Shown here piece after piece: positions 1 through 48,650 of a stretch of 48,650 bases of DNA. Position 1 is the stretch's first letter. The number at the start of each line of letters is the position of its first letter. A program made the translations under genes and the position numbers. Under the pieces are notes generated by a model. The model had not been told where the DNA came from. It saw only the letters and a program-made list of their open reading frames with translations, and made no database searches. The stretch covers positions 1-48,650 of the forward strand of contig JAAXXD010000010.1 in the NCBI GenBank assembly GCA_013334655.1, read 5' to 3'. The stretch is from Chlorobaculum sp. (GTDB taxonomy: Bacteria > Bacteroidota > Chlorobiia > Chlorobiales > Chlorobiaceae).

Positions 1-505
1 CCCGAAGCCGCTCATCGCGATGGTGGCGGGTTACGCCATCGGCGGCGGCCACGTGCTGCACATGCTCTGCGACCTGACCATCGCGGCGGAAAACGCCCGC
101 TTCGGCCAGACCGGCCCGAAGGTCGGCTCGTTCGACGGCGGCTGGGGGGCGAGCTACATGGCGCGGCTCGTCGGCCAGAAGAAGGCCCGCGAAATCTGGT
201 ACCTCTGCCGCCAGTACGACGCGCAGCAGGCGCTCGACATGGGGCTGGTCAACACCGTCGTGCCGCTCGAAAGGCTCGAAGAGGAGACCATCCAGTGGTG
301 CCGCGAAATCCTCGCCAACTCGCCGCTCGCCATCCGCTGCCTGAAGGCCGCGCTGAACGCCGACTGCGACGGCCAGGCCGGTTTGCAGGAGCTCGCGGGC
401 AACGCCACGCTGCTCTACTACATGAGCGAAGAGGGACAGGAGGGGCGCAACGCCTTCGTCGAGAAGCGCAAACCCGATTTCAGCAAGTTCCCGAAACACC
501 CGTGA
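1..505 (+). CDS. menB: 1,4-dihydroxy-2-naphthoyl-CoA synthase MenB, C-terminal part (5' end outside window)
   Basis: MenB closes the second ring of the naphthoquinone nucleus, turning o-succinylbenzoyl-CoA into 1,4-dihydroxy-2-naphthoyl-CoA in menaquinone synthesis. The reading frame is open from base 2 to the stop at 503-505, so about 167 residues of a protein usually near 270 are seen. The crotonase-fold oxyanion-hole stretch [19 protein letters not shown] and the MenB-type [14 protein letters not shown] segment are both present, and the C-terminus [13 protein letters not shown] is the usual MenB ending. The stop overlaps the start of menC by four bases (GTGA), which points to translational coupling in a men operon. 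Green sulfur bacteria need menaquinone in their photosynthetic membranes (family knowledge). The start and upstream genes are not visible. Confidence 0.95.
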
Positions 506-1593
506 AGCCGCTTCATGCCGACATCTGCCGGTATGAAATGGATTTCACCGCGCCAGTCAACGTCCGCGGAGTGCTCCTCGCCAGGCGCGAGGGGCTGCTC
601 CTGCGGCTGAAATGTGGCCCACAGCTCGCTTTCGGCGAGATCGCTCCCCTGCCGGGCCTTCACGCCGAGACGCTCGGCGAGGCCTTGCAGGCTCTTACCA
701 TATTCATTCCCGAACTTTCACGACTCGGACGGAACACTTCTGACGAACGGCGACGTTTGCTCGACGAAGCGACGTTGCCGCCGTCGGTGGCGACCGGAAT
801 CGAGATGGCGCTCGTCAACCTCGAAGCTGTCAATACCGGCTTGCTTCCGTCGTTCCCTGACGCTTTCCCGCCAGCATCGAAAATCCCCGTCAACGCGCTG
901 CTTGCCGGTGATCCGAAATCCGTGCTCGAACGCGCCGCGCAAAGGTATGCCGAGGGGTTCCGCGCCTTCAAACTGAAGGTTCGCCAAGGAAAGCTCGACG
1001 ACGCCATCGCCACCATCCGCGCATTCCACGAAGCCTTCGGCGGCAAGACGGAGCTGCGGCTCGACGCCAACCAGTCGCTCGATTTCGACGAGGCAGTCGA
1101 ATTCGGCAATGCCCTGCCGCCGGGCAGCATCTCGTACATCGAGGAGCCGCTGACGGACGCGGCGCTGATCCCCGAGTTCCACGCCGCCACCGGCCTGCCG
1201 TCGGCGCTCGACGAGTCGCTCTGGCAGCGCCCGGAGCTGCTCGACGAAATCGGCCCCGCGCCGCTCGAGGCGCTCGTCATCAAGCCGAACTGCATCGGCG
1301 GCATCGCAAAATCGCTCAACCTCGCCGCAAAGGCGCGTCGGATGGACTTGCAGGCGGTCTTCAGCTCGGCCTTCGAGAGCAGCGTCAGCCTCGGAATGTA
1401 CGCGCTCTTGGCCGCCGTTTCGTCGCCAACTCCGGCGGCGTCTGGCCTTGATACCGCAAGCTTTCTCGCCGACGACCTCACCGAAACGCCCTTCGCCGCG
1501 CCGGAGGGTTTCGCCGACCCCGCCGCCGCGTGGCGCGAAAGCCAGAGCGTGAAGCCGGAGATGATCGAAACTGTTGAGTCATGGACATTGTAG
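502..1593 (+). CDS. menC: o-succinylbenzoate synthase MenC
   Basis: MenC dehydrates SHCHC to o-succinylbenzoate, the step before CoA activation by MenE. It is a member of the enolase superfamily with the muconate-lactonising fold. I chose the GTG at 502 (363 residues) because it overlaps the menB stop as GTGA and the protein then begins with a normal capping domain; the in-frame ATG at 295 lies deep inside menB. Catalytic features are in order: FKLKVRQ (acid/base lysines), LRLDANQS (metal Asp), YIEEPL (metal Glu), ALDES (metal Asp) and VIKPN (second catalytic Lys). Sequence identity between MenC families is low, so assignment also relies on position between menB and menE. The gene overlaps menE by 13 bases. 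Confidence 0.93.
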
Positions 1594-2960
1594 CCCAAGC
1601 CGCGCGAACCTTCGGCAATGCACCCGCAATCATCACCGCCGAACGACACTGGAGCTTCGCAGACCTCGACGGCGATACGGCCCGCATCGCCGCCGCGTTC
1701 GAGGCGAAGGGCCTCCTGCTCGGCGACATCGTGGCGCTCGTCGCGCCGAACAGCGCCTCGCTCCTGCTCGCGCTGATGGCGCTCATGCGCATGGGCGCGG
1801 TGGCCGCGCCGGTGAACCACCGCTTTCCGGCAAACCACATCGAAGGCGTGCTTGCGCGGCTGAATCCAGCGATGACGCTCGACGCATCGGCGCTCGAAAC
1901 ATTCGTTGCCGATGCGCTCGCCCGAACGGAATCGCGCTTCACCGCTGCTTCGGACATGTCGAGGCCCGTCTCGATCATCCACACCTCGGCCAGCTCCGGC
2001 AAGCCGAAAGCCGCCATGCACAGCCTCTCGAATCATTACTACAGCGCCAAAGGCTCCGCCGAAAATCTGCCCTTCGGGCCGGGCGACTGCTGGCTGCTCT
2101 CGCTCCCGCTCTATCACGTCGGCGGCTACTCGATGCTCTACAAGTGTCTCATCGACGGCGGTGCGCTCGCTGTACCGTCGCCGGACGAATCGCTCACCGA
2201 GTCGCTCGCGAGCTTTCCGGTCACGCACCTCTCGCTCGTGCCGACGCAGCTCTACCGGATGCTCCGCGCCGACGGCGGCCCGGAGCGGTTGCAGAGACTC
2301 AAGGCCTTGCTGCTCGGCGGCAGCGCCGTTTCAGAACCGCTGCTCCGCGAAGCTGTTGGGGAAAAAATCCCTCTCTACCTCACCTACGGCTCGACCGAAA
2401 TGAGCACGCAGGTCACGACCTCGCCCGCTCCCGTCACCTCGGCGGAAGGTGACAGCGGCGTCGTGCTTACGTACCGGGAAGTCGCAATTGCAGAGGATGG
2501 CGAGATTCTCGTCAAAGGGGAGTGCCTCTTCATGGGCTATTTCGATGAGAGCGGGTTACGAACGGGGAGAGATTCGGACGGCTGGTTCCACACGGGGGAC
2601 ATGGGCGAACTGTCGGAAGATGGGCGGCTGACAGTGCTTGGCAGGAAGGACAGCATGTTCATTTCGGGCGGAGAGAACATTCACCCCGAAGAGATTGAAA
2701 AAGCGCTCTGCTCGATTGACGGAATCGAAGAGGCCGTGGTAGTTCCCGCGCCCGATGTTGAGTACGGCATGAGGCCGGTGGCGTGGATAAAAGTTCAGAA
2801 GCAGGGTGGGCCAGACGATGCAACAATCATAACAAGTCTCAGAGGGACGCTCGGCAGGCTCAAAACGCCCGTTCGCCTTACCCGCATTCAAGAGTGGCGA
2901 ACCATCCCCGGCTCAGCCAAAATCGACCGAGGCTGGTACCGCAAGCTGGCTGAAGGGTGA
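1581..2960 (+). CDS. menE: o-succinylbenzoate-CoA ligase MenE
   Basis: MenE activates o-succinylbenzoate with ATP and CoA, giving the substrate of MenB. The 459-residue protein is an acyl-adenylate-forming enzyme (ANL superfamily). The phosphate-binding loop reads HTSASSGKPKAAMHS, where the commoner form is TSGTTGKPKGV. The adenine-site motif YLTYGSTEMS, the hinge region GWFHTGDMGELSEDGRL and the A8-type segment GRKDSMFISGGENIHPEEIE all follow in the right order, and a late lysine lies in IPGSAKIDR. The ATG at 1581 lies inside the end of menC, so the three men genes form one overlapping transcription unit. No hairpin with a T-run is seen after the stop; the next genes are on the other strand. 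Confidence 0.93.
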   Translation: MDIVAQAARTFGNAPAIITAERHWSFADLDGDTARIAAAFEAKGLLLGDIVALVAPNSASLLLALMALMRMGAVAAPVNHRFPANHIEGVLARLNPAMTLDASALETFVADALARTESRFTAASDMSRPVSIIHTSASSGKPKAAMHSLSNHYYSAKGSAENLPFGPGDCWLLSLPLYHVGGYSMLYKCLIDGGALAVPSPDESLTESLASFPVTHLSLVPTQLYRMLRADGGPERLQRLKALLLGGSAVSEPLLREAVGEKIPLYLTYGSTEMSTQVTTSPAPVTSAEGDSGVVLTYREVAIAEDGEILVKGECLFMGYFDESGLRTGRDSDGWFHTGDMGELSEDGRLTVLGRKDSMFISGGENIHPEEIEKALCSIDGIEEAVVVPAPDVEYGMRPVAWIKVQKQGGPDDATIITSLRGTLGRLKTPVRLTRIQEWRTIPGSAKIDRGWYRKLAEG

Positions 2961-3028
2961 AAATCTGCACTCGTTGTCCCTGTCATCCTTTGCGTCCTTG
3001 CAGTCCCTGAAACCAAATCAATATTACG

Positions 3029-3328
3029 CTACTCCACGTACTCCACAAACTGCTCGAACTCGCGCGGATCGGGCAACGTAATCGCGCCGGAGGGGCAGAC
3101 TGGCTCGCAACGGGTGCAGAGAACGAGGCAGTTCATGGGATTGGCCACCTGCATTTTCGGTCGTTTCACCACGGCGGCGTCCGGTTCAGGAGGGCCGGGC
3201 GCGAAGACTCCGGGGCGGCAGAATTCAGCGCACGCCTCGCAGCCATTGCAACTATCGGCATCGATGGCGGGATACCACGCAATCTCCTCCCTCGGCGCAA
3301 GCAGTCGTTTTATCATACCAATCCCCAT
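3029..3328 (-). CDS. Small 2x[4Fe-4S] ferredoxin-like protein
   Basis: This 99-residue protein carries two four-cysteine cluster motifs. The first is [11 protein letters not shown] (CX2CX2CX3C) near residue 28, and the second is [13 protein letters not shown] (CX3CX2CX3CP) near residue 68. Both are typical of bacterial-type [4Fe-4S] ferredoxins. It is a close relative of the next gene: both share the block [11 protein letters not shown], the block NPMNCLVLC or HPMNCLVLC, and a final FEQFVEYVE or FEKYVEYLD. It therefore arose by tandem duplication. It may carry electrons for low-potential reductases, but the partner is not shown by the sequence. The gene is separated from its paralogue by about 20 bases that hold an AT-rich inverted sequence. 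Confidence 0.85.
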
Positions 3329-3353
3329 TATTAATTATCCACTATCAATTAAT
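3328..3353. repeat. AT-rich inverted sequence of the TTGATAATGGATAATT family
   Basis: The short spacer between the two ferredoxin genes reads, on the minus strand, GATTAATTGATAGTGGATAA followed by TTAAT. Its ends ATTAATT and AATTAAT are inverted. The core resembles the sequences at about 17890 and 29778, which sit directly after other stop codons. I infer a dispersed short repeat; the copy here lacks the GC-rich second half. Confidence 0.4.
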
Positions 3354-3843
3354 CGAGATACTCCACGTACTTCTCGAACTCCTCCTTTTTGGGCAGGACA
3401 ATCGCGCCCGATGTGCAGATGGGCACGCAGCGGTCGCAGAGGACGAGGCAGTTCATGGGGTGACCGACCACGAGTTTCGGGCGATGGATGCCGGTCGGGT
3501 CGGGTTCGCCAAGCTCGAAGACGCCGGGTTTGCAGAGCACCTTGCAGTCACCGCAGCCGTTGCAAAGCTCCGGCTTGATGATCGGGAACCACGGAATCTC
3601 TTCGCGCGGCGCGAGCAGGCGCTTTTTGCGTTTCGCCGAGGCTTTGCTGGCTGCCGGGGACTTTCCGGCAAGCGTCGTCTCCACCGCTGTTTTCCAGGAG
3701 TCGCCCGGATCGACGCACGACTCCTCGTTATTATTCATCGAGCGCGACTTGAGCGCGCGCCGCAAATTGCGGACGGGCACCAGGCCGCAACCATCGCACG
3801 AGGGCTTTTCACATCGTCCGAAAAAACAGTCAAAAATCAGCAT
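3349..3843 (-). CDS. 2x[4Fe-4S] ferredoxin with extra Cys-rich N-terminus
   Basis: The C-terminal 90 residues repeat the fold of the neighbouring ferredoxin: [11 protein letters not shown] and [12 protein letters not shown] supply two [4Fe-4S] sites. The second site ends in T rather than the usual P after its last Cys. Unlike the paralogue, this 164-residue protein starts with [20 protein letters not shown], which holds four more cysteines and could bind another metal or cluster. It then has a lysine- and alanine-rich linker (about residues 55-75). A later start at Met36 (MNNNEESC) would remove the extra cysteines; I keep the long form because the Cys spacing looks like a functional motif. 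Function beyond electron transfer is unknown. Confidence 0.8.
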
Positions 3844-3864
3844 ATAACCTTATCGATAAACCAT

Positions 3865-6525
3865 TTAGCTCTGTAATGCGGATTTGACCGACGCGACGAA
3901 TGTCTCGATGGCCTTGTCGATCCCGGCAGGCTCTTTGCCGCCCGCCGTCGCCAGCTCGGGCTTTCCGCCGCCGCCGCCCTTCACGCACGCTGCAGCTTCG
4001 CGTACCAGCTTGCCCGCATCGAGCTTCAGCGACTTGACCGCCTCGTCCGAAGCGAACGCGACCAGAGAAACCTTTCCATCCGCAATGCCGCAGAGCAGGC
4101 CGACTGCGCAGGTGAGGCGTTCGCGAAGCGAGATGGCGGCCTGGCGAAGCTCGTCCGCGCCGACGCCGTCGAGACGCTCGGTCATGATGCGGCATCCGGC
4201 GATCTCCTCGCCTCCGGCCAGCGACGCGGCCAGGCGGTCGAGCAGTCCGGCGAGACGGCTCTCCTGAAGCTGTTTGTCGAGCGACTTTTTCTCCTCGATC
4301 AGCTCACGGATTTTCGGGCCAGCCTCTTCATCCGCCTTGAGTTTCAACAGATGCTTGATCTCCTGAAGGTTGCGGTACTCCTGCCAGAGCAGCGCTTCGG
4401 CTGACGCGCCCGTGACCGCCTCGATGCGGCGGATGCCGGCGGCGACCGACGATTCGCTCACGATCTTGACCATGCCGATCTGGCCGATGTTGCCCACGTG
4501 GGTGCCGCCGCACAGCTCGATGGAGATGCCCGGTACATCGATCACGCGGACGCGGTCGGCGTATTTGTCGCCGAAGAAGGCGAGCGCGCCGAGGGCGAGC
4601 GCCTCTTCGTAGGGCACGTCGGCGTGTTTGGTGACGCCCGCAGCCTTGCGAATCTCTGCGTTGACCTCGTGCTCGACCTGCTCCAGCTCCTCCGCGCTCA
4701 CCTTCGAAAAGTGGCTGAAGTCGAAGCGCAGGCGCTCGGGCGTGACCAGCGAGCCTTTCTGCTGCACATGCTCGCCGAGCACCCTGCGCAGGGCGGCGTG
4801 AAGCAGGTGTGTTGCCGTGTGGTTGCGCTCGGTGGCGACGCGGCGGTCGCGGTCAACGGCGGCCTCGACGGAAACCACGCTATCGAAATTTACGTCGGCG
4901 GGCGAAATAGCGCAATCGCGCACCTTGTCGTGCGCCGAGGTGACGACGTGGACGATCTGCTCGCCATCCTTGCGCGTGTCGGTGACATCGAGGCGGAATC
5001 CGGCGGTTTCGAGCGTACCGTGGTCGCCCACTTGTCCGCCGCTTTCGGCGTAGAAGGGCGTGCGGTCGAGAACCACGAGCAGCTTGTCGCCGCTGACTCT
5101 GGCCGCCGCGAGCGTGGCTTCGGTTTCGAGCGTTTCGTAGCCGACGAACAGGGTCGGCTGCTCCTCCGCGAATCGCTGCCACTCGCCGCCGTCGTCCTGC
5201 ACCTGCATCTTGTCCTTGCGATCCATGCGGGCGCGGGTTTTCTGCTCCGTCATGCAGTGCTCGAATCCCTCCTCGTCGATGCCGAAGCCGACTTCGGCAG
5301 CCATCAGGCGGGTCAGGTCGAGCGGGAAGCCGAAGGTGTCGTAGAGTTTGAAGGCGTCCGCGCCGGAGATGGTGGCGCTTCCGGCGGTTTTCATGCCAGC
5401 GACCACCTCGTTGAAAATTTCGGTGCCGCGACCGAGGGTGACGAGGAAGCTCTCCTCTTCGGCGCGGATGATCTTTTCGACCGTCGCCTGCTGCTTCAAA
5501 AGCTCGGGGAAGACCTCGCCCATCGTGTTCGCCAGCACTTCGACCATCTTGTACATGATCGGCTCGTGGCAGCCGAGCGTGCCCGCGTAGCGCACCGCGC
5601 GGCGCAGGATGCGGCGCAGCACGTAGCCGCGCCCTTCGTTGCCCGGCATCGCGCCGTCGGAGAGCGCGAAGGTGAGCGTGCGGCAGTGGTCGGCGATCAC
5701 GCGCATGGCGATGTCGGTCGGGCTGTCGAGCGAGGCGGTGTAGGCGACGCCGGTCAGCGCGGTGATGCGCTCGAAGAGCGGCGCGAATACGTCACTGTCG
5801 TAGTTCGAAGATTTCCCCTGCAACACGGCGGCCACGCGCTCGAAGCCCATGCCGGTATCGACGTGCTTCTGCGGCAGCGGTTCGAGGTTGCCATCGGCCT
5901 GGCGGTTATACTGGATGAAGACGAGGTTCCAAAGCTCGATGACCCGGTGGTCGCCGACGTTGACGAGCGGGCCGCCCGAACCGTCGGGCGTGAGATCGAT
6001 ATGAATTTCCGAACAGGGGCCGCACGGGCCGCTCTCCCCCATCTCCCAGAAGTTGTCCTTGTTGCCGAACTTCAGGATGTGCGACGGATCGATGTCGGTC
6101 TCGCTTTTCCAGAGTTCGAGGCTCTCGTCGTCGTCCTGATAGACCGTTGCGTAGAGTCGCTCTTTCGGAAGCTTCCAGACCCCGGTCATCAGCTCCCACG
6201 CCCAGCCGATCGCCTCCTTTTTATAATAATCACCGAACGACCAGTTGCCGAGCATCTCGAAAAAGGTGTGGTGATAGGTGTCGCGCCCGACATCTTCAAG
6301 ATCGTTGTGCTTGCCCGAGGCGCGGATGCACTTCTGCGTATCCGCCGCACGGACATACTCTCTCGCGCCCTTGCCAAGAAAGACATCCTTGAACTGGTTC
6401 ATGCCAGCGTTGGTGAACAGCAGGGTCGGGTCTTCGGCGGGAATGACCGGCGCGGAACGGACAATCCGGTGCTCCTTGCTGGCGAAAAAATCGAGGAATG
6501 ACTGCCGTATCTCTCGTGAATTCAT
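3865..6525 (-). CDS. alaS: Alanyl-tRNA synthetase
   Basis: AlaRS charges tRNA-Ala and edits mischarged Ser and Gly. The 886-residue protein begins [19 protein letters not shown], the standard AlaRS start. The open frame runs 44 codons further upstream, but that part has no family similarity, so I place the start at 6525. Visible parts are the class II catalytic core ([40 protein letters not shown]), the glycine-rich [10 protein letters not shown] loop and the editing domain with its zinc ligands HTATHLLH and CGGTHV. The C-terminal DHHA1-type domain has [15 protein letters not shown] tRNA-Ala gene lies in this window at 34729, unlinked. No Shine-Dalgarno sequence is obvious. The long reading frame on the opposite strand is a codon-bias shadow. 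Confidence 0.97.
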
Positions 6526-6883
6526 AGGTATCTGTAGCTTGCGGGCATCGGGAAATACATGATCGGCAATCCGGCGACACCCTTGTGGGTTTGAGATGCG
6601 ATGGGCGGAAAAAAAGCCAGCCGCAACGATTTTTGGCCCGAAATTTACGCTTTTCAACTCCCGTTACCAACCGATTTTTCCGGCCCGTTTCCCGACTCAA
6701 AACCCGAGAATATTGGCCGCAACAACTGGTCATATTGAATAAAGAGACTATATTGTTGAAAGGGTGTATAAGCGCTCAGTCGAACGCTTCTTCCCAATAG
6801 TCCTATTAGACCTATATGTCCCATAGGACTTATTCATCTTGCAAGAATTTCTTCTTCTCTCAACCGAAAAGCGCAAGAGCACT
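6526..6883. other. Intergenic region between divergent alaS and a small Cys protein gene
   Basis: This 358-base stretch must hold the promoters of alaS (minus) and the 6884 gene (plus). Its right half is AT-rich. I see no RNA gene. The only structure is the nonamer array and inverted repeat at 6799-6835, listed separately. Confidence 0.5.
6799..6835. repeat. Degenerate 9-base tandem array that also forms an inverted repeat
   Basis: Four successive 9-mers read GTCCTATTA, GACCTATAT, GTCCCATAG and GACTTATTC, starting at 6800, 6809, 6818 and 6827. Within them, AGTCCTAT (6799-6806) and ATAGGACT (6823-6830) are perfect inverted repeats 16 bases apart. The array lies about 50 bases before the ATG of the small Cys gene. 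It could be a protein-binding site or a decayed tandem repeat. Confidence 0.5.
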
Positions 6884-7141
6884 ATGAGCTGGGGAATCGA
6901 AAACGAGAAAAAGAGAAAAGACATCCTCGACCTGATGGACATCGGGGTGAGGAAAACGATGGCCAATCCGAACTACGTCAATGAAGTGCAGAAAAGCACC
7001 AACGGCTGCTGGATGGATCAGATTTACGGCCTGATGCGTTGCGACATCTGCGACCTGAGCAACCAGTGCCCGGTCAGGGAGGAGGAGGAGTGGCAGGCGT
7101 GGCTGAAGGAGCACAACATGGTGGTCGAAAAAAAATCATGA
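6884..7141 (+). CDS. Small conserved-looking protein with CXXC-type motif
   Basis: I place the start at the ATG at 6884 (MSWGIENEKKRKDILD), giving 85 residues; a TTG 45 bases earlier is in frame but has no better signal. The N-terminal half is charged and helical, with the segment ILDLMDIGVRKTMANPNYV. The C-terminal half has NGCWMDQIYGLMRCDICDLSNQCP, so four cysteines lie within about 25 residues, the last three as CX2CX6C. This spacing could bind zinc or an Fe-S cluster, but no known family is recognised. It stands alone: alaS is divergent and korA starts 212 bases downstream. The spacer contains CCGGAAC (7151-7157) and GTTCCGG (7175-7181) as an inverted pair without a T-run. Confidence 0.65.
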   Translation: MSWGIENEKKRKDILDLMDIGVRKTMANPNYVNEVQKSTNGCWMDQIYGLMRCDICDLSNQCPVREEEEWQAWLKEHNMVVEKKS

Positions 7142-7353
7142 CCTGACAAGCCGGAACTCTTGCATCTACCCTGCGTTCCGGTTATATTTGGTTCAATGCG
7201 GAAGACTGCATTGCTATTTTTTTGTCTTCTCATACCCTCCGGTACGTCGATTTCTCCATTTGCCACAACATGCTGTCCATGAAGTAATTTTTCATTGGCA
7301 TGGGGGATTTAACGCCGTTTTCACTGTTTTGTCAAGCAAACAATATTTTTGCC

Positions 7354-9234
7354 ATGAGTGAACCTATCAGTTCGACCAGTAAGCATACGGTCACGCCAAA
7401 AACAAGCGTCTCCGTGCTGTTTGCGGGAGATTCCGGCGACGGAATGCAGTTAACCGGTACCCAGTTTGCCAATACTGTGGCAGTTTACGGTGCCGATCTC
7501 AATACATTTCCGAACTTTCCCTCGGAAATTCGCGCTCCTGCCGGCACCATATCCGGCGTCTCGGGCTTCCAGCTCCAGTTCGGCAGCAAGCCGGTCTATA
7601 CTCCCGGCGCCAAATTCGACGTCATGGTCGCCATGAACGCCGCCGCGCTGAAAGCCAACCTCAAGGATCTGCACCGTGGAGGCATCATCATTGCCTGCGT
7701 GGAGGGCTTCGATGAGAAGAACCTGAAGCTTTCAGGCTATCCTGAAGGGGCAAATCCGCTTGAAGACGGCACGCTGAGCAACTACATCGTCTTAAAGATA
7801 CCGGTTCTCCAGCTTACCAGGGAAGCACTGAGGGAGAGCGGTCTGAGCACCAAAGAGATCGACCGTTGCAAAAACATGTTCGTTCTGGGGGTGCTTTACT
7901 GGCTTTACAGCCTCTCGATCGAGGTGACGACCGAAATGCTGCACTCCAAGTTCGGCAAGGACTCGACCATTGCCGAAGCTAACATCAAGGCGATCAAGGC
8001 GGGTTACTTTTTCGGCGACGAAACTGAAATCTTCGCCAACATTGGTCGTTTCGACATAGCTCCTGCCAAGCAGCACGGCACCTATCGCCGCGTCACGGGC
8101 AACGAAGCCTGCGCCATCGGACTGACCGCCGCCGCCATGAAAGCGGGCCTCAAGCTCTTCCTCGGATCCTATCCGATCACTCCGGCAACCGAGATTCTCC
8201 AGACGCTCGCCAAGTTCAAGAAATTTGGTGTCAAGACATTCCAGGCTGAAGACGAGATCGCCGGTGTCCTCACTTCAATCGGCGCGGCCTACGGAGGCGC
8301 GCTTGCCGCCACCAACACCTCCGGCCCGGGACTTGCCCTCAAGACCGAGGCGCTCGGACTTGCCGTCATTCTCGAACTGCCGCTCGTGGTTATCAACGTG
8401 CAGCGCGGCGGCCCATCGACCGGCCTGCCGACCAAGCCTGAGCAGTCCGACCTGATGATGGCCATGTACGGTCGTCATGGCGACGCCCCGATGCCCATCG
8501 TGTCTGCAAGTTCGCCGGTTGACTGTTTCTATGCGACTTACGAGGCCGCACGCATCGCTGTCGAACATATGACGCCGGTCATGTGCCTTACCGACGGCTA
8601 CCTGGCGCTCAGCTCAGAACCGTGGAAAGTGGATACCGGAGAGCATCTGCCGGAGATCAAGCCGGGAATCATGCCAGAGCGACAGGCTGATGATCCGCCA
8701 TTCCTGCCCTACAAGCGTGACGAACGTCATGTACGTCCCTGGGCCATTCCCGGCACCAAAGGGCTCGAACACCGTATCGGCGGTCTCGAAAAACAGCATG
8801 AGACCGGCAACGTGTCGCACGATCCCGACAACCACGAGCTGATGACCAGGTTCCGCGCCGAAAAAATCGAGAAAATCGCCGACAGCATTCCGCTCCAGAA
8901 AATCGATAATGGCCCGGAGAAGGGCGACCTGCTGGTGCTTGGCTGGGGTTCCTCTTACGGCGCCATCAAAACCGCTGTCGAACAGGCGCTGGGTCAGGGT
9001 TTAAGTGTCGCGCACGCCCATCTGCGTTACCTGAATCCCTTCCCGAAAAATCTCGGCGAACTCATGGCGAGCTACAAAAAAGTGCTGATTCCCGAGAACA
9101 ACAACGGACAACTGGTGCACCTCATCAGGGACAAGTACCTGTTCGCGCCGGTCAGCTTCACCAAAGTGAAGGGGCTGCCGTTCAACGAAATGGAAATTCT
9201 GGAAAAAATCACTGACATTATCAAGGAGCTTTGA
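7354..9234 (+). CDS. korA: 2-oxoglutarate:ferredoxin oxidoreductase, fused gamma-alpha subunit KorA
   Basis: With KorB this enzyme carboxylates succinyl-CoA to 2-oxoglutarate using reduced ferredoxin in the reductive TCA cycle; the reverse reaction is also possible. The start at 7354 (MSEPISST) is preferred; the frame opens 18 codons earlier without a matching start region. The 626-residue chain has the gamma domain first ([16 protein letters not shown], about residues 20-190), then the alpha pyrimidine-binding domain with [37 protein letters not shown] and the TSGPGLALK motif. The KorA-type [18 protein letters not shown] is clear, and a C-terminal domain with [13 protein letters not shown] follows. 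No ferredoxin domain is fused, as expected for two-subunit KorAB. korB follows after three bases. Confidence 0.95.
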
Positions 9235-9237
9235 CCC

Positions 9238-10284
9238 ATGACCGATATCGATATCGCACAGGCTTCGCGCCCAGTTCTCACCGCAAAGGATTTCGCATCG
9301 GACCAGGAGCCGAAATGGTGCCCCGGCTGCGGCGACCACGCCGTGCTCCAGCAGCTCAAGAACGTCATGCCCGATCTCGGCATGCCGCCGGAAGAGATCG
9401 TCTTCATTTCGGGTATCGGCTGCTCATCGCGCCTGCCCTACTACATGGCTACGTATGGCGTCCACGGCATCCACGGTCGCGCCCTGCCGATGGCCTCGGG
9501 CCTCAAGACCTCCCGCCCCGAACTCAGCGTCTGGGTGGCTACCGGTGACGGTGACGCCCTCTCCATCGGCGGCAACCACTTCATCCATACACTGCGCAGG
9601 AATCTTGACCTGAACGTGGTGCTGTTCAATAACGAGATCTATGGTCTCACGAAAGGACAATACTCGCCGACAACGAAGATCGGTCTGAAGACCGTGACCT
9701 CGCCAAACGGCGTCATCGATCACCCGTTCAACACAGCGGCGCTGACCCTCGGATCGGGCGGAACCTTCTTCGCCAGAGCCATGGATCGTGATGGCAAATA
9801 CCTTCGTTCTGTTCTGCACCGCGCCGCCCAGCACAAGGGCACGTCGCTCGTGGAGATCTACCAGAACTGCCCGATTTTCAACAACAGCGCCTTCGAGGCT
9901 TTTGCCGGTCAGGAGAACAAGGACGAGCGCACCATTTATGTCGAGCAGGACATGCCGCTGGTCTTTGGCAAGTTCCGCCAGAAAGGCATCCGTCTCGATG
10001 GTTCCACGCCGGTGGTCGTCGATCTCTCCAAAGGAGACATTTCTGAAAACGACCTCTGGATTCACAACGAGCGGGACATCTTCAAGGCGAACCTGCTCGC
10101 CCGCTTCTTCGACGATCCGCTCACGGTTGAAAACTTTCTGCCGCGCCCCTTTGGCGTTTTCTATGTGGAAGATCGTATGCCCTATGAGGATGCTCTCACC
10201 GCTCAGATTGAAATCGCCCAGAAAAAAGGTGTCGGCACACTCGAAGAGTTGCTCAAAGGAGATAGCGCTTACAATATCAAGTAA
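9238..10284 (+). CDS. korB: 2-oxoglutarate:ferredoxin oxidoreductase, beta (TPP) subunit KorB
   Basis: KorB binds thiamine diphosphate and the [4Fe-4S] cluster of the enzyme. The 348-residue protein has [15 protein letters not shown] near residue 23, which supplies two cluster cysteines, and [15 protein letters not shown] with a third cysteine. The TPP-binding segment runs from [14 protein letters not shown] to [16 protein letters not shown] fourth cysteine lies in [10 protein letters not shown]. Length and motif order match short KorB subunits. It follows korA almost directly and is followed by a strong terminator, so the two genes make one operon. In a green sulfur bacterium this is a core carbon-fixation enzyme (family knowledge). 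Confidence 0.95.
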
Positions 10285-10307
10285 GCTGTTCCTGCCATCA
10301 AGCATCG

Positions 10308-10338
10308 AAAAAAGCCGGTATATCATGCCGGCTTTTTT
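10308..10338 (+). terminator. Rho-independent terminator of korAB
   Basis: AAAGCCGG (10311-10318) and CCGGCTTT (10328-10335) form a perfect stem with a 9-base loop and are followed by a T-run. A-rich sequence before the stem makes it potentially bidirectional, so it may also serve serB on the minus strand. Confidence 0.9.
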
Positions 10339-10388
10339 ATTGTGGGTGTAAGGCTGTATGAAAAGACGGGTGCGAGACGGGTTTTTCT

Positions 10389-11612
10389 TTACACCATCAA
10401 CGCATCCCTGTCCCGGAAGCCCATGAGATAAAGAATCGCGTCGAGGCCAAGGGTGGAGATCGATTGCCTGGCGGTTTCGCGAACAATCGGCTTGGCCCGG
10501 AAGGCGATGCCGAGTCCGGCTTTGCCGAGCATTGGCAGGTCGTTGGCGCCGTCGCCCACCGCAACGGTTTGTTCGAGGCGGATGTTCTCCGTGGCAGCGA
10601 TCTGTTCGAGCAGCTCCGCCTTGCGCTTGCCATCCACCACTTGCCCGATAACCTTGCCAGTCATTTTGCCATCCACGATCTCAAGCTCGTTGGCGAAGAC
10701 ATAGTCGATGTTGAGCTTTTTCTGCAAATAGTGGCCGAAGTAGGTGAAGCCGCCGGAAAGGATGGCGGTCTTGAAGCCAAGGCGATTCAGATTCTGGAAC
10801 AGAAACTCCGCGCCTTCGGTCAGTTGCAGCCGCTCGGCAACCTTTTGCAGCGTCGATTCCTCCAGCCCCGCGAGCGTGCCGACGCGCTTTTTCAGGCTCT
10901 CGGTGAAATCGAGTTCGCCGCGCATCGCCTGCTCGGTGACTGCCGACACCAGCTCGCCCGAGCCTGCCTCTTTCGCCAGTTCGTCGATTACCTCTGACGT
11001 AATCAGCGTCGAGTCCATATCGAACACAACGAGGCGGCGAGTGCGCCGGAAGATATTGTCCTCCTGGAACGCAATGTCCACGCCGAGGCTGTCAGTAATA
11101 TCGAGCATCTCCGCCCGGAACTGTTCCTCATTCGCAGGCGCACCGCGGAGTGAGAATTCGACGCACGCCTTCGCCTTGCCGGGATCGCGTTCGTCTTCGA
11201 GCGGCATTCGCCCGGAGAGGCGGCTGATGGTATCGATATTGAGGCCATGGTTAGAGACCAGCGAAGTCACCTGTTCGAGGTGCTCTGACGTAATTTTCCG
11301 TCCGAGCAGCGAGAGCAGATAGCGCGGCTTGCCCTGTTCGCCGACCCATTTGTGGTAGTCGCGCGTGGTGACGGGCGAGAAATTGATCTCGATGCCGAGC
11401 GTATGCGCCGAGTAGAGCAAGTCCTTGAGGATCGGCGCGGAGGCTGACTCTTTCGGCACCTCGATGAGCATCCCGAGCGAGAGGTGATTGTGGATGACCG
11501 ACTGACCAATGTCGAGCACCGGAATGCGGTACTTTTTCAGGACGCAGGTGATTTTCGACATCAGGCCCGGCTTGTCCGGCCCGGATATGGTAATAAGCAG
11601 CAGTTCGCGCAT
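10389..11612 (-). CDS. serB: Phosphoserine phosphatase with N-terminal ACT domains
   Basis: SerB makes L-serine from phosphoserine. The protein starts with an ACT-type regulatory region (RELLLITISGPDKPGLMS), followed by a second ACT-like segment (PRYLLSLLGRKITSEHLEQV). The HAD phosphatase domain begins about residue 195 with VVFDMDSTLITSEVIDELA, where the DXDST nucleophile motif is complete. ILSGGFTYFG gives the motif II serine, and AVGDGANDLPML gives the acidic motif. I put the start at the ATG at 11612 (407 residues), because the protein then begins at the ACT domain; a TTG 48 bases earlier is in frame. The ACT domains probably sense serine or another amino acid (inference). Confidence 0.92.
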   Translation of the reverse strand: MRELLLITISGPDKPGLMSKITCVLKKYRIPVLDIGQSVIHNHLSLGMLIEVPKESASAPILKDLLYSAHTLGIEINFSPVTTRDYHKWVGEQGKPRYLLSLLGRKITSEHLEQVTSLVSNHGLNIDTISRLSGRMPLEDERDPGKAKACVEFSLRGAPANEEQFRAEMLDITDSLGVDIAFQEDNIFRRTRRLVVFDMDSTLITSEVIDELAKEAGSGELVSAVTEQAMRGELDFTESLKKRVGTLAGLEESTLQKVAERLQLTEGAEFLFQNLNRLGFKTAILSGGFTYFGHYLQKKLNIDYVFANELEIVDGKMTGKVIGQVVDGKRKAELLEQIAATENIRLEQTVAVGDGANDLPMLGKAGLGIAFRAKPIVRETARQSISTLGLDAILYLMGFRDRDALMV

Positions 11613-12007
11613 GTGCTGGAGGTGTCGGTTATCCCTCCTCGACGGAGGGGATACAGGCAAGATGTTGCTTTGTAATGGCTTATGATTCCGCCCGTTTTCC
11701 GGGACAAACTCCGGTCAAGATAGCGTTGTTTCGGGAACCTGCAAAAAGGGGGACGGGACGGACGGCGGGATTACTGGTGACGGACAGCCGCCATACTCAG
11801 GGATCAGAGATTCAATGTTCATATTCTTGCCGCGATAGGTTTAGGGGCAATCGCAACAGTTTCACATGTACTGAAAAAGTCATAGAATCAATCCATGCGC
11901 ATTCCTGTCCATCACGCCAATTCCGTCCAAACCCGTAAATTCCACTGCGTGACCACAGCTCCTTTGTGGCTATATTGAGCGAAAACGAGAACACAAAAGA
12001 AAAAACC
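11613..12007. other. Intergenic region with no gene
   Basis: No convincing coding sequence is seen; the short plus-strand frame over 11675-11938 has no family likeness and poor composition. Around 11830-11880 the sequence TTTAGGGGCAATCGCAACA, followed by an ATGTACTGAAAAAG-like end, resembles the leader of the four-helix-bundle gene at about 12770 (GTTAGGGGTAATCGCAACA). This may be a decayed duplicate of that leader. Confidence 0.4.
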
Positions 12008-12148
12008 ATGCCGTTACACCTTTCCGTGATTGCCGTTATCGTTCTGGTTGCGATCATCGCCGTGCTGCTGCTTCGCCCGGTCGCGAGCTGGCTCGCCAGC
12101 GAGTGGCACACAGCCAAGTGCCGGAACTACCCGAACAGATTGCAGTGA
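12008..12148 (+). CDS. Possible small single-span membrane protein
   Basis: A 46-codon frame starts at the ATG at 12008 and encodes MPLHLSVIAVIVLVAIIAVL followed by LLRPVASWLASEWHTAKC. The first 22 residues after the start would make one transmembrane helix. The frame converges tail to tail with the next gene, leaving two bases between the stops. No Shine-Dalgarno sequence is clear and no family is recognised. It could equally be a chance hydrophobic frame. Confidence 0.3.
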   Translation: MPLHLSVIAVIVLVAIIAVLLLRPVASWLASEWHTAKCRNYPNRLQ

Positions 12149-12150
12149 GG

Positions 12151-12750
12151 TTACGGTTTTCCGCCGCGATGCGCCGAGCGCACGCGATAGAGGCGTTCGG
12201 TGAATCCACCCTCGGACTCGAACTGTTTTGCCAGACTGTGCACTTGCCTGTCGAGCAGGCTGCACGCGACAACTGTGAGCGTGAGCGCTGCATTGGCGGC
12301 GATTTCAGGAAGAGTTGACTCGATGGACGCCGCATTTTGCCCGCTTGACTGGCGCTCATATTCTTGCCGCACCCAGCCAGCTGCCTCGTTGGCGGTGGCG
12401 CATCGTTTGGCAATCAAGGCGCGGCGGCGCGGGTCTTTGGCGGGCCACAGGTTGAGATTTCGCTGTCGAAGAAAATCCTCGTAATCGAGGCGCAACTCTT
12501 CGAGACTTGCCCTCGCAATGTTCGTCAACTTGAGTTCGATCTTTTTGGAAGTCCCGGAGGCTTGGCTCCCTTCCGCAATATTCTGCACGCCGGATCGAGC
12601 CGCCTGAACCATCTGATCGTGAGTGCGGCTGCGCTTTTCGATAAACCGGTCGCAGAACCGCACGGTCACATCGTAGACCAACTGCGCAATCTGAAAGCTC
12701 TTCAACGTCCTGTAACCGCCATGTTCAGGGAGGAGTTGCGCTTTATGCAT
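12151..12750 (-). CDS. Four-helix-bundle protein (IVP/Avd-like, with suffix domain)
   Basis: The 199-residue protein has the features of the four-helix-bundle family first seen in 23S rRNA intervening sequences. These are FQIAQLVYDVTVRFCDRFI, then HDQMVQAARSGVQNIAEGS, then KLTNIARASLEELRLDYEDF. The tail with NLWPAKDPRRRALIAKR fits the variant with a so-called suffix domain. Related proteins include the accessory protein Avd of diversity-generating retroelements. No reverse transcriptase or template repeat is seen nearby, so a DGR role is not supported. The cellular function of stand-alone members is unknown. It lies downstream of dnaG on the same strand, separated by the tandem/inverted repeat at 12832-12930. 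Confidence 0.8.
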   Translation of the reverse strand: MHKAQLLPEHGGYRTLKSFQIAQLVYDVTVRFCDRFIEKRSRTHDQMVQAARSGVQNIAEGSQASGTSKKIELKLTNIARASLEELRLDYEDFLRQRNLNLWPAKDPRRRALIAKRCATANEAAGWVRQEYERQSSGQNAASIESTLPEIAANAALTLTVVACSLLDRQVHSLAKQFESEGGFTERLYRVRSAHRGGKP

Positions 12751-12831
12751 GGTGTTGCCAAGAAAGGGGTTAGGGGTAATCGCAACAACTCAATGTAGTG
12801 AAAAGAAGAGGCCGTCGAAGAAAGAAATTTT

Positions 12832-12930
12832 ATGGACGCTGATGGACTCTGATGGATTGAGTGGACAAAGAGGATTCACCCTTCAGTTGGGTAGAACCCG
12901 TCCATCAGCGTCCATCAATGTCCATTTCTC
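12832..12930. repeat. Period-10 GTCCAT array arranged as a long inverted repeat
   Basis: ATGGACGCTGATGGAC (12832-12847) and GTCCATCAGCGTCCAT (12900-12915) are a perfect 16-base inverted pair. Each arm is itself a short tandem array with a 10-base period: ATGGACGCTG, ATGGACTCTG and ATGGATTGAG on the left; TCCATCAGCG, TCCATCAATG and TCCATTTCTC on the right. The element lies just after the dnaG stop and may act as a transcript-end hairpin or a protein-binding array. There is no typical T-run. Confidence 0.7.
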
Positions 12931-12934
12931 CCAC

Positions 12935-14836
12935 TTACTCCCCCAAAATCCCTCTGATCGATTCATTCACCTCCTGCTCCGTCGCACGGAAATGCTTGTT
13001 GTGTTCGAGCAGCTCTCTCGAAAGCTGTTCCTGTTCGTGCGTGCTTGCGGCTGCACGGAGTTGCGCGAGGATTCGCTGCTTCTCCTTCTGCAACGGTTCG
13101 AGGACGAGCGTCTTGACCGCGACAAGGAAGTGGGAGAGGCAGCGGCGGGCGTGCTGTTCAAGTTCGGCGGGGGTTGGGCGCGTGGTTTCGTTGACCGGCA
13201 GCCGGAAGAGAATGTCGAAGGCGAGGTTGCGGGCCTCCTCCGTGCCGATGGAGCTGATCTCGGAGGAGATGTCGATGTGGCCGTCGCGGTCGCTCATCCC
13301 GCGGAAGCGGTTGACCAGATGGGCGACAATGGCTTGCGCGGCGGGGTTTTCGAGGTGGAACATCGTTTCGTGCGAGGCGGCGAAGGCGAGCACTTCGTTA
13401 CCGTACCAGGTGCTTTCGAGCAGCGCTTCGAGGAAGGTGCGCTCCGTCACCGAGAGCGGCGCTTGTCGCGCAGGTGGCTGCGGAGCCGGTTCGTCGCGGC
13501 GATGGCGCGGCTCTCGCGAAGCGCGACCGGTGTCGCTCGCGGCCATCACCTCGCGGAGCGTCTGGCGGCTGAGGTCAAGTTTTTTTGCCAGCTCGTCGAG
13601 GTACAGCTCCTTCTGCACCGGATCGGCGATGAGCGCGATGCTTTTTGTCATGGCCGAAACCGCTTTCGAGGCCGTGTCGGGACTCTCCATCCATCCGGCC
13701 TCCTGGTAGCAGCGGAGCTGGAAATCCTGGAAGGAGCTTTTTTCGCTCTCCAGCTCGCCGAGAAACGCCTCCCTGCCGTAGTTGCGGATGAAGCTGTCGG
13801 GATCTTCCGCGCCGGGCAGCATCACCACCCACGGCGTCAGCCCTTCGGCGAGCAGGATGTCGATGCCCGCGAGCATCGATTTCTTGCCCGCGTTGTCGCC
13901 GTCGTAAAGGAAGAGCACGCGCGAGGTGTAGCGCTTGAGGATTTTGGCCTGGTAGCGGGTGAGCGCGGTGCCGCACGAGGCGACCGTGTTGGTGAAGCCC
14001 GCCTGGTGCATGGCGATCACATCCATGTACCCCTCGACGAGAATCGCCGTCTCCTGCCGCCGGATTTCATTCTTGGCGGCGTGCATCCCGTAGAGCAACT
14101 TGGACTTTTCGAAGCTGGCGCTCTCCGGCGAGTTGATGTATTTGGGCGTCTGCGCGTCGGTGGAGAGCGTGCGCCCGCCGAAGCCCGCCACCTGCCCGCC
14201 AACAGTCATGATCGGGAAGATGACGCGGTTGCGGAACGTATCGTACAGCGTGTTGCGCTGCGGGTGGCGCGTCAGGATGCCGAGCGAGGTGAGCTGCTCG
14301 ACTGGCGCGCCGTCGCGCTCCGCTGCGTGGAGCAGGTAGTCCCACGACTCGGGCGCGAAGCCGAGGCCGAAGCGGCGGATGGTGGCGGCTTCGAGTCCGC
14401 GGCTGCCGGTCAGGTAGGCGAGGCCCACGCTTCCGGCTTCGCTTTGCAGCGTGCTGTGGAAAAGCCGCGCCGCCCAGCGCAGCGTGTCGAACTGGACGCT
14501 CTCCTGCTTCTCCTCCCGCCGTGGTTGCTCCTGCCGGTACTTGCCGGTGTCGATCCCGGCGCGTTTGGCCAGCATCTCGACCGCCTCGGGAAAGGTCACC
14601 TTCTCCATCTCCATGACGAAGGTGAAGACGTTACCCCCCTTGCCGCTTGAAAAACACTTGTAGATCTGCCTGTCGGGCGAGACGATGAACGACGGGGTCT
14701 TCTCCTGCGTGAAGGGCGAAAGCGCCTTGAAGCGCTGACCCGACGGTTGCAGCCGGACATAGTCCGACACGACATCAACAATGTCCGTGCTCTGGCGAAC
14801 CTCGTCGATCATGCGTTCCGGTATCATCCCTGCCAT
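12935..14836 (-). CDS. dnaG: DNA primase DnaG lacking most zinc-binding residues
   Basis: DnaG makes RNA primers at the replication fork. I place the start at 14836 (MAGMIPERMIDEVRQ, 633 residues), because AAGGA lies nine bases upstream and the protein then begins as DnaGs do. The N-terminal zinc-finger region keeps its shape (ALSPFTQEKTPSFIVSP...YKCFSSGKGGN). However, the four ligand positions, at 40, 43, 61 and 64 as in E. coli, read S, T, C and S. The TOPRIM part is intact: AILVEGYMDVIAMHQAGF and SRVLFLYDGDNAG. A C-terminal helical region that would bind DnaB follows. A decayed copy of the last 140 codons lies at 19697-20120. The long plus-strand frame over this gene is a shadow. Confidence 0.95.
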   Translation of the reverse strand: MAGMIPERMIDEVRQSTDIVDVVSDYVRLQPSGQRFKALSPFTQEKTPSFIVSPDRQIYKCFSSGKGGNVFTFVMEMEKVTFPEAVEMLAKRAGIDTGKYRQEQPRREEKQESVQFDTLRWAARLFHSTLQSEAGSVGLAYLTGSRGLEAATIRRFGLGFAPESWDYLLHAAERDGAPVEQLTSLGILTRHPQRNTLYDTFRNRVIFPIMTVGGQVAGFGGRTLSTDAQTPKYINSPESASFEKSKLLYGMHAAKNEIRRQETAILVEGYMDVIAMHQAGFTNTVASCGTALTRYQAKILKRYTSRVLFLYDGDNAGKKSMLAGIDILLAEGLTPWVVMLPGAEDPDSFIRNYGREAFLGELESEKSSFQDFQLRCYQEAGWMESPDTASKAVSAMTKSIALIADPVQKELYLDELAKKLDLSRQTLREVMAASDTGRASREPRHRRDEPAPQPPARQAPLSVTERTFLEALLESTWYGNEVLAFAASHETMFHLENPAAQAIVAHLVNRFRGMSDRDGHIDISSEISSIGTEEARNLAFDILFRLPVNETTRPTPAELEQHARRCLSHFLVAVKTLVLEPLQKEKQRILAQLRAAASTHEQEQLSRELLEHNKHFRATEQEVNESIRGILGE

Positions 14837-15222
14837 GCGTCCGTTTCCTTTTTTTTCTTCGATGCTATGATAAACCGAAAAAAATGAAATCGCAATCATC
14901 AACGGTTCGCCTTGGTCCGCGGGCGTTCGAACGCCATCCGGGGGCGATTTTCTGAAAAAAATTGCTTTTCGAGGCGATTTTCACCGATGTTCCTTGTCTG
15001 AGCGGTTGGTGAGTCAGCGCTTTATTACTACATTATCACAGTTATAGCCTCTGTTCTCTGAATGGCTTATGAATTATCGACCTTGCCGCCTCATGAAGTT
15101 TCCTTTCCCGAGAACCTGCCTCGCTGGCGGGCTTGCAAATGATCTTCCGGATGTGCTTGATTTGACTTGAGAGAGGGCTCGATCATGGATTCCGTTACTT
15201 CCAACATCTCAATACCAACCAT
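14837..15222. other. Intergenic region between divergent dnaG and exbB
   Basis: This 386-base gap must carry promoters for dnaG (minus) and the exb-tonB operon (plus). I see AT-rich stretches around 14870-14890 and 14955-15060. I see no RNA gene and no convincing 19-base Fur-type palindrome, although an iron-regulated operon follows. Confidence 0.5.
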
Positions 15223-15966
15223 ATGAAACAGGGATTTTTTACGGCGATACTGATTGTGGTGACCTACGCGGTATCCCTCGGTTTTTATGTCTGGATGGGC
15301 ACGACGCCACCGGAATCCATGTTCCACGCCGTGTGGAAAGGCGGGCCGGTCGTCTCGGTGCTGATGGCGCTGATCCTGATGGTGATCGCCTATATCGTCG
15401 AGCGCATCGTCGCCCTGAACAAGGCCTCCGGCCAAGGCTCGATCACCGAGTTCGTGCAGAGCCTCAAGCAGGATGTCGATTCGGGTTCCATCGACCAGGC
15501 GATCTCCCGCTGCGACGGCCATCAGAGTTCCCTCTCCGCCGTGATGCGCGCCGTGCTCGACCGCTACAAGATGCTCGCCGTGCACAACGTGACCGACCGC
15601 GAGAAGCGCATCAGCGAGATGCAGAAAGCGGTCGAGGAGGCGACGCTCATGGAGATGCCGCTGCTTGAAAAAAATCTCGTGGCCATCTCGACCATCGCCT
15701 CGATCTCGACGATGGTCGGCCTGCTCGGCACCACGCTCGGCATGATCCGCGCCTTCGCGGCGATGGCCACCAGCGGCGCGCCCGACGCGGTGCAGCTCTC
15801 GCTCGGCATCTCCGAGGCGCTCTTCAACACGGCGCTCGGCATCCTCGGCGGCATCATGGGCATCGTGACCTACAACGTTTTCACCAATCGCGTTGACCGC
15901 TTCAGCTACCAGATCGACGAGGCAGCGTTCTACATCATCCAGACCCTCGGCAGCAGTAAATCCTAA
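15223..15966 (+). CDS. exbB: ExbB/TolQ-type proton channel subunit
   Basis: This 247-residue inner-membrane protein belongs to the MotA/TolQ/ExbB family. With ExbD it uses the proton gradient to drive TonB. A first membrane helix lies at about residues 5-26 and a second at about 42-64. A cytoplasmic part with ISEMQKAVEEATLMEMPLLEKNLV follows, then two conserved helices, ASISTMVGLLGTTLGMIRAF and ISEALFNTALGILGGIMGIV, the latter with the usual small-residue spacing. An N-terminal membrane helix and a short first loop are typical of the family. exbD starts 9 bases after the stop. ExbB rather than TolQ is inferred from the linked tonB. Confidence 0.92.
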   Translation: MKQGFFTAILIVVTYAVSLGFYVWMGTTPPESMFHAVWKGGPVVSVLMALILMVIAYIVERIVALNKASGQGSITEFVQSLKQDVDSGSIDQAISRCDGHQSSLSAVMRAVLDRYKMLAVHNVTDREKRISEMQKAVEEATLMEMPLLEKNLVAISTIASISTMVGLLGTTLGMIRAFAAMATSGAPDAVQLSLGISEALFNTALGILGGIMGIVTYNVFTNRVDRFSYQIDEAAFYIIQTLGSSKS

Positions 15967-15975
15967 AGTCGAACC

Positions 15976-16509
15976 ATGTCCAAAATCAAGGCAAAAAGAG
16001 TAGGGTTCCGGCTCGACATGACGCCGATGGTCGATGTGGCGTTCCTGCTGTTGACCTTTTTCATGCTGACCACCAAGTTCCGTCCGCCGGAAGCGGTGAC
16101 CATCGACCTGCCGTCGTCGCACTCGAACATGAAGCTGCCGGAGTCCGACGTGCTGACCGTGACCGTCGCGAAGGACAACTCCATCTACATGGGTGTCTCG
16201 TCGCAGCGCACCAGGGAGCGGCTTTTCGATACGGTCGTCAAGCCGAAGCTCGAAAATGCTGGCGTCTCGAAGGCTGCGATGGCCGATTCGCTCAAGAAGT
16301 TCAGGCTCGATGAGAGCTTTAAAATCGAGAAAGAGGAGCTGGCGCGTTACATCATGATGTCGCGCTTCGCCGACCAGCGGCTCAGACCGGTAATCCGGGC
16401 GGACAACAAGGCCGATTATGAAGCTGTCAACTACGTCATCAAAGTATTCAAGAAGATGAACCTGCTCAACTTCAATCTCGTGACCGTTCTCGAAAGGGAG
16501 GTGCGCTGA
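15976..16509 (+). CDS. exbD: ExbD/TolR-type protein, first copy
   Basis: ExbD has one N-terminal membrane helix and a periplasmic domain, and carries the proton-conducting aspartate. Here the helix begins at [20 protein letters not shown], where the VDVAF aspartate is the expected protonatable residue. The periplasmic domain (about residues 40-177) ends [13 protein letters not shown]. At 177 residues it is longer than E. coli ExbD (141). The gene is followed by a second exbD with the same motif; stop and start share a base (TGATG), so the two are translationally coupled. Duplicate exbD genes are common in Bacteroidota/Chlorobi exb operons. Confidence 0.92.
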
Positions 16510-17039
16510 TGGGCATGGTTGATTCCCCCGGAGAGCGGCGCGGCTCGAAGCGAAGCAGTCGCCGTCACAAGCGGCTCGGGTTCCGGCTCGACATGACGCC
16601 GATGGTGGACGTGGCGTTTTTGCTGCTCACCTTTTTCATGCTGACCACCACCTTCGCCAAGTCGAACACGATGGAGATCAACATTCCGCCGGAAACGGGC
16701 GAGGTTGCCGTGGCCGAGCTGAACGTGATGACGCTCCGCGTGCCCGGCGACGGCTTCGCCTACTGGTCGCTTGGCGAGGCGGCTCCGCGGCGCGTTGCCT
16801 TGTACGACAGCGCCGACGCCCGCGCAACGCTTGGCGGCGAGCTTCGGCAGGTGTTGCGCCAAGAGACCGGCAACAATAAAAAGCTGGTGATCGTCGTCAG
16901 GATAAGCGACAAGGCCAAATACAAATCGCTGGTTGACATTATCGACGAGTTCAACCTGATGAAGATTGACCGTTTCAGTCTCGATGATTTTACCCCCCAG
17001 GACGAAGCTGAAATTCAGAAAGCCGTGGCCATGCGCTGA
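16509..17039 (+). CDS. exbD: ExbD/TolR-type protein, second copy
   Basis: The second ExbD (176 residues) starts with a basic tail rich in Ser and Arg. The motif [20 protein letters not shown] is identical at protein level to that of the first copy, with the catalytic aspartate kept. The periplasmic part differs strongly from the first copy, so the two probably form a hetero-oligomer or serve different partners (inference). The C-terminus contains [20 protein letters not shown], the typical end of the ExbD fold. It is followed after 27 bases by tonB with a good ribosome-binding site. Confidence 0.92.
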
Positions 17040-17066
17040 CGCTGTGATGCGTCGGAGGTGTGGTTA

Positions 17067-17894
17067 GTGAACCAGAAAACAGGAGTACGGGAAGTGTCGT
17101 CAAAGTTTCAAACAATGCATGAAGAGGCGGCCAGGCAGGCGCAGCGGTGGACTTTTCGTGAACAGTTCCTCGATACCGACCGCCTGAGGCAGATCAATTA
17201 TGGTAATCTCACCCTGCGGCGTGAGGCGCATCTCTTTTTGACCCACGGCGTGATTGTGGCCGTGCTGCTCTTGTCGCTCTTCTGGGCGGTCAGCGCCAAC
17301 TGGAACAGCGTCCTGGCCATGTTTGGCGGTGAGCCAGACAAGCAGACGGCGATTCAGTGCTACGAGGTAGTGACCAACGTGACGCAGTTGCCGCCGCCGC
17401 CGCCCATCGCCCCGGAGCCGCCAAAGGTGAGCGCGGCTGCCGCGCCGGTGGATGCGCCGAAGGTGGGCAAGATCAAGAAGGTGGCCGAAGCGCCGCCGGA
17501 TCAGACCTTCGCAACGCAGAAGGAGATCAAGCAGGCGATCACGCAAGGCCCGGCCTCGCAGGATGGCGGTGGATCGTCGTCGTGCGAAACGGTCGTGGAG
17601 TTCGTTAACTGCCAGAACCCGCCGACGATGGTCAGCACGCCGAGGCAGAATTACCCGGAAATGGCGAGAATCGCCGGTATCGAAGGGAAGGTTTTCGTGC
17701 GCGTGCTCATCAGCGAGGAGGGAAAGCCGATGAAAGCCGAGGTTGTCAAGCGTACTCCTCCGGACTGCACAATGTTCGACAAGGAGGCGACGCGCATCGC
17801 GATGGAGTCAAAGTACACCGCAGGAGTGCAGAACGGCAGAAGGGTGCGAGTCTGGATGACCATCCCGGTGCGGTTTACGCTGCATGAAGGATAG
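17067..17894 (+). CDS. tonB: TonB energy-transducing protein
   Basis: TonB couples the ExbBD motor to outer-membrane receptors. I choose the GTG at 17067 because GGAGG (17054-17058) lies eight bases before it; an upstream in-frame GTG overlaps that site. The 275-residue protein has an unusually long cytoplasmic N-terminus (about 55 residues), one membrane helix (THGVIVAVLLLSLFWAVSAN), a short proline stretch (LPPPPPIAPEPPKV) and a TonB C-terminal domain. The latter runs from NPPTMVSTPRQNYPEMARIA through EGKVFVRVLISEEGKPM to VWMTIPVRFTL. Two periplasmic cysteines (CETVVEFVNC) flank the domain entry. A second copy of the C-terminal domain follows as a separate gene. No receptor gene is near. 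Confidence 0.93.
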   Translation: MNQKTGVREVSSKFQTMHEEAARQAQRWTFREQFLDTDRLRQINYGNLTLRREAHLFLTHGVIVAVLLLSLFWAVSANWNSVLAMFGGEPDKQTAIQCYEVVTNVTQLPPPPPIAPEPPKVSAAAAPVDAPKVGKIKKVAEAPPDQTFATQKEIKQAITQGPASQDGGGSSSCETVVEFVNCQNPPTMVSTPRQNYPEMARIAGIEGKVFVRVLISEEGKPMKAEVVKRTPPDCTMFDKEATRIAMESKYTAGVQNGRRVRVWMTIPVRFTLHEG

Positions 17895-17955
17895 TTGATA
17901 ATGGATAATGGATAATTGTAGGGGCGGTTCCGATGCGTCGGGATCGCCCTGAACT
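17890..17955. repeat. Dispersed repeat: TGATAATGGATAATTG tail with GC-rich hairpin
   Basis: Directly after the tonB stop lie two copies of ATAATGG and ATAATTG. They are followed by AGGGGCGGTTCCGA paired with TCGGGATCGCCCT across a 4-base loop, with some G-U pairs. A similar AT-rich plus AGGGGCGG hairpin follows sppA at 29778. The element may end transcription of the exb-tonB operon. Confidence 0.6.
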
Positions 17956-17977
17956 GGTACAATAGTACCTATCAATC

Positions 17978-18397
17978 ATGAAGCTACTGATAAGGAAATT
18001 ATTTATAGTATCGCTTATCGTTCCATTCCATTCTATTTGGAATAATATTTCACTGGCTGGTAATAGATATATCGTGGTTGAGGTTATCGACTGTCAGAAT
18101 CCGCCGACGGTTGTCAGAACGCCGAGTTTAGTCTATCCGGAAACGGCAAGAATTTTAGGTCTCGAAGGCAAGGTTTTCGTGCGGGTGCTCATCGACGAGG
18201 ATGGCTGTCCTATAAAAGCCGAGATCGCCAAACGCATCCCTTTCGACTGCTCGGTGTTTGACTATGAAGCGGAGCGCATCGCGATGGAGTCAACGTACAC
18301 GCCGGGAGTTCTTAACGGCAGAAAGGTGCGAGTCTGGATGACCATTCCGATACGCTTCACGCTGCATGAAGGGGGCTATCCCGACTTGTCGGGATAG
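17978..18397 (+). CDS. Stand-alone TonB C-terminal domain protein with signal sequence
   Basis: This 139-residue protein is a near copy of the last 95 residues of the TonB encoded just upstream. Shared blocks include DCQNPPT-V, EGKVFVRVLI, ERIAMEST/K-YT-GV and GRKVRVWMTIPIRFTLHEG. Instead of the TonB membrane anchor and proline region it starts with MKLLIRKLFIVSLIVPFHSI, which looks like a signal peptide or a short anchor. Such a protein could sit in the periplasm and bind receptor TonB boxes, but it could not itself span to ExbBD unless anchored. Codon use in the first 35 codons is more AT-rich than in the rest, suggesting a new 5' end was joined to a duplicated domain. The last codons lie inside the terminator hairpin. 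Confidence 0.85.
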   Translation: MKLLIRKLFIVSLIVPFHSIWNNISLAGNRYIVVEVIDCQNPPTVVRTPSLVYPETARILGLEGKVFVRVLIDEDGCPIKAEIAKRIPFDCSVFDYEAERIAMESTYTPGVLNGRKVRVWMTIPIRFTLHEGGYPDLSG

Positions 18398-18400
18398 CCC
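18373..18400 (+). terminator. Perfect 13-bp hairpin overlapping a stop codon
   Basis: GGGCTATCCCGAC (18373-18385) and GTCGGGATAGCCC (18388-18400) pair perfectly around a 2-base loop. The stop codon TAG of the TonB-like gene lies in the right arm, so the final residues GYPDLSG are encoded by the hairpin. There is no T-run. It resembles mobile repeat hairpins as much as a terminator. Confidence 0.65.
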
Positions 18401-18767
18401 TCGATTGGCAAGAACGTTCATCCCGCCCTCGGACGATAACTCCGCTCAAACCTCACAACCTGCCCGCAACGCGATTCTTCAGGGCTAATAGAATGTGTTG
18501 AGCCGTCAATTGAATCTCTGTTGGTACATTCCCAGACACGATACTTCGGGAAAGTATCGGCACAGAATAAGCTCAAACCCCATAGCACTGCCGCAGGGGA
18601 ATTGATTGTCGGACGGGAGCAGCGCGTATTGTTGGATTGATGAGCAAGTTTGATGAACACCGTTCTATGTATATTTGCATAGAAAAAATCTTTTATTGTT
18701 GAAATATTGAATAAGTTAGTTGTCTGCTTATTCAATCTTCTACATCATTTAATCAACAGGGAGCATC
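18401..18767. other. Intergenic region, no gene recognised
   Basis: The stretch has mixed composition and becomes AT-rich towards the next gene, where its promoter should lie. A minus-strand frame over 18418-18735 has no family likeness. A small hairpin GATACTT (18540-18546) with AAGTATC (18552-18558) is present. AGGGAG seven bases before 18768 is the ribosome-binding site of the next gene. Confidence 0.45.
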
Positions 18768-19583
18768 ATGAGAAAAACGCTTGGATTATCAAAACTTTTA
18801 CTGATTCCGGTACTGCTGAGTCTGTTTATCAGCCTGTCATCCGTGGCGTTCGCCAACAACTTTTTTGCTGCTTACAACGTTGCACAGCAAGGAGTTACGG
18901 TCAGAACCCTGAATCTTCAGCAGGTCGGCGTCATACCGACAGGGCATCCAGTCGATGGTATTGCTGCTGGCCCGAACAATGATCTCTATATGGTTAACCG
19001 CAACCATATATACAACTACTCTCTGACAGGCGCGCTCATCAAGGATTTTCAGTTTCCTGATCCTGGCATTATCTACACTGATATTTCAGTGATGGGAAAC
19101 CGTGTCTACGTATCCTACAAAGGTTCTCAAAGAGGAGTATCGATCCGCGATCTCAATCTCAATCAGCTCTCGATCATTCAAACTCCCTTTGAAATCAATG
19201 GAGTAGCTGCCGGAACAAGCAACGATCTTTACCTTGCCTCCGGCAACAGGCTCTACCGGTATGGAACAAATGGTCAGGTGCTTGCGACCATGGTATTTCC
19301 TGATGCAGGAATCGTTTATACCGACGTAGCTGTGATATGCGGAAGGCTGCTGGCCACCTATTCCGGTTCACAAAAAGGATTCACGGTCAGGGATCTCGTG
19401 ACCTTGAACCAGTACTCGTTTGTCCCGACTCCTTTCGATATTGGAGGCATTGTTGGCGGTGCTGATAACGACGTCTATATCAGCGGCGCAAACAAGCTCT
19501 ACAACTACGCACTGACTGGTCAGTTGAAACAGTCATTTGCATGGCCACAGGCGAACCTTGTCTATGGCGATTTGACAAAGTAA
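18768..19583 (+). CDS. Secreted protein of three about 80-residue repeats (propeller-like)
   Basis: A signal peptide is clear: MRKTL, a hydrophobic stretch of about 20 residues and a likely cleavage after SVAFA. The mature part is built of three similar units of about 80 residues. Each carries a Q-K/R-GV/F-T/S-V/I-RDL core, then GI/VAAGxxNDLY, a Y-NY or YRYG turn, a TGQ or NGQ turn, and FPDxGIIYTD. The NDLY and VYxSYxGS elements look like beta-propeller blades with two blade-sized strands per unit, so a small or multimeric propeller is possible. No known family is recognised. The gene is alone, preceded by AGGGAG as ribosome-binding site. It is exported, perhaps to the periplasm or cell surface. 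Confidence 0.8.
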   Translation: MRKTLGLSKLLLIPVLLSLFISLSSVAFANNFFAAYNVAQQGVTVRTLNLQQVGVIPTGHPVDGIAAGPNNDLYMVNRNHIYNYSLTGALIKDFQFPDPGIIYTDISVMGNRVYVSYKGSQRGVSIRDLNLNQLSIIQTPFEINGVAAGTSNDLYLASGNRLYRYGTNGQVLATMVFPDAGIVYTDVAVICGRLLATYSGSQKGFTVRDLVTLNQYSFVPTPFDIGGIVGGADNDVYISGANKLYNYALTGQLKQSFAWPQANLVYGDLTK

Positions 19584-19696
19584 ATCCTGCCTCTTTGATA
19601 TGCCCGCTCATCGCACTGAGATGGCGGGCATATCGCAATGGTATAGCCGCCCGGAAGTTGAGGGTGACCAGCCAACCTTTCCTGACATTTTCCTTT

Positions 19697-20120
19697 TCAC
19701 TCCCCCAGAATCGCGCTGATCGAGTCGTTGACCTCCTGCTCCATCGCGCGGAACTGCTTGTTGTGTTCGAGCAGCTCTCTTGAGAGCTGTTCCTGTTCGT
19801 GCGCGGTTGTGGCTGTTCGGAGTTGCGCGATGATTTGCTGCTTCTCTTATTGCAGCGGTTCGAGCACGAGCGTCTTGACTGTGACGAGGAAGTGGGAAAG
19901 GCAGCGGCGAGCGTGCTGTTCGAGTTCGGCGGGGGGGCGAGCGCGTGATTTCATTGACCGGCAGGAGGAAGAGGAGGGCGATGACGGGGGTCTCCTCCAT
20001 GCCGATGGAGCTGATCTCCGAGGTGACGTCGATGTGAGCGTCGTGGTCGCTCAGCCCGCGGAATCGCCCGACCAGATGAACGACAATGGCTTGCGCGGCG
20101 GGATGGTCGGGGTGGAACAT
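19697..20120 (-). pseudogene. Decayed copy of the 3' end of dnaG
   Basis: On the minus strand the translation starts MFHPDHPAAQAIVVHLVGRF and runs to a GILGE-type end just like DnaG residues from about 490 onward (MFHLENPAAQAIVAHLVNRF). The DNA matches 12935-13366 at very roughly 85 percent by eye. The copy has small deletions after SSIGMEE and a longer run of G near 19930 that shifts the frame. An in-frame TAA replaces a lysine codon near 19850. It ends exactly at the dnaG stop region (CTCCCCCAGAATC against CTCCCCCAAAATC) and begins abruptly at 20120. No function is expected; it records an internal duplication. Confidence 0.9.
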
Positions 20121-20145
20121 CGAGCCACACCCGGCAACTCATACG

Positions 20146-21255
20146 TCAAAACGCAAATCGTCCGCGATCGTCGAATTGTACTCGGAGGTTCGGCAAATCC
20201 TCGGCAGTCAACCGCTGTATCGCTTGCTGCGCCTTTGCAGAGCTGTCGATAACCGGGCCTCCCTCCCCCTGTTGCTCGACCGAAAAAATCCGCCCATTGA
20301 TGAAATCGCCATTTTTGTCAACCCGGATCCGAAAAACAGGCGCGAAACCGTTCGGCCCTTTCAGGTTAAACTTTCCGTAGGTGCAGAAGTTACCCATCGA
20401 ATAGGCGATAAATTTCCCCTTGTACAGATCGATGGCCCTCGCCACATGCGGGCCGTGACCGAGCACGACATCCGCGCCGGAGTCGATGGACAGCCGGGCG
20501 AACCGGTAAACGTCGCCCCGATTTTCTCCGTAAAACATCTCGCCTTGCCTCGGGACATGAGTGCGGCTCGCTCCCTCCGCGCCACCGTGGAACGACACAA
20601 TCACAATGTCGCACTGCTTTTTCAGGCCGGATACGACCATTCTGACGAGATCGTCATCGTTGATATCGAGGCTACCCGTCCCTGGAGCGAACGCGGTAAA
20701 CCCGATTTTGACTCCTTTTCTCACGACAATTGCCGTGGGACAAAACTCCTGTCCGGCATAGTGTATCCCTTTTTCTGCAAGCACCCGGCAGGTACTCCGC
20801 TTGCCGCGAATGCCAAAATCGTTCATGTGATTGTTGGCTATGGAAAGCAGATCAAACCCGGCATCCTTGAGATAACCGGCGACGTATTCAGGTTGCCTGA
20901 AGGCAAAACACTTCGACGGATCGGCGCATTTTTTTACTACAGGCCCCTCATCGAGAATCGGCCCTTCGAGATTGCCGAAGGTCAGGTCGGCATCAGCAAG
21001 AATAGAGACAACCGGTTCAAGCAGCGACCGGCCGAACGGAGGCAGACTATCGGCTGAGGGGTAGCTCGATCCCATCATGATATCGCCGACGGCCACAATC
21101 GTCAGTGCACCGCTTTCTGAGGAGTCCGCCGGAACGCCCTTCCGCTGCCCCTCCCCTCGCGTTGCCGGGAGCCCCTCGCTGGCAAAGCAGAAAAAGAGCA
21201 GCGCCGCGCAAAGCGATGCGCGGACAGGACGGCTGAAAAAAAGTGTTCGGTTCAT
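20146..21255 (-). CDS. CapA-family (poly-gamma-glutamate capsule type) exported phosphatase-like protein
   Basis: The 369-residue protein belongs to the CapA/PgsA metallophosphatase-like family. I place the start at 21255 (MNRTLFFSRPVRASLCAALL), which gives a normal signal peptide; the frame is open 26 codons further. Family motifs are in order: VAVGDIMMG, DLTFGNLEGP, LLSIANNHMNDFG, IVSFHGGAE, VVLGHGPHVARAI and FIAYSMGNF. These supply the Asp, Asn and His residues of a two-metal site. CapA proteins are tied to polyglutamate or other envelope polymer synthesis, but many act outside capsule operons, and no pgsB/C is here. It lies between the dnaG remnant and an MBOAT remnant, so it may be all that remains of a longer envelope locus. 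Confidence 0.85.
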   Translation of the reverse strand: MNRTLFFSRPVRASLCAALLFFCFASEGLPATRGEGQRKGVPADSSESGALTIVAVGDIMMGSSYPSADSLPPFGRSLLEPVVSILADADLTFGNLEGPILDEGPVVKKCADPSKCFAFRQPEYVAGYLKDAGFDLLSIANNHMNDFGIRGKRSTCRVLAEKGIHYAGQEFCPTAIVVRKGVKIGFTAFAPGTGSLDINDDDLVRMVVSGLKKQCDIVIVSFHGGAEGASRTHVPRQGEMFYGENRGDVYRFARLSIDSGADVVLGHGPHVARAIDLYKGKFIAYSMGNFCTYGKFNLKGPNGFAPVFRIRVDKNGDFINGRIFSVEQQGEGGPVIDSSAKAQQAIQRLTAEDLPNLRVQFDDRGRFAF

Positions 21256-21268
21256 GGCTGAAAATCGT

Positions 21269-21613
21269 TCAGAATTGATGGCTTTCGCTCTCGTTTGCGA
21301 GCTTGAAGTAAAACAGAAGGTCAAGATTGACAATAATACTCATGACCAGCAGAGAGACCCTTGCCCAATGGCGCGACTGCCGGGAGATAAGATTTGAGAG
21401 GAGATAATCGGTAATCGCCGAGATGATGACCAGCACAACATACGATCCGCTGGCTTTGTAAAAAAATAGAGAGAAAAACCTGAGAGAATGATCGTACGAA
21501 TGGTGTAGTGGTTGCGAAACAGGTAATACAAAACAATGAACACCGTAAAAAAAATAGACGAAAAACCCGTTAAACAAAAGCGGGTTCCTGGGATCGTTCA
21601 ACGACTGCCCCAT
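21269..21613 (-). pseudogene. N-terminal remnant of an MBOAT O-acyltransferase (AlgI-like), frameshifted
   Basis: Starting at the ATG at 21613 the translation reads MGQSLNDPRNPLLFNGFFVY, then must shift frame to give TVFIVLYYLFRNHYTIRTII and LSGFSLYFF. It then shifts back to YKASGSYVVLVIISAITDYL followed by a segment ending IIVNLDLLFYFKLAN. This is the start of a membrane-bound O-acyltransferase such as AlgI. Both frame changes fall in T-runs on this strand (8 T near 21550, 7 T near 21465). The remaining 350 or so residues are missing, and capA begins directly after. Intact relatives acetylate polysaccharides. Sequencing error in the homopolymers is possible, but the truncation is real. Confidence 0.8.
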
Positions 21614-21631
21614 AATGGCAGCCATGTGTGT

Positions 21632-21901
21632 CTGTTCGAGTCTGTAAGAACAACTGTGTAAACGGCCATCTGCAAATTGGAATCCTCCCCTTGAATTTTA
21701 TCGATAATACATTCAGCAACGCGCCCCAATTCTGGATTGGCATCGTCCACTTTTTGGCGATGTTTTGCATGGCCAGATACATCAGTTTCAGGATCGATTC
21801 GTCGTTCGGGAATGATCCCTTGGTTTTGAGCACTTTGCACAGCGAGCGGTTCAGCGACTCAATGGCGTTGGTCGTGTACATGGCCTTCCGGGCTTCACCC
21901 A
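21632..21901 (-). mobile_element. IS256-family transposase remnant, C-terminal part
   Basis: The translation RKAMYTTNAIESLNRSLCKV followed by LKTKGSFPNDESILKLMYLA and KKWTMPIQNWGALLN is the highly conserved C-terminal region of IS256 (mutator-type) transposases. Only about 70 residues remain, without the upstream catalytic domain. Near 21640-21660 the minus strand has GTTTACACAGTTGTTC, which resembles an IS256-type terminal repeat, so the right end of the element probably lies there. It adjoins the MBOAT remnant on one side and the intron fragment on the other. The exact left limit is an estimate. Confidence 0.85.
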
Positions 21902-22340
21902 TCCAGTTTTGTCGGTGAACTTCACTCTCGTGAACATCTGAGACATCCGGTTCTGAGAACAGGCGTTTCCTCTCCAACTCCTTCAGCCCTTCGCTCCATT
22001 CCTGCGAGCTACTATGGCCTCTGCTGACTTCTCGCTCCGGCTTGCGCCGTCGCCCTTTAAGGCATAAGGCGAGATATCCCCAGATAAGAACGCAATCCTT
22101 CCCCGCGCAACCGCCGGATTTACGCCGCCTGAACCTTGACCACGAAAGCTTTGCAGATACATGCCTGCTCGCCCTGTTCGGCTTCGCCTTCAATCCGGTT
22201 CTTGTCCATCGGCTCGCGGCTTCGTTCCGCGCTTCCTCTCCACACTCGGTCGCCCTCATGCAGTTGCGCTTCAGTTCGTTCGCTGTGGTCAACTCACGGA
22301 AGGACTTCCACCTCCAGGATTGCGCCAATGCTGGGCGCAC
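21902..22340 (-). mobile_element. 5' fragment of a group II intron (no complete reverse transcriptase)
   Basis: On the minus strand the sequence begins GTGCGCCCAGCATTGGCGCA, matching the GUGYG start of group II introns. It goes on with TGGAGGTGGAAGTCC, GATGGACAAGAACCGGATT, GGCGAAGCCGAACAGGGCGA, AAATCCGGCGGTTGCGCGG and GAAGTCAGCAGAGGCCATAG, blocks I recognise from the RNA domain part of bacterial introns. It then breaks off near 21900, where transposase sequence starts. No maturase/reverse-transcriptase gene and no domain V remain, so it cannot splice. The 5' junction lies 8 bases after a terminator-like hairpin belonging to the PEP-CTERM gene. The 3' limit is approximate. Confidence 0.8.
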
Positions 22341-22347
22341 AAACATC

Positions 22348-22369
22348 GATCCCGGCAGCAGCCGGGATC
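22348..22369 (-). terminator. Terminator hairpin of the PEP-CTERM gene
   Basis: GATCCCGGC (22348-22356) and GCCGGGATC (22361-22369) form a perfect 9-bp stem with a 4-base loop, 28 bases after the stop codon of the PEP-CTERM gene. The original T-run seems to be cut short (GATGTTT) by the group II intron. Confidence 0.75.
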
Positions 22370-22396
22370 TTGTTGTATTTCAGCGTTGGCTTTCCG

Positions 22397-23044
22397 TTAC
22401 TCTACCGTTTCGAGCGGCTTGCGCGTGCGGCGCAGGTTGCCGAGCATCAGCAATGATCCGACGCCGACGAGCGCCAGCGTGTTGGGCTCGGGAACGACAG
22501 TGCCGTTAAATGTATAGTCGTTGACGCTGTAAGTGCCGGTTGTGGCTCCGGCTGAGTACCCATACAGTCGAAATTCGATGGGGTTTGTGAGATGCTGGAA
22601 CTGCGATGCGGTCAGATCGATTGTCGCGCCCGTTGCGGTTGGCGTTCCGATGTCTGACGCAAACCCGTCAAGGCTTGACCTGAACGCGAATACTGATGGG
22701 CCTGAGGCCGATCTGGTGCCGGTGTAAACGAAACTTGCGAAGTCGATCTCGTAACCAGGGATTGCATCCAGCGTGAAGGTGAAATAATCGTTGGCGTCAA
22801 GCGCTGCCGCCGTTGTCCAGCTTCTTGCGCTGTAACGATCTGCGGCACTACTTGCCGAGATGCCCGCGCCTCGACCGATTCCCGATGCCATGATGTTGGG
22901 ATCACCACTTATGCCGGTTACATAAGGGTTGTCAGCACTTGGATTTGTGCCGACAATCGCGTTCGTGCTGATAACAGCCGCATTTGCGCCTGTCCACGTC
23001 AAGGTAGTGAACAAGCTTCCGAGAAGAAAAGCTGTCGCTTTCAT
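22397..23044 (-). CDS. PEP-CTERM exported protein, first copy
   Basis: The 215-residue protein starts with a signal peptide (MKATAFLLGSLFTTLTWTGA, cleavage probably after ANA). It ends with a textbook PEP-CTERM sorting tail: VPEPNTLALVGVGSLLML, then basic NLRRTRK. Such tails are recognised by exosortase in species with EPS/biofilm loci (family knowledge). The mature part is rich in S, T, A and G and looks like a beta-sandwich, with ANDYFTFTLDAIPGYEIDF and EFRLYGY blocks. A paralogue at 46364-47041 shares the same layout, including GTNP, GIGRGAGI, PGYxIDFxxF and the FRLYGY-NDY region. GGAG upstream of the ATG is the likely ribosome-binding site. No exosortase gene is in the window. Confidence 0.9.
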   Translation of the reverse strand: MKATAFLLGSLFTTLTWTGANAAVISTNAIVGTNPSADNPYVTGISGDPNIMASGIGRGAGISASSAADRYSARSWTTAAALDANDYFTFTLDAIPGYEIDFASFVYTGTRSASGPSVFAFRSSLDGFASDIGTPTATGATIDLTASQFQHLTNPIEFRLYGYSAGATTGTYSVNDYTFNGTVVPEPNTLALVGVGSLLMLGNLRRTRKPLETVE

Positions 23045-23263
23045 GATGTTTTCTCCGTTTGGTTTTTAGGGGTAAAGGGGTAACCGCACGTGAATAAGTA
23101 TGTAAGGAAAGAACAAAAATTCTCTGATAGTAATGTAGTAATATGCAGTGTTAAGGCCAAAATTTTATTGTATAACTCGATATGGCGTTCAGAGAGCACA
23201 GTGCGATATGAAAGTCATGGCAGCGCGGACGAATCGACGCTTTTCGCAAGGAACCTTTTTCTT

Positions 23264-23294
23264 CTGTAACGACTATCAAGATTATTGGTTACAG
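23264..23294. promoter_or_regulatory. Inverted repeat upstream of the radical SAM gene
   Basis: CTGTAAC (23264-23270) and GTTACAG (23288-23294) are perfect inverted repeats 17 bases apart, about 40 bases before the chosen start codon. Size and place fit a dimeric regulator site. No regulator gene is adjacent. Confidence 0.4.
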
Positions 23295-23332
23295 TCATGA
23301 TAACCACATCATTCAACCGGGAGGACAAGAGT

Positions 23333-24412
23333 ATGGCGACTTGTATCAATGGTCATCTGAACCGTTATGGCGGGCTGGCCGCCGGGCGGGAGGAGGAGCA
23401 GAAACGATACTTCGAACAAAAGCGCCTCTATGCGCTGCAAATCGAGACCACTGATGCCTGTCAGCAGGGGTGCATTTATTGCTACGCCGGATCGACTCCA
23501 CGAGAACACCACGGCCTCACCTCGGATGAGATTCGCTGCCTTCTCGACGATGCAGCGGCGCTTGAGATTCGCGCCATCGACTGGCTTGGCGGCGATCCGC
23601 TCGTTCGCGCCGACTGGTACGAGCTGATGCAGTACGCCCGCTCGCTCGGCCTCGTCAACAATGTCTGGACGAGCGGGCTGCCGCTGAAGAACAAGGAGGT
23701 CGCGGCCCGCGTGCATGAAGTGAGCGAAGGGGGTTTCGTCTCGGTGCATGTCGATTCGATCACGCCGGAGGTCTACGCCAGGCTTCACCTGGGCGGCAAC
23801 GCGCACTTCATCGAGGCCATCGTCGAGGGGGTTGACAATCTGCTCGCGCTCGGCAAACCCGCCGAAAACATGATCAATTGTATCACCTACACCTCGGAGC
23901 AGGGGCCGGAGGACGCCATCAAGACGATGCGCTGGTGGTTTGAAGAGAAGGGTTTGCGCACCTGCCTGACCATGTTCAATCCCGCCGGAATGGGCGTACA
24001 ATGGCGGGCGTTCGAGCCGGGCCTCGACGAGGTGCAACGGGTGTATTCCGAGCGCGACCGGATCAATTACGGCGGCGACAACATCTCCATCGCGGCGATG
24101 GACACCGACAAATTTTACTGCGGCACGATGGCCACGGTGACTTTCACCGGTGACGTAACGCCCTGCTCGGTGATCCGTGACGGCGTGGCCAACATCCGCG
24201 AAACGCCGTTCCGCGAAATCATCGCCAGACATCTGAACACGCTCGTCCACGCAGAACTGCATGATGTGCAGAACCTGCCCGCCCCTTGCGACGCCTGCGT
24301 CAACAATCCGCACTGCTGGGGCTGCCGCGCCAGCGCGTATCATTACAGCGGCGACGCGGACGGCCTCGATCCCAAATGCTGGCTCGTCCGATCGAACCAG
24401 CAGCAACAGTAA
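23333..24412 (+). CDS. Radical SAM enzyme with SPASM-type C-terminal cluster domain
   Basis: The start at 23333 follows GGGAGG at a good distance; the frame opens 16 codons earlier. The 359-residue protein has the radical SAM motif CQQGCIYC (CX3CX2C) near residue 45 and WLGGDPLVR as the SAM-binding GGDP variant of GGE. The C-terminal part has the spacing of SPASM domains: CGTMATVTFTGDVTPC (CX9GX4C), then CDACVNNPHCWGC and a final Cys in DPKCW. Such enzymes bind two auxiliary [4Fe-4S] clusters and often modify peptides or proteins, but some act on small molecules. No precursor peptide is evident. A methyltransferase gene follows 27 bases later with its own GGAG, so the two probably act in one pathway. 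The substrate is unknown. Confidence 0.88.
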   Translation: MATCINGHLNRYGGLAAGREEEQKRYFEQKRLYALQIETTDACQQGCIYCYAGSTPREHHGLTSDEIRCLLDDAAALEIRAIDWLGGDPLVRADWYELMQYARSLGLVNNVWTSGLPLKNKEVAARVHEVSEGGFVSVHVDSITPEVYARLHLGGNAHFIEAIVEGVDNLLALGKPAENMINCITYTSEQGPEDAIKTMRWWFEEKGLRTCLTMFNPAGMGVQWRAFEPGLDEVQRVYSERDRINYGGDNISIAAMDTDKFYCGTMATVTFTGDVTPCSVIRDGVANIRETPFREIIARHLNTLVHAELHDVQNLPAPCDACVNNPHCWGCRASAYHYSGDADGLDPKCWLVRSNQQQQ

Positions 24413-24439
24413 CGCCAACAATCAAAAGGAGATGCGCAT

Positions 24440-25234
24440 ATGACGAAAAGAAGGCTCGATGTCACCATCGGCAACGTCAACGAGGTGTACGACGGCGCTG
24501 GCGGAATTCTCTGGGAGATGCTCATGGGCGAGCAGATTCACGTTGGCGCGGAATCGGAAACTGACCTCCTTGCCCGCAAGGCTGGAGTCGGCGCGGAGGC
24601 GCATCTGCTCGATGTGTGCAGCGCCCTCGGCGGCCCGGCGCGCTATCTCGCCCGTAACTACGATTGCCGCGTCACTGGCCTCGACGCCACGCAGCAGATG
24701 CACGCGGAGGCGATCCGCCGCACGGCAGAAGCCGGGCTGTCCGCCAAGCTCGACTTCGTGCTCGGCAACGCGCTCGACATGCCGTTTCCGGCCAGCACCT
24801 TCGATGTGGTGTGGGGACAGGATGCGTGGTGCTACATCACCGACAAGCAGCGGCTCATCGAGGAGTGCGCCCGTGTCCTGAAGCCGGGTGGCATGCTCGC
24901 CTTCACCGACTGGCTGGAGAAAGGCCCGATGACGGACGAGGAGTGGACGGCGCTGAACGCCTTCATGGTCTTTCCCTACATGGAGACGCTCGAAGGGTAC
25001 GCAACGCTCGCCGAAGAGGCGGGGTTGGCGGTCGTCGAGAAAGAAGACCTCTCGCCGGATTTTGCCGAACATATCCAGATGTATCTCGACCAGGTGCAGC
25101 ACCAGTTCCGTCAAGCCATCGTCGAGAACTACGGGCAGGAGATGTACGATGCCGTCGAGCGAGGCATCACCCTCTGGCGTGACGCCTCGGCAGCAGGCAA
25201 AGTGGGACGAGGGAGAGTAATCGCCCGTAAATAG
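24440..25234 (+). CDS. Class I SAM-dependent methyltransferase
   Basis: The 264-residue protein has a Rossmann-type SAM-binding fold. Motif I is LLDVCSALGGPARYLARNY, an acidic motif II follows in VTGLDATQQM, motif III is GNALDMPFPASTFDVVWGQD, and the post-motif is RVLKPGGMLAFTDW. The N-terminal VNEVYDGAGGILWEMLMGEQ and the general layout resemble glycine/sarcosine-type or UbiE-like methyltransferases. The substrate cannot be read from the sequence. It has AGGAG before the ATG and follows the radical SAM/SPASM gene closely. I infer that the radical enzyme makes or modifies the compound this enzyme methylates, or the reverse order. The pair stands alone between PEP-CTERM and panC. Confidence 0.85.
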   Translation: MTKRRLDVTIGNVNEVYDGAGGILWEMLMGEQIHVGAESETDLLARKAGVGAEAHLLDVCSALGGPARYLARNYDCRVTGLDATQQMHAEAIRRTAEAGLSAKLDFVLGNALDMPFPASTFDVVWGQDAWCYITDKQRLIEECARVLKPGGMLAFTDWLEKGPMTDEEWTALNAFMVFPYMETLEGYATLAEEAGLAVVEKEDLSPDFAEHIQMYLDQVQHQFRQAIVENYGQEMYDAVERGITLWRDASAAGKVGRGRVIARK

Positions 25235-25322
25235 AAAAGATTGGTTGCAGAAATCGTCCAGAAACAGCGCCTTACCAGCCCGCGTTTTGCGAACCCGGCG
25301 CTTCCCCTTTTGTTGGAATACG

Positions 25323-26177
25323 TTATGGGCATTCGAAGCGAGCGTTGTCGATCAGACGGGTTTTGCCGATGCGGACGGCCATGACGAGGCGGCAGGCTTT
25401 GCCGCTTAGGGCTTCGGTTGCCGGTTCGAAGGTTGCGTCATCGACGAAGCTGAGATAATCCGGCTCGGCGTCCGGCTCCGAGCGCACCAGCGCTTCGGCT
25501 TCGGCGGCAATCGCCTCCAGGTCGGCGCGGCCTTTGTCGATCTCCGCTTTGGCGTGCTCGATGGCTCGATAGAGCACCGCCGCCTGCTGGCGCTCGTCCG
25601 AGCTGAGGTAGATGTTGCGCGAGCTGGTGGCCAAGCCGTCGCTCTCGCGGGTGACGGGCGCGCCGAGAATCGTGACGGCGATGTTCAGGTCGGCCACGAC
25701 GCGCCGGATGATCGTGATTTGTTGGGCGTCCTTCTCGCCGAAGACCGCCATGTGCGGGCGCGTGATGCCGAGCAGCTTGACCACCACCGTGGCCACGCCG
25801 CTGAAGTGGCCGGGGCGTGACGCTCCCTCGAAGCGCGTGGCGATGGGGCCGGGATCGATGGTTGTCGAATAGCCCTCCGGGTACATCGCCTCCACCGGCG
25901 GCGCGAAAAGGTAATCGACGCCCGCCGACCGGGCGAGCGCGGCGTCCTGTTCGAAGGGGCGCGGGTAGCGGTGGAAATCTTCGTTCGGCCCGAACTGCGT
26001 CGGGTTGACGAAGATGGTCATGATGACCGTTCCGGCGTGCGCCTTGGCGAGTTTCACCAGATTGAGGTGCCCTTCGTGCAATGCGCCCATCGTCATGACG
26101 ACGCCGATGTACTGGTGCTGGAGACGCAGTTTTTCGGCAATCTTCTGCATCTCGGCGGGGTCATTGATGATCTGCAT
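25323..26177 (-). CDS. panC: Pantothenate synthetase
   Basis: PanC joins pantoate and beta-alanine with ATP in coenzyme A synthesis. The start at 26177 ([11 protein letters not shown]) gives 284 residues, the usual size; AGGA lies five bases upstream. The open frame beyond it overlaps rsmI in another frame. Family motifs: [14 protein letters not shown] (HXGH-like ATP motif), [36 protein letters not shown] (KMSKS-like region) and SSRNIYLS. It overlaps rsmI by 17 bases, so the two are probably co-transcribed. Confidence 0.96.
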
Positions 26178-26892
26178 GTTCCTGTCTCTTTTTTGAACGT
26201 TTGTCTGCCGGATGGACGACCACGACGAATTCGCCACGCTGCTTCTGACCGGTGAAATGGGCCGCCAGCTCGTCGGGCGTACCGGTGACGTACTCTTCGT
26301 GCATCTTGGTGATCTCACGGGCGGCGAACACCTGCGCGTCGGGAAAGTGCTCTTTGACCTCCTCCATCAGCCGCCCGATCCGGTGCGGCGATTCGTAGAG
26401 AACGACCGTGCTTTCGATGGAGGCGAGGAATTCGAGGCGGGTTTTGCGCCCCTTCTTGTGCGGCAGGAATCCGGCGAAGAAAAAGCTGCTCGACGGCAAC
26501 GGGCAAACCGAGAGCGCCGCCGTCAAGGCGCTCGCGCCCGGCACCGGAACCACCAGAAAGCCTTCCGCGTGCGCCGCGCTCGACATCGTGTAGCCGGGAT
26601 CGCTGATGGCAGGCGTACCCGCGTCGGTCACGAGCGCCACGTCCACCCCTTCGCCGAGCAGCTCGACGACCTGCCGGACGGCTCGCTCCTCGTTGAAGCT
26701 GTGGTAGCTGACGAGCCGCTTGCCCTCGATGCCGAAGTGCCTGAGCAGAATCGAGGTGCGCCGCGTATCCTCGCAGGCAATGGCCCCGGCGTCGCGCAGC
26801 GTTCTGACCGCGCGAAAGGTCATATCGTCGAGATTGCCGAGCGGCGTGGCAACGACGTAGAGCGTGCCTTTATGTTCGTCACGATTATTCAA
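26161..26892 (-). CDS. rsmI: 16S rRNA (cytidine-1402 2'-O) methyltransferase RsmI
   Basis: RsmI methylates the ribose of C1402 in the ribosomal P-site. The 243-residue protein is a tetrapyrrole-methylase-fold enzyme with [70 protein letters not shown] and [29 protein letters not shown] and [13 protein letters not shown] complete the set. All these are standard RsmI blocks. The gene ends inside panC. It is divergent from the ABC ATPase gene across about 100 bases. Confidence 0.95.
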
Positions 26893-26990
26893 ATTACACC
26901 AGATGTTCGGGGGCGGCCTTTATTCGGGAAGCTTGTATATTGTCTCCAGCATTATAGCAAAAAATATGAGAATCAGATTGATGCAAGCCC

Positions 26991-27974
26991 ATGCAGCGTG
27001 AAGAGATACTGTCGGTCAGCGGCCTGAATGTGCATTTTCCGGTCAGGAACTCCGGATTGACGGGCGGCAAGCAGGTGGCCAAAGCGGTCAACGGCGTGTC
27101 GTTCGAGGTGTTCAAGGGGGAGACGCTCGGCCTGGTCGGCGAGTCGGGATGCGGCAAAACCACGCTCGGGCGCTCGATCGTCCGGCTCGTGCAGCCCTCG
27201 AAAGGCGGGAAGATCGCCTTCCGTGGTCGCGACATCACCGGGCTTGGCAACCGCGAGTTCAGGCCGCTCCGCAAGGAGATCCAGATGATCTTCCAGGATC
27301 CCTTCGGCTCGCTCAATCCGCGCCTGACCATCGGGCAGATGCTTGGCGAGGTGCTCAAGGTGCACGGCATCACGAAAGGCACGCAGGCCACCGCGAAGAA
27401 GATCGACCAGCTGCTCGACACGGTCGGCCTCAACCGTGACTACGCCAACCGCTACCCGCACGAGTTCTCCGGCGGCCAGCGCCAGCGCGTCGGCATCGCC
27501 AGGGCGCTCGCCGTCAATCCGTCGTTCATCATCTGCGACGAACCGGTCTCGGCACTCGACGTCTCGATCCAGTCGCAGATCATCAACCTGCTCAAGGACT
27601 TGCAGCGCGAGTTCGGCCTCACCTACCTCTTCATCGCGCATGATCTCTCGGTGGTCGAGTACATCTCGGATCGCGTCGCGGTGATGTACCTCGGCAAGAT
27701 CGTCGAAATCGCCGACGCCGGAACGCTCTACGCCAGCCCAAAGCACCCCTACACCCAAGCGCTGCTCTCGGCCATTCCAATGCCCGAGCTTGGCCGCAAA
27801 CATGAGCGCATCGTGCTCAAGGGCGACCTGCCGGGGCCGCTCTCGATTCCCGAAGGATGCAGCTTCCACCCCCGCTGTCCATTTGCGAAGGAGGAGTGCC
27901 GGAAGCGCGAGCCGGAGCTGCTGCCGCTCAAGGAGGACGCCACGCACAAGGTGAGCTGTATACTTTATCAGTGA
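26991..27974 (+). CDS. Oligopeptide/dipeptide-type ABC transporter ATP-binding protein (OppF-like)
   Basis: The 327-residue ATPase has Walker A GESGCGKTTLGRS, the Q-loop region EIQMIFQDPFGSLNPRLTI, the signature YPHEFSGGQRQRVGIARAL and Walker B FIICDEPVSALDVS. The D-loop and the H in FIAHDLSVVEYI follow. The C-terminal extension has SIPEGCSFHPRCPFAKEECRKREPEL, the cysteine-containing block of OppD/F proteins that binds a [4Fe-4S] cluster in some members. Permease and OppD genes are absent here, so it may serve a transporter encoded elsewhere. sppA starts 15 bases after its stop, implying co-expression with peptide-processing functions. Confidence 0.9.
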   Translation: MQREEILSVSGLNVHFPVRNSGLTGGKQVAKAVNGVSFEVFKGETLGLVGESGCGKTTLGRSIVRLVQPSKGGKIAFRGRDITGLGNREFRPLRKEIQMIFQDPFGSLNPRLTIGQMLGEVLKVHGITKGTQATAKKIDQLLDTVGLNRDYANRYPHEFSGGQRQRVGIARALAVNPSFIICDEPVSALDVSIQSQIINLLKDLQREFGLTYLFIAHDLSVVEYISDRVAVMYLGKIVEIADAGTLYASPKHPYTQALLSAIPMPELGRKHERIVLKGDLPGPLSIPEGCSFHPRCPFAKEECRKREPELLPLKEDATHKVSCILYQ

Positions 27975-27989
27975 TTCATTTCAATCGAT

Positions 27990-29780
27990 ATGGCCGATAC
28001 GAACAAGAAAAAAGGCGGATGTTTCCGCATCGGATGTCTGACGGTGATCGTCGCCGTGCTGCTCTTTGGCGGACTCGGAATTGTGGCGCATCTGTGGGGC
28101 AAGCGCTTGCCGGAGCGCTTCGTGCTCCGTGTGCCTGTGAGCGGACAGATCGACGAGCACCAGCCGGACGCCTCGTCGTTTCCCATTGGCGGCGGCCACC
28201 AGCCGCTCTCGCTCGAAGAGCTGCTGACGATTCTCGACCGCGCCCGAACCGACAAGCGGGTTGATTCGGTGCTGCTCGAAATCGACGGCCTGAACGCTCC
28301 CGCCGCGAAGATCGAGGAGTTGAGCAGCTCGATTGCCGCTCTCCGGAAATCGGGTAAAAAGGTCACGGCCTTCCTGATTACGCCCGAAGACAAGGATTAC
28401 CTGCTGGCGACCGCCTGCGACGCAATCATCGCGCAGAAAGGTTCGTGGATGACGCTCGACGGTCTCAAGGCGGAGCTTTTCTTTCTTGCCGATCCGCTTA
28501 AAAAGCTTGGCGTGACCTTCCAGGCAGCGCAGTGGAAAAAGTACAAAAGCGCCGTAGAATCCTTCACGCGAAGCACTCCAAGCCCGGAGAACCTCGAAGA
28601 GAGCAACGCTTTACTTGACGACGCCTGGGCGGACTACCTCGACGCGGTGTCGCGCCAGCGACGTATCGGCAAGGATGCTTTCCGGCAGGTGATCGACTCT
28701 CTCGCCGTGCTGACCCCTGAAAAAGCGCTCGGCCTGCGCCTGATCGACCGCGTCGCCACCGACCGCGAGCTTGAAAAGGAGTACGCGCAACGGCTCGACA
28801 AACCGGCGGACGAGCTGTTCGTGGGAGGCCGGGCGTATCTCGACGCGACCGGCGGTATGAAGCCGCAGAGCGTTGGCGACCGGATCGCCGTGCTCAATAT
28901 CACCGGGATGATCGTCAGCGACGGCGCGGCGGATATGGGCGATGGTGAAAAAACCGATGTTTCCACAGTGAAGCAGGCGCTTCAGACCGCGCTCGACGAT
29001 TCGAAGGTCAAGGCAATCGTGTTACGCATCGACAGCCCCGGCGGTGACGCTCTGGCCGCTTCGACGATGCTCGAGCTGCTCGACGAGGCGAAAGCCAAAA
29101 AGCCCATCGTGGCCTCAATGTCCGGCGTGGCGGCCTCGGGCGGCTACATGGTGGCGCTCGCGGGCGACAGGATTTTCGCCGAGCCGATGTCCGTGACCGG
29201 CTCGATTGGCGTCTTCTCGCTCAAGCCCGACGTGAGCGGCCTGCTCGAAAAGACCGGCATTCGCCGCGAGGTGCTCACCCGAGGCCGCTTTGCCGATGCC
29301 GAAACGCCCTTCAAGGCGTTCGATGACGCCTCGTTCAGCAAGTTCATGGAGATGACAGGCGTGGTGTATGACGACTTCATCGCCAAAGTGGCGAAAGGGC
29401 GCAAAATGACGCCCGCCGCCGTTGATGCCGTCGCCGGAGGCCGCGTCTGGAGCGGCAAGCGTGCGCTCGAAGTTGGTCTCATCGACCGGATTGGCGGACT
29501 CAACGATGCCGTGCAGGAGGCCAAACAGCTCGCCCGGATGGATGCCAAGTCAAAGCCAGAGCTGCTCTATCTCCCCGTCCGCAAAACCTGGCTCGAATAC
29601 CTGCTCGCAGGCGACACATCAGCGATGACCTCAGCGCTCACCGCCGGAATCGTCAGGCAATCGCTCGGTCAACTGCAACCGCTCGCCAACCTGCCCGGCG
29701 CAAAAATCGCCCGCTACCTCTTGCGCTCGGAAGCGCCGCAGGTATTGGCGCTCGACCCGGTCGAAGTAGAGATAAAGTGA
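27990..29780 (+). CDS. sppA: Signal peptide peptidase SppA, long (67K) type
   Basis: SppA degrades cleaved signal peptides in the membrane. The 596-residue protein has one N-terminal membrane helix (about residues 15-36) and two crotonase-like halves, as in the long E. coli form. The catalytic lysine is probably Lys186 in QWKKYKSAVESFTR, and the nucleophile Ser383 in MSGVAASGGYMVAL. The second half also shows VLRIDSPGGDALAA and SVTGSIGVFSLKPD, the typical contact region. It lies 15 bases after an oligopeptide-type ATPase gene, which suggests a shared transcript. The stop overlaps the start of a dispersed repeat that probably ends transcription. Confidence 0.94.
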   Translation: MADTNKKKGGCFRIGCLTVIVAVLLFGGLGIVAHLWGKRLPERFVLRVPVSGQIDEHQPDASSFPIGGGHQPLSLEELLTILDRARTDKRVDSVLLEIDGLNAPAAKIEELSSSIAALRKSGKKVTAFLITPEDKDYLLATACDAIIAQKGSWMTLDGLKAELFFLADPLKKLGVTFQAAQWKKYKSAVESFTRSTPSPENLEESNALLDDAWADYLDAVSRQRRIGKDAFRQVIDSLAVLTPEKALGLRLIDRVATDRELEKEYAQRLDKPADELFVGGRAYLDATGGMKPQSVGDRIAVLNITGMIVSDGAADMGDGEKTDVSTVKQALQTALDDSKVKAIVLRIDSPGGDALAASTMLELLDEAKAKKPIVASMSGVAASGGYMVALAGDRIFAEPMSVTGSIGVFSLKPDVSGLLEKTGIRREVLTRGRFADAETPFKAFDDASFSKFMEMTGVVYDDFIAKVAKGRKMTPAAVDAVAGGRVWSGKRALEVGLIDRIGGLNDAVQEAKQLARMDAKSKPELLYLPVRKTWLEYLLAGDTSAMTSALTAGIVRQSLGQLQPLANLPGAKIARYLLRSEAPQVLALDPVEVEIK

Positions 29781-29831
29781 TAATGGACAATTGAAAATGG
29801 ATAATGTAGGGGCGGCTCTTGTGGCCGCCCT
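29778..29831. repeat. Dispersed repeat with GC-rich hairpin after sppA
   Basis: After the stop lie GATAATGG, ACAATTG and ATGGATAATG, then GGGCGGC (29810-29816) paired with GCCGCCC (29824-29830) around a 7-base loop. It resembles the repeat after tonB at 17890. It may act as a terminator; the T-run is missing. Confidence 0.6.
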
Positions 29832-29855
29832 CTGACTCTCCTGCAGATTCGTCTG

Positions 29856-30158
29856 TCAACTCTTCTCCATAATCTGCTCGATGGCAGAGACGATTTCATG
29901 CACATCGTCAGGCGACACTGCGGAAAACCATATTTTCTGCGGGTAAATCATCACATTCGGCCCTGTGGCGCAAACCCCCATGCAGCTGGATGTCGAGACT
30001 CTCACTTTACCCTTCCACCCTTTCCCGTCAACAGCGTCCTTCAATTTTTCTTTTATGAGCTGACTGTTACTGTCCGCACAAGATTTCCGCTCTCCCCCGC
30101 GATCATTCGTGCAGACAAAAACGTGAACGATGAAAGGTGATTCGTTTTGAATGGGCAT
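29856..30158 (-). CDS. Thioredoxin-like [2Fe-2S] ferredoxin
   Basis: The 100-residue protein begins MPIQNESPFIVHVFVCTNDR and has the pattern of thioredoxin-like [2Fe-2S] ferredoxins: a first Cys in VFVCTNDR, a second in ERKSCAD, and the pair CMGVC in STSSCMGVCATGPNVMIYP. This is the fold seen in Clostridium/Aquifex-type ferredoxins and in NuoE-like domains. YPQKIWFSAVSPDDVHEIV completes the domain. It probably transfers electrons in an unassigned redox system. Part of its 5' end is duplicated at 30866-30943, on the far side of a toxin-antitoxin pair. Confidence 0.9.
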   Translation of the reverse strand: MPIQNESPFIVHVFVCTNDRGGERKSCADSNSQLIKEKLKDAVDGKGWKGKVRVSTSSCMGVCATGPNVMIYPQKIWFSAVSPDDVHEIVSAIEQIMEKS

Positions 30159-30189
30159 GATAGAATTGTTTTCTAAATCTATGTTTTTA

Positions 30190-30501
30190 CTACTCTTTAC
30201 CAGAACCGGAGCGCCTTTTCAACCAATATCCCGGTTTACGTTTATTGTGTGCCAATGCGATGATATAGATGTAATCTGGTTCGATTGAATAGATAATTGA
30301 ATATGGAAATTTTGATAAAAGATAACGTCTGAAAGGTGATGTTATGGTTCGATACAGGAAAGGATTTTCTGAAAGTTGCTTAACGGCAATTTCAACCGCG
30401 ATTCGGTAACGAAGTCCCAATCCCTTTTGGCGCTCTTCGTAATACCGGACAGCATCCAGAAATTCAGCTCGGGCATCTGGATCAAAAACGACTGAAGTCA
30501 T
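30190..30501 (-). CDS. ParE/RelE-type toxin
   Basis: The 103-residue protein has the layout of ParE/RelE-fold toxins: FDPDARAEFLDAVRYYEERQ at the start, LGLRYRIAVEIAVKQLSENP in the middle, then RYLLSKFPYSIIYSIEPDYIYIIALAHNKRKPGYW. Toxins of this fold act on gyrase (ParE) or on ribosome-bound mRNA (RelE); which applies here cannot be read. The end AHNKRKPGYW is more like ParE-type members. The gene overlaps the antitoxin by four bases, and composition is more AT-rich than the flanking genes. Confidence 0.88.
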   Translation of the reverse strand: MTSVVFDPDARAEFLDAVRYYEERQKGLGLRYRIAVEIAVKQLSENPFLYRTITSPFRRYLLSKFPYSIIYSIEPDYIYIIALAHNKRKPGYWLKRRSGSGKE

Positions 30502-30728
30502 TCAAGTATCCTGTCAGCTTCGGCAAACACATCTTTAGCATCGATACCTGATCGGCGTCCCTCCTTATACTCTTGATAACGACGTTCAGCTTCAGCGATC
30601 CATGCTACATCAGTGTCTGTGTGCACATCATCGCCCAGAGAACTCAGTAAACGATCAGCCAAAAACGCCCGCTCCTGATGAGAAAGACTGAGCGCCTCAG
30701 TTTCAATTTTTTTCAATAAATCGGTCAT
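30498..30728 (-). CDS. Antitoxin of the addiction-module component family
   Basis: The 76-residue protein MTDLLKKIETEALSLSHQER, with DVAWIAEAERRYQEYKEGR and a GIDAKDVFAEADRIL-type tail, fits the putative addiction module component family. Members of that family precede ParE-type toxins. The tail would wrap around the toxin. It is the first gene of the pair, with the toxin start overlapping its stop by four bases. Such pairs usually repress their own promoter, which should lie upstream of 30728. Confidence 0.88.
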   Translation of the reverse strand: MTDLLKKIETEALSLSHQERAFLADRLLSSLGDDVHTDTDVAWIAEAERRYQEYKEGRRSGIDAKDVFAEADRILE

Positions 30729-30865
30729 AAATACCTCATAAATACCATTTCAGTAAACAAATTCCAGCACATTCTGCTGTTCTTTTAAACAGCACAGCAT
30801 CAGGCAATAGTTTCTTGCCACTCATCAAAATAGCGCATCAAGCGGGCTTTTACCAGCCACGCATG

Positions 30866-30943
30866 AGTTTCGCTCTCCCCCGCGATCATTGGTACAGACA
30901 AACACATGAGCGATGAATGGTGATTCGTTTTGAATGGACATTG
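30866..30943 (-). pseudogene. Copy of the 5' end of the [2Fe-2S] ferredoxin gene
   Basis: The minus strand reads MSIQNESPFIAHVFVCTNDR then GGER and loses homology. It matches 30086-30165, including some bases before the start codon, at about 85 percent by eye. Only the first 25 or so codons are present. It lies in the same orientation as the intact gene and on the other side of the toxin-antitoxin pair. Confidence 0.85.
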
Positions 30944-30985
30944 TGGAATATCTCCGTGATGTAATATTTCTTCAAACGAAAACGA

Positions 30986-31591
30986 TTAGCCTGATGCGGA
31001 TTTATCGCCGATTGGCTGTGTTGCGTTGTTAGGAGTTTCCTGTTCTATCGAAAAAACAAGGTTCGGAAAAGGGAGCCTTGCAATTTTGCTGGTCGGATAT
31101 ACGTGAAGATATATATCCAACAAAAACAACAGCACCAACAATAATAAAGGAAAAATTCCGTAGCGATTTATATCCAAGACATAAATCGCAGCAAGAATAG
31201 TGATAATTCCCGTTAGCCCAAGATTGCCAAAGAAAGAGAAGTTCTGTTGCAACTGGCGTTGGTTTACGAAATTCTCCCAAGAAATAAAATCAACTGGCAA
31301 CGAACTGCTGTTCAACAATCCGGGTTCCAGATAATGCCTGCAATAAAACCCAATTCTCTTTGTAGAAATGCTGTAACTATTGATGAGTAGATCAAAGAAA
31401 ATGGCTGCAAATGCTGGGACCAGAAGTAAAACAGGATCAATTTTTCCGATGTTTGCATAGATCAGGCCAATTCCGGCTCCAACTGAGGTGATCTTGGCTG
31501 TTAATAGTTTTGCTCTTATCTTTTGCGCCTGAAGGATTTCTTTCCTTAACTCAACAAGAGTATTCCAGAGTATTGTTTTGCGATCTGTCAT
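30986..31591 (-). CDS. Membrane protein of unknown function
   Basis: I choose the ATG at 31591 because GAGGA lies seven bases before it; a TTG two codons upstream is in frame. The 201-residue protein has a charged N-terminal helix (LVELRKEILQAQKIRAKLL), two membrane helices at about residues 32-70, a middle soluble part of about 60 residues, and two more helices (about 122-165). The C-terminus ends in a hydrophilic tail. The gene is AT-rich compared with housekeeping genes here. No known family is recognised. It stands alone next to the ferredoxin-fragment and comM-remnant scars. Confidence 0.6.
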   Translation of the reverse strand: MTDRKTILWNTLVELRKEILQAQKIRAKLLTAKITSVGAGIGLIYANIGKIDPVLLLVPAFAAIFFDLLINSYSISTKRIGFYCRHYLEPGLLNSSSLPVDFISWENFVNQRQLQQNFSFFGNLGLTGIITILAAIYVLDINRYGIFPLLLLVLLFLLDIYLHVYPTSKIARLPFPNLVFSIEQETPNNATQPIGDKSASG

Positions 31592-31879
31592 AGTCAATCC
31601 TCAGTCCCTTAAGCTCTGATTAACAAGCTACCTATAGTGCGCAAACGAAACTACCAGCTGGCAAACAATTCTTACCTTGAAATGTAGTATTTCATAAGAA
31701 AAAGCCCATAAAAAAACCGTTTCGCGTAACAACAGAGAACAATTTTTATTCGAGCACTTCCTAATTGTCGCACATTCTCCCACCAGCACGGTTCACGAAT
31801 CGTCCTCGTTCGTTGGCAAATCCCGCAAAATCGTATACAATTCATCTGACCCATCCGTCCGCCCCGTCCAATCCTCCCT

Positions 31880-32130
31880 CTAAAAACTCCAGAATTCGCG
31901 GTCGAGGCTGCGGTACTGGATGCCTTGCACGAGGTGCTTCATTTCGATATGCTCCGCGCCGTCGAGGTCGGCGACCGTGCGGCTTGTCTTGAGAATAAGG
32001 TCATGCACTCTCGGAGAGGCTGGGGCGGTTCATCGCCTCCATCAGCTTTTCGGCGCTCTCCTTGTCGAGCTTGCAGAACTTGCGGATCAGCTTCGAGACT
32101 AAAACCGTCTAGGCCTTGCTGGAGGCGATG
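31880..32130 (-). pseudogene. C-terminal remnant of ComM/YifB (Mg-chelatase-like ATPase)
   Basis: On the minus strand the pieces KLDKESAEKLMEAMNRPSLS, then in a shifted frame HDLILKTSRTVADLDGAEHI and EMKHLVQGIQYRSLDREFWS, match the end of YifB/ComM proteins. The frame is broken near 32012, and a TAG lies near 32112. Only about 80 codons of a protein of about 510 residues remain. The rest, including the ATPase core, is absent, so a functional copy must be elsewhere if the cell has one. Confidence 0.8.
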
Positions 32131-32196
32131 GAGATAAGAATGCCGGAAGTACTCGAATCGAGAAACATAGAGGTAGTCACAAGAAAGAACCCCTCC

Positions 32197-32238
32197 AAAT
32201 CCCGTAACTAACATCTCAGCGAGTAGTTACAGGGATTT
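32197..32238. repeat. Inverted repeat in the comM-purF gap
   Basis: AAATCCCGTAACTA (32197-32210) and TAGTTACAGGGATTT (32224-32238) are inverted repeats, perfect but for one extra base, with a 13-base loop. They occur in an otherwise empty 200-base gap. Possible roles are a mobile-element end or a hairpin in a lost transcript. Confidence 0.55.
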
Positions 32239-32308
32239 CTCGTTTGTTTGGTTCTGGAACTTCCGTTGAAATCGAAATCGGTTTTTCATCCATTCCGGCC
32301 AGAAGCAG

Positions 32309-32342
32309 CAAAGCCATCCCGAACAGTGCCGGGATGGCTTTG
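32309..32342 (-). terminator. Terminator hairpin of purF
   Basis: CAAAGCCATCCCG (32309-32321) pairs with CGGGATGGCTTTG (32330-32342), a perfect 13-bp stem with an 8-base loop, 31 bases after the purF stop on the minus strand. A clean T-run is not seen. Confidence 0.75.
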
Positions 32343-32373
32343 ACATCTGGATGACGGCGATACCGAGAGCTCG

Positions 32374-33867
32374 TCAATCGTTCTCTTCCTTGTCGGTTGT
32401 GACGTCAGTGATCGGGATCGGGTAATCTCCACCGAAACACGCGGTGCAGTAGCTGCACGCTTCGCCATCGAACTTCGGTACGCTGTTGAGCAGACCCTGC
32501 ATGGAGAGGTAGCGCAGCGAGTCCACTCCGATGTACTCTCTGATCTTTTCGATGTTGCCCAGCTCGTGCTCGGCATCGGCAAGCATATGGGTCAGGAGCT
32601 GGCGCTTTGTCGGAAAGTCCATGCCATAGAAGCACGGGTTGGTGATCGGCGGCGAGCTGATGTGCAGATGGATCTCCGCGGGATGGGCCTCACGCACCAG
32701 CTTGATGAGCATTCTGGCCGTTGTACCTCGCACGATCGAGTCATCGACGAGGATGATCGGACGCCCCTGCATGACGCCGCGCACAATATTGTATTTGGAG
32801 CGAACCTTGATTTCGCGGCTCTGGCTGCCCGGCTGGATGAAGGTGCGGCCCACATAATGGTTGCGAATGAGGCCGTGCTCGAAGCGGGCCTGCTTGCCAA
32901 GCTTGTTGCTCTCCCGCACGAAGCCGAGCGCGGCAGTGTTCGAGGAGTCGGGCACGCTCACGACAGCCAGCTCCTTTTCGCTCTCTTTGCGGTCGATGGT
33001 CGATTCCCGCGCGAGATTCTTGCCGAGGTTCCGGCGCACCTTGTCCACCGAATGCTGGAAGATAAAGCTGTCGGGGCGGGCGAAATAGACATACTCGAAA
33101 ATGCAGCGGGCCTTTCGCTCCACAGGTGGCAGAAAGATCGAGACCGGCTTTTCGTTGTCAATGGCAAGGTGATCGATCAGCAGGATTTCGCCCGGCGCGA
33201 TGTCGCGAATGTACTCGGCCTTGATGATATCGAAGGCGCAGGTTTCGCTCGCCACGACGTAGGCCATATTACCGGTCGCCGGATCGATCTTTTTGCCGAG
33301 AGCAAGAGGACGCACGCCGTACGGATCGCGGGCGGCGATCATCTGGTTGTTGGCGAGAATGACGATCGAGTAAGCACCCTCGACCTGCCGCAAAGCATCG
33401 TAAATCTGATGGATCGGCTCCTTCTCTTTGCTTCGGGCTGCCAGATGCGGAATGATTTCGGTGTCCGACGAGGCCTGGAAAATCACCCCCTGTTCGGTCA
33501 GCTCCTTGCGCAGCGCTCTCGAATTGGTGAGGTTTCCGTTATGGGCGATGGCGAGGCTGCCGGAGCGATAGGTGAGGGAGAAGGGCTGGATATTATTGTT
33601 CGATTTCGAAGCGCCGGTGGTCGAGTAGCGGTTGTGACCGATGGCCGCATAGCCGCTCAGATTCTCGAAAATCTGCTCGTCCCTGAACACCTCCGAAACC
33701 AGTCCCGGCCCTTTATGCTGCTTGAACAGCGTTTTCTTCTTTGCCTTGTTGTATTCTGCAACCACGATACCTGCCGCCTCCTGTCCTCGATGCTGAAGAG
33801 AGTAGAGTCCGTAAAAGGTATCTTCGGCGGGAGTTTTTGAATTAAAAACGCCGAAAACTCCGCACAT
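32374..33867 (-). CDS. purF: Amidophosphoribosyltransferase PurF
   Basis: PurF makes phosphoribosylamine from PRPP and glutamine, the first step of purine synthesis. The 497-residue protein begins MCGVFGVFNSKTPAEDTFYG, so Cys2 is the glutaminase nucleophile after removal of Met, with no propeptide. LYSLQHRGQEAAGIVV and GHNRYSTTG complete the N-terminal amidotransferase site. The PRPP-binding loop is ILVDDSIVRGTTARML. Cysteines in RKARCIFEYVYFARPDS and near the end (GEACSYCTACFGGDYP) match the arrangement of [4Fe-4S] cluster-containing PurFs like that of Bacillus. The gene stands alone. The other purine genes purN and purH lie 5-6 kb downstream. A long opposing frame is a shadow. Confidence 0.96.
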   Translation of the reverse strand: MCGVFGVFNSKTPAEDTFYGLYSLQHRGQEAAGIVVAEYNKAKKKTLFKQHKGPGLVSEVFRDEQIFENLSGYAAIGHNRYSTTGASKSNNNIQPFSLTYRSGSLAIAHNGNLTNSRALRKELTEQGVIFQASSDTEIIPHLAARSKEKEPIHQIYDALRQVEGAYSIVILANNQMIAARDPYGVRPLALGKKIDPATGNMAYVVASETCAFDIIKAEYIRDIAPGEILLIDHLAIDNEKPVSIFLPPVERKARCIFEYVYFARPDSFIFQHSVDKVRRNLGKNLARESTIDRKESEKELAVVSVPDSSNTAALGFVRESNKLGKQARFEHGLIRNHYVGRTFIQPGSQSREIKVRSKYNIVRGVMQGRPIILVDDSIVRGTTARMLIKLVREAHPAEIHLHISSPPITNPCFYGMDFPTKRQLLTHMLADAEHELGNIEKIREYIGVDSLRYLSMQGLLNSVPKFDGEACSYCTACFGGDYPIPITDVTTDKEEND

Positions 33868-34080
33868 ATAGGTGAAATCTTGAGATTGTGTAAAATCTTT
33901 GCCTTTTAAAGGCAGGTGAAGCTAATATATCAAGGTCAAAATTAAAAACAATCAAACAGGCAAAAGCGTTCGCTTCCGCATTTTCACCGCACCGGCCCAT
34001 TCAGCCACAGCCTGGCCGCGCTACCGGTTTTATTCTTAAGACTTTCATCCGTAAGGAATTGAATGACCGCTCATGCCGTT

Positions 34081-34100
34081 TGTTTGCATGGATGCAAACA
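34081..34100. promoter_or_regulatory. Near-perfect palindrome upstream of a membrane protein gene
   Basis: TGTTTGCAT (34081-34089) and ATGCAAACA (34092-34100) are 9-base inverted repeats around GG, 28 bases before the start at 34129. Position fits an operator, and the sequence could also form a small hairpin in the leader. Confidence 0.45.
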
Positions 34101-34128
34101 CCCGCAACAACACACAATTCAATTCGTT

Positions 34129-34656
34129 ATGAACGCTTCGCCAAAGAAATCTCCTGCTGAGTCGGTATGGACCTGGATTCTGATCACGCTGCTCTGGGGC
34201 ACCGTGTTTTTTTTCACCTCGACCTGGATGCTCGGGAAAGCTTCGGAATGGCTCGACGCCGGAGGCTTCATGCCCAACGCCTCCGAGACGCTTGCTGTCT
34301 ATCGGTTGTATGCGCCGGTGCTGCTCGTGATCGCGCTTGTGGCGAAGGTCGTCAAAAACCGGCTCGATCCCGGTTCGCTCAGGCAGCTCGAACGGCAGAA
34401 GGCGGTCAAAGAGGGAAAACGCGAACGTTATTTCGTCTCGTTCGCGGGCGGTATCGCGAGCAGCTTTCTGTTTGCCGTGCTGACGGCGGTCGCTCATCTG
34501 GCGGCGGCACCGCTCACCGGAGCGGTCATCAGGCTGAACGTGGCGACGATAGCGGTTGCGGGCGCGATGAACATTGCCGCCGGTCTCGGGGCTTCTCTGT
34601 TTGTAGGGATGATTTTTCTCGTCTCGGGAGTCGGAAGAAGCACGAAGCGCGGCTGA
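34129..34656 (+). CDS. Four-helix membrane protein of unknown function
   Basis: The start at 34129 (MNASPKKSPAESVWTW) gives 175 residues; the frame opens 22 codons earlier across the palindrome and is less likely. Membrane helices are seen at about residues 12-35 (WTWILITLLWGTVFFFTSTW), 58-76 (LYAPVLLVIALVAKVV), 108-130 (GGIASSFLFAVLTAVAHLAA) and 140-168 (VATIAVAGAMNIAAGLGASL). A charged loop (LRQLERQKAVKEGKRERY) joins helices 2 and 3. No family is recognised. The gene lies between purF (divergent) and tRNA-Ala (convergent) and has no evident Shine-Dalgarno sequence. Confidence 0.65.
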   Translation: MNASPKKSPAESVWTWILITLLWGTVFFFTSTWMLGKASEWLDAGGFMPNASETLAVYRLYAPVLLVIALVAKVVKNRLDPGSLRQLERQKAVKEGKRERYFVSFAGGIASSFLFAVLTAVAHLAAAPLTGAVIRLNVATIAVAGAMNIAAGLGASLFVGMIFLVSGVGRSTKRG

Positions 34657-34728
34657 ACGTTGAGAGGCGGCAGACTATAAATGAAAGAAGCGCAGGGGAG
34701 GGTTGCGCTTCTTTCGAGAGATTTTCCG

Positions 34729-34801
34729 TGGAGCTAAGGAGACTCGAACTCCTGACCCTTTGCATGCCATGCAAATGCTCTACCAACTGAGCTATAGCCC
34801 C
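34729..34801 (-). tRNA. tRNA-Ala (anticodon GGC)
   Basis: The minus strand reads GGGGCTA for the 5' acceptor strand, a D-arm GCTCAGTTGGTAGAGC, an anticodon arm TTTGC-ATGGCAT-GCAAA with GGC as anticodon, and a T-arm AGGAG-TTCGAGT-CTCCT. The 3' acceptor TAGCTCC and discriminator A follow. The acceptor stem pairs fully with one G-U. CCA is not encoded. Length is 73 bases without CCA. The gene lies between two plus-strand genes. Confidence 0.97.
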
Positions 34802-34901
34802 ATCGTGATGGCCTAATTATCCGAAAAAAAAGTTGGATTTCCAACAGCTTTTTTTGAATCTTCGAGATAAAATTTTCAGAAGCCGAATTGACAAGGAGAT
34901 T

Positions 34902-35774
34902 ATGAGTTTGCTTTACAGCATAAAAGAGGGGTTCGCGGGGATTGGCCGGGCCAAGCTTCCGGCAAGCGTTACGATAGCCACAGGTTTTTTTTCACTCCTC
35001 CTGCTCGGGCTGTTCGGGACGGTCTCCTTCAGCTTTTACCAGTTGATTCATGAGGTGCGCTCGCGCGTCGAACTCGAAGTGTTTTTCGATGACCGCGTTG
35101 GCGATGCCCTGGCCGATTCGCTGAGTGAGCGGATGAAGACGATCCCAGGCGTTGCGCAGAGCTATTTTATCTCGCGCAACGAGGCCGCATCGAGGTTTTC
35201 CCGCGAATTCGGGGCGGATGTCGTGGGCATTCTCGGCGTGAATCCGCTGCCGCGCTCCGTCGAACTGAGCATCAAGCCAGAATATGCCGCGCCGTCCGGC
35301 ATCGAGCGTATCGAAGCGCAAATCGCGAAGCTTGGCGACGGCCTCGATATTCGCTACAACAAGGAGTATCTCGCGGGCATCGAGCGCAATGCAAGGATTT
35401 TTACACTCATCACCGCCGGAGTTGGCGGCGTAATCGCGCTGGCTACCATCATTCTGAATGCCTTCACCGTCCGGCTCGCGATGTACGCCCGCCGCGACAG
35501 GATCAAGACCATGCGGCTGGTGGGCGCGACCCGCTGGTTCATCAGCGCACCGTTCCTCTTCGAGGGAATCATTCAGGGTCTGGTTTCCGGCGGTCTGGCC
35601 GCGCTTGGCCTCTGGCTCATCTTCGAGCAGGCGCTCTTGCGCTACGAACCGGCGATCTACCAGATTCTGCACCCTTCGATCTTCGTGATCTATCCGGCGC
35701 TCGTGCTGCTCGGTGTCGTGCTCGGCCTGTTCGGCAGCAGCTGGTCGGTGGCGCGGTTCCTGCGGAGGGCTTGA
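34902..35774 (+). CDS. ftsX: Cell-division ABC-type permease FtsX
   Basis: FtsX works with the ATPase FtsE at the division site and activates peptidoglycan hydrolases. The start at 34902 follows AAGGAGATT, a near-ideal ribosome-binding site, giving 290 residues; the frame opens 23 codons earlier. One membrane helix lies at about residues 18-42, then a periplasmic domain (VELEVFFDDRVGDALADSLS to NKEYLAGIERNAR), then three helices in the last third. FTVRLAMYARRDRIKTMRLV and GATRWFISAPFLFEGIIQG are the conserved FtsX blocks. FtsE is not adjacent. The tRNA-Ala gene just upstream is on the other strand. Confidence 0.93.
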   Translation: MSLLYSIKEGFAGIGRAKLPASVTIATGFFSLLLLGLFGTVSFSFYQLIHEVRSRVELEVFFDDRVGDALADSLSERMKTIPGVAQSYFISRNEAASRFSREFGADVVGILGVNPLPRSVELSIKPEYAAPSGIERIEAQIAKLGDGLDIRYNKEYLAGIERNARIFTLITAGVGGVIALATIILNAFTVRLAMYARRDRIKTMRLVGATRWFISAPFLFEGIIQGLVSGGLAALGLWLIFEQALLRYEPAIYQILHPSIFVIYPALVLLGVVLGLFGSSWSVARFLRRA

Positions 35775-35834
35775 AGAGAAAGAGCAAGGACTTAAAGGAC
35801 AGCAGGGACGGCAAGGACGGCAGGGTGAAAACGG

Positions 35835-36680
35835 TTATTCTGCCGTGAAGCTGTAAAGCATCGCAATTTCGTCCGCCCAGCCGTCGGAGTCGGGGGTTTC
35901 GAGGATCAGCGGCAGCTCCTCAAGAGCCGGATGGCGCATGATGTACGCGAAGGCGTCGATGCCGATCATGCCTTTGCCAATGCACTCATGCCGGTCAACC
36001 TTGCTGCCGAGCTTCTGCTTGGCGTCGTTCAGGTGCATTCCCCTCAGATACAGCATTCCCACAACGCGGTCGAACTCTGCAAGCGTGGCGTCGAACGCTT
36101 CGGGCGTGCGCAGATCGTAGCCGCTCGCGAAGAGGTGGCAGGTGTCGAGGCAGACGCCGATGCGCGTTTTGTCCTCGACCAGCATGATGATTCTCGCCAG
36201 ATGCTCGAAGCGCCAGCCGAGATTACTGCCCTGTCCTGCCGTATTTTCGATCACCGCCGTCACGCCCGTCGTGGCGTCGAGCGAGCGGTTCACCGACTCG
36301 GCGATGGTCCGGAGGCAGGAATCTTCGTCCGTCAGATTGACATGGCTGCCGGGATGGAAGTTCAGCATCGTGAGGCCAAGCGCTTCGGCGCGCTTCATTT
36401 CGGTAATGAACGCCTGGCGCGACTGTTCGAGTTTGGCGGAATCGGGGGAGCCGAGGTTGATGAGGTAGCTGTCGTGCGGCAGGATATGGCCGGGCAGGAA
36501 TCCCGCCTCCTCGCAGTTGCGCCGGAAGGCGTCGATCGATGCCGCTGTAAGCGGCGCGGAATGCCACTGCCGCTGGTTGCGCGTAAACATCGCGAACGCT
36601 TTTGCGCCGATCTCTCTGGCGTTCAGTGGGGCGTTTTCGACGCCTCCGGCGATACTGACATGGGCGCCTACCCGTTTCAT
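35835..36680 (-). CDS. nfo: Endonuclease IV (AP endonuclease)
   Basis: Nfo cuts DNA at abasic sites in base-excision repair. The 281-residue protein has the TIM-barrel blocks of the family: [114 protein letters not shown] and LPLILETPD. These include the expected zinc-binding His, Glu and Asp residues. It is followed in the same direction by no close gene, and is preceded by the glycosyltransferase gene about 50 bases upstream. Confidence 0.96.
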
Positions 36681-36731
36681 GGTACTGCTGTTTGGTGTTG
36701 ATAAATCTGGTCGGCCGCGACGTGTGGCGGC

Positions 36732-37718
36732 TTACTCCGTCAATCGCTCGACGACTTCGTCCGGGAGATTTTCCGTCCGGCGGATCGACCAGCCGCCGTG
36801 GCGTGAAGGGCGCGTCGTGAGCAGCTCGCCGACGAGGCCGGTCGAGAAGAACTGCACGCCGAGGATGATGAGCAAAATGCCGAGAAACAGAATCGGCCGG
36901 TTGCCCGCCGGTTTATCGAAAAAGTACTTTTCGATGGTGACGTAAAGGCTGATGCAGAAGCCGAGGAAAAAGCTGCCGAGGCTCATCATGCCGAAAAAGT
37001 GCATTGGGCGCTTGAGGTAGCGGGTGATGAACATCACTGACAGGAAATCGAAGAGTCCGGGCAGGAACCGCGACGCGCCGAATTTGCTTGTGCCATATTT
37101 GCGGGCGTGGTGCCGCACCGGGATTTCCGTCACGCGGAATCCCTTCCATTGCGCCAGTACCGGAATGTAGCGGTGCATCTCGCCGTGCAGGTCGAGCGAC
37201 GCGGCCAGCTCGTGGCTGTAGGCTTTCAGGCCGCAGTTGAAGTCGTGCAGCGGAATGCCGCTGAAGAGGCGCGTCGTCAGGTTGAAGAGCTTCGATGGCA
37301 GCGTTTTGCTGATGGGATCGTTTCGATCCCGCTTCCAGCCGCTCACGAGGTCATACCCTTCGCGGATTTTCATCACGAGCTTCGCGATCTCCTGCGGATC
37401 GTCCTGCATGTCGGCGTCAATCGTCACCACCACCTCGCCCGAAGCCGCGCGGAATCCCGCCGAGAGCGCCTCGGTTTTGCCGTAATTCCGTCTGAACGAG
37501 ATCATCCGCATCTCCGGTCTGTCGGCCATCAGCTCGCCGATTACCTTGTCGGAGCCGTCGGTCGATCCGTCATCGACCATGATCACCTCGAAGCTGAACG
37601 GAGCGTCGAAGCATCGCGTCAGCTCGGGACTCGCGAGAGCCTCGAACAGGCGGTCGCATAACTCTGGCAGCGACTCCCGCTCGTTGTAGAGCGGGACGAT
37701 GACGGAGAGGCTCGTCAT
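36732..37718 (-). CDS. Family 2 glycosyltransferase with two C-terminal membrane helices (DPM/GtrB-like)
   Basis: The 328-residue protein begins SLSVIVPLYNERESLPELCD and shows VIMVDDGSTDGSDKVI and the metal-binding VVTIDADMQDDPQEI. IPLHDFNCGLKAYSHELA and EIPVRHHARKYGTSKFG follow. These blocks belong to dolichyl/undecaprenyl-phosphate sugar transferases such as GtrB, ArnC-like and DPM1. Two helices (about residues 232-258 and 272-295) anchor it in the membrane. It probably transfers a sugar to a polyprenyl phosphate; sugar and acceptor are not known. Its ATG directly follows the queE stop, so it is expressed with purN and queE. Confidence 0.9.
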   Translation of the reverse strand: MTSLSVIVPLYNERESLPELCDRLFEALASPELTRCFDAPFSFEVIMVDDGSTDGSDKVIGELMADRPEMRMISFRRNYGKTEALSAGFRAASGEVVVTIDADMQDDPQEIAKLVMKIREGYDLVSGWKRDRNDPISKTLPSKLFNLTTRLFSGIPLHDFNCGLKAYSHELAASLDLHGEMHRYIPVLAQWKGFRVTEIPVRHHARKYGTSKFGASRFLPGLFDFLSVMFITRYLKRPMHFFGMMSLGSFFLGFCISLYVTIEKYFFDKPAGNRPILFLGILLIILGVQFFSTGLVGELLTTRPSRHGGWSIRRTENLPDEVVERLTE

Positions 37719-38381
37719 TTACACCCCTCTCGCGTCCGGTTGCCAGATATACTTGTGCAACTGGAGCTGCATTCGCGCGGGGAGGCGGTCACGCAGAATC
37801 CACTCCGCAAGCAGGCGCGGTTCGAGTTTGCCGAAGACCGGGCCGAAGATGATCGAGCATTTGCCGAGCAGACCGTGCCCGGTGATGTACGATTTTGCCC
37901 ACACGTAATCCGCCTCCGAGGCGACCACGATCTTGAATTCGAAGCGCTCCGGCTCTGCGAGGGCCAGCGCGTAGTTGGCGGCGCAATTGTGCTCCACGAC
38001 TCCCGACGACGGCGCTTTGATGTCGATGATGGCGTGCACGCGAGGATCGACGCGCTCGACCGGCAGGAAGCCGCCCGTTTCGAGCAGCACGGCAGGATGG
38101 CGGTCGCAGAGCGCCGAGAGCAGCTCGAACGCACCGGGCTGAAGCAGCGGCTCGCCGCCCGTGACCTCGACGCACGGCGCGTCAAATGCAAGCACGCGGC
38201 GCACGATCTCGTCAACCGTCATCGGCGTGCCCGTCTCTTCGGCGTAGGCCGTGTCGCAGTATCGGCAGCCGTGGCCGCAACCGGCGAGACGCACGAAGGC
38301 GCATGGCCATCCTGCAAACGAGGATTCGCCCTGAATCGAATGAAAAATCTCGCTTATGTTAAGGGTGGCTACCGCGCTCAT
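37719..38381 (-). CDS. queE: 7-carboxy-7-deazaguanine synthase QueE
   Basis: QueE is a radical SAM enzyme that contracts the pterin ring to CDG on the way to queuosine. The 220-residue protein starts with NISEIFHSIQGESSFAGWPC, the QueE signature, and has CGHGCRYCDTAYAEE (CX3CX2C cluster motif). VEVTGGEPLLQPG binds SAM. Later, HAIIDIKAPSSGVVEHN and FEFKIVV match the family. Other queuosine genes are not near. It overlaps purN by four bases (ATGA) and abuts the glycosyltransferase start, giving a tight purN-queE-GT2 unit. Confidence 0.95.
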   Translation of the reverse strand: MSAVATLNISEIFHSIQGESSFAGWPCAFVRLAGCGHGCRYCDTAYAEETGTPMTVDEIVRRVLAFDAPCVEVTGGEPLLQPGAFELLSALCDRHPAVLLETGGFLPVERVDPRVHAIIDIKAPSSGVVEHNCAANYALALAEPERFEFKIVVASEADYVWAKSYITGHGLLGKCSIIFGPVFGKLEPRLLAEWILRDRLPARMQLQLHKYIWQPDARGV

Positions 38382-38977
38382 GGATGTTCGGCCAGCAGTT
38401 TTTCAAGCGCGGCGGGATAGAGCCGGTGTTCGCACCGGAGCACCCGCTCGGCCAGCGTTTCAGCGGTGTCGCCCGTCACCACCGGCACATGATGCTGCAT
38501 GATAATCCGCCCCTTGTCATACTCCTCGTTGACGAAATGCACCGTCGCGCCGCTCCGGGTCTCTCCCGACGCGATCACCGCTTCGTGCACGCGCATTCCG
38601 TACATGCCGTGGCCGCCGAACTCAGGCAGCAGCGACGGATGAATGTTCACGATCTTTTCCGGATAGGCGGCAATCACTTCGTCCGGAATCTTGCGCAGAT
38701 AACCGGCGAGCAAAATCATGTCGATCCGCCGCTCCCGGAGCGCGTTCAGCATGGCGCGGGCGAAATCGTCAAGCGCGCCGAACTGCGATTCCGAGAGGTG
38801 CAACGCCTCGATGTCATACTCTCTGGCGAACTCCATCGCGCCGCACTGCGAGCGGTTCGACAGGCACATCACGATTTCGGCGGGCAGCTCGCGCTCGATG
38901 ATCGCATCGAACAGCGCCCTGAAGTTCGAGCCCGTCCCCGAGCAGAATACCGCCAGCCGTTTTTTGTTGTCACTCAT
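38378..38977 (-). CDS. purN: Phosphoribosylglycinamide formyltransferase PurN
   Basis: PurN transfers the formyl group from 10-formyl-tetrahydrofolate to GAR in purine synthesis. The 199-residue protein begins RLAVFCSGTGSNFRALFDAI, the GAR-binding loop. MILLAGYLRKIPDEVI, IVNIHPSLLPEFGGHGMYG (catalytic Asn and His) and GATVHFVNEEYDKGRIIMQH (with the catalytic Asp context) follow. It is the first gene of the purN-queE-GT2 cluster. purF lies upstream at 32374 and purH at 39835, both separate. Confidence 0.95.
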   Translation of the reverse strand: MSDNKKRLAVFCSGTGSNFRALFDAIIERELPAEIVMCLSNRSQCGAMEFAREYDIEALHLSESQFGALDDFARAMLNALRERRIDMILLAGYLRKIPDEVIAAYPEKIVNIHPSLLPEFGGHGMYGMRVHEAVIASGETRSGATVHFVNEEYDKGRIIMQHHVPVVTGDTAETLAERVLRCEHRLYPAALEKLLAEHP

Positions 38978-39105
38978 GCAGATTACTCGCCTTGGATTTC
39001 ATGAAACTCCTCTAATATGCACCCATGCGCCACTTTTTTCAAATAATCGATGATGGGTCATCCTGAAGTCCAATCGAATCGAATTTGTCTTTGATGATTA
39101 TAAAT

Positions 39106-39119
39106 TGTACAATTGTACA
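39106..39119. promoter_or_regulatory. 14-base palindrome in the VapC leader
   Basis: TGTACAATTGTACA is perfectly palindromic and ends one base before the ATG of the PIN-domain toxin. Toxin-antitoxin operons usually carry such operators for self-repression, so this is a good candidate site. Confidence 0.55.
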
Positions 39120-39120
39120 T

Positions 39121-39513
39121 ATGATAGTCGTGGATACAAACATTTTCCTCGCCGTTTTGCTTGAAGAGCCTGAACGGGAGCCGGTCATCAGGCTGACCTC
39201 GGGGCAGGAGATCATCGCGCCGGATGTTCTTCCCTATGAAATCGGCAATGCGCTGAGCGCACTGGTGAAAAAAGGGCGCATCACGGGTTCCGAGGCAGAG
39301 AAGGTATGGAGCTATTCCCGTCAGATTCCGGTTCAGTTAAAACCTGTGGACATTGGCGCGGCGTTGTCTCTTGCCGTGCAGGCAGGGATTTATGCGTATG
39401 ATGCATATTTCATTCACACAGCCATCAGCTATCGCGCTCCATTGCTGACTCTCGATCGTGGAATGATGCGGGTCGCAAGGGAAGCTAACATCGAGGTTCT
39501 GGAGGTATCATGA
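39121..39513 (+). CDS. PIN-domain ribonuclease toxin (VapC-like)
   Basis: Starting at the ATG at 39121 the 130-residue protein has the PIN fold: MIVVDTNIFLAVLLEEPERE with the first catalytic Asp, PDVLPYEIGNALSALVKKG with the Glu, YAYDAYFIHTAISYRAPLL with the next Asp, and LLTLDRGMMRVA with the last. Such toxins cut RNA, often initiator tRNA or rRNA. The frame opens 12 codons earlier across the palindrome. It precedes its antitoxin and overlaps it by four bases, the reverse of the usual gene order for vapBC. Confidence 0.92.
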   Translation: MIVVDTNIFLAVLLEEPEREPVIRLTSGQEIIAPDVLPYEIGNALSALVKKGRITGSEAEKVWSYSRQIPVQLKPVDIGAALSLAVQAGIYAYDAYFIHTAISYRAPLLTLDRGMMRVAREANIEVLEVS

Positions 39514-39728
39514 AAGTTTACACCTATTCGGAAGCAAGGCAGAAGTTATCGCAACTGCTGGAGATAGCTCGCAAGGAGGAGGTTGTCATCCGCAAGAGAA
39601 CCGGCGAAACTTTCTCCGTGGTCTACAAAAAGTCGGCGACCTCTCCTTTCGATGTGCCGGGAATCAAAACCGGAGTATCGACGGAAGATATTCTCGACGC
39701 AGTCAGGGAGGTTCGGGAAAATCGATAA
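39510..39728 (+). CDS. Phd/YefM-type antitoxin
   Basis: The 72-residue protein begins MKVYTYSEARQKLSQLLEIA, typical of Phd/YefM antitoxins, with a DNA-binding N-terminus. A short basic part (EVVIRKRTGETFSVVYKK) follows, then a toxin-binding tail with PGIKTGVSTEDILDAVREVR. It is the second gene of the pair. It presumably represses the operon by binding the palindrome before the toxin gene. The stop lies about 100 bases before purH. Confidence 0.9.
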   Translation: MKVYTYSEARQKLSQLLEIARKEEVVIRKRTGETFSVVYKKSATSPFDVPGIKTGVSTEDILDAVREVRENR

Positions 39729-39834
39729 TGGCACCTCTTCTCGCTGTCGCTCTTCCGCGGTCGAAATAAGTCGGGGATTTTTGTAAATTCCCGCTTCTCG
39801 AAAAGATCCGTAACGAAAATCCAACTCTTTGCTC

Positions 39835-41406
39835 ATGCTTGATCCTGTCATCAAACGGGCGCTTGTCTCCGTTTCCGACAAAACCGGCATCGTCGATTTC
39901 TGCCGTGAACTGGCGTCGATGGGTGTCGAAATCTTCTCCACCGGCGGCACACTGAAATCGCTTCAGGATGCGGGTATCGCCGCAGAGTCCATCTCGAACA
40001 TCACCGGTTTTCCGGAGATCATGGACGGCAGGGTCAAGACGCTTCACCCGAAAATTCACGGCGGTCTGCTCGCCGTGCGCGACAACGCCGAGCACCAGCA
40101 GGCGGCGCGGGAGAACGGCATCGAATTCATCGACCTCGTTGCGGTCAACCTCTATCCCTTCGAGGCGACCGTCGCCAAAGCGGACGTGACCTTCGAGGAT
40201 GCCATCGAGAACATCGACATCGGCGGCCCGTCGATGCTGCGCAGCGCGGCCAAGAACAACGAGTCGGTCACGGTGATTACCGATGCCGCCGATTACGCCA
40301 CCGTGCTTGACGAAATGCGCTCGAACGGCGGCGCGACCACGAGAGCGACCCGCCTGAAGCTCGCGGCGAAGGTCTACGCGCTCACCTCGCGCTACGACAC
40401 GGCCATCGCGGCTTACATGGCCAAAGCTGCCGGAATCGAGGGCGCTGGCGACGCGATGACCGTCAGGCTCGAAAAAGAACTCGACATGCGCTACGGCGAG
40501 AACCCGCACCAGAGCGCCGGATTCTACAAGATGAACGACGGCAACGGCACGCGCTCGTTCGGCGAGATTTTCGAGAAGCTGCACGGTAAAGAGTTGTCGT
40601 ACAACAACATGCTCGACATCGCCGCCGCCTCGGGCATCATCGAGGAGTTCCGCGGCGAGGAGCCGTCGGTGGTGATCGTCAAGCACACCAACCCGTGCGG
40701 CGTCGCGCAGGCTCCGTCTCTCTGCGAGGCTTATCGCAAGGCCTTCTCGACCGACACGCAGGCACCGTTCGGCGGCATCATCGCCTTCAACCGCCCGCTC
40801 GACATGGAGACGGCGAGCGCGGTCAACGAAATCTTCACTGAAATCCTCATCGCTCCGGCCTTTGAGGCGGGCGTGCTCGACATGCTCATGAAGAAAAAGG
40901 ATCGCCGTCTCGTGCTCCAGAAGCAGCCGCTGCCGAAAGCTGGCTGGGAGTTCAAATCTACCCCCTTCGGAATGCTTGTACAGGAGCGCGACAGCAGGAT
41001 GGTAACGCCAGAGGAGCTGACCGTGGTCACGAAGCGCCAGCCGACCCAGGAGGAGCTGGCCGACCTGATGTTCGCCTGGAAGATCGCGCGGCACATCAAA
41101 TCCAACACGATCCTCTACGTCAAGAACCGCCAGACCTTCGGTGTCGGCGCCGGCCAGATGTCGCGCGTCGATTCCTCGAAGATCGCCCGCTGGAAGGCCT
41201 CGGAAGTGGGCCTCGACCTGAAAGGCTCGGCCGTTGCCTCGGACGCCTTCTTCCCCTTCGCCGACGGCCTGCTCGCCGCCGCCGAAGCCGGAGTGACCGC
41301 CGTCATCCAGCCCGGAGGCTCGATCCGCGATAACGAAGTCATCGAAGCCGCCGACGCCAACAACCTCGCGATGGTGTTTACGGGGATGAGGCACTTCAAG
41401 CACTGA
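39835..41406 (+). CDS. purH: Bifunctional AICAR transformylase / IMP cyclohydrolase PurH
   Basis: PurH carries out the last two steps of IMP synthesis. I place the start at the ATG at 39835 ([18 protein letters not shown]); a TTG two codons earlier is in frame. The 523-residue protein has the cyclohydrolase domain (about residues 1-190), with IEIFSTGGT-like [36 protein letters not shown] and [15 protein letters not shown]. The transformylase domain has [25 protein letters not shown] (catalytic Lys-His) and [13 protein letters not shown] strong terminator follows. The long opposing frame is a shadow. Confidence 0.96.
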
Positions 41407-41429
41407 AGTAGCGCCATATTCCGTTTTTT

Positions 41430-41471
41430 AAAGAGGTTATCTCACATGTAGCTGAGATAGCCTCTTTTTTT
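41430..41471 (+). terminator. Rho-independent terminator of purH
   Basis: AAAGAGGTTATCTCA (41430-41444) pairs with TGAGATAGCCTCTTT (41453-41467) with one G-U pair and an 8-base loop, followed by a further T-run. This is the clearest terminator in the window together with that of korAB. Confidence 0.93.
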
Positions 41472-41588
41472 TACATGTGTTCTGAATTTTATTCCGGGTG
41501 ATTATTGTGTATAATTTTAATTGGAGCGGAAATCATGAATTTCGTTTTTTGCGCGGGAACCATCCAATTGAAATAATCGAGATACTGT

Positions 41589-41831
41589 ATGAAAACATAC
41601 AAGTACACACCGTATTTTGAGAATGAGGTTTTGCGCAAGAGGCCGTATCTTAAAAAAGAGTGGTGCGTTCGGGTGCTGGAGAACCCGATCAGGGTTGAAA
41701 GCCAGGAGGAAAACCGCTTCCGGTTCTGGAGGCCTATCGATGAGCTTGAGGGCAGAGTTCTGAGGGTGGTTACTCTCGATGACAAGATTACAATTCACAA
41801 CGCTTTTCCTGACAGGGGATTTAAAGAATGA
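41589..41831 (+). CDS. Small DUF4258-like protein, first of a pair
   Basis: The 80-residue protein reads MKTYKYTPYFENEVLRKRPY followed by a WCVRVLENPIRVESQEENRF segment. RFWRPIDELEGRVLRVVTLD and then KITIHNAFPDRGFK follow. The general layout (basic start, a V-LENP-R-E-Q motif, and a late TLDD) resembles DUF4258-type small proteins often found beside DUF2283 genes; the match is from memory and not certain. It overlaps the DUF2283 gene by four bases, a spacing typical of toxin-antitoxin pairs. A toxin role is possible but not shown. Confidence 0.65.
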   Translation: MKTYKYTPYFENEVLRKRPYLKKEWCVRVLENPIRVESQEENRFRFWRPIDELEGRVLRVVTLDDKITIHNAFPDRGFKE

Positions 41832-42046
41832 AAATCAGCTACTATCCAGACACCGACTCGCTTTACATCGATCTTTCGGAGCAACCGAGCGTCGAGAGCC
41901 GCGAGGTTGCCGAGGGCATCGTTTTGGACTACGATGCAGAAGGGCGACTTGCAGGCATCGACATCGATAATGCAAGCAAGAAGGTCAATCTCAAAACGCT
42001 GACGCTTAACAAGCTTCCGGCAGATGGGCAGATTTTCGCGGCGTGA
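41828..42046 (+). CDS. DUF2283 protein, second of a pair
   Basis: The 72-residue protein MKISYYPDTDSLYIDLSEQP, followed by AEGIVLDYDAEGRLAGIDID and NASKKVN, is a clear DUF2283 member. These small beta-rich proteins have no known activity and often follow a DUF4258-like gene with overlapping stop and start, as here. Together they probably form a two-gene module, possibly of toxin-antitoxin type (inference). Confidence 0.85.
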   Translation: MKISYYPDTDSLYIDLSEQPSVESREVAEGIVLDYDAEGRLAGIDIDNASKKVNLKTLTLNKLPADGQIFAA

Positions 42047-42417
42047 GAGATCGTTCCAGAAACGGATCACAAGGAAATTACGAGAGGACGACAATGTTCA
42101 TCATTCGGTAGTTTCGGGGTTCAGGGATAAGACGGTAAAGTCAAATCTCAACGCTGAGGAACAGTCGCCCGGTTATTTCAGATGGCCTGACCTGGATGTT
42201 GATTTGACTGAGGAAATTATAGAATGTCCAAAACGTTTTCTGCTTGTTTTTAATGTATTGGTGAACTTTTTAATGAATGGGTGTTTGGTTATAATTTAAT
42301 GATGAATTAATAAAAAAGCATGACCAGGAAATTAACTAAAGGTATTTTCGGTAAAAGAAATCTAATGATCTATGAGGCAATATAATAAATTTCTTATTGG
42401 ATAAATCTTTATTAAAG
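42047..42417. other. AT-rich gap with a possible gene remnant
   Basis: The start of the gap is GC-balanced and the end strongly AT-rich. A plus-strand frame around 42170-42240 reads GYFRWPDLDVDLTEEIIECP followed by KRF, which looks like the end of a small DUF2442-like or antitoxin-like protein, but no proper start is seen. Near 42300-42417 nothing but an AT-rich promoter-like stretch is found. A TTG at 42397 is a possible alternative start of the next gene. Confidence 0.35.
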
Positions 42418-43506
42418 ATGGAACGATTGATCGTTCGGAAATACCCAGTTGACCCTGCTGTTGTTGAAAAAGCTCTTCGAATACTTAAAGAGTATCAAAT
42501 ATTAATTGGGTCTTTTGATTACTCTCAAGAGAAGACGTATGATGGAAACACCTACATACTTCAGAGTACGCTGTATGAAACAGAGTTGTCAATTTTGGTT
42601 GACAGGAATCTATTCTCCTTTATGAAGTCGTTTGCATTAGGCATAATTCTTTCAGAAAGAAAACGAATATTGTTAGGGGCTCTTATGGTAGTTGCAATTA
42701 CATATGAAATGACTTTTGAGCCGTCAGTTGCCATATATGAATACGCTGAAAAAAATGGGAATACTGCTGCATATCAAGATATTCAGATATTTTATCATGC
42801 TGACAATCTTCCCTTAGAGGTATATGTTGATCTTTTTCTTGGTAAACTTGATCGTATTCCGGATTCTCAGTGTTTTAAGCAGCATCTGAGTTTTTCGATA
42901 GAGAATGATTTTACAATACCATTGAAAAACTGGAGCTTTAATTACCCGTTAGTATTAAAAATAGCACAACTTGAGAGATCAGCACTTAAGCCTAACCAGA
43001 GAATGGATGCTTATCTCGAGTGGATGTGGTCAGACTACTTGTTTAGCGCTGTATCAACGTTGTTTGGGGTGATATATTTAAGTCCGGGAAAATGTGGTCA
43101 CAAGGGTCTTATTAAGGATCTTTTTAGTTCTGATCAGGAAAAAAGGTTAGCTGGTTTGCACAATGCGTGTTGGGATTTGTGCTTGATACAAGAGTGGATG
43201 AAGCTGCTAGATGAACAAAAAGACCAAAATAAATTATGGCTTCTCGCTTCAGCTGATAAAGCATTGTCATATGCTGCACGTCGTATCGCAACATCACAAT
43301 TTTTTGATCAAAAGCAATTGGATGACATGAAATCTCAAATTTTTACCGATGCTTGGGGTCTCGATAAAGGCATGGTGTTATTTCGTCAATATCAATATCT
43401 ATGGGGGATAATAAAATCTCCTGAACGAAAGGCGAATACTTCCTGTTTTTCGAGAGATTACTGCGAAAAGTTGACGATGCAACTTGAGTCCGAAGTTCTT
43501 TCATAA
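42418..43506 (+). CDS. AT-rich orphan gene of unknown function
   Basis: The ATG at 42418 gives 362 residues; a TTG seven codons earlier is in frame. The sequence is far more AT-rich than its neighbours, with frequent AAA, AAT, ATA and TTT codons, which points to recent horizontal transfer. Predicted structure is mostly helical, with one hydrophobic stretch (FMKSFALGIILSERKRILLG to ALMVVAITYEM) and scattered acidic patches. Cysteines occur in CGHKG and CWDLCLIQEW. No known domain is recognised. It may belong to a defence or mobile gene set, but nothing in the sequence proves it. The following 150 bases carry a possible decayed coding end (minus strand, KASEAFRRAILAAL). Confidence 0.6.
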   Translation: MERLIVRKYPVDPAVVEKALRILKEYQILIGSFDYSQEKTYDGNTYILQSTLYETELSILVDRNLFSFMKSFALGIILSERKRILLGALMVVAITYEMTFEPSVAIYEYAEKNGNTAAYQDIQIFYHADNLPLEVYVDLFLGKLDRIPDSQCFKQHLSFSIENDFTIPLKNWSFNYPLVLKIAQLERSALKPNQRMDAYLEWMWSDYLFSAVSTLFGVIYLSPGKCGHKGLIKDLFSSDQEKRLAGLHNACWDLCLIQEWMKLLDEQKDQNKLWLLASADKALSYAARRIATSQFFDQKQLDDMKSQIFTDAWGLDKGMVLFRQYQYLWGIIKSPERKANTSCFSRDYCEKLTMQLESEVLS

Positions 43507-43683
43507 ACCTCACCACCATAACAACCGCTCTGGCGATGCGGTGAGCGCGGCGAGGATCGCCCGGCGGAATGCTTCGGATGCCTTTTTCTCCTTCGCCGTC
43601 GTCTTTTTTTTATTTCGGGCACACTACAAGCGTATATTCCTGAGTCTGTCGCGCTGGTGAAAATAACAAAAAACAACAAGCCC

Positions 43684-44469
43684 ATGCAACTTGAAGTTAT
43701 CTCTCATTTCGAAACGGTTACTCGTCCAAATCCCATTCTTTTTGTACATGGGGCATGGCATGGGGCTTGGTGCTGGGAGAATTTTCTGCCCTATTTTGCA
43801 GAGCGAGGGTATGCTTCATATGCCGTCAGTTTGCGCGGACATGGCGCGAGCGAAGGGCGACAAGGGATTCGCTGGCATAGCGCAACTCACGACTATGTTG
43901 CCGATCTGGCGCAAGTTGCGGGGACGCTCGACAAACCGCCAATTCTCATTGGTCATTCAATGGGCGGCTATGTCGTGCAGAAATATCTGGAAACTCACAG
44001 CGCTGCCGCAGGTATTTTGCTGGCGACAATTCCGGCGTCCGGAATATTCAACTTTGTGATGCGTTATGCTTCGCGGCATCCCTCGAAATTTCTGAAATCG
44101 CTTCTTTTATTGAATCCCTGGCATATGGTAGAAACGCCGTCGTTGACGCATGAGGCATTTTTCTCGCCCAAAGTAACGGCAGAAGAAAACCTCCGGCATT
44201 TTGCGCGTCTTCAGTCCGAGTCATTCAAAATGGTGCTTGAAACCATGTTTCTCGATCTTCCTCGACCTGAAAAAGTCAATGCTCCAATGCTGGTACTGGG
44301 TGCGGCAAACGACAATGTATTTTCGATTGATGAACAACAATCGACAGCTCGCGCCTACGTGACCGAAGCCGAAATATTTCCCGATATTGCGCATGATATG
44401 ATGCTGGAGCCAGACTGGCGGCAGGTCGCAGATAGAATTCTGAACTGGCTTCAGGAACGCGAATTATAA
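43684..44469 (+). CDS. Alpha/beta hydrolase
   Basis: I choose the ATG at 43684 (MQLEVISHFETVTRPNPILF); a GTG nine codons earlier is in frame. The 261-residue protein has the alpha/beta-hydrolase features VHGAWHGAWCWENFLPYFAE (oxyanion loop), GHSMGGYVVQKYLE (nucleophile elbow with Ser), LVLGAANDNVFSIDEQQ (acid) and PDIAHDMMLEPDW (His). A lid region lies at about residues 120-165. Substrates of such enzymes range from esters to lactones and cannot be read. It stands alone, convergent with the YkuD-like gene. Confidence 0.88.
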   Translation: MQLEVISHFETVTRPNPILFVHGAWHGAWCWENFLPYFAERGYASYAVSLRGHGASEGRQGIRWHSATHDYVADLAQVAGTLDKPPILIGHSMGGYVVQKYLETHSAAAGILLATIPASGIFNFVMRYASRHPSKFLKSLLLLNPWHMVETPSLTHEAFFSPKVTAEENLRHFARLQSESFKMVLETMFLDLPRPEKVNAPMLVLGAANDNVFSIDEQQSTARAYVTEAEIFPDIAHDMMLEPDWRQVADRILNWLQEREL

Positions 44470-44585
44470 GTGGGGGTCACGGGATTGCCTTTGCGCTGTT
44501 GAAGCAAAATGCAAATGGTAATGGATACTGCCCCTTTATCAGAAATGGTGTATGAAAAATCGACTCTTTATCTCTCTGAACTTTA

Positions 44586-45236
44586 TTATGGCGTTTTGTA
44601 TTTTTTGAGTTTATACTCTCCCCATGCATAGATAAACCCGCCGTCTGCCAGCTTCTCCACCACTTCGTCGATGCCGTACCGCGAGATGACGAAGCAGCCA
44701 TTGCTGCGTCCGGTCATCGGGCCGTGCAGGGTCACGATGTTCAAGAGGATGAAGGGGATCGAGACATACCCGGCGGAGTGCAGCACAATGTCGCGCTTGG
44801 CGGCGTTGCTGTTGCGCAGAGAATCGAGGCCGTCAAGCCTGAGCGCGAGGCCGTGATCGCCGTCGTATCGCTTCGTGACGCGGAACAGCCCGAGGCTGCT
44901 CATGTTCGACTCCGGCAGATCGGAGAAGCGCCGGGCGTAGAGTTCGCCGCTGTTCCTGCCATGCGCCACGCGGTAATACGAGCGTTTGCCGCTTTGCAGA
45001 TCGATAATCGCCATGCGCTTCACGTATGACGGCTGGCTGAAATCCACCACGGCAAGTGTCTGTGGCATCATTTCACCATGCGCAGCAAGATAGCTCGAAA
45101 GCGCTGCCTTCGCTTCGCTCACCGCCTCTTCGCTGACTCTGCCGGGTGCGGACATGAGACCTGTGACGGTGATTGCCGTCAGAAATATCGTCGCTAAGAT
45201 AATGGCGAGTATGGTTTTGAGCGCGGAGCTGTGCAT
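44586..45236 (-). CDS. YkuD_2-type L,D-transpeptidase-like exported protein
   Basis: The 216-residue protein has an N-terminal membrane or signal segment (LKTILAIILATIFLTAITVT). It then has a domain like the murein L,D-transpeptidase-like family PF13645. Seen are VDFSQPSYVKRMAIIDLQSG, GLFRVTKRYDGDHGLALRLD, IVLHSAGYVS with the His, and GRSNGCFVIS with the conserved Ser-Asn-Gly-Cys where Cys would be the nucleophile. Members are exported, but their exact reaction is uncertain. GC-rich content and no neighbours on the same strand suggest a single-gene unit. Confidence 0.85.
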   Translation of the reverse strand: MHSSALKTILAIILATIFLTAITVTGLMSAPGRVSEEAVSEAKAALSSYLAAHGEMMPQTLAVVDFSQPSYVKRMAIIDLQSGKRSYYRVAHGRNSGELYARRFSDLPESNMSSLGLFRVTKRYDGDHGLALRLDGLDSLRNSNAAKRDIVLHSAGYVSIPFILLNIVTLHGPMTGRSNGCFVISRYGIDEVVEKLADGGFIYAWGEYKLKKYKTP

Positions 45237-45384
45237 CGGCGGCAGCGAATCTGGTGGATTAGTATCAAGAGGAAAATAGTGCTATCCCGCTGTTTTGAAG
45301 AATGCTTTTTGCGGAATACACCTCTCTTTGCGTACCTTTGCAGAGTCAACTTTTACCTGCCTGTAACTTATTCTCGCCTTTGCC

Positions 45385-46203
45385 ATGTCAGCAAAAACCG
45401 CAAAAATTCTTTTCATCGGCGACGTCGTCGGAAATCCCGGTCTTCAGATGGTCAGCCGGATGCTCAAGGGATTCATCTCGAAGTACGAGGTCGATTTCGT
45501 CATCTGCAACGGCGAGAACGCCCATAACGGCAAAGGAATGAGCCTCGAAGCGCTCAACCAGATGCTCGAAGCGGGGGTCGATGTGGTGACCGGCGGCAAC
45601 CACACCTGGAATAATTTCAATTTCTTCGAGACGCTCAAGTCGCACGAAAAGGTGCTTCGGCCACAGAACTACCCGAAGGGCACTTATGGCAAGGGTTTCG
45701 GCGTCTATAAACTGCCTCGCGGCCTGGGCAACATCACTGTGCTGAACCTGCAAGGGCGCACCTTCATGTATCCCATCGACTGCCCGTTCCGCACGGCAGA
45801 CTGGGTCATCAAGCAGACCAAAGAGCAGTCGTCGCTGGTCGTGATCGATTTCCACGCCGAAGCGACCGCCGAAAAGCTCTCGCTTGCCTGGTACCTCGAT
45901 GGCAAGGTGTCGGCGATCATCGGTACGCACACGCACGTGCAGACCGCCGACGAGCGCATCTTTCCCAAAGGCACGGCCTACCTGACCGACGTTGGCATGA
46001 CCGGCCCGCACCAGTCGGTCATCGGTATGCAGGTCAAATCAGCCGTTGACCGGATGCTCTACCAGACGCCACACAAGTACGAGTGCGCCACGGACGACGT
46101 GCACCTCTCAGCCGTGCTGCTCACGCTTGACGTCGAGACCGGCAAGGCTGTGGGAATCGAAAGAATCTTCTATCCCGAGTTCGAGAAAGCGCCGCAGGGG
46201 TGA
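45385..46203 (+). CDS. YmdB/TIGR00282-type metallophosphoesterase
   Basis: The 272-residue protein has the two-metal phosphoesterase layout: ILFIGDVVGNPGLQMVSRML (Asp), FVICNGENAHNGKGMS (Asn-Glu), VTGGNHTWNN (Asn-His), VIDFHAEATAEKLS (His), IIGTHTHVQTADERIFPKGT (His-His) and AYLTDVGMTGPHQSVIGM. These are the family marks of YmdB, a 2',3'-cyclic-nucleotide phosphodiesterase in Bacillus that affects biofilm versus motility. The role in this organism is not known. A GC-rich hairpin follows at 46292. Confidence 0.93.
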   Translation: MSAKTAKILFIGDVVGNPGLQMVSRMLKGFISKYEVDFVICNGENAHNGKGMSLEALNQMLEAGVDVVTGGNHTWNNFNFFETLKSHEKVLRPQNYPKGTYGKGFGVYKLPRGLGNITVLNLQGRTFMYPIDCPFRTADWVIKQTKEQSSLVVIDFHAEATAEKLSLAWYLDGKVSAIIGTHTHVQTADERIFPKGTAYLTDVGMTGPHQSVIGMQVKSAVDRMLYQTPHKYECATDDVHLSAVLLTLDVETGKAVGIERIFYPEFEKAPQG

Positions 46204-46291
46204 GCTGGTCAAATTGAGTGCTTCATCTTCTGATAACACCGCTCTGTTGTTTCATTGGGTGCTTGTCAATTATCACCATCAGCACAAAACA

Positions 46292-46324
46292 GACAACCCC
46301 GCAGTAGCAAGCTGCGGGGTTGTC
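46292..46324. terminator. Hairpin between convergent genes
   Basis: GACAACCCCGCAG (46292-46304) and CTGCGGGGTTGTC (46312-46324) form a perfect 13-bp stem with a 7-base loop. It lies between the convergent YmdB-type and PEP-CTERM genes and may end both transcripts. No strong T-run is seen on either side. Confidence 0.75.
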
Positions 46325-46363
46325 GATTATTGCGGCAGGCTTTGTGCTCGCAATTCCAAACCG

Positions 46364-47041
46364 TTACGCCACAGTATCGGCTTCTCTCGGCGTGCGCTGC
46401 AGATAGACGAACATCAGCAGCGATCCAACGCCAAGAAGCGCGATGGCTCCAGGTTCGGGAACAGCTGCGGCAGTGCCGTTCAAAACATAGTCGTTGATGC
46501 TGTATTGGCCAAAAGGGCTTGTCGCATTGTAACCATAAAGACGAAAAGTGATAGCTCCTACATTCTGGAAGTTCGTAGCTGAAAGATCGATGGTATAGGT
46601 TGTGCCTGACGTGCTTGTGGTTATAACTGCGCCAATGTTTGATGTATAACCATCAACACTGGATCTGAGCACAAATGATGACGGCCCTGCAGCGTTGCGT
46701 TGACCGTTAAAAGCAAAATTAGTAAAGTCGATCTGGTAGCCAGGGTTTGCAGTAATGGTGAACGTAAAATAATCGTTATTAGCCGGAACAAGCGCTGCCC
46801 CGTTAGCAAAACCGGTTGCACTATATGTATTATTGGCGTTTGCTCCTGTTATACCGGCACCACGTCCGATTCCTGTTGCTGTGAGTAACAAGGTGTAATC
46901 ACTGGTCATTCCTGTGGTGTACGGATTACTGGTGTTTGGATTTGTGCCAGTAATAGGATTCATAGTGATGACAGCTGCGCTTGCGTCTGCTCCAGCCAGA
47001 GCACTCAACATGCCGCCGATGAGTAATATTTTCGCTTTCAT
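46364..47041 (-). CDS. PEP-CTERM exported protein, second copy
   Basis: The start at 47041 follows GGAGGT at six bases, giving 225 residues. A signal peptide (MKAKILLIGGMLSALAGADA, cleavage after SAA) is followed by a serine/threonine-rich mature part. The PEP-CTERM tail is VPEPGAIALLGVGSLLMFVY, then basic QRTPRE. It resembles the gene at 22397: both have GTNP, TGIGRGAGI, FTFTI/L, PGYQ/EIDF and RLYGY followed by SINDY or SVNDY. The two are probably sorted by the same exosortase, not in this window. Curli-type genes lie directly upstream on the same strand, hinting at a cell-surface or biofilm setting. Confidence 0.9.
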   Translation of the reverse strand: MKAKILLIGGMLSALAGADASAAVITMNPITGTNPNTSNPYTTGMTSDYTLLLTATGIGRGAGITGANANNTYSATGFANGAALVPANNDYFTFTITANPGYQIDFTNFAFNGQRNAAGPSSFVLRSSVDGYTSNIGAVITTSTSGTTYTIDLSATNFQNVGAITFRLYGYNATSPFGQYSINDYVLNGTAAAVPEPGAIALLGVGSLLMFVYLQRTPREADTVA

Positions 47042-47314
47042 GACAGAACCTCCATATATTATTAATTGTGCCTGTATACATGAACTGACAAGGCAACAAA
47101 ACATTGCCTTTTTTTAATCCTCATTGGAATAATAAAGCTTATCAAACAGATATACAATGCTTACTGGGAGAATGCAGGGCATTCTAAAAAAAAGATATAA
47201 TATTTATATAAAACTATATTTAGATATAGGTATAAATTTTGATAACCGATCGTCACTGTTTGTTAAGCCATTGGCAAGGCATTCCGGAAGTTCCATTATC
47301 GCGAATAACTCATT

Positions 47315-48244
47315 TTACTGATTATTTTTAGAGCCACTTACAAGTTCTTTGTTTTCCTGTTTGTAGCCCGAATGGTCACGGCGTTCAATATAGGTGGCAA
47401 TAGCCTGATTACCGGCAACATCGTCCTTGAATTCCCAAAGATGCTTCATCGCACCCTCCATCAGCAAAGAGTAAACAGCGGTTTCAATGGCCTGCCTGAC
47501 GCCGAACTGAACCGGTTCATTGATGGCGAACCCCGCTTCTGACTGAAAAAGATTCCCCACTGTCAAATACCGCATGAAGGTACCATCAAGAGAGACTGAA
47601 TAGATCGTTTTTGAACTCTGTACGGATAAAAGCACTCGTCCAGTTTCGATACTCACCGCACGAAGATAAACGGTGACGAGATCACGGCGGTATTGAGTGG
47701 CGCCACCGATTCCGAGATATGTAGCCCCAATACCGCCGGACATCACATTTGAGTCGTAGGAAATAATTCCACCTTCAATCAAGGTTCCGCCATAAAGCAT
47801 GGGAGGCAAATCTGGCAACTTGCGATCAGTATTGAGCGCATTGTATTCCACTCGGGCAAGTTTTATGATTTGCCGTTCCTGCAAAAGATTTTTCAGCGCA
47901 CCTCTTTCCGCCAACATAAACCATTTACCCTCGCCTGAGTCGAGTAACGCTTTAACCAGAATGGAGTATCCTCCTCTTGTCACTGCGCTTGAATAGTCAG
48001 TGTACATGCCATTGTTTTTGAATTGACCGGTTTGATCAAGAAATTCATATACGACGACAGGTATCGGTCGCTCAGGTTCGGGAAGATTCATCAATATCTC
48101 TGTGGCGCGTGTTTTGTCTGTTACATGTGCCTCTGATACTGCAGGATTATCATATAAAGAATTGAATGCGCATCCACTCAAAGAAAAGAGAGGGATAAGC
48201 AACAATCTGAATATTTTTAAACCATCAGTTATTTTATACTTCAT
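47315..48244 (-). CDS. csgG: CsgG-type curli secretion lipoprotein
   Basis: CsgG forms the outer-membrane channel for curli subunits. I place the start at 48244 (MKYKITDGLKIF, 309 residues), two codons inside the open frame. The N-terminus has a lipoprotein signal ending LFSLSGCAFNSL (lipobox LSGC). The mature part has VVVYEFLDQTGQFKNNG, WFMLAERGALKNLLQERQII, YGGTLIEGGIISYDSNVMSG, YRRDLVTVYLRAVSIETGRVLLS and FAINEPVQFGVRQAIETAVY, the CsgG family blocks. It is followed by a tail of about 40 residues beyond the usual end. csgF lies 40 bases upstream on the same strand, so the two are one operon. Confidence 0.93.
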   Translation of the reverse strand: MKYKITDGLKIFRLLLIPLFSLSGCAFNSLYDNPAVSEAHVTDKTRATEILMNLPEPERPIPVVVYEFLDQTGQFKNNGMYTDYSSAVTRGGYSILVKALLDSGEGKWFMLAERGALKNLLQERQIIKLARVEYNALNTDRKLPDLPPMLYGGTLIEGGIISYDSNVMSGGIGATYLGIGGATQYRRDLVTVYLRAVSIETGRVLLSVQSSKTIYSVSLDGTFMRYLTVGNLFQSEAGFAINEPVQFGVRQAIETAVYSLLMEGAMKHLWEFKDDVAGNQAIATYIERRDHSGYKQENKELVSGSKNNQ

Positions 48245-48283
48245 AATCATTGCGGATCGGGTTTCTCATTTTACGGAATTCGG

Positions 48284-48650
48284 TCATTTAGCAATGAATT
48301 CAGGAACAACAATCGTAGTCGTGCCGGTATTCGGGTTGATGATGGTGATTATAATATTTCCATCGCTGTGGAGGTAACTTATTGAATTGCCATTCCCAAG
48401 ATCAAAATTTCCACTCGGATGATCTTTGCCAAATATTGCCTCAGTAATCTTCGCATTCATATTACTTATAATAGCGTTTTGAATCAACATCGAAGTATTC
48501 AATCCAGTCGATGATGTCGTGCTTGCCGTGGCATTTTTTTTCGGCACGCTGTTCATCAGAATTGTCGTGCTGTTTGGATTTGCTAACGGAAACAATCCGG
48601 CATTTTGGCCCTGAAAAACAAGCGGACTCGCATCTGCCAATGGTGATTGA
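48284..48650 (-). CDS. csgF: CsgF-type curli assembly protein, 5' end outside window
   Basis: The frame is open to the window edge, so the start and most of the signal peptide are missing; QSPLADASPLVFQGQNAGLF is probably the end of the signal and the start of the mature protein. CsgF binds CsgG on the outside and helps nucleate fibres. LVFQGQNAGLFPLANPNSTT, MLIQNAIISNMNAKITEAIF and the C-terminal beta part (GNFDLGNGNSISYLHSDGNI to IINPNTGTTTIVVPEF) match CsgF-type proteins. An internal linker rich in Thr and Ser (KKNATASTTSSTGLNTS) lies in the middle. Other csg genes are likely just beyond the edge. Confidence 0.88.
   Translation of the reverse strand, partial: QSPLADASPLVFQGQNAGLFPLANPNSTTILMNSVPKKNATASTTSSTGLNTSMLIQNAIISNMNAKITEAIFGKDHPSGNFDLGNGNSISYLHSDGNIIITIINPNTGTTTIVVPEFIAK

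Follow-up and report, generated by a model that had tools for sequence, protein, structure and literature searches.

A decayed dnaG 3'-end copy in a species-variable stretch downstream of tonB in Chlorobaculum sp.

Results

The dnaG locus and its surroundings

The window analysed here is a 48,650-nucleotide stretch of DNA from a draft genome of Chlorobaculum sp. (assembly GCA_013334655.1, contig JAAXXD010000010.1, our contig C97; the draft is 84.5% complete with 4% contamination). It holds the only full-length dnaG of the assembly, an exb-tonB block on the opposite strand and, beyond tonB, a series of features that ends in a fragment of dnaG beside a capA-like gene (Table 1). Across the congeneric loci examined, in a comparison set of 20 further species of the genus, dnaG, exbB, exbD, exbD and tonB keep one order, with the block split over two contigs in the nearest species (G008). 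A protein of the 23S rRNA-intervening-sequence type (Pfam; 12151-12750) adjoins dnaG in the window and is present there in several congeners too.

Table 1. Features of the window from dnaG to the capA-like gene.
Feature	Position	Strand	Evidence or remark
dnaG, intact parent	12935..14836	-	Pfam Zn_ribbon_DnaG, DNAG_N, Toprim, DnaB_bind; adjoins exbB in congeners
exbB-exbD-exbD-tonB, conserved block	15223..17894	+	gene order shared by congeneric loci
TonB-like ORF, partial copy of tonB 3' part with different N-terminus	17978..18397	+	75% DNA identity to own tonB; TonB_C
271-aa secreted repeat protein	18768..19583	+	no match in 20 congeners; present in sister genus
Strong hairpin, possible terminator, no T run	19596..19635		MFE -31.3 kcal/mol for 19585-19650, z -3.9
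dnaG 3'-end pseudogene	19697..20120 (homology 19688-20122)	-	84% DNA identity to dnaG codons ~491-633; branch omega ~1.1
TAA replacing Lys codon	19847..19849	-	alignments
7-G run (7 C on - strand), +1 frameshift	19931..19937	-	alignment with 12 functional dnaGs
capA-like gene (PGA_cap)	20146..21333	-	Pfam PF09587; ends 26 bp before fragment, same strand

A repeat search paired 12926-13173 with 19688-19935 (86% identity) and 13208-13365 with 19965-20122 (82%), both as ungapped blocks in the same orientation. By blastn against its own genome the fragment matched dnaG at 84% over about 424 bp (471 bits, E about 2e-133), a match far beyond chance and close to the figure of about 85 percent that a sequence-only reading of this DNA had estimated; dnaG and the fragment were the only two matching places in the assembly. 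In pairwise alignment the copies match over 424-430 bp, from a few bases beyond the dnaG stop to 20122, and no homology to dnaG was found beyond that point. The fragment is therefore a 5'-truncated copy of the last ~142 dnaG codons, with the abrupt start and the end at the dnaG stop region that the same reading had described, and with exbB, exbD, exbD, tonB, the TonB-like ORF and the secreted protein between the two copies, as it had also stated.

Two disabling lesions proposed in that reading, an in-frame stop and a frameshift, were both read directly in the sequence, alongside a 6-bp gap (deletion) upstream of the frameshift that is seen in the alignments. The run of seven G holds one extra base relative to the aligned functional dnaG genes, and the premature stop (TTA on the + strand) stands where the window's own dnaG has AAG and where nearly all aligned relatives likewise encode lysine. 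The final stop of the fragment is TGA, against TAA in the own dnaG. The further proposal that the fragment keeps only the DnaB-binding region found no support: Pfam places DnaB_bind (PF10410) near residues 370-425 in DnaG, whereas the copy covers residues from about 491 to 633, no PDB chain was matched by sequence with the C-terminal 206 amino acids of DnaG, and the broken frame leaves no open frame over any recognised DnaG domain. By position, the copied part presumably corresponds to the C-terminal helicase-binding domain of other primases. An out-of-frame ORF of 170 amino acids spans 19608-20120 and matched no Pfam family.

Substitution pattern of the fragment

Branch lengths were estimated by a three-point comparison over 138 shared codons, with dnaG of the window's genome and of the nearest species as references. 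The fragment branch has dN 0.095 and dS 0.086, giving omega 1.1 (bootstrap 95% 0.47-14.7), against omega 0.09 (0.02-0.24; dS 0.218) for the own dnaG branch and 0.15 for that of the nearest species; the fragment had an omega no higher than that of the own dnaG in 0.05% of 2000 codon bootstraps. Changes found only in the fragment fall at codon positions 1/2/3 as 8/8/3, and those found only in the own dnaG as 1/1/7 (Fisher p 0.003; p 0.014 when the fragment is set against all core tips). Such a pattern marks DNA that has been free of coding constraint ever since the copy was made. The dS of the fragment is less than half that of the own dnaG, though the tree makes both about equally old, and this could reflect the limited sample of 138 codons or a more complicated past. 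Base errors in the draft genome are possible, but too few to yield the whole decay pattern. A contaminant's intact dnaG was ruled out as the source of the fragment, since the copy is disrupted and evolves neutrally.

The variable stretch downstream of tonB

In many congeners the genes that follow tonB differ. The nearest species has Fic-like and SIR2/STAND proteins there, G020 a TIR protein and an ISL3 transposase, G001 a PIN-like ORF and a methyltransferase-like ORF (named by eye), and G002 and G016 other ORFs. Comparison with the same locus in other Chlorobiaceae, which the sequence-only reading had suggested, gave a divided picture, in which the dnaG-exb-tonB block is conserved while the genes after tonB vary and the nearest species has no fragment at the matching site downstream of tonB, as far as its draft shows. 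The fragment is debris in this species-variable stretch. Several further observations concern this region and its surroundings. In the stretch after tonB (17895-20145 in the window; L031, L035, L028, L029 and L034), which varies strongly between species, defence-like genes (SIR2/STAND, TIR, Fic, PIN, methyltransferase) are frequent, followed by a conserved frr-like gene. Just downstream of tonB, at 17895-17925, lies a short tandem sequence (gataatggataatg...) that occurs in many places in nearly all congeners. At 21570-22346 there is a remnant of a Mutator-family transposase, of which the C-terminal part only is present. No consensus terminator was found at the hairpin between the secreted-protein gene and the fragment.

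That this stretch grew by repeated copying, as had been proposed, was borne out in part. The TonB-like gene is a partial copy of tonB, and its unique changes fall at codon positions 1/2/3 as 10/7/13; it is more diverged than the dnaG fragment and probably the product of a separate event. The secreted protein has close relatives in about ten sister-genus genomes, including a Chlorobium ferrooxidans contig, and its absence from the congeners together with its presence in that genus points to acquisition. Since, within the order, the sister genus alone yielded relatives of this protein, and since capA stands in another setting in two congeners, acquisition and rearrangement probably also built the stretch. 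No dnaG tail or capA lies alongside the sister-genus loci of the secreted protein, and no dnaG tail lies downstream of capA in G003 and G004.

Copied gene ends elsewhere in the group

In a search across the genus with the full dnaG-tonB block as query, nearly all ectopic pieces longer than 60 bp stem from a dnaG or tonB 3' end; one case also has an internal tonB piece, and exbB, exbD and the dnaG 5' part gave none. Tails of dnaG shorter than the window fragment occur in G009 and G010, where about 110-145 bp adjoin a CorC-like gene and a second tail of 46 bp lies beyond a RelE-type toxin and its helix-turn-helix partner (L013:1501-2445; L024:7437-8352); the match to the toxin in G009 contains one TAG. 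Tails of tonB occur in G011, in G015 and elsewhere in the window's assembly, on a contig where a fragment of the 3' part (L023:3585-4404; G000:C39), broken by about 530 bp, runs into the intergenic sequence downstream of tonB. The same assembly holds a second exbB(3' end)-exbD-exbD-tonB on a contig of 4332 bp (L022; G000:C31), 88% identical in DNA to that of the window, which is perhaps from a co-binned related strain. Downstream of hemL in G011 stands a HipBA-like module (named by eye), beyond which the final 144 bp of that gene, together with its terminator-like sequence, recur at 97% (L080:855-2745; G011:C1:160855-162745).

These cases suggest recurrent copying of gene ends among these bacteria, which we take as a lead rather than a result. 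Three generalisations were dropped. A survey of 1.2 Mb (half) of the complete genome G011 turned up only a few genuine gene fragments, from 3' ends and gene interiors alike, without the clear excess of 3' ends that a genus-wide bias would give. Letters common to the last codons (AGCGC) had prompted the idea that the window fragment and the G009/G010 tails form one family, on which the tree is neutral (AU 0.37). Nor are RelE-type modules generally flanked by gene tails, as only a few of 30 loci with a RelE-type toxin have flanking repeats, and these are of other kinds.

Discussion

The fragment is very probably a pseudogene, a partial dnaG copy that lacks the 5' part, retains the last ~142 codons, drifts without selection and has no function of its own. 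Homology, lesions, the neutral pattern, the intact parent and the absence of the fragment at the tonB site of the nearest species and at the capA sites of G003 and G004 together lead to this view, and the earlier proposal of a decayed dnaG copy is upheld by identity, lesions, substitution pattern and tree alike.

In a maximum-likelihood tree the fragment groups with the own dnaG and that of the nearest species (support 84/95.7), with no branching order within the trio. Measured against the rest of the core set, the fragment and the own dnaG alone have no derived bases in common, and seven states are loosely common to the fragment and the nearest species alone. Because of this tree and the lack of any base common to the fragment and the own dnaG alone, the age of the copy is put at about that of the split from the nearest species. 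It was made around the time of that separation and landed, or stayed as a leftover, in the variable DNA beyond tonB, where it has since drifted free of selection; illegitimate recombination, or a partial duplication while this stretch was turning over, is the presumed cause.

The same distribution of bases is also what would be seen if the fragment had arrived, already dead, with DNA of an unsampled close relative rather than having been copied in this genome, and the adjoining secreted protein, which in the genus occurs only in this species and otherwise in the sister genus, fits such an import. However, neither the grouping of the two intact genes to the exclusion of the fragment (AU 0.49) nor that of the fragment with the own dnaG (AU 0.125) is rejected, and none of the loci examined has a dnaG tail linked with either capA or the secreted protein, so that we consider import possible but somewhat improbable. 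A leftover of a tandem duplication of the dnaG-exb-tonB block would account for the orientation of the two pieces, TonB-like and dnaG, which matches that of their parents, and for the order dnaG, tonB, tonB piece, dnaG tail. It is nevertheless unlikely, as the TonB-like piece (75% to own tonB) is more diverged than the dnaG tail (85%) and lies on the wrong side of it for a single tandem event, and as no ectopic exbB or exbD remnant was found in the window.

The loci of G009 and G010, in which a RelE-type pair stands between two dnaG tails, and the hemL tail that flanks the module of G011 offer a model in which duplication of a gene end accompanies insertion of a toxin-antitoxin module that is later lost. 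For the window fragment this origin is distinctly unlikely: no toxin-antitoxin gene adjoins it, its grouping with the G009/G010 tails is neither favoured nor rejected, and repeats on both sides are confined to the few RelE-type loci noted above. That the 3' ends of dnaG, tonB and hemL were all copied by one recurrent process tied to insertion and loss of small modules, with the window fragment as one product, is a broader proposal that we regard as very unlikely. A functional leftover, whether a short DnaG C-terminal peptide begun at the ATG that sits at the truncation point or a + strand RNA pairing with dnaG mRNA through matches of which the longest exact one is 26 bp, is extremely improbable given the frameshift, the stop and the neutral omega, the failure to find a convincing promoter or an Rfam match in the fragment region, and the strong hairpin that separates the upstream + strand gene from the fragment.

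By itself the pseudogene matters little. It is a neutrally drifting relic that flags rapid change next to a conserved operon, and automated annotation could be misled into calling it a second, truncated primase. Gene 3' ends doubled around toxin-antitoxin pairs would bear on how such modules travel when they bring no recombinase.

Duplications of gene 3' ends occur at the integration sites of genomic islands. The window fragment is similar to these in being 5'-truncated, in ending at the parent stop and in lying some kilobases off in the same orientation. Unlike in such islands, the DNA between the two copies includes genes that are kept beside dnaG genus-wide, on its 5' side, and no integrase was recognised by reading among the ORFs of 12935-20120. 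With the conserved exb-tonB block between the copies and no integrase seen, an integrative element is not supported as the source. Of the marks of a reverse-transcribed copy, the 5' truncation is the one observed. Prokaryotic pseudogenes that arise from duplication or failed transfer have been surveyed (Liu et al. 2004, PMC522871), and, like them, the window fragment is a disabled partial copy of a known gene. Our literature search found no dnaG fragment of comparable kind. Nothing essential sets the fragment apart from that class, its parent being a core replication gene that is intact nearby, and with homology to this parent, disabling lesions and a neutral branch of its own, it is an ordinary duplication pseudogene of dnaG.
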